The notes under the pieces are model-generated. The model made no database searches. It had not been told where the DNA came from and saw only the letters and a list, made by a program, of their open reading frames with translations. Positions 1 through 37,053 of a stretch of DNA of 37,053 nucleotides are shown one piece after another. The stretch comes from Alphaproteobacteria bacterium (GTDB lineage: Bacteria; Pseudomonadota; Alphaproteobacteria; Micavibrionales; Micavibrionaceae): the NCBI GenBank assembly GCA_030147745.1, contig JASBUS010000063.1:1-37053 (forward strand), in the 5' to 3' direction. Numbering within the stretch: position 1 is the stretch's first letter; every line of letters starts with the position of its first letter. A program made the translations under genes and the position numbers.

Positions 1-1
1 G

Positions 2-574
2 GTGATTGCGGTCAGTAAGCAGCAAAGCGACGAACGCATTGATGAAGCTTTGGCTGCAGGCTTGCGTCACTTTGGTGAAAATAAAGTGCAGGAAGCCGAA
101 GCGCATTGGGCAGAACGCAAGACAAAATATAATGACTTGACCCTCCATTTAATTGGCCCATTACAAAGTAATAAAGTTAAAGACGCTGTTGCGTTATTTG
201 ATGTGATCCATAGTGTTGACCGCGAGAAAATTGCGCGTGCATTAAAGGCTGAAATGGATGCGCAAGGGCGTGTTTTACCGTGTTTTATTCAGGTGAATAT
301 TGGCGAAGAAGAACAAAAATCTGGTATTTTGCCACATGAATTAGATGACTTCTTGGCTTTTTGCCGCGGCGACCTATCTTTAAATATTCAAGGTCTTATG
401 TGCATCCCTCCGGTGGATGAACCTGCCGGCATTTACTTCTCACTCCTCAAAAAAATGGCGGATGCACATGAAGGCCTTAAATTAAGTATGGGGATGAGCG
501 GTGATTATACGGCTGCGGCTTTATCGGGCGCTGATTATGTCCGTATCGGCAGTGCGCTTTTAGGAGAACGTTAA
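2..574 (+). CDS. yggS: YggS/PLPBP family pyridoxal-phosphate homeostasis protein (5' partial)
   Basis: This is the C-terminal part of a YggS-type protein, a single-domain TIM-barrel that binds PLP and keeps the cofactor and amino-acid pools balanced; no catalytic reaction is firmly known for the family. The AVSK motif at the very start holds the Schiff-base lysine, and FGENKVQEA follows as in the family. LIGPLQSNK, HSVDR, FIQVNIGEEEQKSG, GLMCIPP, LSMGMSGD and VRIGSALLGER are further family blocks. Only 190 residues are present, against about 220-230 normally, so the true start lies upstream of the window and the GTG at position 2 is only the edge of the open frame. The ribosome-binding site of the next gene lies in its last codons, so the two are probably cotranscribed. 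Confidence 0.93.
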   Translation: MIAVSKQQSDERIDEALAAGLRHFGENKVQEAEAHWAERKTKYNDLTLHLIGPLQSNKVKDAVALFDVIHSVDREKIARALKAEMDAQGRVLPCFIQVNIGEEEQKSGILPHELDDFLAFCRGDLSLNIQGLMCIPPVDEPAGIYFSLLKKMADAHEGLKLSMGMSGDYTAAALSGADYVRIGSALLGER

Positions 575-575
575 T

Positions 576-1928
576 TTGAAATATTTCCGTCTATTGATGC
601 TATTCACTTTATTGGCTGTGATGCCTCTGCGTCACGGCTTGGCGCAGGGTGGCTTTGGACTTATTCGTGATAGTGAGATAGAGCTCTATTTAAAAGAATG
701 GAGCGCAGATGTGATCAAACAGACGGGCTTACCCGCGGGCAGCGTAAATATCATTTTGGTACAGAGCGATGATGTGAACGCCTTCGTTGCGGGCGGCCCG
801 AATATCTTTATTTATACAGGCCTATTGCAGCGTTCTGATACAGCAGAAGAAGTGATCGGCGTTATTGCTCACGAATTAGGCCATATTGTTGGTGGCCACC
901 TTACGCGCGGGCGCGCTGCGATGGAAAATGCATCTTATGAAACGATTATCGGCACAATCCTTGGGGTTGGCGCAGCGATTTTAAGTGGTCAGGGTGAGGC
1001 CGCGCAAGCGGTCATTGGCGTATCGCAGAATTACGCGATTAGTAAATATCTCGCCCATAGCCGTGTACAGGAATCGAGCGCGGATCAAGCGGCACTTGGT
1101 TATTTGGACGCTGCCAAAGTTGACCCTGCAGGGCTAACAAGCTTTTTGAAAAAAATGCAGTCTGATGAATTACTGCCAGCTTCACAGCAATCTGAATATT
1201 ACCGTACCCACCCTGTGACGCGTAACCGTATCACGGCGCTAGAAACGAAGGTTGAGGCCTTGAGCCAGAAATCTTATAACGTGAATTCTAAATGGGCGGA
1301 TCAACATGCACGCATGAAGGCGAAATTATTGGGCTTTATTCATCCGCCGCAAGTTGCGTGGACATATGACCCAAATGCAAATAAAATCCCTGATGTCATG
1401 GCTTATGCGGTGGCGGCATATCGTCAGAGCGATGAAACACGCGCCATTAACAAAGTGCGTGAATTGGTCGCGCTAGAACCTGATAATCCTTATTATCATG
1501 AGCTTGCAGGGCAGATCTATGCAAGCTTTGGGCGTCTGGATGAATCGCGTAAGTCTTATGCGCAGGCACATAAATATGTGCCAAATGATGGGCTGATTGC
1601 GATTGCTTATGCTCATATTCTCATTGAGCAAGGTAAAGAGGCGGATTTACGTGCAGCCATTAAAATTTTGGGTAGCGCGCAGCGGGCGGAACCACGCTCA
1701 ACACGTCTATATCGTTTGATGGCGACGGCTTATGGGCGTTTAAAAGATGATAGCCGTGCGAATTTATATTTGGCGGAAGAGGCTTATTTAAAGCGTAATA
1801 TGGTTGAGACAGGTCGTTTGGCTGATATAGCGATTCGCGGCCTTGAAAAAGAATCGCGTGAATGGCGCCGTGCAAAGGACCTGATTTTTTATGCTGAGCA
1901 GGCCAAACTACAGAAAAAAGACAATTAA
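576..1928 (+). CDS. Exported M48 family zinc metalloprotease with TPR-like C-terminal region (BepA-like)
   Basis: A 450-residue protein with a signal peptide (residues 1-24, hydrophobic core FRLLMLFTLLAVM, cleavage near GLAQ). The M48 zinc site is visible: HELGH at 99-103 and a third ligand E166 in the QESSAD segment, plus THP at 211-213. From about 270 to the end the sequence is helical with TPR-like spacing (NPYYHELAGQIYASFGRLDES). This layout matches BepA/YfgC-type periplasmic proteases, which take part in outer-membrane protein assembly and quality control; the substrate here is unknown. The start is TTG at 576, one base after the yggS stop, with AGGAG at 562-566 as ribosome-binding site. 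Family is sure; equivalence to BepA is inferred. Confidence 0.92.
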   Translation: MKYFRLLMLFTLLAVMPLRHGLAQGGFGLIRDSEIELYLKEWSADVIKQTGLPAGSVNIILVQSDDVNAFVAGGPNIFIYTGLLQRSDTAEEVIGVIAHELGHIVGGHLTRGRAAMENASYETIIGTILGVGAAILSGQGEAAQAVIGVSQNYAISKYLAHSRVQESSADQAALGYLDAAKVDPAGLTSFLKKMQSDELLPASQQSEYYRTHPVTRNRITALETKVEALSQKSYNVNSKWADQHARMKAKLLGFIHPPQVAWTYDPNANKIPDVMAYAVAAYRQSDETRAINKVRELVALEPDNPYYHELAGQIYASFGRLDESRKSYAQAHKYVPNDGLIAIAYAHILIEQGKEADLRAAIKILGSAQRAEPRSTRLYRLMATAYGRLKDDSRANLYLAEEAYLKRNMVETGRLADIAIRGLEKESREWRRAKDLIFYAEQAKLQKKDN

Positions 1929-2102
1929 TAGCTGTAGATCATTTTCCCGTGTGTGGCGTTAACTATTTGTAAACGAATAATATTTGCGCCGCACAATATA
2001 GAAATCAGCTTTTTAATGCTTAAGACTAGCACAAGTTATATTTTTGTGATAAAGTTCTAATATACAAACATAAAGAGTATCGTTTTTTGAGGAGCATGTT
2101 CC

Positions 2103-2396
2103 ATGTCGCGTAAAGGCTATTGGATCGAATGTATGCCGCTCTGGGAACAAGTAAATGAAAATGCAGCACCGGATATGTACCGTGCATGCGTCAGTGCTAT
2201 TCCAGATATGGTTGAAAGCGCGCCAAGCGCGTCGAAAGCTATTCAAAAATTGCGTGATCGCTTGAAAGAGTTAAAAGCGCAATATAGTGAAGAAAATGGC
2301 GTACTTCTTCCACGTTTAGAAAATCCTGTAAGACCGCCCAAGCGTCCGGATACCGTGCGCGGCTGGATGTCGGTCTATATAGAAATGAATGAATAA
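2103..2396 (+). CDS. Small orphan protein with a HicB-like sequence pattern
   Basis: A 97-residue soluble protein that I do not recognise with certainty. It has a good ribosome-binding site (GAGGAG eight bases before ATG) and a clear intrinsic terminator immediately after, so it is a stand-alone gene. The middle part resembles the HicB antitoxin pattern: a beta strand (YRACVSAIPDM), then an amphipathic helix (SKAIQKLRDRLKELKAQY), then a polar turn with LPRLENPVRPP, then a final strand GWMSVYIEM. HicB proteins usually pair with a HicA toxin, and no HicA-like gene lies next to it. It could equally be an unrelated alpha/beta domain. Confidence 0.75.
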   Translation: MSRKGYWIECMPLWEQVNENAAPDMYRACVSAIPDMVESAPSASKAIQKLRDRLKELKAQYSEENGVLLPRLENPVRPPKRPDTVRGWMSVYIEMNE

Positions 2397-2427
2397 AAAG
2401 CACCTGATTTTTCACGGTGCTTTTTTT
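2396..2427 (+). terminator. Intrinsic terminator after the 97-residue orphan gene
   Basis: A-rich flank, then AGCACC at 2399-2404, an 11-base loop, GGTGCT at 2416-2421 and a run of seven T. AAA at 2396-2398 extends the stem against the T run. It begins in the stop codon of the gene at 2103. Confidence 0.85.
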
Positions 2428-2598
2428 AATGGCTGAATTTGGTCGTTTTCTTGTGGGCTGTCAGGGTGTTAATAAGTCTTGCGAATCTCATAGGGGCTTT
2501 GCAATCTCTATGCTAGACTTTCGTTACGAATCAATAAATTAGCTGCATCGCAGCAATAAAATTACACTTTATTTATAGTAGACTTAAAGGGGTTTAAC

Positions 2599-3930
2599 AT
2601 GTCTGGAATTTCTATTAAAACGGCTTTGCCAGGGCCAAAGGCTGCTGCGCTTATTGAGCAAGATCACACATATTTGTCAACGTCACGTTACCGTATGTAT
2701 CCATTTGTTTTGGCGCGCGGTGAAGGCTGTCATGTTGAAGATGTTGATGGCAATGTTTTTATGGATTTGCACGCAGGTATTGCGGTGACATCAACTGGCC
2801 ATAATCACCCAGAGGTAAACGCGGCGATTGCCGAGCAGGCGGGTAAATATCTGCATAACTGCGGTAACGTGTTTTATAACGATAAACAGGGCGTTTATGC
2901 GCAGGAATTGGCTGAAGCAACGCCAATCCATAATTCAAATAAAAACCGTGTGTTCTTCTGTAACACAGGCGCGGAAGCATGGGATGGCGCATTGAAATTG
3001 GCACGTTATGCCACAGGCCGCCCAAATGTGATTTGTTTTTATAATGGTTTCCATGGCCGTACATTGGGCGGGATTTCATCAAATAGTTCCAAAGTGGTTC
3101 AGCGCCGTGGTTTTGGGCCGCTCGTCCCAGGCATTCATTTCTCTTACTTCCCGAGGTCTTTCCCATGTCCATCTAACCCGCCCTATCCAACGGATACAGC
3201 AGGCTGCTTGGAATATCTGACCGATGTGTTGTTCAAAAAAATCGTTGCGCCTGATGAAGTCGCCGCGATTGCGCTTGAGCCGATCCAAGGTGAGGGTGGT
3301 TATGTCGTGCCGCCAAAAGAATTTGTCCAAGGCCTCCGCCGTATTTGTGATGAATATGGCATTTTGTTGATTGCGGATGAAGTGCAAAGTGGTATGGGCC
3401 GTACCGGCAAATTATATGCGATGGAACATTTTGATGTGAAGGCAGATATTGTCACGACCGCCAAAGGTATCGCAAGTGGTATGCCAATTGGTGCGTTTGT
3501 CGCATCAGATAAAGTTATGACATGGCCAGAAGGTGCGCATGGGTCAACATATGGCGGTAACCCTGTGGCGGTTGCTGCGGCACGCAAGACGCTTGAATTA
3601 TTACAAGGCGGCTTAACGGCGCATGCGGGTGAAGTTGGCGCGTATTTCCTTAAGCGTTTGAAGGAGATTCAGGCGAAACACCCAGCCCTGATTGGTGATG
3701 TGCGCGGCCTTGGCCTAATGATTGGCCTTGAATTTGCCAAAGTTGATAATGGCCGTACGGTCGCGGATGCAGCCGCACGTGATGCCTTCATTAAAAAGGC
3801 ATTTGAAAAAGGCTTGTTGACGCTGGCCTGCGGTAATTCAACCGTGCGCTTCTGTCCACCACTGGTGATCACAAAGGCAGAAGTTGATGTCGCATGTGAT
3901 ATCATTGCGGATGTGATGGCAACGCTTTAA
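2599..3930 (+). CDS. Class-III (acetylornithine/GABA-type) PLP aminotransferase
   Basis: A 443-residue fold-type I PLP enzyme. Family blocks in order: NTGAEAWDGALK (122-133), which contacts the cofactor phosphate; FHGRTLGG (151-158); EPIQGEGGY; IADEVQSGMGRTG with D260 for the pyridine nitrogen; and TTAKGIASGMPIGA with the Schiff-base lysine K289. It belongs to the acetylornithine/4-aminobutyrate group, which moves an omega- or alpha-amino group to 2-oxoglutarate, but the subgroup also holds amino-acid racemases, so I give no gene symbol. Start ATG 2599 has AAAGGGG upstream. It is monocistronic, with a terminator before it and a convergent gene after it. Confidence 0.92.
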   Translation: MSGISIKTALPGPKAAALIEQDHTYLSTSRYRMYPFVLARGEGCHVEDVDGNVFMDLHAGIAVTSTGHNHPEVNAAIAEQAGKYLHNCGNVFYNDKQGVYAQELAEATPIHNSNKNRVFFCNTGAEAWDGALKLARYATGRPNVICFYNGFHGRTLGGISSNSSKVVQRRGFGPLVPGIHFSYFPRSFPCPSNPPYPTDTAGCLEYLTDVLFKKIVAPDEVAAIALEPIQGEGGYVVPPKEFVQGLRRICDEYGILLIADEVQSGMGRTGKLYAMEHFDVKADIVTTAKGIASGMPIGAFVASDKVMTWPEGAHGSTYGGNPVAVAAARKTLELLQGGLTAHAGEVGAYFLKRLKEIQAKHPALIGDVRGLGLMIGLEFAKVDNGRTVADAAARDAFIKKAFEKGLLTLACGNSTVRFCPPLVITKAEVDVACDIIADVMATL

Positions 3931-3937
3931 ACCCTGT

Positions 3938-4447
3938 TTAAGGCACAAGCAATATATTCACCGCTAAAGCATAAATCAGCATTGCCGCCGCGATTAAGAC
4001 AATCTCGTAATAACGCCCAAAGGTTTTACGTGTCTTTTCCGTCATGGCGGTAATCAAGCTTGGCCATGTATAGGATACAAAATCCCCCTGTGACATGACA
4101 TTGACCAGTTGATCATTGCTATTGACCACGGGTAAGTGGCGGAAGCGTTCATTAGACATGATGCGCAGCCATTCAACGACATTGTCATCATCATGGGCGG
4201 TGCGGACATCTGTTGTCATGATATCAGCGAGTTTTAAGCTTTCTGCGTCTTTGTGTGCGCCGAGGACTTTGACCACCAAATCACGTTCGGTGACTATGCC
4301 GATGACATTTTGATTGTCGTTGACGACAATGACGGATCCAAAATGCCGTTTATTCATTTCCTGCAAGGCGGATTCGACATTGGTGTCTGGCGACATGGCC
4401 AACGGTGATTTCTTAGCCTTATATTCAGGCCGTTCTTTAATTTTCAT
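3938..4447 (-). CDS. CBS-domain pair protein with a C-terminal transmembrane anchor
   Basis: A 169-residue protein. Two CBS motifs fill residues about 12-130 (SPDTNVESALQEMNKRHFGS, VIGIVTERDLV; then IMTTDVRTAHDDDNVVEWLRIMSNERFRHLPVV, VMSQGDFV). CBS pairs bind adenine nucleotides or similar ligands and usually regulate an attached enzyme or transporter. Here no enzyme domain is attached; instead the last 25 residues (YEIVLIAAAMLIYALAVN and following) form one hydrophobic segment, so the protein is probably tail-anchored with the CBS pair in the cytoplasm. ATG 4447 has GGGAG nine bases upstream. It converges on the aminotransferase with seven bases between the stops. Partner unknown. Confidence 0.9.
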   Translation of the reverse strand: MKIKERPEYKAKKSPLAMSPDTNVESALQEMNKRHFGSVIVVNDNQNVIGIVTERDLVVKVLGAHKDAESLKLADIMTTDVRTAHDDDNVVEWLRIMSNERFRHLPVVNSNDQLVNVMSQGDFVSYTWPSLITAMTEKTRKTFGRYYEIVLIAAAMLIYALAVNILLVP

Positions 4448-4543
4448 GGCTATTCTCCCATTCTACGTAGATTGTTTCGGGAATTTAGCGCCTTATACAT
4501 AATTGAAATGGGGTGCTATGCCATCAAATTCAAGGGCGGCCAT

Positions 4544-4574
4544 AAAAAAACGCCGCCCATTCAGGCGACGTTTT
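4544..4574 (-). terminator. Intrinsic terminator of the hibernation factor gene
   Basis: Read on the minus strand: AACGTCGCC, six-base loop, GGCGGCGTT, then a T run (the A run at 4544-4550 on plus). One internal G-T type pair interrupts the nine-base stem. A second small hairpin (AAACGG, TTA, CCGTTT) lies between it and the stop codon. Confidence 0.8.
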
Positions 4575-4604
4575 CGTCATGTTTATATAAACGGTTACCG
4601 TTTT

Positions 4605-5222
4605 TTATTCGGCGGCAACCGCTCTACCGCCATCAGCTTTTTTTAACGCTTGTTCCGTATCAATCCAGCCGATATTGCCGTCTTCGCGGCGATAAACCAT
4701 GCTGATTGCATCGCTTTTCAGGTTTTGGAACAATAATGCAGGCTTGCCTGAAAGGTCTAAGCGCATAACTGCTTCAGAAACTGAAAGTTTTGGAATGCTT
4801 TTGGTCATTTCTGCGACGATTAATGGCTCATCAGGGATGTCCTTGCCTTCTTCTTCGTCATGCAGGTTAATGACATAGTCGCGCGCTTCGTGCAATTCAC
4901 TCTCTTCCGCGTCTTCAATACGTTGGCGGTGGTCGCGTAGACGGCGTTTGTAACGGCGCATTTGCTTCGCGATTTTTTCCGCGGCATTGTCAAAAGCCAA
5001 ATAAACTTCTTGCTCTGTAGCATAAGCTTCGACATCAATATCACGGCCTATACCCAGTTTGATATGTGCTTTGAACGCTGAATGACCTTCTGGGGCCATT
5101 GTGATTGTACCGCTAATGGCACGGTTGAAAAATTTACTATCAAGCTCCTCTATCTTAGTGGTTATATGGGTGCGAAGTGCATCGCCGATATCCATTTGTT
5201 TGCCTTGAATATTTAGCTTCAT
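4605..5222 (-). CDS. hpf: Long-form ribosome hibernation promoting factor
   Basis: A 205-residue protein with the two domains of long HPF. Residues 1-100 are the S30AE domain (LNIQGKQMDIGDALRTHI, ITMAPEGHSAFKAHI, DVEAYATEQEVYLAFDNAAEKIAKQMRRYKRRL), which occupies the tRNA/mRNA channel of the 30S subunit. An acidic linker (DAEESELHEA) follows, then the C-terminal dimerisation domain (VSEAVMRLDLSGKPALLFQN, REDGNIGWIDTE), which joins two ribosomes as 100S dimers in resting cells. In many Alphaproteobacteria this gene sits near rpoN and ptsN; here it is alone, with its own terminator and a palindrome-rich upstream region that may carry its control sites. The ribosome-binding site is weak (AGG ten bases before ATG). 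Confidence 0.95.
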   Translation of the reverse strand: MKLNIQGKQMDIGDALRTHITTKIEELDSKFFNRAISGTITMAPEGHSAFKAHIKLGIGRDIDVEAYATEQEVYLAFDNAAEKIAKQMRRYKRRLRDHRQRIEDAEESELHEARDYVINLHDEEEGKDIPDEPLIVAEMTKSIPKLSVSEAVMRLDLSGKPALLFQNLKSDAISMVYRREDGNIGWIDTEQALKKADGGRAVAAE

Positions 5223-5260
5223 AATAGATGTACCTATGTGTTGTTATTAAATATTGAAAT

Positions 5261-5280
5261 GATCATTATTTGGAATGATC
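5261..5280. repeat. Inverted repeat GATCATT / AATGATC upstream of hpf
   Basis: GATCATT at 5261-5267 and AATGATC at 5274-5280, separated by six bases. Further GATCAT cores follow at 5287-5292 (within ATGATCAT) and 5333-5338. The position 40-60 bases before the hpf start suits an operator, but no regulator is identified. Confidence 0.55.
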
Positions 5281-5479
5281 TAAACATGATCATATTACCA
5301 TGTAATTGTTACCGAGAAATGAAGAATTTGGATCATTTTTAGCTTTTTTAGTGCTTGATTTCTCTCAATTATCGCTTTTTTATTGCCAAGCCATGCCTTA
5401 TACGTTTAGTATGCCTTGCAAAAATAATCTTAGGGTAGAGTTTATCTTTTGTTGCTTTGCTGGTATAGTTGTATTAGAT

Positions 5480-5491
5480 AAGATTAATCTT
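5480..5491. repeat. Perfect 12-base palindrome upstream of arsR
   Basis: AAGATTAATCTT reads the same on both strands. It lies about 100 bases before the ArsR-family start. It may be a regulator site or chance in AT-rich DNA. Confidence 0.4.
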
Positions 5492-5568
5492 AATTATATA
5501 TTAGGGCTTTATTGATAGAATTTTTTATTAGTGCCTTTAGGGATCAGGGCATTCGTTTAAAATGGGGG

Positions 5569-5586
5569 TAGCTTTGTTAAAAGCTA
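5569..5586. promoter_or_regulatory. Hairpin/inverted repeat between a distant SD and the arsR start
   Basis: TAGCTTT at 5569-5575, loop GTTA, AAAGCTA at 5580-5586: a perfect 7-base inverted repeat ending seven bases before the ATG at 5594. The only purine-rich Shine-Dalgarno-like run (GGGGG, 5564-5568) lies directly 5' of it, too far away unless the hairpin folds. It may serve as the autoregulatory operator, as an RNA element bringing SD and start together, or both. Confidence 0.45.
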
Positions 5587-5593
5587 ATTATAT

Positions 5594-5947
5594 ATGGATA
5601 TTCAAGAAATAGAAAAAAATGCCGAAGTGGCTGTTGGGCTGCTGAAAGCACTTTCCAATGAACGTCGTTTAATCATCATGTGCGCTTTATATAAAGGCGA
5701 AAAATGTGTTGGTGAGCTTGAAGAGATTGTTGGCTTGTCGCAATCTGCATTATCACAACATTTGGCGCGTTTGCGTCGTGACCGTTTAGTGGTTACGCGC
5801 CGCGATGCACAGACGATTTATTATCGTTTGGATGATAAAGCGGTTAAGGCGATGCTGAAATGTCTTTATGATATCTACGCGCCACAAGGCGGCCTTGATT
5901 ATTACGAAGCGGAAGAAGAATTCGTAAAAACAGGCGCAAGCGCTTAA
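5594..5947 (+). CDS. ArsR/SmtB-family winged-helix transcriptional regulator (BigR/HlyU-like)
   Basis: A 117-residue protein. Residues 15-85 are an ArsR winged helix: LLKALSNERRLIIMCALYKG (first helices), ELEEIVGLSQSALSQHLARL (recognition helix) and VVTRRDAQTIYYRLDD (wing). The sequence is closest in style to the BigR/SqrR/HlyU group, which sense persulfide or redox state through two cysteines. Cysteines here are C30, C38 and C90; C30 sits at the usual first-cysteine site, but the usual second site (after LYDIY, residue 96) is Ala. The CxC metal-binding motif of arsenic sensors is absent. No target gene is adjacent; self-regulation is likely. An intrinsic terminator follows. Confidence 0.92.
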   Translation: MDIQEIEKNAEVAVGLLKALSNERRLIIMCALYKGEKCVGELEEIVGLSQSALSQHLARLRRDRLVVTRRDAQTIYYRLDDKAVKAMLKCLYDIYAPQGGLDYYEAEEEFVKTGASA

Positions 5948-5976
5948 ATTTAGTGCCGTGATAAAATTGTGAACTG

Positions 5977-6002
5977 GGCTGTCCTTTTAGGTCAGCCTTT
6001 TT
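5977..6002 (+). terminator. Intrinsic terminator after arsR
   Basis: GGCTG (5977-5981), one mismatch, CCT, loop TTT, AGG, mismatch, CAGCC (5993-5997), then five T. The hairpin overlaps the last codons of the convergent glycosyltransferase gene. Confidence 0.75.
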
Positions 6003-6936
6003 GCTTATCTTGAATTTGCTGCCAGAGCTGATCGGCGCTGATGGTGGTTAAATCTTCAGCGATTAATTTCTCGATATTATGCCCAAGCGGCGCGTGTTTG
6101 TCGGGGTTAGAGCCCTTGGTGCTAAATAGTACATAACATAGGCAGCCTGTCACGCCGATAATATGGGCAGGGCCAGTGTCGTTCGTGACACATAAGGCGG
6201 CTTCACGCCCAAGCGCGGCAATTTGTTTGATGCTGGTTTGGTTGGTTAGATCCAAAGCGTCTGGGCAGGCTTGTTTAATGCGCGCATTGATTTCAGCTTC
6301 TGCATTTGTGCCAATCAATACAGGTTGAATGCCTTTTGATACAAGGTTTTGCACGGTTTTGGCAAAATTTTCGGCTGGCCAGCGTTTTTCAGGGCGCGAT
6401 GGGGCGCAGCCCGCAACGATTAAGGCATAAGGTTTTTTAAGGGCAAAGCCGCTAATATCGGCCTTAATCCATGATAAATCATCAATTTCAACGGTGTTGA
6501 TGCCTGCAAGGGCGAGGGTGCTTTTATGGCCATTGAAGGCATTGCCTGCCGTACGTTCAGGGGAATCGTTATAATGGGATGCGCCTTTGGCTGTGCCAAC
6601 CCATTCAGGGCGCGCGCTACCCGCAAAGAGTTTGAAGTAAAAACGGCTGCGGTCATTATTCTGTAGATCATACACCCGTGTGAAACCGCCGCTTTTAAAA
6701 CGGCGTGACAAATTCGCCCAGCCAGATAGATCAAACCATTTCGGGCGCGTATCAATCCATACGTCATTAAAATAGCCGCATTCTTCACCAAAATCTTTAA
6801 AGCCTTTGGTGGTGAGCAATGTGATATGTGCGTCAGGGTGATGGGCGCGTATCGCCTTCATGGGGCCAAGCGCCTGAATAAAATCGCCTAGCGCTGAAAG
6901 TTTAATGACCAGAATATGTTCGTTATGCGCGTTCAT
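5992..6936 (-). CDS. GT9 (heptosyltransferase-like) glycosyltransferase
   Basis: A 314-residue GT-B fold enzyme of family GT9, which moves heptose or a related sugar onto lipopolysaccharide core or similar acceptors at the inner face of the membrane. Seen: N-terminal ILVIKLSALGDFIQALGPM, central GCAPSRPEKRWPAENFAKT, and the nucleotide-sugar motif TNDTGPAHI with D253. The open frame extends 33 residues further upstream, but I chose ATG 6936 because AAGGATAGG lies just before it, it is 10 bases after the stop of the GT4 gene, and the family N-terminus begins there. It is the second gene of a two-gene minus-strand operon. The sugar and acceptor are unknown. Confidence 0.92.
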   Translation of the reverse strand: MNAHNEHILVIKLSALGDFIQALGPMKAIRAHHPDAHITLLTTKGFKDFGEECGYFNDVWIDTRPKWFDLSGWANLSRRFKSGGFTRVYDLQNNDRSRFYFKLFAGSARPEWVGTAKGASHYNDSPERTAGNAFNGHKSTLALAGINTVEIDDLSWIKADISGFALKKPYALIVAGCAPSRPEKRWPAENFAKTVQNLVSKGIQPVLIGTNAEAEINARIKQACPDALDLTNQTSIKQIAALGREAALCVTNDTGPAHIIGVTGCLCYVLFSTKGSNPDKHAPLGHNIEKLIAEDLTTISADQLWQQIQDKQKG

Positions 6937-6946
6937 ATTCCTATCC

Positions 6947-8170
6947 TTATGCGGCAGCGGTCGCTTTGTCGGCATTAACAGCCGTGCTTTGACCTTGGCC
7001 AAGTAGTTCAGAGTAAACCGCGAGCGTTTTATCAATCATGATTTCTTTGGTGAAATTTTGCATGATGTGGTTCATGGCGCGCGTTGCTAACACGGCGCGC
7101 TGGGCGTTGTTGAGCGCTAAGGCTTCCGTAATGGCTTTGGCAAGGGCGGCAGGGTCATTTGGCGGGATTAACCAGCCTGTTTCACCGCGTAAAATTGTTT
7201 CTTGTGCGCCGCCGTGGTCGGTGCCGATAATGGGGCGGCCCATGGCTTGGGCTTCGACAGGAATGCGGCCAAAGCCTTCAGGGTCGGTTGAGGCGGAGAC
7301 CACAACTGTAGCCAACATATAGGCGGCAGGCATATCGTTACAATGGTCAACGATACGTACGCGGCCGACAAGGCCGCGCTCTTCCATCAATGTTTCAAGT
7401 TCTTTGCGGTATTCGGTGCGGCCTTGGTCAGACCCAATCAATACAGCATAAACATCTTTGGATTTAATCTGCGCCATCGCTTCGATAAGGACGGCTTGGC
7501 CTTTCCAGCGTGTTAAACGCCCCGGCAATAAAATAACAGATGCACTTTCAGGAATGCGCCATTCTTTATTGAGGGTGATCATGCGCTCTGGTGAGACCAT
7601 GGTCGGGTGGAATTTTTCAATTGGGATGCCACGGTGGATTAGGCGGATAGTGCTATCGTTTAAGCCATAGCCATCGATAAGGTAATTACGAACATATTCC
7701 GAAATCGCAATAACGCGCTCACCCTTCGCCATGGCGGAGTTATAAAATTGTTTCGCTTTTGACTTGTAATTATATGGCGCATGGCAGGTCGTCATATAAT
7801 GGGCGCTTGTGCCTTTGCAGGCTTGCAAAGCGCTCCATGCGGGCGCGCGGGAGCGCACATGGACAATATCAACGCCATGTTGATGTATGAGTTTACGAAT
7901 GCGGCTGACATTGCGCCATAAGGTCAGCGGGTTTTTGCTATGCACGGGCATATTGACATGAGTCACGTTATTGCGCGTAATTTCATGGACGCGGTCACCG
8001 CCATGTGAAACGACAATCGCTTTGCCGCCCGCATTTTGGATGGCGTTTGCAACATCGATACAGCCTTGCTCAGCGCCACCTGGGCCAAGTTCAGGGATGA
8101 TCTGCAATATTACAGGCGGCTTATTCGGCGCTTGTGTGGGGGGCATCTGTGCAGGTAAACGGTTTGTCAT
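6947..8170 (-). CDS. GT4-family glycosyltransferase
   Basis: A 407-residue GT-B enzyme. N-terminal domain: LQIIPELGPGGAEQGCIDVA (glycine-rich loop), VDIVHVRSRAPAW. C-terminal domain: LLPGRLTRWKGQAVLIEAM and the EX7E motif with E298 and E306 (PEGFGRIPVEAQAMGRP), which binds the sugar nucleotide of retaining GT4 enzymes. GGAQETILRGETGWLIPPND completes the family pattern. No membrane segment. Together with the GT9 enzyme it probably extends a lipopolysaccharide core or other surface glycan; donor and acceptor cannot be read from sequence. Start ATG 8170 has no strong ribosome-binding site; ATG nine codons in is an alternative. It is divergent from the hydrolase at 8297. Confidence 0.92.
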   Translation of the reverse strand: MTNRLPAQMPPTQAPNKPPVILQIIPELGPGGAEQGCIDVANAIQNAGGKAIVVSHGGDRVHEITRNNVTHVNMPVHSKNPLTLWRNVSRIRKLIHQHGVDIVHVRSRAPAWSALQACKGTSAHYMTTCHAPYNYKSKAKQFYNSAMAKGERVIAISEYVRNYLIDGYGLNDSTIRLIHRGIPIEKFHPTMVSPERMITLNKEWRIPESASVILLPGRLTRWKGQAVLIEAMAQIKSKDVYAVLIGSDQGRTEYRKELETLMEERGLVGRVRIVDHCNDMPAAYMLATVVVSASTDPEGFGRIPVEAQAMGRPIIGTDHGGAQETILRGETGWLIPPNDPAALAKAITEALALNNAQRAVLATRAMNHIMQNFTKEIMIDKTLAVYSELLGQGQSTAVNADKATAAA

Positions 8171-8296
8171 AGCGGTTGGGTATAATCGTGATAAATAAAT
8201 AATTAGCCTTTTGTTTTCTGTGTACTCTGCCTAAAATTGTGGGCGTAAGTCTTCCCGACTTGGCATTGAATTCAACCAGAACAGGACATATATAGC

Positions 8297-9058
8297 ATGA
8301 GCCATAAGCAAATTGCCAACGCAAAAGGACAAAATCTCGCCTATTTTCACCATCAAGGCACAAAAGACCTGCCGACGGTATTGTTTTGCGGCGGTTTTAA
8401 GTCCGACATGATGGGCAGCAAGGCGACTTATTTAGAAGAACGCGCCATCGCACGCGGGCAAAGCTATGTACGTTTTGATTATACAGGCCACGGCCTTTCG
8501 GATGGTGATTTTGTGGATGGGACAATCGGCGCGTGGTGTGACGATGCGTTGACGATTATTGATCACGTCATTCAAGGGCCGATTGTGATTGTTGGTTCAT
8601 CGATGGGCGGGTGGATTTCGCTGCTTTGTGCGCTGAAACGCCCTGAGCGTATTGCGGCGTTGATGGGGATTGCCGCCGCGCCAGATTTTACAGGCCGTAT
8701 CTATGATGAATTGCCCGATGAACAAAAACGCCAGATGGATGAAATCGGCCGCGCCGAAATCCCCAATGACTATTCAGATGAACCTTATATCTTTACGCGC
8801 GCTTTGCTTGAAGATGGCGAAGAAAATTTTGTCTTTAACGGCGATGATGTTGTCGATATACGCTGCCCTGTTTATTTGGTGCAAGGCGTGCTCGATAGCG
8901 AAGTACCATGGGAAACAGCAAGCTTTATTAGCGAGAATATTGCCTCAGATAATGTAATCGTTGAAATCATCAAAGATGCCACACATAGCGTATCGCGAGA
9001 GCAAGACTTAATCCGCCTTAATCACGCGATTGAATATTTAAATACGCAAGTTGCTTAA
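8297..9058 (+). CDS. Alpha/beta-hydrolase, ABHD10/YqiA-like serine hydrolase
   Basis: A 253-residue cytoplasmic alpha/beta-hydrolase. Catalytic triad by position: S102 in GSSMG (100-104), D200 in QGVLDSEVP, and H230 in DATHSVS. The oxyanion region FCGGFKSDMMGSKA and the FDYTGHGLSDG block are as in the group containing mitochondrial ABHD10, a thioesterase/esterase; many bacterial members are simply called alpha/beta-fold hydrolase. The substrate is unknown. ATG 8297 is preceded by a weak AGGACA. Its stop overlaps the stop of the convergent membrane-protein gene by four bases. Confidence 0.92.
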   Translation: MSHKQIANAKGQNLAYFHHQGTKDLPTVLFCGGFKSDMMGSKATYLEERAIARGQSYVRFDYTGHGLSDGDFVDGTIGAWCDDALTIIDHVIQGPIVIVGSSMGGWISLLCALKRPERIAALMGIAAAPDFTGRIYDELPDEQKRQMDEIGRAEIPNDYSDEPYIFTRALLEDGEENFVFNGDDVVDIRCPVYLVQGVLDSEVPWETASFISENIASDNVIVEIIKDATHSVSREQDLIRLNHAIEYLNTQVA

Positions 9059-9477
9059 GCGGCGTGATTGTCGTTATGCACCTGTGGCTGGACATGGGCG
9101 CGCCCACCGCTAAAACGTGCGCCTAAACGGTCACTGCTGAGCCAGTTTTTCTGTAATTCTGGCAGGTCTTTTAAATAATCTCTGAACGGGCCTTTATTGT
9201 GCAATTTGGCATTAATCACCCATGCGGTTGCGAGCGCCGAAAGTACAAAGCTATAGGTCACAAGGGAGGTTTTCATTGCGCTTGAGATCATCCCTGTATA
9301 AGCGGTATCCATAAAGGTCTTTTTCATCCAATAAAAGACGCTTGGCAGATAATTATAGATGTAATAACCAAGGCTTTGGAATTCAAAGCCATAGTCATAG
9401 CTGATGTAAAAATCATGCAAGCTGGTTGCGATGAGCGGTGATAACGCAAAGAAAAGATATAAACAGAGGCGCAACAT
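9055..9477 (-). CDS. Small membrane protein of unknown function
   Basis: A 140-residue protein that I do not recognise. The N-terminus is hydrophobic (LRLCLYLFFALSPLIATSL, 2-20), followed by an aromatic-rich stretch (many Tyr/Phe, 23-50), a second hydrophobic segment (TSLVTYSFVLSALATAWVI, 70-88), and a charged soluble tail rich in His, Gln and Asn. This suggests two membrane passes with the tail in the cytoplasm. The ribosome-binding site is weak. It is convergent with the hydrolase gene and lies upstream of an AT-rich inverted repeat and the tRNA. Codon use is like its neighbours, so I take it as real. Confidence 0.75.
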   Translation of the reverse strand: MLRLCLYLFFALSPLIATSLHDFYISYDYGFEFQSLGYYIYNYLPSVFYWMKKTFMDTAYTGMISSAMKTSLVTYSFVLSALATAWVINAKLHNKGPFRDYLKDLPELQKNWLSSDRLGARFSGGRAHVQPQVHNDNHAA

Positions 9478-9533
9478 ATAAAACCATTTCTGCCCCCAGA
9501 TACCCTAAAACTCGACCCTAAACGAATTAGATA

Positions 9534-9565
9534 GTTAATATATAATATACAACTAATATATTAAC
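9534..9565. repeat. 10-base inverted repeat upstream of the small membrane protein
   Basis: GTTAATATAT at 9534-9543 and ATATATTAAC at 9556-9565, 12 bases apart. The centres are about two helical turns apart, as for a dimeric regulator site, about 60-90 bases before the start at 9477. The surrounding DNA is very AT-rich, so chance is possible. Confidence 0.5.
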
Positions 9566-9622
9566 AAATATTGAATCGTCAAGTTAGGCAGGGCGTGGGG
9601 CACGATAATATGAAGTTATCAC

Positions 9623-9651
9623 TTGCCTTTAACGGCAAGACCCGCTAATTT
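9623..9651 (+). promoter_or_regulatory. Candidate sigma-70 promoter of tRNA-Ser
   Basis: -35 TTGCCT (9623-9628), 17-base spacer, -10 TAATTT (9646-9651), then a GC-rich stretch (GCGC) before the start region, as expected for stable-RNA promoters under stringent control. TTGCC/GGCAA forms a dyad over the -35. The tRNA begins 25 bases downstream. Confidence 0.45.
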
Positions 9652-9676
9652 GCGCATCGACCGCCATCATATAAAC

Positions 9677-9764
9677 GGAGATGTGGCCGAGCGGTTTAAG
9701 GCGCACGCCTGGAAAGCGTGTTGGGGGCAACCCCTCGCAGGTTCGAATCCTGTCATCTCCGCCA
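9677..9764 (+). tRNA. tRNA-Ser (anticodon GGA)
   Basis: An 88-base class-II tRNA including encoded CCA. Acceptor GGAGATG pairs with CATCTCC, the discriminator is G at 9761, and CCA is 9762-9764. The anticodon loop is TGGAAAG, giving anticodon GGA (reads UCC/UCU serine). The long variable arm (GTTGGGGGCAACCCCTC) is typical of serine tRNAs, and the T-loop reads GGTTCGAATCC. I searched nearby for a repeated 3' end as a sign of integration and saw none. Confidence 0.97.
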
Positions 9765-9852
9765 TTTAGTCTGAATTACTACCCCCCATAGAGAATATAC
9801 CCCCTCACGCCCCGCGTTTTGCGGGCTGTCGCGTATGTGTTTTGCTTAGAAG

Positions 9853-11526
9853 CTAACATGGGCTTTTGTGATTTGCTGTTTTGCGCGCTTTATTATTTAT
9901 GGCGTTTCTAAGCTCAACGGCAATACGGTCAGTGCTTTTATATTGCTCGTTATTTAAATACTTTTGTTCCAATTCATTAATGTCGACGATCTGTATTAAT
10001 GCGCGGGCAATTGAGGTGCTGATTTGTCTTCGGATATTATTATTTTCAAATATAGAATATAAATCTTCTTTAGCAGGCGCAGCCTTTTCTTCCAATCGGC
10101 ATAATCCTATTATTGCACCTAAAACAGCCTGTTCTTCTTTTTTGCGAATGTCGTCAAGTGCATTTCCGCTGTTTAAAAACGCTTTGTAGTCTTTTAGCGA
10201 ATTCATATATATGTAAACAGCGTTGTCGCGCCCTTCTCCTAAGCGTGCAATCGCCATATTGTTTGTGGCTCTTAGGGCTTTATTCTGGGCTAATTGTTCA
10301 AGTTGAGGCGCGATAATATCTGCGCGGCCATCAGGAAGTGCCATGATGGCGTTTGAAATAATATTTGAAGGTTTTTGTATAGCTCTGTTTCCTAATGCGA
10401 CGACTAACTCATCTGGTATATCTCTAAGCTTTTTAATTATTTTAGGAAATTCATATGAGAATTTAACTCTTTCATCTTGCAATGCATGGATAATTATACG
10501 GATTTCATCTGGGCTGTAAGTGTCTTTGCGTTCTAGGTCTCTCCAAAAGCTTTCTAAGAGTTGTACTGCTGCTAGATTGGGTTCATGTTTGTTATCCAAA
10601 TAATTACTTATGATTTGGATTTTATTTTCTGCACTTGTTTTGATGTTCTTTAGGGCGGTTGCTTTAAAAATTTTATAAACATCGTCTTTCGATAGTGTAT
10701 TTAGGTTTTTCTTTGTGCGTAATATTTCTGAGTGAAAGTCTAGTTGGTAGCCCCCACCTAGTCCAACCATAAACGGATAAGCTAAAGGCCGTGCTTGTAT
10801 CTGTGTTTTTTGATATAGAGTTTTTTTATCAGCGGTTCTGTTGTCAAATACAGTCACGCGATCTGCTCGAACGGTAACGGCATGAATTTTGAATTTTAAG
10901 TTTCTTTCAGCTGTGGATATTCCTTCTTTTCTATATATAAAATCTGCCGTATTGGCATTTCCTTTTGTCTGAATTAAGCACTCTCCATTAGCAATTCTGG
11001 CGGCGGTGCCATCTAATATCTTTGTTAAAGATGGGCATGATGTCCTGTTTTCTAAGTGGAAATTATATGTGCCGCCACCGTGGTAGTTAATGATGACCTG
11101 TTCATAGGCTTTGTTATATAACAAGCGTTGGCAAAGCGAATCGCATGTATATTGAGTATCACGACTATATGGTATCTCAAACGCTAATATCCCCCCAGTC
11201 GGAAGCGGCGTTTCAATATCAATGTCATCCTTTGTTAGGGCTTCAATATGCCTGTCTATGCGTGCATTAAAGACAAATGGAATGGCTAGCGCTAATATAA
11301 CAACCAAAGCTGGCGCGGCTACATATTTGTGTTTCCCGAAACGCTGAAAAAGAATAAAAGAAAGAGTTAACGCCCATGAATAGAGGGCTATAGTAGGCAT
11401 AAATGCTAAAATAAAGAATAATGGCCAAAAAAGAATGGTGAAGACCGCAAAAACAGGTGCGACAGTTATAAGGCCACCTAGGAATGTGACGATAGATAAA
11501 TAAACACCCCATGCACTTTTAACCAT
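9853..11526 (-). CDS. Orphan membrane protein with N-terminal TM segments and a helical-repeat C-terminal half
   Basis: A 557-residue protein of no family I recognise. Residues 5-90 hold about three hydrophobic segments (WGVYLSIVTFLGGLITVAPV; a long run near 27-60; AAPALVVILALAIPFVF near 70-87). Residues 90-275 form a mixed region with four or five cysteines (YTCDSLCQRLLY, RTSCPS, GECLI), probably periplasmic. Residues 290-540 are helical with a HEAT-like rhythm (VVALGNRAI, ISNAIMALPDGRADIIAPQL, NNMAIARLGEGRD, RQISTSIARALIQIVD). The ribosome-binding site is GGGGAG before ATG 11526. Base composition is visibly more AT-rich than in flanking genes and it sits next to tRNA-Ser, which hints at acquisition, but no integrase or att repeat is present. 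Confidence 0.85.
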   Translation of the reverse strand: MVKSAWGVYLSIVTFLGGLITVAPVFAVFTILFWPLFFILAFMPTIALYSWALTLSFILFQRFGKHKYVAAPALVVILALAIPFVFNARIDRHIEALTKDDIDIETPLPTGGILAFEIPYSRDTQYTCDSLCQRLLYNKAYEQVIINYHGGGTYNFHLENRTSCPSLTKILDGTAARIANGECLIQTKGNANTADFIYRKEGISTAERNLKFKIHAVTVRADRVTVFDNRTADKKTLYQKTQIQARPLAYPFMVGLGGGYQLDFHSEILRTKKNLNTLSKDDVYKIFKATALKNIKTSAENKIQIISNYLDNKHEPNLAAVQLLESFWRDLERKDTYSPDEIRIIIHALQDERVKFSYEFPKIIKKLRDIPDELVVALGNRAIQKPSNIISNAIMALPDGRADIIAPQLEQLAQNKALRATNNMAIARLGEGRDNAVYIYMNSLKDYKAFLNSGNALDDIRKKEEQAVLGAIIGLCRLEEKAAPAKEDLYSIFENNNIRRQISTSIARALIQIVDINELEQKYLNNEQYKSTDRIAVELRNAINNKARKTANHKSPC

Positions 11527-11717
11527 CTTTGCTTCTCCCCTATTAGACGTGCCTATGTTCCTTGGCTCGTTTTACCTTGTTTGCTGTTTCTTTTAAGAAT
11601 TTTGACATTGAAACACTAAACAATAGTTTATAAGTATATCTTACATCAGTGCTTCATGGAATTGAAGTTGTTGTTAATCTGGGTGGGTTGATGTATGCCT
11701 ACTCTACTATTCCCCTT

Positions 11718-12491
11718 CTAAAGCTTAAAATCCTCCAAAAAATCCCATGCTTCATCATTGATGAAGTCGGCGATGTCGTAATACCAGTGGTTATGGTCGT
11801 TGATGACGATGAGGCTGGTTTCGTGGCCGTTGGCGTCTAAGATTTCGGCTGATTTTTCGACTTTGTTGAGGGGGACGGCGCTGTCGTCTTCACCGTTGAT
11901 GAGGAGTATCGGGGTTTTGCGGCCGGGTTTAAGGCGGCTTAGCGGCGAATAGCTTTTTAATGCGCCGGCATGTATCGCCGCGGCGGCGATGTTTTGAGCA
12001 TTATTTATGGCGGCGACAATCGCCAGATGCCCACCTAAGGAATGGCCGAACATATAAATGCGTTTATGGTCAATGGAGTAACCATTTTCAACACGCTTGA
12101 TGAGTTTGTTAAAGAATGACCAGTTATCTGCATCTGTCCAAATGCCGTCAATGGCGTCTGGGGCAATTAATATCACGTCTTTGGAATCCGCAATGGACAT
12201 CCATTTTGCAATCATCGATTTACCGCTACGTTTCGCGCCGTGCAGCAGGATGATGACAGGGCGCGGGTCTTTGTTGCGCATGGTTGGCGCATAAAATTGA
12301 TAGCTGCGCTTTTTACCTTGATAGGTGACCTTGTCGGTGATTTGGTTATAGTCGCTCTCGATATATTCCGCCGAATAGTGTTGCTGCGATAGCGGCGAAG
12401 TAAGTTCTATGCGGTTAACTTCGGCAAAAGCAGGCGCTGCGGTGAAGGTTAAAAGCGCGAGGAGGAGAAATCTTTTGAATCTATTCGACAT
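11718..12491 (-). CDS. Secreted alpha/beta-hydrolase (PHB depolymerase/feruloyl esterase-like)
   Basis: A 257-residue exported protein: signal peptide 1-23 (FLLLALLTFTAAPAFA), then an LpqC/polyhydroxybutyrate depolymerase-like fold. YQFYAPTMRNKDPRPVIILL with HGAKRSG gives the oxyanion loop. The nucleophile is S151 in GHSLG (149-153), the acid is D202 or D203 in INGEDDSAVP, and the base is probably H235 in HNHW. The family hydrolyses ester bonds in polyesters or acylated sugars in the periplasm or outside the cell; the actual substrate is unknown. No strong ribosome-binding site is visible at ATG 12491. It is divergent from the small exported protein at 12608. Confidence 0.9.
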   Translation of the reverse strand: MSNRFKRFLLLALLTFTAAPAFAEVNRIELTSPLSQQHYSAEYIESDYNQITDKVTYQGKKRSYQFYAPTMRNKDPRPVIILLHGAKRSGKSMIAKWMSIADSKDVILIAPDAIDGIWTDADNWSFFNKLIKRVENGYSIDHKRIYMFGHSLGGHLAIVAAINNAQNIAAAAIHAGALKSYSPLSRLKPGRKTPILLINGEDDSAVPLNKVEKSAEILDANGHETSLIVINDHNHWYYDIADFINDEAWDFLEDFKL

Positions 12492-12607
12492 GGATCAATT
12501 CTTTGTTGTTATGCATCAAGTATTATAACTTTAGGTGTAGTGGTTAAGGCTGTCAAAAGCTTTTATGGGGCTATCGCTTGCATGGGGGTTTGATCAGGGT
12601 TATCCTG

Positions 12608-13018
12608 ATGATGATGAATTTTTTAGATAGGTTTTTTATGCGCGTTTTGATTTTGGCTTTGGTGGTGATGGTTTTTGGGTTTGTCTCGTTTGGGCAGGCG
12701 GCTTATGCGCAAGAGCAACAAAAAACCGCGCAAATTGAATTGATCGGCGCGGGGTCATTAACCTGTATGCAGTGGTTAGAGGCTGAAAAAGATGCAACGG
12801 TGAGCGCAACGATGGAATCATGGGCTTATGGCTATTTTTCGGCGATGAACCGCCTGCGCGCCGTCCGTAGTAAACCGCAATATGATATAAGCCGCCTTAA
12901 CAGTAATAAAATCCTCAGCTGGCTCGAAGAATTCTGCCCGAGTTATCCTGATTATTTGGTGGCCTTTGCGTTAGAAGCAATGATCGGGAAAAGAATCCAA
13001 TATAAACAAGAGCGCTAA
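12608..13018 (+). CDS. Small exported protein, HdeA/Rap1a-like pattern
   Basis: A mature domain of about 90 residues behind a signal peptide (VLILALVVMVFGFVSFGQA with cleavage near AYA-Q). Two cysteines (SLTCMQWL and EEFCPSYPDY) and the spacing LTCMQWL...WAYGYFSAMNRL...WLEEFCPSYPD...ALEAMI resemble the HdeA/Rap1a-type periplasmic proteins, whose members include acid chaperones and immunity proteins; this match is by pattern only. Several in-frame ATGs exist (12578, 12608, 12611, 12614, 12638). ATG 12638 would begin exactly at the signal peptide with AGG six bases upstream; I give 12608 as a middle choice. The function is unknown. Confidence 0.75.
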   Translation: MMMNFLDRFFMRVLILALVVMVFGFVSFGQAAYAQEQQKTAQIELIGAGSLTCMQWLEAEKDATVSATMESWAYGYFSAMNRLRAVRSKPQYDISRLNSNKILSWLEEFCPSYPDYLVAFALEAMIGKRIQYKQER

Positions 13019-13041
13019 GCCTATTTCACGGTGTTTAATGG

Positions 13042-13063
13042 CCTGATTTATCAGGTTTTATTT
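13042..13063 (+). terminator. Weak hairpin after the small exported gene
   Basis: CCTGA (13042-13046), loop TTTA, TCAGG (13051-13055), followed by TTTTATTTC. The stem is short, so this is a weak terminator at best. Confidence 0.35.
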
Positions 13064-13154
13064 CGCGGTGCAGCAATGTTTGCATCTTGCTTTTGTCTGT
13101 TCTTCTGTTAAAGATTTTTTCAAATAAAAGACAATAAATCTTACGGGGAATATT

Positions 13155-14831
13155 ATGCAAAACAACATGATAGCTGCAGCACATGCAGTAAATTCTGGCG
13201 TATCTGATACAAATATTTGGGAAAAATCATATCCTGCTGGCCTCACATGGAACAGCAAGGTTGATGTTGCGCCCGTTTATGACATTCTGAATAGCGCCGT
13301 GGCACAATTTGCAGCCCGTCCAGCGATTTATTTTGAAGGTCTATCCTTGACCTATGCGGAGCTTGGCGCGCTATCTGACAAGGTCGCGGCGGGTTTGCAA
13401 AAGCTTGGCGTCGGTAAAGGCGTTAAAGTTGGCTTGTTTATGCCGAATACGCATTATTCTGTGGCGTTTTATTATGGTGTATTAAAATCTGGCGCCACGG
13501 TTGTGAATTACAACCCGCTTTATGTTGAGCGCGAATTAGAATTCCAAATTGGCGATAGCGAAACTGATTATATGGTGACGCTTGATATGCCAGCCATGTT
13601 TGATAAGGCCAATAATGTCCTGCGCAATACGCGCCTAAAAGGCATTATTGTTTGCCCAAGCGGCGCTGCAGATGCCGTGAATGCATCGGGCGAGTCTTAT
13701 ATCCACTATAAAGATCTTATCGCGAATGAAGGCAGCTATGCTGCGCCTGTGATTAACCCGCAGGATGATATTGCGGTGTTGCAATATACAGGCGGCACAA
13801 CAGGCACGCCTAAAGGCGCGATGTTGACCCATGCGAATCTTTATGCGAATGCAGTACAAATTGAACAATGGCATAGCCCGCTTGCTGTGCCGGGTGAAGA
13901 GCGCATTATTGGCGCTATTCCGCTTTTCCATGTGTTTTCAATGACCGTTGTCATGAATATGGCGTTAAAAATGGGTATGGAAGTGATCTTGGTGCCTAAA
14001 TTCGACCCAGAGCAATTTATTGCGTTGCTGAAAGAGAAAAAACCAACATTCTTCCCCGCTGTGCCGACGATATTTAACGCGCTTGCTGTGCATCCTGCCG
14101 GTGAAGGGCTTGATTTGTCATTTGTGAAATTCTGCCTTTCAGGCGGTGCACCATTGCCACAGGGCATTAAAGACGCGTTTGAGCGCCGTACAGGTGCAAC
14201 GCTTGGTGAAGGCTATGGCTTGACCGAAGCATCGCCAGTGGTGTGCTGTAATCCAACAAAGGGCAAGGTTAAAGTCGGCACAATTGGTTTGCCAATCCCT
14301 GGCACAATGGTTGAGATCATTGATATGGAAGATGGCGTCACACCGCTTGCCCAAGGTGCAAAAGGTGAAGTCTGTGTATCTGGCCCACAGGTCATGAAGG
14401 GCTATTACAACAAGCCTGAAGAAACCGCGAAAGTCATTAAAAACGGCCGCCTACACACAGGTGATGTTGGTTATGTGGACGAAGAAGGCTATATCCGCCT
14501 TGTCGACCGTATGAAAGATTTGATTTTGGTGCGTGGATATAATGTTTATCCAACCCAAATTGAAGAAGCGATTTCACTTCATGGTGACGTGCAGGAATGC
14601 ATTGTTGCAGGCGTTCCTGATGATGAACGCGGTGAAACCGTATGGGCGTGGGTTAAGGCACGTGATAGCTCTGACCTTAGCGAAGCGGCATTGAAAAGCT
14701 TCTTGGCTGATAAAATTTCGCCAATCGAAATGCCACGTAAAATTGTCTTGCGTGATACGCCATTACCAAAAACGGCGGTCGGCAAACTTTCGCGTAAAAT
14801 GCTTTTGGAAGAAGAAGGCATCACGCGTTAA
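13155..14831 (+). CDS. fadD: Long-chain fatty acid--CoA ligase (FadD-like, ANL superfamily)
   Basis: A 558-residue adenylate-forming enzyme that activates a fatty acid with ATP and then forms acyl-CoA. Seen: N-terminal IWEKSYPAGL typical of FadD; P-loop-like A3 motif YTGGTTGTPKGAML (211-224); GYGLTEASPVVCCNP (A5); LHTGDVGYVDEEGYIRLVDRMKD (A7/A8); DLILVRGYNVYPTQIEEAI; and the C-terminal catalytic lysine K544 in AVGKLSRK. Length fits FadD. ATG 13155 follows GGGGAA. It stands alone, with GNAT and VanX-like genes downstream. Medium-chain or aryl substrates cannot be excluded from sequence. Confidence 0.92.
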   Translation: MQNNMIAAAHAVNSGVSDTNIWEKSYPAGLTWNSKVDVAPVYDILNSAVAQFAARPAIYFEGLSLTYAELGALSDKVAAGLQKLGVGKGVKVGLFMPNTHYSVAFYYGVLKSGATVVNYNPLYVERELEFQIGDSETDYMVTLDMPAMFDKANNVLRNTRLKGIIVCPSGAADAVNASGESYIHYKDLIANEGSYAAPVINPQDDIAVLQYTGGTTGTPKGAMLTHANLYANAVQIEQWHSPLAVPGEERIIGAIPLFHVFSMTVVMNMALKMGMEVILVPKFDPEQFIALLKEKKPTFFPAVPTIFNALAVHPAGEGLDLSFVKFCLSGGAPLPQGIKDAFERRTGATLGEGYGLTEASPVVCCNPTKGKVKVGTIGLPIPGTMVEIIDMEDGVTPLAQGAKGEVCVSGPQVMKGYYNKPEETAKVIKNGRLHTGDVGYVDEEGYIRLVDRMKDLILVRGYNVYPTQIEEAISLHGDVQECIVAGVPDDERGETVWAWVKARDSSDLSEAALKSFLADKISPIEMPRKIVLRDTPLPKTAVGKLSRKMLLEEEGITR

Positions 14832-14889
14832 GACGCAAAAAATAAAATAGTAAAAATCAAAAATATAAAAATGAGTCTAGGAGATAAAA

Positions 14890-15582
14890 ATGGGAAAATT
14901 TTTATGTGCGTTGTTTAATCGTTGGGCAAAACCAGAAACGATACAATCAAAACCAATTACAATTGAAACACCACGCTTATTATTGCGTGAACATCAAGCA
15001 AGTGATGTTGATGCGATTTATAACATCTCAAAGCAAGATGGTTTTGTTTATTTCTGCTTTGATGGTACACGCAAAGCAGCAGAAGATTTTATTAAAGAAG
15101 CCAAAAGAACAACAAAAGTTGACCCGAAAACAGGTTTTCGTCCAAACCACATGTTGGCCATTACCCTAAAAGATACAGGCGAAGTGATCGGTCACACATG
15201 TATGGAAGCTGTAAACTATCTTAAGGGTGCAGATTTTGAAGTGAACTTCTTTGTTGACCCTAAATATCAAAATAAAGGCTATGGCCTTGAAGCGATTTTG
15301 AACCTTACAGATTATGGTTTCAAAGAGTTCGGCCTAGACACTCTAACGGTGACTGTGCACCCAAATAATGGCCCTTCGCGCCACCTTATTGTGAAAGAAG
15401 GCTATCAGAAGGTTGACGACATCATGATGAAGACTATAAATGGTCCAGAGCCTCGTGAGCTTTTTGTTCTGCAAAAAGAAACATTTTATGAGATGCGCAA
15501 GCAAGACAAGCGTCCAATTTTGTTGTCACAAGTGCCATTGTTCCAAAAACCAGATAATAACAAGCCGGAGCCTAAAATCTAA
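14890..15582 (+). CDS. GNAT-family N-acetyltransferase
   Basis: A 230-residue protein with a RimJ/RimL-type GNAT domain at about 22-190: ITIETPRLLLREHQASDVDA, LAITLKDTGEVIGHTCM, EVNFFVDPKYQNKGYGLEAI (acetyl-CoA loop, Q/NxxGxG-like) and VHPNNGPSRHLIVKEGYQKV. The C-terminal 40 residues are polar and Pro/Lys-rich. The ribosome-binding site is AGGAG seven bases before ATG. Its TAA overlaps the ATG of the dipeptidase (TAATG at 15580-15584), so the pair is translationally coupled. Codons are more A-rich than those of fadD upstream. The substrate is unknown; coupling to a D-Ala-D-Ala peptidase suggests a cell-wall amino compound, as inference only. Confidence 0.88.
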   Translation: MGKFLCALFNRWAKPETIQSKPITIETPRLLLREHQASDVDAIYNISKQDGFVYFCFDGTRKAAEDFIKEAKRTTKVDPKTGFRPNHMLAITLKDTGEVIGHTCMEAVNYLKGADFEVNFFVDPKYQNKGYGLEAILNLTDYGFKEFGLDTLTVTVHPNNGPSRHLIVKEGYQKVDDIMMKTINGPEPRELFVLQKETFYEMRKQDKRPILLSQVPLFQKPDNNKPEPKI

Positions 15583-16235
15583 TGACGAATACTGCTGTCG
15601 TGCCAGAGGTCGAGCTTATCGACTTTAGTAAAATTGATCTATTAGAAGCGACAGGTGCAAAGCCTGAGGTTGTTAAAATCTCAGAAGATGACGGCTTCTT
15701 TTTAAATGATCGTTTTTCTAATGATTTTCGTATTCGTAAATCTGTTTACGACATGATGAAGGCTGCGCAAAAACATTTGCCTGAAGGTTTTCATTTCATG
15801 ATTTATGAGGCTTATCGACCACTTGCACGTCAGGTTGAGCTTTGGGGCATGGCGGAAGCCTATATCAAAGAAAAATATCCTGCGCTGACAGGCCAAAAGC
15901 TGCATGACTTGATGGAGACATTTGTTGCTGACCCTTATAATGGGATTGGTAGCGGTCATCAGGCGTGCTGTGCTATCGATATCTCTTTATGTGATGCAGA
16001 TGGTAAAGAATATGACATGGGGTCTGGCTGTCAGGAAATTTGCGAGGAAGCAAATACATTAAGCCCAAATATCTCTGACGCAGCAAAACGTCACCGTCAG
16101 ATTCTGGTTGGCGCACTTGAAAAAGAAGGCTTCATTAATTATGGCTCTGAATGGTGGCATTATAGCTATGGTGATCACCAATGGGCTTATTTGGTTGGTG
16201 AAACTGAGGCGTTATTCGGCCCTATAGATATTTAA
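15582..16235 (+). CDS. D-alanyl-D-alanine dipeptidase, VanX/DdpX-type (M15D)
   Basis: A 217-residue zinc peptidase. Zinc ligands fit VanX: H126 and D133 (SGHQACCAID, spacing 7) and H193, with the catalytic base E190 in SEWWHYSYGD (spacing 3); the transition-state arginine is R79 in EAYRP. These enzymes split D-Ala-D-Ala in the cytoplasm; there is no signal peptide here either. In vancomycin-resistant bacteria VanX removes the dipeptide with VanH and VanA, but neither is present, so a role in D-alanine recovery from the wall (as for DdpX) is more likely. ATG overlaps the stop of the GNAT gene. Confidence 0.92.
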   Translation: MTNTAVVPEVELIDFSKIDLLEATGAKPEVVKISEDDGFFLNDRFSNDFRIRKSVYDMMKAAQKHLPEGFHFMIYEAYRPLARQVELWGMAEAYIKEKYPALTGQKLHDLMETFVADPYNGIGSGHQACCAIDISLCDADGKEYDMGSGCQEICEEANTLSPNISDAAKRHRQILVGALEKEGFINYGSEWWHYSYGDHQWAYLVGETEALFGPIDI

Positions 16236-16263
16236 CGATAGCGATAATAGATTTTATAAGAAA

Positions 16264-17259
16264 TTAAGGGCGCGCAGATGGATTTTGCGGGCCTTTTTTC
16301 TTGTCAGCCAATTGTGACCATTTTGTCAGATCAACCTCAATCGGGTGCTTATAGCTTGCTTGACCAGTTAAAATAATTTGTTCATTAGCCGCGTCAAATT
16401 TCAAATGCTGTACTCCGCCGACAAAGCCGTTATGTTGCTCTGGTGGGTATGGGAATAAATTGTTGAACTCATCTTTCAAGCTTGGGAAGGCTGTTTTGTT
16501 TTTAAGTTTCCAATAAGGAATGACTGAACAATTGGCGGAACCGCAGGCAATATCTTCATCAACGCCAATAATTGGTAAAAAGACGCGCGTCATGGTGTCA
16601 TATTGCGCGACTTCTGATTTTACGGTCGCCATAATGCCTTCATGTGAAAACTTCTTTGATTGAGCAAGGTTCGCGAGCTTATTAAAATCAGGACGCATAT
16701 TTATTAAAACATCTTGGTTTTTAAGTTCGACTACGTAATTAATAATGCGCGGCGCATAATAAGCAGGTTTAACAATATCTGAAGGCTTTATCTGTAGCGC
16801 TTCCGCCAGCAAGCTGTAGAATTTAGGGCTTTTGACTTCTTGCATTTCCGTTACGGCAGGCATTTTTAATGAAATATCGTTGCCCTTGATTGTCGCAATA
16901 AAGCTGTTCTCGCTATTGATTGCATATTTAGGGTTTAGTTTAAACGTGATTTCACGGCCTTTTCTAAAATCTGGATATTTAATCGCCAGTAATTCAGCGG
17001 CAGCAACAGTCGCATGGCCACATACATGGTTTTCTAAGCCATCTGGTGAAAAATGTCTTATTTCAAAAATATGCGGGTCATTTGTTGGGCGTACAAATGA
17101 GGTCATGGGGCTAGCCAGTTCCTTCGCGCATTTGCCCATGGTGATATCGTCTAAGAAATCATTAATTAGGCAAATCGTCGCCGGATTACCTAGAACATTC
17201 ATGCCGTTTTTTGTAAAGGCGTTGACTTGATGGAATTCTAGTTTATCTGGCTGTGTCAT
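16264..17259 (-). CDS. PhzF-family protein with an altered active-site motif
   Basis: A 331-residue member of the PhzF/diaminopimelate-epimerase-like fold, with two similar halves. N-terminal half: HQVNAFTKNG, NVLGNPATICLI, FEIRHFSPDGLENHVCGHATVAAAE. C-terminal half: IGVDEDIACGSANCSVIPYW. In PhzF the catalytic Glu is in a conserved S-E-T stretch before the first FV; the matching place here reads A-S-P-M-T-S-F, so M52 replaces it. Many family members are isomerases of unknown substrate. It starts four bases after the condensing-enzyme stop, with AAGGTG as ribosome-binding site, so the two form an operon. Confidence 0.88.
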   Translation of the reverse strand: MTQPDKLEFHQVNAFTKNGMNVLGNPATICLINDFLDDITMGKCAKELASPMTSFVRPTNDPHIFEIRHFSPDGLENHVCGHATVAAAELLAIKYPDFRKGREITFKLNPKYAINSENSFIATIKGNDISLKMPAVTEMQEVKSPKFYSLLAEALQIKPSDIVKPAYYAPRIINYVVELKNQDVLINMRPDFNKLANLAQSKKFSHEGIMATVKSEVAQYDTMTRVFLPIIGVDEDIACGSANCSVIPYWKLKNKTAFPSLKDEFNNLFPYPPEQHNGFVGGVQHLKFDAANEQIILTGQASYKHPIEVDLTKWSQLADKKKGPQNPSARP

Positions 17260-17263
17260 GGCT

Positions 17264-18385
17264 TTACACCTTCTTCACAATCACTGAGCCCACCGAATAA
17301 CCTGCGCCGAAAGAGCAGATCACGCCAAGGTCACCGCTTTTTAGGTCGCGGTTATGTTTGTTAAAGGCGATGATTGAACCGGCGGAGCTGGTATTTGCGT
17401 ATTCATCAAGAATTACGGGCGCTTCTTCGGTTGATGGGTCGCGGCCAAGGACTTTACGGCTGATCAGTTCGTTCATGTGTAAATTCGCTTGGTGCAGCCA
17501 CATGCGCGTTAATTTATCAGCTTCGATGTTGTTGTCATTTAAATGCTGTAAAATGATTTCGGCCACCATTGGGGTGACTTCTTTGAAAACTTTACGGCCT
17601 TCTTGCAGGAATAATTTATCGTCTTTGCCTATACCTTCTGGCGCCGTGCGGTTTAAGAAGCCGAAATTATTACGAATATTGTTAGAGAATTGGGTCTTTA
17701 GGCACGTGCCAACAATCTCAAAAGCGTTATCTGATGTGCAGCTGTCTTTGCGTTCCAAAATAATCGCTGTGGCCACATCACCGAAAATGAAATGGCTGTC
17801 ACGATTACGGAAGTTGAGGTGCCCTGAACAAATTTCAGGGTTCACGACCAACATTGCGCGGGCATTACCGGCGCGGATCATATCAGCGGCGGTTTGGATG
17901 CCAAATGTTGCTGATGAACAGGCGACATTCATATCAAAAGCAAAGCCATCAATGCCAAGAGCATTTTGGACTTCGATAGCGACGGCAGGGTAAGCGCGCT
18001 GTGAATTTGAACAAGCAAGCAATACGCCATCAATGTCCGCGGCGGTTTTATTCGCGGCTTTTAACGCGTCTTTTGCGGCATTGACGGCAATTTCGGCTAA
18101 GATCGACAATTCGTCATTGCTACGCTCTGGGATGCGCGGCGCCATAATTTCAGGGTCAAGAATTGAGTCTTTTTCAATGACGTGACGTGATTTAATACCA
18201 GAGACTTTTTCAACAAATTCGGCGCTTGAATATTCGAGGGCTTCGATTTCACCCGCCTCAATTTCGGCCTGATGCGCGGCATTATAGTGGTCAACATATT
18301 GGTTGAACGCGGTGACGAGCTCTTCATTGCTAATTGAATTTGGTGGAGTATAAAGGCCAGTGCCGCTGATGACGATGTCAGTCAT
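17264..18385 (-). CDS. Beta-ketoacyl-ACP synthase III-like condensing enzyme
   Basis: A 373-residue thiolase-fold enzyme of the FabH/KASIII group, longer than classical FabH (about 320) because of an extra segment at 28-55. The Cys-His-Asn triad is complete: C156 in [11 protein letters not shown]298 in [11 protein letters not shown]331 in [37 protein letters not shown] and the C-terminal [14 protein letters not shown] are typical. Such enzymes condense an acyl-CoA (or acyl-ACP) with malonyl-ACP; the chain length used is unknown. It is first in a two-gene operon with the PhzF-like gene and has a good promoter just upstream (18433-18462). It is not next to plsX, where the housekeeping fabH usually sits. 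Confidence 0.92.
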
Positions 18386-18432
18386 GAATTTTTCCCATTT
18401 AACGCTTATTATTGTTCTTTTGTAAAGAAGGC

Positions 18433-18462
18433 ACTATAGCGCGCTAAGCTACCGCTTGCCAA
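18433..18462 (-). promoter_or_regulatory. Sigma-70-like promoter of the KASIII-phzF operon
   Basis: On the minus strand: -35 TTGGCA (plus 18457-18462), 18-base spacer, -10 TATAGT (plus 18433-18438). Both hexamers match five of six consensus bases. The expected start lies about 40 bases before the ATG at 18385. Confidence 0.55.
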
Positions 18463-18583
18463 GGGGGAAATAGCGATTATTCAGCACGGGTGCGTTTATC
18501 GCGCGTGATTCGCGGTTAAGTCTTTATTTTTATATTAGAAAAACCATTTTAATGCTTGTTTACAATGGGTTGAAGGGGGCGGT

Positions 18584-18612
18584 TTGACAGCGGTTTTTTT
18601 ACGTCGCAAAAT
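18584..18612 (+). promoter_or_regulatory. Sigma-70-like promoter of the exported orphan at 18634
   Basis: -35 TTGACA (18584-18589, perfect), 17-base spacer, -10 CAAAAT (18607-18612). The leader is about 15 bases, and GGAGGG lies eight bases before the ATG. Confidence 0.5.
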
Positions 18613-18633
18613 ACCGCAACGGAGGGTCGGATC

Positions 18634-19137
18634 ATGCATAATTTAATCGCTATTCGCTTAGGCTTACCGCGTTGCTTATTTAGTCTCATTATTTTGCTCA
18701 CGCTTTGGAGTGGCTTTGGACATATGGCGCGCGCGCAAGACCAAGTCGCGCCAGAAGTTATGGCCTTCGCCCGTGAAATTTCCAAAAGCTGCCCGCATCA
18801 ATGGGAAGAGCAAGCCTGTTTGAGCGATGTTTCGGCGTCGACTTTGGTATTAGCCGCGAATTATGCGGGCGATTTACAAAGTAACGGTATGATTGGCGCG
18901 GTTGAACAAATTAAACAGCACTGCGCCGCTGCAACGGCCGCAACACAAGGTACATATCCCGCCTATGCCATGAAAAGCGCCTTTACTGAATGCGCCAATA
19001 AAATTTATGACGTCTCCGAACAAACCAGCATTAAACCAGACTTATCACATTACCAATTATTAATCGGCGCAATTTGGTGCATGAATAAAGATAGCCAATG
19101 TAAAACGATCGAAGATCAAATGGGTACGTTTCAGTGA
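18634..19137 (+). CDS. Exported cysteine-containing protein of unknown function
   Basis: A 167-residue protein that I do not recognise. Residues 1-34 form a signal peptide (CLFSLIILLTLWSGFG core, cleavage near ARA-Q). The mature part has six cysteines (SKSCPHQW, QACLSDV, KQHCAAA, TECANKI, IWCMNKD, QCKTIED), which could form three disulfides in the periplasm, and is otherwise Ala-rich and helical. It has a strong ribosome-binding site (GGAGGG) and its own promoter. It converges on the sulfotransferase gene with 13 bases between stops. No domain name can be given. Confidence 0.82.
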   Translation: MHNLIAIRLGLPRCLFSLIILLTLWSGFGHMARAQDQVAPEVMAFAREISKSCPHQWEEQACLSDVSASTLVLAANYAGDLQSNGMIGAVEQIKQHCAAATAATQGTYPAYAMKSAFTECANKIYDVSEQTSIKPDLSHYQLLIGAIWCMNKDSQCKTIEDQMGTFQ

Positions 19138-19150
19138 TTGGTACTTATCC

Positions 19151-20269
19151 TCAATACCCCCATAATTTTGCGGCGGTGGTGGTTTCTTCTTTGATGATGT
19201 CGCGCTCTTCGGCGTTTAGGGTGGTTTGGTAATAAGCGGGGGCTTTGATGTAGTCGGCCCATAATTTGCGCGTGCGCGCGGGGGTGGAAATCTCGGCGAA
19301 ATCGGCGATCATTTTGAGCATTTCATCACTTTCTTCGCAGAAATCTTCATAGCGATAGATGAATGTGTTGTCTGCATTGACGTAGCGGTCATAAACAAAA
19401 TTGTAAATATAGCTCCAATAACGCGCATAGCCGCGGAGGATATGACCCTGTTTGAACAGGTCGCTAATCGATTTATATGTTGCTTCATCATATAGATGGA
19501 TGGGGCGAATATCGTGGCCAAATTCAAAATGGCCGACGCGCTGTAAATGTTTTTGGGCGCGTTTGTCGTTTTCGGTCATGGCTGTGAAATGTTTATGCTG
19601 ACGATAGAGCGATTCGACATGGGTAATCGGGTCGCGCACCGGAATAAAGAATTTCGCATCTGGATTAAGCTTGGTGATGTAATCAATGCGGGCGATGTTG
19701 TAATTATCCTTTGCCAAATAGCGTTTGCGGCCAGATTGTAGCATGAGCTTTTTAATATGGTCGCTATAAAATTTTTCAAAAACCGGTTGGGTCGCATCGG
19801 CATTTAAAACCTGACATTGGCCACTTTGATGAATGAACGGGAAAAAATGCATCCAGAGCACTTCTTCCATAGCCTCAGGGCTGTCAGCATTGACGAGCAG
19901 GCCGTCGCCGTGAAAGCGCTCTTCGGGGCGGCCAGCTTTCATGAACATCATCTTTTGCATGACGCGCCATAAATATGGCGTGAAGATGAAGGGGAAGTCA
20001 CTATATTTATGCGAGACGAAATCTTTATGATCCGCCAAGAATTCTAGCAAAATGGTTGAGCCTGAGCGCGCTAAGCCGCAGACATAAACGGGCGCTTTGA
20101 TTTTCAGGGGCTCTAAATCAAATTCGAGGACCTTGCTTTCAAAATTGCCAAGGCGTGTCCAAAATTGCGGATGATTGCTGACAAGGCCGTTAAACCAGTG
20201 CCGCTGCATGGAGATTAGCTTCTTGTGCTTTTTATTTTGCCGATGTGCTGTGCCTGTCGAATTGACCAT
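19151..20269 (-). CDS. Sulfotransferase-family protein
   Basis: A 372-residue protein with the two PAPS-binding signatures of sulfotransferases: the 5'-phosphosulfate loop GLARSGST (65-72) and the 3'-phosphate site FIPVRDPITHVESLYRQH with R212 and S220. The family moves sulfate from PAPS to hydroxyl or amino groups of lipids, sugars or small molecules. There is no signal peptide or membrane segment, so it acts in the cytoplasm or at the inner membrane face. No PAPS-forming genes (cysN, cysD, cysC) are in the window. The first 20 residues are basic and could be trimmed if translation starts at a later Met (M21). Confidence 0.88.
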   Translation of the reverse strand: MVNSTGTAHRQNKKHKKLISMQRHWFNGLVSNHPQFWTRLGNFESKVLEFDLEPLKIKAPVYVCGLARSGSTILLEFLADHKDFVSHKYSDFPFIFTPYLWRVMQKMMFMKAGRPEERFHGDGLLVNADSPEAMEEVLWMHFFPFIHQSGQCQVLNADATQPVFEKFYSDHIKKLMLQSGRKRYLAKDNYNIARIDYITKLNPDAKFFIPVRDPITHVESLYRQHKHFTAMTENDKRAQKHLQRVGHFEFGHDIRPIHLYDEATYKSISDLFKQGHILRGYARYWSYIYNFVYDRYVNADNTFIYRYEDFCEESDEMLKMIADFAEISTPARTRKLWADYIKAPAYYQTTLNAEERDIIKEETTTAAKLWGY

Positions 20270-20606
20270 ATCGCCCCGTGAAGAATTGCGGAATAGAAAT
20301 GAGATATAATGCCCCCGTGCTTAAGCAAGAGTTTAGCGGAATTTAAAACAAAAAAGAATAGCGAAACATAATTATCTTGACTTTACCATAACTTCTGTGC
20401 GAGGGTGCGCACGCAGTTAGTATGATGAAAAACTGATATAAGCGAGCTTTAGCTACCACAGAGTGTAGCGTTAAGGTGTGATCCGGCAGCCTCAAAAAGA
20501 TGTCCCCCCTTGGAGAAAGTTCGATTTTAGTACGCATTCTATTGATGGCAAAGTTGATGCATGATGCATAGCTTTAATGAAACGAACTTTTGAAAGAGCA
20601 ATCTTG
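20270..20606. other. Long upstream region and probable 5' leader of the DEAD-box helicase gene
   Basis: 337 bases without a supported gene. It contains two hairpin candidates: CTGTGCG with CGCACGCAG around 20394-20418, and GCTAC/GTAGC at 20452-20469 extended by CTTTA/TTAAG. TATAAT occurs at 20304-20309 without a good -35, and TTGACT at 20377 without a good -10. A long structured leader is known for cold-shock DEAD-box helicase mRNAs; an unannotated small RNA is the other reading. A 64-codon minus-strand frame (20343-20537) has no support. Confidence 0.45.
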
Positions 20607-22520
20607 ATGACCGAATTTAACAATTTTGGCCTTGCACCCGCATTGGTGCAGTCCCTCTCTGCAATGAATTTTACAACGCCAACGCCAATTCAGGCACAGG
20701 CAATTCCTTTGGTCCTTAGCGGCCGCGATGTTTTGGGTTCAGCCCAAACGGGTACAGGTAAAACAGGCGCCTTTGCGATTCCTTTGATTAACATGTTACT
20801 TGAAAACACAGACGGTATGGCGCTTGTCCTTTCACCGACACGTGAATTGAGTAAACAAATTATGGATGCGATGCAGGAAATGATCCCACCGAAATGTGGT
20901 TTCCAAAGCGCGCTTCTTATTGGCGGTGAACATATGGGCCGTCAATTTGACCAATTGCGCCGTAACCCACGTTTGATCGTTGGTACTCCAGGGCGCGTTC
21001 ATGACCATTTGCGTCGTGGCAGCTTGAAACTTGAAGATACACGTTTCCTTGTGCTTGATGAAACAGACCGTATGCTTGATATGGGTTTCAGCATTCAGCT
21101 TGATGAAATCGCAGAATATATGCCAACAGATGGCTCACGTCAGACCATGATGTTCTCGGCAACATTGCCACATAACATTATGCGTATGGCTGATAAATAT
21201 TTGAGCAACCCTGAGCGCATTGAAATTGGCGCAAGCAACAGTGTTGCACAGAATGTTCAGCAGGACGTGATGCATGTTCAACAAGACAAAAAATATAAAA
21301 CATTGCTACACGAATTAAACACACGTGAAGGCAGTATCATCGTTTTCGTGAACACAAAGCGTGAGAGCGAGCAATTAGCGAAAAAATTGAAAGATGACGG
21401 CCTAAGTGCAGAAGCAATCCATGGTGATTTGCGTCAGTTCCGCCGTGAGAAAATCGTTAAAAAATTGCGTGCTGATAAATTCCGTATCTTGGTGGCAACG
21501 GATGTTGTTGCGCGTGGCCTTGATGTGCCGCATATCGCGCATGTAATCAACTATGACTTACCGATGATGCCAGAAGATTACATCCACCGTATTGGCCGTA
21601 CCGCGCGTGCGGGTGCGGTTGGTCAGGCTCTATGTTTGGTTAGCCCACGTGATAGCCGCCGTTGGAGCGCGATTTTACGTTTGATCGACCCAGAAAATGA
21701 CAATAACGCCAAAAAAGGTGCACGTAATGGTCAAACATCACGCCGTGCCCATATGGATCAAAAGCGTCAATCTGGCAAGAAACGCGATTTTGGCCGTAAT
21801 GATTTTGGTAAGAAAGACTTTGGCGGCAAGAAATTTGCGGGTAAGAAAAAGTCATATGATGATGGTTTCGGCGCAGCGAAGGGTAAAGATTCTTACAAGC
21901 CAAAACAACGTGATGATTGGTCGGATCGTCCAGAGCGTTCAGAACGCCCTGACCGTGGTGATCGTTTTGAGCGTCAAGATCGCAAAATGGATCGCGGCCC
22001 AAGAGATGGTCAATTTAAAGATTCGTTCAAAGGTAACAAATCAAAAGACGGCTTTAAGTCAAAATCTCGTGGTGACTGGTCAGACCGTCCGGCGCGCAGT
22101 GAACGTTCAGACCGTAGTGATTGGTCGGATCGTCCAGCACGTGGCGAGCGTTCAGATCGTCCACAACGCGGTGATCGTTTCGAACGCACAGAAAAGCGCG
22201 GCGAATATAAAGATACATTTAAGTCACATAAGTCAAAAGACGGTTTCAAGCCTAAGCCACGCGGCGAATGGGTTGAGCGTTCAGATAAATCAGGTGAACA
22301 ATCATCTGGTGAATTTAAAGCGAAGCGCCCAATGGGCAAAAAATCTGGTGGTTTTGATAACGGCCGTCCAGCATTTAAAGATGGCGGTAAGAAGCCATTT
22401 GCAGCGAAAGGCAAAAAGCCGAATGGCGGTAACCGTGATGGTGCACGTCCAAATAAAGGCTTTAAAAAAGGTGGCTCTAAGCCATTTGGTCAAGGTAAGC
22501 CAAACCGTCACGCCGCATAA
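20607..22520 (+). CDS. DEAD-box ATP-dependent RNA helicase with a long basic repetitive tail (DETD variant)
   Basis: A 637-residue RNA helicase. Core motifs: Q motif FNNFGL...PTPIQ; motif I SAQTGTGKTG with K52; Ia PTRELSKQ; Ib TPGRVHD; motif II reads DETD (151-154) in place of DEAD; III FSATLP; V ATDVVARGLDVPHI; VI HRIGRTARAG. The core ends near residue 370. The remaining 265 residues are a disordered tail rich in Arg, Asp, Ser, Lys and Gly with imperfect repeats, the kind that binds RNA and can promote condensates. I chose ATG 20607 rather than 20577 because GAG lies eight bases upstream and the family N-terminus begins there. Likely role: mRNA decay, ribosome assembly or cold growth. Confidence 0.94.
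   Translation: MTEFNNFGLAPALVQSLSAMNFTTPTPIQAQAIPLVLSGRDVLGSAQTGTGKTGAFAIPLINMLLENTDGMALVLSPTRELSKQIMDAMQEMIPPKCGFQSALLIGGEHMGRQFDQLRRNPRLIVGTPGRVHDHLRRGSLKLEDTRFLVLDETDRMLDMGFSIQLDEIAEYMPTDGSRQTMMFSATLPHNIMRMADKYLSNPERIEIGASNSVAQNVQQDVMHVQQDKKYKTLLHELNTREGSIIVFVNTKRESEQLAKKLKDDGLSAEAIHGDLRQFRREKIVKKLRADKFRILVATDVVARGLDVPHIAHVINYDLPMMPEDYIHRIGRTARAGAVGQALCLVSPRDSRRWSAILRLIDPENDNNAKKGARNGQTSRRAHMDQKRQSGKKRDFGRNDFGKKDFGGKKFAGKKKSYDDGFGAAKGKDSYKPKQRDDWSDRPERSERPDRGDRFERQDRKMDRGPRDGQFKDSFKGNKSKDGFKSKSRGDWSDRPARSERSDRSDWSDRPARGERSDRPQRGDRFERTEKRGEYKDTFKSHKSKDGFKPKPRGEWVERSDKSGEQSSGEFKAKRPMGKKSGGFDNGRPAFKDGGKKPFAAKGKKPNGGNRDGARPNKGFKKGGSKPFGQGKPNRHAA
21912..22262 (+). repeat. Tandem repeat coding for the helicase tail
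   Basis: Two imperfect units begin at 21912 (DDWSDRPERSERPDR) and 22071 (GDWSDRPARSERSDR), each ending in a SKDGFK-K-R block (NKSKDGFKSKSR and HKSKDGFKPKPR). The first unit is 159 bases; the second is longer by an inner copy of DWSDRPARGERSD. The pattern points to in-frame duplication. Confidence 0.75.
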
Positions 22521-22554
22521 ATCAGCTTTTATCTGATATAAATTAACGTTTTTG

Positions 22555-22588
22555 TTACGCCCTTTATTAATAATGATAAAGGGCGTAA
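22555..22588. repeat. Perfect 13-base-pair hairpin without a U tract
   Basis: The left arm is TTACGCCCTTTAT (22555-22567), the loop is TAATAATG, and the right arm is its exact complement (22576-22588). It lies 35 bases after the helicase stop and 50 bases before the next gene. The 3' flank is AATATTTATGG, not a T run, so it may be a 3'-end stabiliser, an atypical terminator or a regulator site. Confidence 0.7.
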
Positions 22589-22639
22589 AATATTTATGGG
22601 CTCATTTTCGCGCAAGATCGCGCATTAAAGGTGTATTCT

Positions 22640-23269
22640 ATGGTTAAATCGTTGTTGTTAAATGTAATCTGCCTTTTGGCTTTGGCGCTGGGCGCCGCGC
22701 AGAATGCTTCCGCGCAGGAGGCCGCAGAATCTGATCAACCGCCTGAGAATTACATTTTGTCTAATGATGGTATAGATCTGGTTGTGCCAATGGCCTATAT
22801 GGACCCTGTTTATCATTATTCTAAACAGCAAGTCTGGGTGTATTTGTCTTATCCTGATTTTCAGGTGCTCGATATTGAAAACCGCGAATTGGCCGAAAAA
22901 ATGGCGGCGGGTGAAATCATTGATATGATTGTCAGCAAAGTGCCCGAAGGCAAAGAAAAGGCTGTGGCGCTGTCCAAAGCATTGAAGTCAAATAAGGCCG
23001 ACCATAAGGTTGGCGATGAATTTGGCCTGACGCATTATCAGCAAAGTAACGAGGCTTTGGCGCATTTATCCGATATATGGGTTGATCCAGCGGGGGAAGG
23101 GTCCTATATCATCTGTAATGAAGGGGATAAAAGCACCTGTACGCATTATCTTTATCTCGATAATTTCTATATGCTGATTTTCTATCCAAAGTCCGAATTA
23201 CAGCATTGGGCAAAGATTAAAGAGCAATCGACCGCGGTTTATAACCACTTTAAAAACCCTGAAAATTAA
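22640..23269 (+). CDS. Exported protein of unknown function
   Basis: A 209-residue protein that I do not recognise. Signal peptide 1-26 (SLLLNVICLLALALGAA, cleavage near ASA-Q). The mature part is acidic, rich in Tyr and Asp, with one likely disulfide (IICNEGDKSTC). The stretch VPMAYMDPVYHYSKQQVWVYLSYPDFQVLD and the alternating hydrophobic C-terminus suggest a compact alpha/beta domain. ATG 22640 is chosen because AAAGGTG lies six bases before it; an upstream in-frame GTG at 22631 is part of that ribosome-binding site. The gene lies between the helicase and a small membrane protein, with no obvious functional link. Confidence 0.85.
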   Translation: MVKSLLLNVICLLALALGAAQNASAQEAAESDQPPENYILSNDGIDLVVPMAYMDPVYHYSKQQVWVYLSYPDFQVLDIENRELAEKMAAGEIIDMIVSKVPEGKEKAVALSKALKSNKADHKVGDEFGLTHYQQSNEALAHLSDIWVDPAGEGSYIICNEGDKSTCTHYLYLDNFYMLIFYPKSELQHWAKIKEQSTAVYNHFKNPEN

Positions 23270-23319
23270 GTTTAGATTTGTTATTGCTTTTGCCTGTGTT
23301 GCTCTGTTAAAAAAACACC

Positions 23320-23463
23320 ATGTTAGAAAAATTCAAGAAATTCAAGAAACCGTCAAAGAACCTGTTTTGGGCATGGATTGCTTATCAGGCGATTAAAGGT
23401 ACATTGACGACGTCTTTGATTTGGATTCCGCTGATTATGGCGTGGCTACACCACAAAGGCTAA
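23320..23463 (+). CDS. 47-residue small membrane protein
   Basis: A short frame with strong protein character: a basic N-terminus (MLEKFKKFKKPSKN) followed by aromatic and hydrophobic residues (LFWAWIAYQAIKGTLTTSLI and WIPLIMAWLHHKG). It looks like one or two short membrane helices with a positive cytoplasmic end. No strong ribosome-binding site is visible (upstream is A-rich). The stop at 23461 lies just before the promoter of the peptidase gene. The charge-then-helix layout and lack of in-frame stops make it credible, but proof needs conservation. Confidence 0.6.
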   Translation: MLEKFKKFKKPSKNLFWAWIAYQAIKGTLTTSLIWIPLIMAWLHHKG

Positions 23464-23487
23464 AGCGCCCGAATATACTTTGTTCTC

Positions 23488-23515
23488 TAGACTTTTTGCA
23501 GATCCTGCATATAAT
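23488..23515 (+). promoter_or_regulatory. Sigma-70-like promoter of the M32-thrC-M16-GNAT operon
   Basis: -35 TAGACT (23488-23493), 16-base spacer, -10 TATAAT (23510-23515, perfect). It lies about 40 bases before the ATG chosen for the M32 peptidase and inside the longer open frame, which supports the shorter start. Confidence 0.45.
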
Positions 23516-23555
23516 AGATAGAGGCGGCATTTCTAAAGCGGACACCACACCATCT

Positions 23556-25139
23556 ATGTTACTTTCTACAGAATCAACCAAACAGGAACAGCTTCACCCA
23601 TGTGATGCTTATACGCAGCTGAAGCAGCGTTTTCGTGATGTCGGCCGTTTAGAGGCGATTGGCGAAATCCTTGGCCGTGACTTTTTGACGGCAATGCCTG
23701 ATGGCGCGTATCGTTCGCGCCTTAACCAAATCGCCTATCTGTTTAAACGTGTGCATCAGGACATTATCACACCTGAAGTGCGCAGTTTATTGGATAAAGC
23801 CATCACGCATGAAGATAATCATGGCGCCGATTGGGATGATTGGGATCGTTCAAATCTGCGCGCGATGAATGCGGTTTATGAGGAACATAGCCTAATTGAC
23901 GATGACTTGATGGAATATAACGCCAAAGTCGCGAATGAAGGCCGTCGCTGTCACCGCTTAGCGCTTGAGAATAATGACTGGGATATGGGGCGCGACCATT
24001 TGCGCCGCGTTGTTGATGTTGAACGCCGTATTGCTGAGAAGAAATTACGTGCGCGCGGCGGCGAAGATCTTTATGACGCGCTTTTGCAAGATTATTGCCC
24101 AGGCTATAGCCATTCGCAAATTGAGCGCTGGTTTAATAAGCTTGAAAAAGAAATTAATGGGATGCTGCCGCAAATCACGGCGCGTCAAGAAAGCCGTCCT
24201 GAACCTATACAACTGGCGGATCATTTTTTAGTTCAAGACCAAATGTGGCTGAATGAAGAAATGCTGGGCTTGTTTGGTTTTGACTTTGAACGCGGCGGTT
24301 TGTATCAAACGGGTCACAACCCTGTCGAAGGCGGCACGCCTGATGACACACGTTTGGTGATCAAAAATGTTGATACCAAAAACTTCCTTGATAGTTTAAA
24401 AAGTGCGCTGCATGAACTTGGCCATGGTTTATATATCCAAGGCTTGCCGCGTAAGTCATGGCGTTATCAGCCTGTGGCGGCGGATTTGGGTTCAGCTATG
24501 CAGGAGTCGCAGGCTTTGCTTGTTGAAATGCTGATTGGCCGTACGCAGGAATTTTATGAATTTCTCTCTCCACGTTTGGAAGGGCTGTTCAAGGCGATGC
24601 GTGACCCGACTTTGCACCCTGAAAATTTATGGGCGATTAAAACCCATGTCCGCAAGACCAAAGACCGTAAGCGCGCCGATGAAGTGACGTATTTTTATCA
24701 CATCTTGCTGCGATACCGTTTGGAGCGCGATATGATCGAAGGGCGCTTGGAGGTTGATGAGCTGCCTGCCCTTTGGACGGAAGAGATGCACCGCTTGCTT
24801 GGTGTGATGCCGCAGGATAATGCCGAAGGCGTGTTACAGGACGTACATTGGTTTGTGGCGAAATTTGGTTATTTCCCATCATATACATTGGGGCATATGT
24901 TGGCGGCGCAATTCTATCAAACGATGCGTCAAGACTTACCGAATTTTTATGATTTGATCCGTCAGGGTGAATTTCTACCGATTACTAAGTGGCTGAATAA
25001 ACATGTGCATTCGCGCGGGCGTTTGATGGATAGTCATGAATTAATGCGGGACGTCACGGGTCAAGACGCGTCACCTGACTTCCTTTTGCGCCACCTTAAG
25101 GAGCGCTATGTTTTCCAAAGCCCTGAAATTCCTGAATAA
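23556..25139 (+). CDS. M32-family metallocarboxypeptidase
   Basis: A 527-residue zinc carboxypeptidase of the thermostable carboxypeptidase 1 family, which removes C-terminal residues from peptides in the cytoplasm. Seen: the zinc motif HELGH (286-290), third ligand E317 in QESQALLVEM, and family blocks such as ETPDDTR-like GGTPDDTRLVIKNVD, LWAIKTHVRKTK and HWFVAKFGYFPSYTLGHMLAAQFY. The usual HESQ block reads QESQ here, keeping the ligand Glu. The open frame begins at 23421, but the extra 45 residues have no family match and contain the promoter; ATG 23556 gives the normal length. There is no good ribosome-binding site. It is first in a run of four plus-strand genes with small gaps. Confidence 0.92.
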   Translation: MLLSTESTKQEQLHPCDAYTQLKQRFRDVGRLEAIGEILGRDFLTAMPDGAYRSRLNQIAYLFKRVHQDIITPEVRSLLDKAITHEDNHGADWDDWDRSNLRAMNAVYEEHSLIDDDLMEYNAKVANEGRRCHRLALENNDWDMGRDHLRRVVDVERRIAEKKLRARGGEDLYDALLQDYCPGYSHSQIERWFNKLEKEINGMLPQITARQESRPEPIQLADHFLVQDQMWLNEEMLGLFGFDFERGGLYQTGHNPVEGGTPDDTRLVIKNVDTKNFLDSLKSALHELGHGLYIQGLPRKSWRYQPVAADLGSAMQESQALLVEMLIGRTQEFYEFLSPRLEGLFKAMRDPTLHPENLWAIKTHVRKTKDRKRADEVTYFYHILLRYRLERDMIEGRLEVDELPALWTEEMHRLLGVMPQDNAEGVLQDVHWFVAKFGYFPSYTLGHMLAAQFYQTMRQDLPNFYDLIRQGEFLPITKWLNKHVHSRGRLMDSHELMRDVTGQDASPDFLLRHLKERYVFQSPEIPE

Positions 25140-25166
25140 TAAAGAGATTATGGAGCAGAAAAAGCG

Positions 25167-26582
25167 ATGATTACGTATAGTTCAACGCGTGGCGGTGATT
25201 CCGGCAAAAGCTTTACTGAAGTGCTGTTGGCGGGTTTAGCGAAAGATGGCGGCTTGTTTCTGCCTGATGAATGGCCTGTGCTTTCGCCTGAGAAGCTTGC
25301 CTCGATGGCAGGGAAAAGCTATGCCGAGATCGCCTTTGATGTGATTGCGCCCTTTGTCGATGATCATTTTGATGATGTGCGTTTAAAAGCGATTTTGGAC
25401 AAAACCTATGGTCAGGCGGAAACACGTTTTCATCATAAGGCCATTACGCCGCTGCGTCAGCTTGACCAAAATTTATGGTCGCTTGAACTTTATCATGGCC
25501 CGACCATGGCGTTTAAAGATGTCGCGCTTCAGCTTTTGGGGCATTTATTTGACGCCGCGCTTGAAGACCAAGGCGAACGCGTGACGATTTTGGGCGCAAC
25601 ATCAGGGGATACAGGCTCTGCCGCGATAGAAGGCTGTTTGGCCTGTAAGAATGTCGATATCTTTATCCTCTTCCCAGATGGGCGCGTTTCTGACGTGCAG
25701 CGCCGCCAAATGACGACACTTGGCGCCGCGAATGTTTATCCTGTTGCGGTTAAAGGTACATTTGATGATTGCCAGAATTTGGTGAAAGCCGCGTTTAATG
25801 ACCATGACTTCCGTGCGGCGCAGAATTTATCAGCGGTGAATTCGATTAACTGGGCGCGTATCATTGCGCAAACGGTTTATTATTTTGTTGCTTCTGCGGC
25901 GCTTGGCGGCTGCCAACGTCCGCTTAGCTTTGTTGTGCCGACGGGTAACTTCGGGAATATCTTTGCCGCTTATGTCGCGATGAAGATGGGGCTGCCGATT
26001 GAGAAATTGATTGTCGCAACCAACAGCAATGACATCTTAACGCGTTTCTTTGAAAAAGGGGCGATGGAAAAAGGTGCGGTGACCCCAACCCTTGCGCCAT
26101 CAATGGATATTCAAATCTCCAGTAACTTTGAACGTTACCTTTTTGAATTAATGGGACGCGATAGCGTCGCGCTTAAAAAAGCGATGACCGATTTTGCTGA
26201 GAAGGGTCATTTTGAAGTCACGAAGGATCAGTTGACCCAAGCCTTGACCTTGTTTGATGCAGGGCGTGCCGATGATGCGGCGACGTTAGAGACCATCGCC
26301 CGTATTTATAAAGAAGCTGATTTATTGATGGATCCACATAGTGCGATTGGTTTGAATGTTGCCTATGCACAGCGTGATAAGCGCGGGCCATCGGATGTGC
26401 CGATTGTGTCACTGGCCTGTGCACATCCTGCGAAATTTCCTGATGCCGTGAAAAAAGCCACGGGGGTGCATCCTGCGCTTCCAGCCTTTTTATCGGATTT
26501 AATGGATCGAGACGAAGTGATGCATAAGCTTGATAACGATTTAGTAAGTTTACAGCATTATATTAAAGAAAAAACCGCTTAA
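25167..26582 (+). CDS. thrC: Threonine synthase
   Basis: A 471-residue PLP enzyme turning O-phosphohomoserine into threonine. Family N-terminus YSSTRGGDSGKSFTEVLLAGLAKDGGLFLPD; PLP lysine K117 in HGPTMAFKDVALQLLG; phosphate-binding ATSGDTGSAAIEG; VPTGNFGNIFAAYVAMKMGLPI; and DPHSAIGLNVA near the C-terminus. Length fits the proteobacterial class. It starts 27 bases after the peptidase stop with GGAG upstream. The order thrC, M16 peptidase, GNAT is shared by many Alphaproteobacteria. Confidence 0.96.
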   Translation: MITYSSTRGGDSGKSFTEVLLAGLAKDGGLFLPDEWPVLSPEKLASMAGKSYAEIAFDVIAPFVDDHFDDVRLKAILDKTYGQAETRFHHKAITPLRQLDQNLWSLELYHGPTMAFKDVALQLLGHLFDAALEDQGERVTILGATSGDTGSAAIEGCLACKNVDIFILFPDGRVSDVQRRQMTTLGAANVYPVAVKGTFDDCQNLVKAAFNDHDFRAAQNLSAVNSINWARIIAQTVYYFVASAALGGCQRPLSFVVPTGNFGNIFAAYVAMKMGLPIEKLIVATNSNDILTRFFEKGAMEKGAVTPTLAPSMDIQISSNFERYLFELMGRDSVALKKAMTDFAEKGHFEVTKDQLTQALTLFDAGRADDAATLETIARIYKEADLLMDPHSAIGLNVAYAQRDKRGPSDVPIVSLACAHPAKFPDAVKKATGVHPALPAFLSDLMDRDEVMHKLDNDLVSLQHYIKEKTA

Positions 26583-26596
26583 GTAAGAGAGTAAAT

Positions 26597-27865
26597 ATGA
26601 GCACGAATAGCCGACATTTAACAACATTGGATAATGGCCTGCGTATTATTACGGATGAAATCCCGCATGTGCATACTGTGGCAACAGGCGTATATTGTGG
26701 CGTCGGGACACGTCATGAAGATATGGCCGAAAATGGCGTGGCGCATATGGTTGAACATATGCTGTTTAAAGGGACAAAGTCTTATAACGCAACGCAGCTT
26801 GCCGAAGCGGTCGAAAACCTTGGGGGCAGCACCAATGCGTTCACAGGGCGTGAAACCACAGGCTATTATATTCATTTGATGAAAGAAGATTTAGGCGCAG
26901 CCCTCAATGTGCTGTCAGAGCAAATTCAGCTATCGACTATGCCGCCAGAAGAGATTGAGCGCGAGCGCGGTGTGATTTTGCAGGAAATTGGCATGTATGC
27001 TGATACGCCAGATGAACATATTTTTGACATTCATCAGGAAACAGCTTACGCCGCCCAGACCCTCGGTGCGCCGATTTTGGGCACACCTGACATTATTAAG
27101 GGGATGAGCCGCGAATCGCTGACGAGCTATGTGGAGCGTCTTTATACGCCGAATAACATGGTGATTTCGGTCGCAGGTAATGCGAAACATGATGATGTGG
27201 TTGATCAAGTGCAGAAACTCTTCACGCATTTGCCGCCATCACGCGAAGCGACATATGCACCGGCGCAATATACAGGCGGTGAATGCCGCGCACAAAAAGA
27301 CGGCGAACAGGCGCATGTGATTGTCGGTTTTCAGGGTATTTCCCATTATGATGATGATAATTTCGCGGCTAAGGTGCTTTCGCAAATTATGGGCGGCGGT
27401 ATGTCGTCACGCCTTTTCCAAGAAATTCGTGAAAAGCGCGGTCTAGTATATTCAATTTACAGCTATAACATGACCTTTAATGATGATGGGCATTTTGGCA
27501 TTTATGCGGGTACAGATCCAAAGTCCTTGCCTGAATTATTGCCAGTGCTTTGTGAGGAGTTAAATAATATTCGTGAAGATATCACGGAAGAAGAGCTGAA
27601 ACGCGCGAAAGCACGTCTGCGTGCATCGATGCTAAAAGGTGAAGAATCGGTATTGCGCCGTAATAATTCACAGGCGGGTTTCTTGCTGAAGCATGACCGC
27701 ATTTTGGATATTGAAGAGCGCATGCGTTTACTTGATGCGATTGAGGCAGAAGATGTTTTACGCGTCGCACGCCGTATCTTTGCATCGAAGGTTACGTTGT
27801 CTGGTCATGGCCCATTAGAACATTTGGAACGTTATGATGACTTTGCAGCGCGGCTGGCCGCCTGA
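26597..27865 (+). CDS. M16-family zinc peptidase (processing-peptidase-like)
   Basis: A 422-residue inverzincin. Zinc motif H50-M-V-E53-H54 and third ligand E130 in ERERGVILQEI, 80 residues after H50 as in mitochondrial processing peptidase beta. FTGRETTGYYIHL, the substrate-binding GGGMSSRLFQEIREKRGLVYSI block in the second half and YTPNNMVISVAGN are family marks. There is no signal peptide, so it is cytoplasmic, probably clearing peptides; the physiological substrate is unknown. It starts 14 bases after thrC; the GNAT gene begins inside its last codons. Confidence 0.95.
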   Translation: MSTNSRHLTTLDNGLRIITDEIPHVHTVATGVYCGVGTRHEDMAENGVAHMVEHMLFKGTKSYNATQLAEAVENLGGSTNAFTGRETTGYYIHLMKEDLGAALNVLSEQIQLSTMPPEEIERERGVILQEIGMYADTPDEHIFDIHQETAYAAQTLGAPILGTPDIIKGMSRESLTSYVERLYTPNNMVISVAGNAKHDDVVDQVQKLFTHLPPSREATYAPAQYTGGECRAQKDGEQAHVIVGFQGISHYDDDNFAAKVLSQIMGGGMSSRLFQEIREKRGLVYSIYSYNMTFNDDGHFGIYAGTDPKSLPELLPVLCEELNNIREDITEEELKRAKARLRASMLKGEESVLRRNNSQAGFLLKHDRILDIEERMRLLDAIEAEDVLRVARRIFASKVTLSGHGPLEHLERYDDFAARLAA

Positions 27866-28415
27866 ATACCCAAAGCTTGAAACGGAACGCATTTATCTGC
27901 GCCCGCCTATGGATGCAGATAATGTACCGTGGCGCGAACTGCGTCGCCGCAATCAGGTGCATCTTCAACCATTTGAACCAACATGGCCCGAAAATGCACT
28001 TCTGGATTCATTCTTTCGGCGCCGTTTGCGTTATCAGCAAAAGGAATGGCTTAATGACCGCAATTATTCATTATTGGTGTTTACCCATGATGATGTGATG
28101 ATTGGCGGGATGAATATTAATAATGTTTCACGCGGCGCGGCGCAATTCGCGAGTTTGGGCTATTGGATTGACAAAGACCATCAAAACCAAGGCTATATGA
28201 AGGATGTGTTGCAATTGACCCTGTCTTTCTGTTTCTCCTTTTTGCGTCTTGAACGGGTCAATGCGGCAACATTGCCTGATAACACTGCGTCGCAGCGCGT
28301 CTTGCAGCGTGCAGGCTTTATTGAGGAAGGTTTTGCCAAGGCTTATATCCAAATCAACGGGATAAGGCAGGATCATGTGCTGTTTGGTTTAAACAAAACT
28401 GAGTGGCAAAAATAA
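27834..28415 (+). CDS. GNAT acetyltransferase, RimJ/RimL type
   Basis: A 193-residue GNAT enzyme. LETERIYLRPPMDADNVPWRELRRRNQVHLQPFEPTW is the usual RimJ start, ASLGYWIDKDHQNQGYMKDVL the acetyl-CoA loop, and NTASQRVLQRAGFIEEGFAKAYIQINGIRQDHVLFGL the C-terminal block. RimJ-type enzymes acetylate N-termini of ribosomal proteins or other proteins; the target here is not shown. The start overlaps the M16 gene by 32 bases, so translation is probably coupled. ATG 27837 is an equally good start. Confidence 0.92.
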   Translation: MMTLQRGWPPEYPKLETERIYLRPPMDADNVPWRELRRRNQVHLQPFEPTWPENALLDSFFRRRLRYQQKEWLNDRNYSLLVFTHDDVMIGGMNINNVSRGAAQFASLGYWIDKDHQNQGYMKDVLQLTLSFCFSFLRLERVNAATLPDNTASQRVLQRAGFIEEGFAKAYIQINGIRQDHVLFGLNKTEWQK

Positions 28416-28511
28416 ACGCAAATGAAGGTCACGGTGCATTTTTATGCTTGTGTAATTCGTAAATTCAATTTAGATGGATTTTTAACAAAGTAGCTAAAGG
28501 AACAAAGCTTC

Positions 28512-29885
28512 ATGGAAAAGAAGGTTATTTTAGGTAAAGAAGAATGGTGCGCCCTTCCAGAATTGGGGTTGCCGGCGATTAAAGCGCGGGTCGATTCTGG
28601 TGCAAAGACGTCATCTCTTCATGCCTTTAATCTGCACGAATTTGAAGAAAACGGCAAAAAATACGTTCATTTTGATATTCACCCTGTGCAGGATAACCGC
28701 AAAATTATCCAAAGCTGCCGCGGACGCGTGGTTGACCGCCGTTCGGTTAAAAGCTCAAGCGGCGATAAAGAAAAGCGCTATGTCATTCGTACGCCAATTC
28801 GTCTGGGCGAACAAAGCTGGGATATTGAAATTACGCTGACCAATCGTGACACGATGGGTTACCGCATGCTGCTTGGCCGTGAAGCCATGGCGGGGCGCAC
28901 ATTGATTGACCCTGATGCGTCCTTTGCCCTTGGTGACATTGGCGTTGAAGCGGCGAAGCAATATTATCATGTTGCACCTGCGCGTAAGAATGGCTTGACC
29001 ATCGCAGTATTGGCGAGCAACCCTGATCTATATTCAAATAAGCGTTTGATTGAGGCTGGTGAACAGCGTGGCCATGAAATGCGTTTTGTGAATATTTCGC
29101 AATGTTATATGAATATTTCATCGAAAGAGCCGCAAATTCAATATCGCGGCGGTGAATCGCTCGGTGAAATTGATGCGGTTATTCCGCGTATTAAGCCTGC
29201 GATGACGTTTTATGGCTGTGCGATTACGCGTCACTTCTCGACGCTTGGTGTTTATTGCTTAAATGGTTCGGTCGCGATTAGTAAGTCACGTGATAAGCTG
29301 CGTTCTTTGCAGGAACTGGCCAATAAGCGCATTCCAATGCCGACCACAGCTTTTGCGCATTCACCTGTTGAAACGCGCGATATTATCGACATGGTGCATG
29401 GCGCGCCATTGGTGGTGAAATTGCTTGAAGGTGCACAGGGACGCGGCGTTGTTTTGGCGGAAACCAGCAAAGCGGCGGAAAGTGTGATTAACGCCTTTAA
29501 GAGCTTGAATGCCAATATTTTGGTGCAAGAATTCATTAAAGAAGCACAAGGGCAGGATATTCGCTGTTTTGTCGTTGATGGCAAAGTCGTAGGTACAATG
29601 CAGCGCCGCGCCGCGCCAGGTGAATTCCGTGCGAATTTGCATTTGGGCGGTACAGCAGAAGCCGTACGCATCACGGCAGAAGAGCGCAAGATTGCCTTAA
29701 ACGCCGCTAAAGCCATGGGCTTGGTTGTCGCGGGGGTTGATATCATCCGTTCTAAAGATGGCCCAAAAGTGCTTGAAATTAACTCTTCGCCTGGCCTAGA
29801 GGGCATTGAAGAAGTGACAGGTAAGGATATCGCAAGCCTAATGATTGAAGCGATTGAGCGAAACTTGCGTAAGAAAAAGAAATAA
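28512..29885 (+). CDS. Fused RimB-like retropepsin and RimK-like ATP-grasp glutamate ligase
   Basis: A 457-residue two-domain protein. Residues 1-145 match the RimB / PF05618 domain, formerly called ATP-dependent zinc protease and now seen as retropepsin-like: [17 protein letters not shown] with the active-site DSGA (28-31) and a late MLLGREAM. Residues 160-450 match Rim[36 protein letters not shown]-grasp blocks [38 protein letters not shown], and metal site [15 protein letters not shown]. RimK adds glutamates to ribosomal protein S6, and in Pseudomonas separate RimA and RimB adjust it. Here eraser-like and writer-like domains are one chain. A strong terminator follows. Confidence 0.93.
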
Positions 29886-29890
29886 TTCTG

Positions 29891-29924
29891 AAAAAAGCCC
29901 TTATGAAAGATAAGGGCTTTTTTT
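29891..29924 (+). terminator. Intrinsic terminator after the RimB-RimK gene
   Basis: AAGCCCTTAT with A-rich 5' flank, loop GAAAG (29905-29909), exact complement ATAAGGGCTT, then a run of T. It starts six bases after the stop codon. Confidence 0.92.
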
Positions 29925-30112
29925 ATGGCTGTATGGCACACGGATGTATGGCATATAAAATAAAAACCTTCATTGGTTTTGATCTCTAGTCTTTGTTTTA
30001 AAAGAATTTTGCGCTATAGTTTGCAGCGTATATTAAGTAACCTAAAGCATAAATTTACCGTTGCTTATGAATATGCAGAGTATACTGATTTATGCTTATT
30101 GGCGTGTTTGAT

Positions 30113-30145
30113 ATGAATTTCATGGTTCTGAAGTTATTATTTTGA
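30113..30145 (+). CDS. Possible 10-residue leader peptide overlapping the kinase start
   Basis: ATG 30113 opens MNFMVLKLLF and ends at TGA 30143-30145, which overlaps the TTG start of the histidine kinase (TTGA). Neither start has a clear ribosome-binding site, so translation of this frame could feed the kinase by termination-reinitiation. This is inference from the overlap. Confidence 0.3.
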   Translation: MNFMVLKLLF

Positions 30146-32865
30146 AGTATTTAGCTATTAGCTTTGCGATCATCGCTGTTTATTTTTTGGCTGGACTTGT
30201 CGGGCTGGAATTCACGTTGACGGGCTCTAATTCTTCAATCATTTGGCCGCCTGCAGGGATTGCGCTTGCTGCATTAATTTGTAAAGGTCCGCGCTTTGCA
30301 CCAGCGGTTTTTGCGGGCGCATTTCTGACCAATTTCACTCATTTTGGATCCCCTGATTTAGCAGGTATGCTGTCTGTTCTGCCATCGGCTTTGGGCGCGA
30401 TGGTGCAGGCTTTGGTCGGTTATGCGCTGATTGCGCGTTTTGTGCGCTTACCAACGATGCTGCGTAATATTAAAGATCCGCTTTTGGTGGTGTTATTAGG
30501 CGGGATTATTGCCTGTTTGATTAATGCATTATTTGCTAATGCAGCCTTTAGTGGGTTTGTCATTACTGACCCAATTGCTTTTGCTCAAAATAGTTTCGCA
30601 TGGTGGGCGGGGGATGTTCTTGGCGTCATGATCATGACTCCGCTTTTGATGCTGATCTGCACGAAGGTTGTTGATCCGCGCATGCATAAAGTTAGCGCTG
30701 CGCGTAAAGTGACAGTGGCAAGTGTGATGGTGATCATGTTCTGCGTGGTGATGTATCTGTTCCATGTCTTGAACAGCTATGAATATAATGAACGCGAAGC
30801 GCGTTTTATTCGCACGAGTTATGATATTTCGGAATCGTTACAACATCAGCTTAATATAGCGATCAAGGCGCTTGAGATGAATGAGCGTTATTTTGCGACA
30901 AGCGAGCAAGTGAATGCGAATGATTTTCGTGCTTTTAATGATGGCGTACTGACGGAAGATAGCGGCATTTATGGTTTGGCGTGGATACCGAAGATCACGC
31001 GTGATGAGCGTGAAGAGTTTGAATTTGCGCTACGCGCTCAAGGTTATAAGGATTTTACGATAAAGCAGAGACATAATCTTGGCGATATGGATGTTGCGGA
31101 TGACCATGATGTGTATTTCCCAATCGCTTATACTATTCCCTATAGCCGTAATGAGAAAGCACATGGTTTTGATGTTTATGCCGATGATCCAGTTGTTGGC
31201 TATTCACGACGCCAATTACTTGATTTCGCGCGTGATAATGGCAAGGTCATTGCCACGCCGATGTTCCCGATTGTGCAGGCGGAATCGCAATATGGTTTTA
31301 TTTTATATTACCCCGTTTATCGTGATAATTACCGCCGCCAGAATGACACGATGCGTATTGAGGAGCGTCGTGAGCGTCTGATCGGTTTCATCAACGGTAT
31401 TTTTGTCTTCCCGTATTTTATGCAGCCGATTCGACAGAATGCGGCGACCTATGGTGTTGATATCGCGTTATATGAAGTGCATGTAAGCGAATCGCGTGAG
31501 CGTTTATTATATGATTCTCGCACCGCCAATCACATGGAGCCGACAGAAGCATTTTCGTTGAAAAACGGGCAATATAAGGCGTCTGAAATTTTTCATGTTG
31601 CGGGACAGGTTTGGCGCTTAGATATGTTTAGTACAGTTGGTTATGGCCAGGGGCAAAGCTGGATATTATGGGCAGTTGTGGTGTTTAGCCTGCTCTTCAC
31701 AGGCTTTATCTGTTTATTCATGATTTTGATTACTGCGCGCACTGAGATTGTTGAAGCGATGGTGCGTAAGAAGACGGATGAATTGGTGAATGCAAAACAA
31801 TTTCAAGATTTGATTATGTATCATAATCCAGACTTGGTTTTTGTGAAAAATCAGGCGTTAGAGATTGTACAGGCCAACCATGCTTTTTTAGAGGCGTATC
31901 CTGAGTATCAACGTGAACATGTTATAGGGCGCTCAAGTAAAGAGGGCTATTCTAAGCGTGATTATGATGAATTTTTGGCGGAGGATATGAAGGCCTTTGC
32001 ACAAGGGTCGAGTGAGAAGATTGAAACAATCACCTTCCCTGATGGCCGCAAACGCACGCTTTTGACGCGTAAAATTCGTTTTGAAGACTCGAAGGGTGAA
32101 CCGTTCCTGCTTGGTTTATCACGTGATGTGACGGAGCGTGAAACGTTAATTGCCAAACTAACCGATACTAATGTTGAGTTAGAAGAATTTGCTTATCGTA
32201 CATCGCATGATTTACGTGCACCGCTTGTTTCTTCATCAAAGCTTTTATCTATGGCTGATATTGCTTTAGATAATGATCAGATTGATCATGCGCGCAAATG
32301 TATTAATCACGCAGAAACGTCGATTAAGAAGTTAGAAGCCCTGATTAATGATATTTTGCAGCTGACACAAGCCAAGAATGGCGAAGAAGAAGTTCAAGAT
32401 ATAAATCTGAAAATTTTGGTGACAAATGCTCTTGATAAAATTTCTAATATCGATGGTTATGATCGGATCAAGATTATCCAAGATATTGATGTGAACCAGA
32501 CAATTGCCGTTTGTAAAAGTCGCCTGACGCTGATTGTTGAAAATTTACTCTCAAATGCTGTGAAATACGCTGACCCACAAGAAGAACAGCCGATCATTCG
32601 CATATCGGCGCATTTTTCACGGAAGAATTTAGTGTTTAAAGTTGAAGATAACGGCCTTGGCATCCCGCCTGAACATCAGGCGCAGCTCTTCTCTATGTTT
32701 AAACGCTTCCACCCAAAAGTGTCTTTTGGCTCAGGCCTTGGCCTTTATATGATGAAGAAAAGCGCTGATATATTGGGCGGCGAAATTCATTTTGAGCCGC
32801 CAGTAAAAGGCGCATGTTTTGTGCTCAAAATTCCACTACATGGTAAAACGCAAGACGCGGCTTAA
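30142..32865 (+). CDS. MASE1-CHASE-PAS sensor histidine kinase
   Basis: A 907-residue membrane kinase. MASE1 domain about 1-210 with many membrane segments (SSIIWPPAGIALAAL, WWAGDVLGVMIMTPLL); periplasmic CHASE domain about 230-430 (YGLAWIPKITRDEREEF, VYFPIAYTIPYSRNE, VVGYSRRQLLDFARDNGKV); membrane segment 507-530; PAS domain about 550-665; HisKA with H689 in YRTSHDLRAPL; HATPase with N805 (NLLSNAVKY), DNGLGIP and GSGLGLYM. There is no receiver domain and no adjacent response regulator. The ligand of CHASE is unknown. The start is forced: an in-frame TGA at 30109 leaves only TTG 30142 or ATT codons just before it ahead of the MASE1 helix. Confidence 0.93.
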   Translation: MKYLAISFAIIAVYFLAGLVGLEFTLTGSNSSIIWPPAGIALAALICKGPRFAPAVFAGAFLTNFTHFGSPDLAGMLSVLPSALGAMVQALVGYALIARFVRLPTMLRNIKDPLLVVLLGGIIACLINALFANAAFSGFVITDPIAFAQNSFAWWAGDVLGVMIMTPLLMLICTKVVDPRMHKVSAARKVTVASVMVIMFCVVMYLFHVLNSYEYNEREARFIRTSYDISESLQHQLNIAIKALEMNERYFATSEQVNANDFRAFNDGVLTEDSGIYGLAWIPKITRDEREEFEFALRAQGYKDFTIKQRHNLGDMDVADDHDVYFPIAYTIPYSRNEKAHGFDVYADDPVVGYSRRQLLDFARDNGKVIATPMFPIVQAESQYGFILYYPVYRDNYRRQNDTMRIEERRERLIGFINGIFVFPYFMQPIRQNAATYGVDIALYEVHVSESRERLLYDSRTANHMEPTEAFSLKNGQYKASEIFHVAGQVWRLDMFSTVGYGQGQSWILWAVVVFSLLFTGFICLFMILITARTEIVEAMVRKKTDELVNAKQFQDLIMYHNPDLVFVKNQALEIVQANHAFLEAYPEYQREHVIGRSSKEGYSKRDYDEFLAEDMKAFAQGSSEKIETITFPDGRKRTLLTRKIRFEDSKGEPFLLGLSRDVTERETLIAKLTDTNVELEEFAYRTSHDLRAPLVSSSKLLSMADIALDNDQIDHARKCINHAETSIKKLEALINDILQLTQAKNGEEEVQDINLKILVTNALDKISNIDGYDRIKIIQDIDVNQTIAVCKSRLTLIVENLLSNAVKYADPQEEQPIIRISAHFSRKNLVFKVEDNGLGIPPEHQAQLFSMFKRFHPKVSFGSGLGLYMMKKSADILGGEIHFEPPVKGACFVLKIPLHGKTQDAA

Positions 32866-33380
32866 TAATCAAGCGGATATGTGATGCTGAGGACTTCTAT
32901 TTCCTCGACCTTGCCATCAGTGCGAACTTTAACGACATCGCCTTCCTCGGCCTTCATCAGGGCAATGCCGACAGGTGAGCGCCAGTTTATGCGGCCGTTA
33001 TTGAAGTCTGCTTCATCAACATCAACCAGATGGACAGTGACTTCGCGTTCATCTTCACGAATATAAGTGACTTTTGCGCCAAAATAGATGCGGTCGAGCT
33101 TTTGTTGGCTTTGTGGGTCAACAATGGTGGTGTTTTCTAATTTCTTGGTCAGGTAGCGGACGCGGCGGTCAATTTCGCGCAGGCGTTTTTTATTATATAT
33201 ATAATCCCCATTTTCAGAGCGGTCGCCATTGCCCGCCGCCCAAGAGACAATCTCGACAATTTTCGGGCGTTCATCATGAAGCAGCCAATGCAATTCTTTT
33301 TCCAAAGTCGCATAACCCTTAGGCGTCATATAATGTTTGGGCGGTGCGGCGCTGCTGCCAGATGAATTTTTCTGCGTCAT
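32862..33380 (-). CDS. greB: Transcription elongation factor GreB/GreA-type
   Basis: A 172-residue Gre factor. Residues 15-95 are the coiled-coil that enters the RNA polymerase secondary channel (YMTPKGYATLEKELHWLL, RSENGDYIYNKKRLREIDRRVRYLTKKLEN), with the acidic tip residues in GDRSENGDYIY. Residues 97-172 are the FKBP-like domain (IYFGAKVTYI, INWRSPVGIALMKAEEGDVVKV). It rescues backtracked polymerase by stimulating transcript cleavage. The YIYNKKRLREIDRR and WRSPVGIALM blocks favour GreB. A Ser-rich N-terminal extension of about 12 residues is unusual. The stop overlaps the kinase stop by four bases. Confidence 0.93.
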   Translation of the reverse strand: MTQKNSSGSSAAPPKHYMTPKGYATLEKELHWLLHDERPKIVEIVSWAAGNGDRSENGDYIYNKKRLREIDRRVRYLTKKLENTTIVDPQSQQKLDRIYFGAKVTYIREDEREVTVHLVDVDEADFNNGRINWRSPVGIALMKAEEGDVVKVRTDGKVEEIEVLSITYPLDY

Positions 33381-33445
33381 GGATTGTTCATATATATATC
33401 ATTGTTTATAGTAGCTGTTCCAGATTTAGCAAATTTGAGGGACCT

Positions 33446-33796
33446 ATGACAATATTGATTTGCGGTATAAAGAGCTGCGATACCATGAAAAAAGCATTTA
33501 ACTGGCTAGATGCCCATAATATTGCCTATGAATTTCATGATTATAAAAAAAATGGGCTAAACCAAGACGCGTTTGAATTGGCCGTGAAGCAACATGGCTG
33601 GGACGTCGCCATTAACCGCCGCGGCACAAGCTGGCGCAAATTAAGCGACGAACAGAAAAACAATGTTGATGATGCTAAAGCCTTAACTTTGGCACTGGAA
33701 AACCCCTCATTGGTTAAGCGTCCACTATGCGTGAAGGATGGTCAAAGCTTGCTCGGCTTTTCTGATGAAGCCTTTTCACTCTTCTTCTGTAGCTAG
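33446..33796 (+). CDS. ArsC/Spx-family thioredoxin-fold protein (YffB-like)
   Basis: A 116-residue thioredoxin-like protein. ILICGIKSCDTMKKAFNWLD holds the single catalytic-type cysteine of ArsC/YffB proteins, then EFHDYKKNGLNQDAF and INRRGTSWRKLSDEQK, and the late VKRPLCVKDGQSLLGFSDEAF. YffB-type proteins bind glutathione and are not proven arsenate reductases; there is no ars operon here. The open frame is longer, but ATG 33446 has GAGGGA six bases upstream and matches the family start. Its last 21 bases overlap the convergent TerB-domain gene. Confidence 0.93.
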   Translation: MTILICGIKSCDTMKKAFNWLDAHNIAYEFHDYKKNGLNQDAFELAVKQHGWDVAINRRGTSWRKLSDEQKNNVDDAKALTLALENPSLVKRPLCVKDGQSLLGFSDEAFSLFFCS

Positions 33797-34246
33797 GCCT
33801 AATTCGGCTTCGACCTCTTGTTTAAGGCGGATGCGGTCACGGGTGTCAACGCCAAGCAGATCGGATATTTTTTTGATGGCATCGGCTTCGAGGATGTTGA
33901 GGTCGTTATCGGCATAAGCAATTTGCCAAAGGAATTTGACGATATCCTGCCGACCATCTTGGTCCATATGCAAATTAATCACGCGGGTGAAGCTGTGCAG
34001 GTCGATGGCGTTTTTTTCAAATGTAATGGCGCGCTTTAAAACATGCTCGGCGCGGTCATGTGGTAATCTGAAACAGCGCTCCAATCCATCCAATATCGCC
34101 TGTCTTTCGCGTGGATCAAACCCGTTATGGCTCATCGAGACATAGACTAATAAAGTACAGGCCGCCATATGTAGGGGGCTTTCTTTGAAGTTTGCGTTTT
34201 CTTCTTCTTTGGATAAGCCCAGAAATTCTGTGATGATTTTAAGCAT
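33776..34246 (-). CDS. TerB-domain protein
   Basis: A 156-residue all-helical protein with a TerB (tellurite-resistance B-like) domain over about 25-140: LHMAACTLLVYVSMSHNGFDPRERQAILDGLERCF, DLHSFTRVINLHMDQDGRQDIVKFLWQIAYADNDLNILEADAIKKISDLLGV. The acidic DxxLxxxEaxxI positions fit metal- or phosphate-linked TerB members. Lone TerB genes are common in Alphaproteobacteria and their role is unknown; none of the other ter genes is present, so tellurite resistance should not be assumed. The end overlaps the ArsC-like gene by 21 bases. Confidence 0.9.
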   Translation of the reverse strand: MLKIITEFLGLSKEEENANFKESPLHMAACTLLVYVSMSHNGFDPRERQAILDGLERCFRLPHDRAEHVLKRAITFEKNAIDLHSFTRVINLHMDQDGRQDIVKFLWQIAYADNDLNILEADAIKKISDLLGVDTRDRIRLKQEVEAELGLATEEE

Positions 34247-34329
34247 ATGATTTCTAATATTTTATAGGTTATATTCGTCTTTAAGTATAAACAAAATGGC
34301 CTTAACAATAAATAAAGAGTCCAAATATT

Positions 34330-34358
34330 TTGACATTTATTACATAAGGGCTTAAGTT
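34330..34358 (+). promoter_or_regulatory. Candidate promoter with an operator-like repeat before the 52-residue gene
   Basis: -35 TTGACA (34330-34335, perfect), 17-base spacer, -10 TAAGTT (34353-34358, weak). The inverted repeat GTTATG/CATAAC (34356-34379) begins inside the -10 and covers the expected start site. Confidence 0.45.
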
Positions 34359-34379
34359 ATGGTAATTAATTTTCATAAC
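34356..34379. repeat. Inverted repeat GTTATG / CATAAC
   Basis: GTTATG at 34356-34361 and CATAAC at 34374-34379 with a 12-base AT-rich spacer. The position over the putative transcription start fits a repressor site, about 20 bases before the small gene. Confidence 0.45.
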
Positions 34380-34396
34380 CAACGAGGGAGCGTGTT

Positions 34397-34555
34397 ATGG
34401 GTTTAGATCTAGAAATGTGGCAAGAAGAGCAAATTGAACTGCAACGTCAATTTACACGTGGCGGCCACACCAATCCAGCGGAAGACGAAGAAGACGCGAA
34501 ATGCGAAGTTCAAGTCGAGCCACCGCAATATTCAGACCTTGCATATAATAAATAA
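34397..34555 (+). CDS. 52-residue acidic small protein
   Basis: A short gene supported by a strong ribosome-binding site (GAGGGAG seven bases before ATG) and a promoter-like sequence. The protein begins MGLDLEMWQEEQIELQRQF, an amphipathic helix, then a Gly/Asn/Pro turn, then an acidic stretch (PAEDEEDAKCE) and ends PPQYSDLAYNK. It has one cysteine and no membrane segment. I do not recognise it. It lies divergent from the TerB gene. Confidence 0.7.
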   Translation: MGLDLEMWQEEQIELQRQFTRGGHTNPAEDEEDAKCEVQVEPPQYSDLAYNK

Positions 34556-34663
34556 GTTTTAGATTTATTCAGCAAAGCTATCATATATAATTCATTGTCC
34601 AATATGTTCGATAAGAATATTTTGGGCATTGTAGTTTATGGGGGAATGGATTAGGCTTTAGCG

Positions 34664-35086
34664 ATGTTAAGAATTACGACGATCCGCAGCGGGCAGACCC
34701 GTATGCGTGAACATGAAACGATCCTCCGCTACATTGGTATTGCCATCAATGTGTTGTCTATATTGGCGATTTCAGCCAATTGGGGCGGTGGGTTTATGGC
34801 GGTTTTAACGGCGTGTTTGTTGACCTTGGCATTGCCGCCTCTTGCGGCGATTTTTGCCTTTTTTGCGGCAATGTCGGCATGGGGTTGGCCGTGGTATTTA
34901 TCATTATTGGTGTTTTTATGGCCTGTGGTGTTTATCTTGCTGGGGGTTGGGGCGCTGGGCAGTGTCTATTTATGGATGCGTCATAAATTTCGTCAAGGTG
35001 GACGCGATATGCGTGAGCCTTATGATGAATCGATTGATGTCGAATATGAAGTGATCGATGAGGATAACGAACGCATAGAGCGTTAA
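34664..35086 (+). CDS. Small membrane protein of unknown function
   Basis: A 140-residue protein with hydrophobic segments near 22-40 (YIGIAINVLSILAISANW), 44-70 (FMAVLTACLLTLALPPLAAIFAFF) and 76-104 (WYLSLLVFLWPVVFILLGVGALGSV), then a basic stretch and a very acidic tail (DESIDVEYEVIDEDNERIE). This suggests three membrane passes with the tail in the cytoplasm. A start at ATG 34703 (MREHETILRY) would remove a polar leader and is possible. No family recognised. Confidence 0.75.
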   Translation: MLRITTIRSGQTRMREHETILRYIGIAINVLSILAISANWGGGFMAVLTACLLTLALPPLAAIFAFFAAMSAWGWPWYLSLLVFLWPVVFILLGVGALGSVYLWMRHKFRQGGRDMREPYDESIDVEYEVIDEDNERIER

Positions 35087-35112
35087 AAAAATGCCCGCTA
35101 GTAAGCGGGCAT
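35084..35112 (-). terminator. Intrinsic terminator of pepA, possibly bidirectional
   Basis: ATGCCCGC (35091-35098), loop TAGTAA, GCGGGCAT (35105-35112). On the minus strand the stem is followed by seven T (A run at 35084-35090 on plus), as needed for pepA. On plus it is followed by AATCTTTT, weaker, but it could also end the membrane-protein transcript. Confidence 0.88.
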
Positions 35113-35138
35113 AATCTTTTGGTCTTATTATTTTTCAA

Positions 35139-36713
35139 TTAAAGCTTTGGCGCTTTTGGCTTCGCCGCTTTTTCCTCAGCTTGGTCATTGGCGAAGCTTG
35201 TTAGTAATTTCACGCCCCAGCCGCTTGCCATGCCGCTTGGTGGAATGGCTGTGCCGGCAATATCAACATGTGCCCATTTTGTTTTACCGCCATGTTCAGC
35301 AAAATGCTGTAAAAAAGCTGCGGCTGTAATATGCCCTGCTTTTTGGATTTCAGGGTCGGTGGTTTTACATGAATTGGTAAGATCCGCCAATTTACCATCC
35401 ATAGCGCGAATGTGCTTTTCTTCTATTGGGTCATGGGCAATAGCTTCGCCGCTTTGCTCTGCCGCGCGTGTGAAGGCTTTGACAAGGCCTTTGCTATTGG
35501 TGAATAAGCCCGCTTTGTCATGACCATGCGCCTGAATACACGCCCCTGTTAGGGTCGCGACATCAACGATGATATGCGGGTTATAAGCTTGTTTCAAATA
35601 GGTGATGGCGTCGGCCAAAACCAAACGGCCTTCGGCATCTGTATTACCAATTTCAATGGTGAAGCCAGCCATAGAATCAATTATCGCACCTGGTAGATAT
35701 GACGATTCACTGATGCGGTTTTCTGCAAGGCCGACAACGGATACAATATTGGCTTTGGATTGTTGCTTGGCGAGTGTGTACATCGCACCAACAACAGATG
35801 CTGAGCCACACATATCCAGCTTCATTAAATCCATGCTGCGGGTTTTAATGTTGTAACCGCCTGTGTCGATGGTCAGGCCTTTACCAACATAACCCAGTGG
35901 ACGTTTATTTGGGTTTTTGGCTTTGTCTGCATCACTGCGGCCATCATATTTCATGACAACCATACATGGTTTTGCGCCAGCACTTTCGCCGACTGCCAAG
36001 GCGGCATGCATGCCAAGATGTTTCATGCCATGGACGTCGATAATATCCACTTCGACGCCTAATGGTTCAAGCAAGTCTTTGATGCGTAGGGCATAGCTTT
36101 CAGGGTAGAGCACATTTGGTGGCTCATTGCCCAAGTCTTGGGCGAGCATTTTGCCTTCAGAAAGAATGGATAGCGCGTCAAAATGCTGCTGCGCGACTTT
36201 TGGGTTTTTGACGATGAAGTCGAGTTTAGGGCTTTCCGGCGCTTTTTCTGCTTTAAGTTTTTTCTTGTATTTATCAAAGCTATAGCCATTTTCACAAATT
36301 TGTGCGGCGATAGCGGCATAAACCTCATCCGCATTTTGGGTCATTTTGGCGCATTGATCACCAATGATGCTTGCGCTTTTGATGTTTAGACGCGCTAAGG
36401 TCTGGCTTAGGCCAGTGGCAATTTTGTTGACTGCCCCTGCGTTGATTTGATCAGCTGCGCCCATGCCGAGCAAAATCACTTTGCCGTAGCTGCTGCCTTT
36501 CGGTAGGGCAAGCGCGATGCTTTTGCCTGCCTCGCCTTTGAAATCAGCAGCGAAGGCGGCGTTAAGGCTTAAAAATTCACCAAGCTCTTTATTGATGGCT
36601 TTACCTTTTTTGCCGAAATGGTCATCAGCAAAGACAGGAATGACGGTGACGTCGTTATCGGTCGGTGTGGTGTGATCAATAAATGCTGTCTGCGCATATT
36701 GCGGATTGGTCAT
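35139..36713 (-). CDS. pepA: Leucyl aminopeptidase (M17)
   Basis: A 524-residue M17 aminopeptidase, which removes N-terminal Leu and other residues in the cytoplasm with two metal ions. Metal and catalytic residues by family spacing: K278 and D283 (VGKGLTIDTGG), D300 (MKLDMCG), D359 and E361 in the signature NTDAEGRLVLADA. The residue distances match those of E. coli PepA. The N-terminal macro-like domain covers about 1-170, with an Ala/Lys-rich insert near 150-160. GGGAG lies seven bases before ATG 36713, and a sigma-70 promoter is upstream. E. coli PepA also binds DNA; whether this one does is not shown. Confidence 0.95.
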   Translation of the reverse strand: MTNPQYAQTAFIDHTTPTDNDVTVIPVFADDHFGKKGKAINKELGEFLSLNAAFAADFKGEAGKSIALALPKGSSYGKVILLGMGAADQINAGAVNKIATGLSQTLARLNIKSASIIGDQCAKMTQNADEVYAAIAAQICENGYSFDKYKKKLKAEKAPESPKLDFIVKNPKVAQQHFDALSILSEGKMLAQDLGNEPPNVLYPESYALRIKDLLEPLGVEVDIIDVHGMKHLGMHAALAVGESAGAKPCMVVMKYDGRSDADKAKNPNKRPLGYVGKGLTIDTGGYNIKTRSMDLMKLDMCGSASVVGAMYTLAKQQSKANIVSVVGLAENRISESSYLPGAIIDSMAGFTIEIGNTDAEGRLVLADAITYLKQAYNPHIIVDVATLTGACIQAHGHDKAGLFTNSKGLVKAFTRAAEQSGEAIAHDPIEEKHIRAMDGKLADLTNSCKTTDPEIQKAGHITAAAFLQHFAEHGGKTKWAHVDIAGTAIPPSGMASGWGVKLLTSFANDQAEEKAAKPKAPKL

Positions 36714-37024
36714 GATGAACTCCCTGTAAAATTCTTATAATTTTTTATTTTGGAAAATAATTTTTAGACCAGTTGGGTCTTGTTGTCAATTGACCAGTCA
36801 TCAACCCTTATGGCGCAAGGGAGGAAAGATAAAATGCGATGTAATCTAAACGTCTTTTTTACATTTCATGCGGCATAATAAAGGAGTGTGTGTGTTCGGG
36901 TCGTGATTTCTGAACCATGAGAATAATCTAACAAAGAATTAGAAATGATGCTTAAGCTTTGCTTATGCGTCCATGTTATTCACGGCCTGTATTAAGCGTA
37001 ATTGTTGATCGGGAGTATCTTATA
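36714..37024. other. Intergenic region between pepA and the next gene
   Basis: 311 bases without a supported complete gene. It holds the pepA promoter and a 7-base direct repeat GACCAGT at 36767-36773 and 36792-36798, 25 bases apart, which flanks the -35 and could be a regulator site. Nothing else is clear to me; the plus-strand promoter of the gene at 37025 should lie in its right part. Confidence 0.6.
36761..36789 (-). promoter_or_regulatory. Sigma-70-like promoter of pepA
   Basis: On the minus strand: -35 TTGACA (plus 36784-36789, perfect), 17-base spacer, -10 TAAAAA (plus 36761-36766). The predicted leader is about 40 bases and ends in GGGAG before the pepA ATG. Confidence 0.55.
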
Positions 37025-37053
37025 ATGAACAAAGTAAAAAAAGGCGCAGCTTA
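37025..37053 (+). CDS. Start of an unidentified gene (3' partial)
   Basis: ATG 37025 with GGGAG at 37011-37015 opens the frame MNKVKKGAA and runs off the window. The basic start would suit a signal peptide or a DNA-binding protein, but nine residues cannot tell. Confidence 0.5.

Follow-up and report, generated by a model that had tools for sequence, protein, structure and literature searches.

Gene content of the locus

The DNA analysed here, the window, is a stretch of 37,053 nucleotides that makes up contig 7 of a 2.39 Mb assembly of 101 contigs. Two genes lie in tandem on its reverse strand. The first (17264..18385) encodes a long-form KASIII of 373 amino acids, with the triad C156-H298-N331 and the CoA-site residues F57 and R195, and the second (16264..17259) encodes a PhzF-fold protein of 331 amino acids, a predicted racemase or epimerase that carries Met52 at the place of the catalytic Glu of PhzF and C80 and C239 at the catalytic positions of DapF. 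Three genes follow on the forward strand: an M15 peptidase of the VanX/DdpX-like kind (15582..16235), convergent with the PhzF-like gene, a GNAT acetyltransferase (14890..15582), which overlaps the M15 gene by 1 nt, and a FadD-like acyl-CoA ligase of the AMP-binding type (13155..14831). On the other side of KASIII, an ORF at 20577-22520 resembles by eye a DEAD-box helicase, and its extended tail is rich in repeats of Arg, Asp, Gly and Lys.

The stop of KASIII and the start of the PhzF-like gene are separated by 4 bases, and a Shine-Dalgarno-like stretch, AAGGTG, is found inside the 3' end of KASIII, ahead of the PhzF-like gene. Both ORFs, their strand, the 4-base gap and the C156/H298/N331 triad were as the original prediction had described them, and from the spacing an operon of the two genes is plausible. 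The same prediction had placed a good promoter in front of the pair. A promoter-like site, TTGGCA-18-TATAGT, with 10 of 12 matches, does lie in the right place upstream of KASIII (18433..18462, reverse strand); however, a scan of 5 kb gave 13 such sites, and shuffled versions gave a similar number (10.3 +/- 3.2). The site is well placed, but a match of this quality could by itself have arisen by chance.

For comparison we used a family sample of 104 genomes, in which G000 is the window genome and G089 and G090 are its congeners, and, for the long KASIII (NF005703), a class sample of 385 genomes. Within the family sample, G047 belongs to another genus than the window and G048 to the same genus as G047.

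The long-form KASIII

The window KASIII matched NF005703/PRK07515, the family of the PA3286/FabW/AbKASIII type, with 652 bits (cut-off 304) over residues 1-372, which is its full length, and scored 148 bits against the FabH model TIGR00747, below the cut-off of 292. It does not stand beside plsX. The plsX-fabH pair of this genome was found on contig 17, with the two genes 3 bases apart (plsX, TIGR00182, 326 bits; fabH, TIGR00747, 419 bits). Since this canonical pair is also in the genome, the sequence identifies the window protein as an accessory KASIII of the described long-form type. The prediction that it would not be housekeeping FabH, which had called for a search of the rest of the genome for plsX-fabH, was thus borne out, and KASIII as the only fabH of the genome is ruled out.

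Aligned with FabH of its own genome, the window KASIII has two insertions of about 24 and about 20 residues, and F57 stands opposite a FabH Trp. The best PDB match was 3led (542 bits), followed by 5yzu, 5yoa and 5yo9 (449-453 bits). According to excerpts of a published study, 5YO9 is the A. baumannii KAS III; AbKAS III, PA3286 and RSp0194 have two insertions in common which are missing from E. coli FabH, and mutation of F56 lowers the acceptance of octanoyl-CoA (PMC8036411). The window protein has F57 and R195 at the corresponding sites. Octanoyl-CoA is given as the best substrate of R. solanacearum FabW (RsFabW) in excerpts of another report (PMC4549310).

The A. baumannii long KASIII is also described, in the excerpts of the former study, as the initiating enzyme (PMC8036411), which would be in favour of the window KASIII acting as the chain-initiating FabH of the organism. 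We regard this as very unlikely, given the canonical FabH beside plsX in the same genome, the second KASIII match in all nine family genomes that have a long KASIII, and the results for the class sample, where an NF005703 match over the cut-off was obtained in 41 of 385 genomes and 39 of these 41 had at least one further KASIII match, as counted by match alone.

As for the accessory role, C156, H298, N331, F57 and R195 were invariant in all 49 long-KASIII sequences. Cys156 would take an acyl group, probably of medium chain length, from a CoA thioester supplied by FadD or by beta-oxidation and, together with His298 and Asn331, would join it to malonyl-ACP, giving a 3-ketoacyl-ACP; acyl chains would in this way enter fatty-acid synthesis in parallel with the canonical FabH. 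The FadD-like ligase is a possible source of the acyl-CoA in such a shunt; it accompanies the long KASIII in 4 of the 9 family loci, two of the nine ending early at contig ends, which is compatible with this possibility.

The stretch that separates the long KASIII from FadD varies in its gene content. When the window interval (13155-18385) was set beside four other loci (L093, L095, L096 and L100), PhzF, M15 and GNAT were found there in two genomes, an amidase (PF01425) with a GNAT in G090 and G102, and an amidase in G048, where the contig then ends. Elsewhere in the class the long KASIII has other company, which recurs in many other Alphaproteobacteria: a ygfZ-like gene (18/49 loci), tag (17/49), an NrtR-type regulator (15/49) and an HD-type protein (14/49), with nadA, nadB or nadC in fewer loci, the neighbour clusters being single-linkage groups that are each named by one representative. 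Of the 41 class matches besides the window, 40 were fetched, with the second G107 copy left out; several of the loci are near contig ends, and in four the KASIII ORF was placed by tblastn instead of ORF calling.

Two plasmids also came to our attention. The P. aeruginosa plasmid pPALO11 (CP075839, L144) has, within 7989-12874, a long KASIII with 67% identity to that of the window, followed by genes for an RNA polymerase sigma factor, zf-HC2, DUF692, DUF2063 and DoxX. A conjugative plasmid of Mesorhizobium sp. AR02 (L146) has a divergent long KASIII (8001-9122, 43% identity) two genes upstream of nifHDKE.

KASIII and PhzF in related genomes

The adjacency of the two genes had been read as a pathway leading to a small acyl-derived metabolite, with conservation of the pair as a check. 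In the family sample, a long KASIII with at least 70% identity is present in 9 of 104 genomes and a PhzF with at least 51% identity in four (G000, G017, G027 and G047). Three of these four have both genes (hypergeometric probability 0.0018, ignoring kinship), but only in G000 and G047 are they adjacent; G027 has them on separate contigs, and G017 has PhzF without a long KASIII. The order KASIII-PhzF-M15-GNAT-FadD is identical in G000 and G047, with the 4 nt between KASIII and PhzF replaced by a 1-nt overlap in G047. A PhzF match is absent from six of the nine KASIII-bearing family genomes, including both congeners, G089 (85% complete) and G090 (98%); G048 is 83% complete, and G089, G048 and G017 all lie within 83-85%. 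The KASIII of G048 is 88% identical to the G047 copy, yet other genes come after it. Of the 49 long-KASIII loci, some of which end soon after KASIII, 2 gave a nearby PhzF when searched with 29 PhzF queries, and none of the 40 loci outside the family did. KASIII next to PhzF as a general rule is ruled out by these counts. The pair as a conserved unit mostly failed: besides the window, a single one of the nine family genomes (G047) has PhzF adjoining, although what remains is an adjacency in two genera.

A true two-step pathway, in which the beta-ketoacyl product of KASIII would be isomerised by PhzF to a small acyl-derived metabolite, could draw on this adjacency and probable co-transcription in the window and in G047, on the long KASIII in three of the four PhzF genomes and on the FadD-like adenylating ligase close by on the other strand. 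It would have to account, however, for the rarity of PhzF near KASIII among the loci, for the six KASIII genomes of the family without such a PhzF, for G017 and G027, and for a neighbourhood (13155-20269) in which none of the identified genes encodes a carrier protein or a reductase. Moreover, PhzF keeps company with M15 and GNAT in all four genomes rather than with KASIII. We consider the two-step pathway highly improbable. The reading of the pair as a pathway is mostly refuted, and the inference of a pathway from adjacency, though tempting, is corrected here: KASIII and PhzF are probably two functionally separate neighbours. Shared regulation, or some missed role, is possible in G000 and G047, because the spacing is tight and the gene order identical in two genera.

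A conserved set of PhzF, M15 and GNAT genes

Close orthologues of PhzF (at least 51% identity), M15 (at least 59%) and GNAT (at least 54%), the last being the third member of the conserved set, are present in the same four of 104 genomes, which represent four genera, and the three genes are adjacent in each. For M15, nine further genomes gave distant matches only, and the chance of sharing these 4 of 104 genomes is 2e-7, ignoring kinship; for GNAT, distant copies (38-41%) were seen in G102 and G099, with a second one in G047, and there were many weaker matches elsewhere. PhzF is convergent with M15-GNAT in all four genomes, the two stop codons being separated by -4 to 28 bases. The four PhzF copies are 47-59% identical, and their identities give no clear order.

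We searched for further members beyond the family. With the PhzF alignment, 4 of 142 were matched in the order at E<=1e-20 and 1 of 372 in the class sample, the window's own, at E<=1e-30, so that no further members were found by these searches. A contig scan with the PhzF protein alone gave no relative and a scan with the PhzF alignment gave three, which correspond to G017, G027 and G047; both scans rely on short peptide patterns being matched exactly.

A peptide-transporter cluster, with genes for a transporter permease, an ABC ATPase and an M20 peptidase, surrounds the set in G017 and G027, though at a different position in each. In eight related loci the same transporter cluster lacks both PhzF and M15, and one of the eight (in G047) has a lone distant GNAT. 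The GC content of the set in the window is 0.408, in comparison to a mean of 0.462 (sd 0.024) over 32 other genes, one of which is lower; this low GC is limited to the window and is found in none of the other three genomes. Horizontal transfer and repeated loss are both candidate histories of the three genes.

The M15 protein matched PF01427 with 65 bits. Its residues R79, H126, D133, E190 and H193, which we take to have the metal-binding and catalytic roles, are invariant in all four copies and align with those of VanX (1r44), and because of this the protein is probably an active metallo-dipeptidase. Its scores against the DdpX and VanX equivalog models, 84.5 and 46.4 bits, are under the respective cut-offs of 176 and 320 bits.

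VanX-type and GNAT enzymes are established resistance chemistries, and the set is patchy (4 of 104 genomes, with congeners that do not have it) and placed at different sites across genomes. These features would agree with a module for detoxification or self-protection, which would inactivate a peptide or amino-acid-like antibiotic by hydrolysis, acetylation and isomerisation. Yet with 46 bits the M15 protein falls far under the 320 bits of the VanX equivalog cut-off, the identified neighbours of the sets include neither a ligase nor a regulator of the van type, and the location of two sets in clusters for peptide transport that also have an M20 peptidase suggests nutrition. We find the protective role unlikely.

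Active site of the PhzF-like protein

The PhzF-like protein matched PF02567 with 113 bits (cut-off 27) and TIGR00654 with 85.1 bits (cut-off 76.2); two of the four subfamily members are under the TIGR00654 cut-off. As comparison we used 25 other PhzFs of the family (29 further genomes were matched and 26 loci returned, of which L061 had no usable ORF), and the alignment of 28 rows leaves out L039. At the position of PhzF Glu45 all four subfamily members have Met (Met52), while the 25 other PhzFs have Glu without exception; at the second site the four have Cys (Cys239) and the 25 have Thr. His82 and Asp236 are kept in the four copies, the Asp being replaced by Glu in one of the 25 others, and all 28 aligned sequences share C80. 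Because the E. faecalis structure 1s7j has the second-site Cys together with Glu, the sequences indicate that it is the combination of Met and Cys that is distinctive, and not the Cys alone.

In a profile alignment to 30 DapF sequences of the family (hhalign, probability 97.3, E 2.5e-11), C80 and C239 fell on the two DapF Cys columns; both catalytic cysteines were conserved in 30 of 30 DapF sequences, collected from both strands with no motif filter. The four-row PhzF profile alone aligned with DapF over part of the first half only (probability 22). The PhzF-like protein gave no match to PF01678 (DAP_epimerase), PF02567 being its only match at E<=0.001. An AlphaFold model calculated from the 28 rows had a pLDDT of 93.1, whereas the four-row model had low confidence around C239. 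In the model C80 lies directly before the helix 81-94 and C239 just before the helix 243-253. The fold was closest to PhzF 9f96 (Z 31.0, rmsd 2.7, 274 aligned residues), and DapF and proline-racemase-type entries followed with Z of about 19.5-24.

In excerpts of a study of PhzF, proton transfer depends above all on Glu45, with His74 and Asp208 as further critical residues (PMC4586147). Most amino-acid racemases and epimerases that work without a cofactor have Cys as both bases, according to excerpts of a review (PMC8142540), and the titles of PDB entries list the DapF mutants C73S and C217S. The nearest precedent that we found is PrpF, in which, as given in excerpts of the report, K73 occupies the place of PhzF Glu45 next to a DapF-type C107, and whether C107 is catalytic is debated (PMC5690661). 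Among the listed papers on PhzF proteins with an altered active site, covered mostly through the starts of their abstracts, none describes this subfamily, and our literature search gave no paper that links PhzF with a D-alanyl-D-alanine dipeptidase.

Since the key proton-transfer residue of PhzF is replaced by Met in all four copies, the protein could be a degenerate, non-catalytic PhzF or a D-amino-acid binding protein. Against this, His82, Asp236 and both cysteines are invariant among copies of 47-59% identity, the replacement of Glu is paired with Cys at the second DapF site, and the linkage to M15 and GNAT has been retained. Loss of catalysis thus appears doubtful to us. Because the PhzF Glu is lost and two cysteines stand at DapF positions, the most likely activity suggested by the sequence is racemisation or epimerisation of an amino acid or short peptide via two-base thiolate/thiol proton transfer.

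Proposed function of the set

On the basis of the sequence comparisons and the model, we predict for the PhzF-like protein a role in D-amino-acid or peptide metabolism, as a two-thiol racemase or epimerase that needs no cofactor. In the set, which sits downstream of KASIII in the window genome and in one other, this protein, with two cysteines at DapF positions and without the general acid/base Glu, would act alongside a D,D-dipeptidase-like M15 enzyme that would release or use D-amino acids and a GNAT that would acetylate an amino group. What the analysis shows is the gene content, the co-occurrence, the residues and the predicted fold; the substrates and the direction of the pathway are inferred, as would be any part in salvaging wall peptides. 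Taken as a whole, the explanation that we find best, and to which we give about an even chance, is that of an accessory long KASIII and a separate PhzF-M15-GNAT set with a racemase/epimerase-type PhzF.

We call the family Micavibrio-like, and a predatory life style is presumed from that name alone; NCBI taxonomy places Micavibrio under Bdellovibrionota. A more far-reaching version, which we put forward only tentatively, would be that in these Micavibrio-like bacteria a protein of the PhzF fold has become a racemase/epimerase with two cysteines of the DapF type and, with a D,D-dipeptidase and an N-acetyltransferase, forms a transferable module that uses or disarms D-amino-acid peptides, perhaps fragments of the prey wall.

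The KASIII is of a known type, and what is of interest is the PhzF-M15-GNAT set, in which the active site has been exchanged. It offers a small, testable case in which a PhzF/DapF scaffold has switched its active site: the Glu of the isomerase is lost, and the two cysteines of the racemase are present. If active, the protein would be a cofactor-independent racemase within the PhzF branch, and with it a D-amino-acid-peptide gene set would be present in Micavibrio-like bacteria.

Comparison with known systems

The window KASIII is like the A. baumannii KAS III (5YO9), P. aeruginosa PA3286, R. solanacearum FabW/RSp0194 and 3led in its full-length family match, in the two insertions relative to FabH, in the C/H/N triad and in the Phe and Arg of the CoA site. 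It differs in its surroundings: its neighbours are FadD and the PhzF set, whereas other long KASIIIs of Alphaproteobacteria are accompanied by ygfZ, tag, HD and NrtR-like genes and sometimes by nad genes.

The M15 protein resembles the VanX/DdpX D-Ala-D-Ala dipeptidases of the M15 group by its PF01427 match and the aligned R/H/D/E/H residues. At the first metal His, however, the four copies read HQACC where VanX reads HSRGS, and the window protein scores well below both equivalog cut-offs.

With PhzF/YddE proteins (PF02567, TIGR00654) the PhzF-like protein shares the fold (Z 31.0 to 9f96), H82, D236 and the CGHAT motif. It differs from PhzF, the DHHA isomerase, in having Met in place of the catalytic Glu45 and Cys239 in place of Thr, and no phenazine genes (phzA-G) were seen among the identified neighbours. 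The 2-methylaconitate isomerase PrpF has Lys (K73) where the window protein has Met, and the window protein has both DapF cysteines.

DapF itself (PF01678 at E<=0.001) gave no match in G027 and 17 others, i.e. in 18 of the 103 genomes searched, some of them 99-100% complete. Three of the four genomes with the PhzF set (G000, G017 and G047) have a separate DapF with a PF01678 match, by which PhzF as a general replacement of DapF is ruled out. With DapF, proline racemase and hydroxyproline epimerase the PhzF-like protein has in common a related fold (Z of about 19.5-24) and Cys at both catalytic positions, the second lying in the context ACGSA in the window protein and ACGSG in DapF. Unlike the members of the DapF superfamily, it has no PF01678 match, and in sequence and fold it is closer to PhzF.
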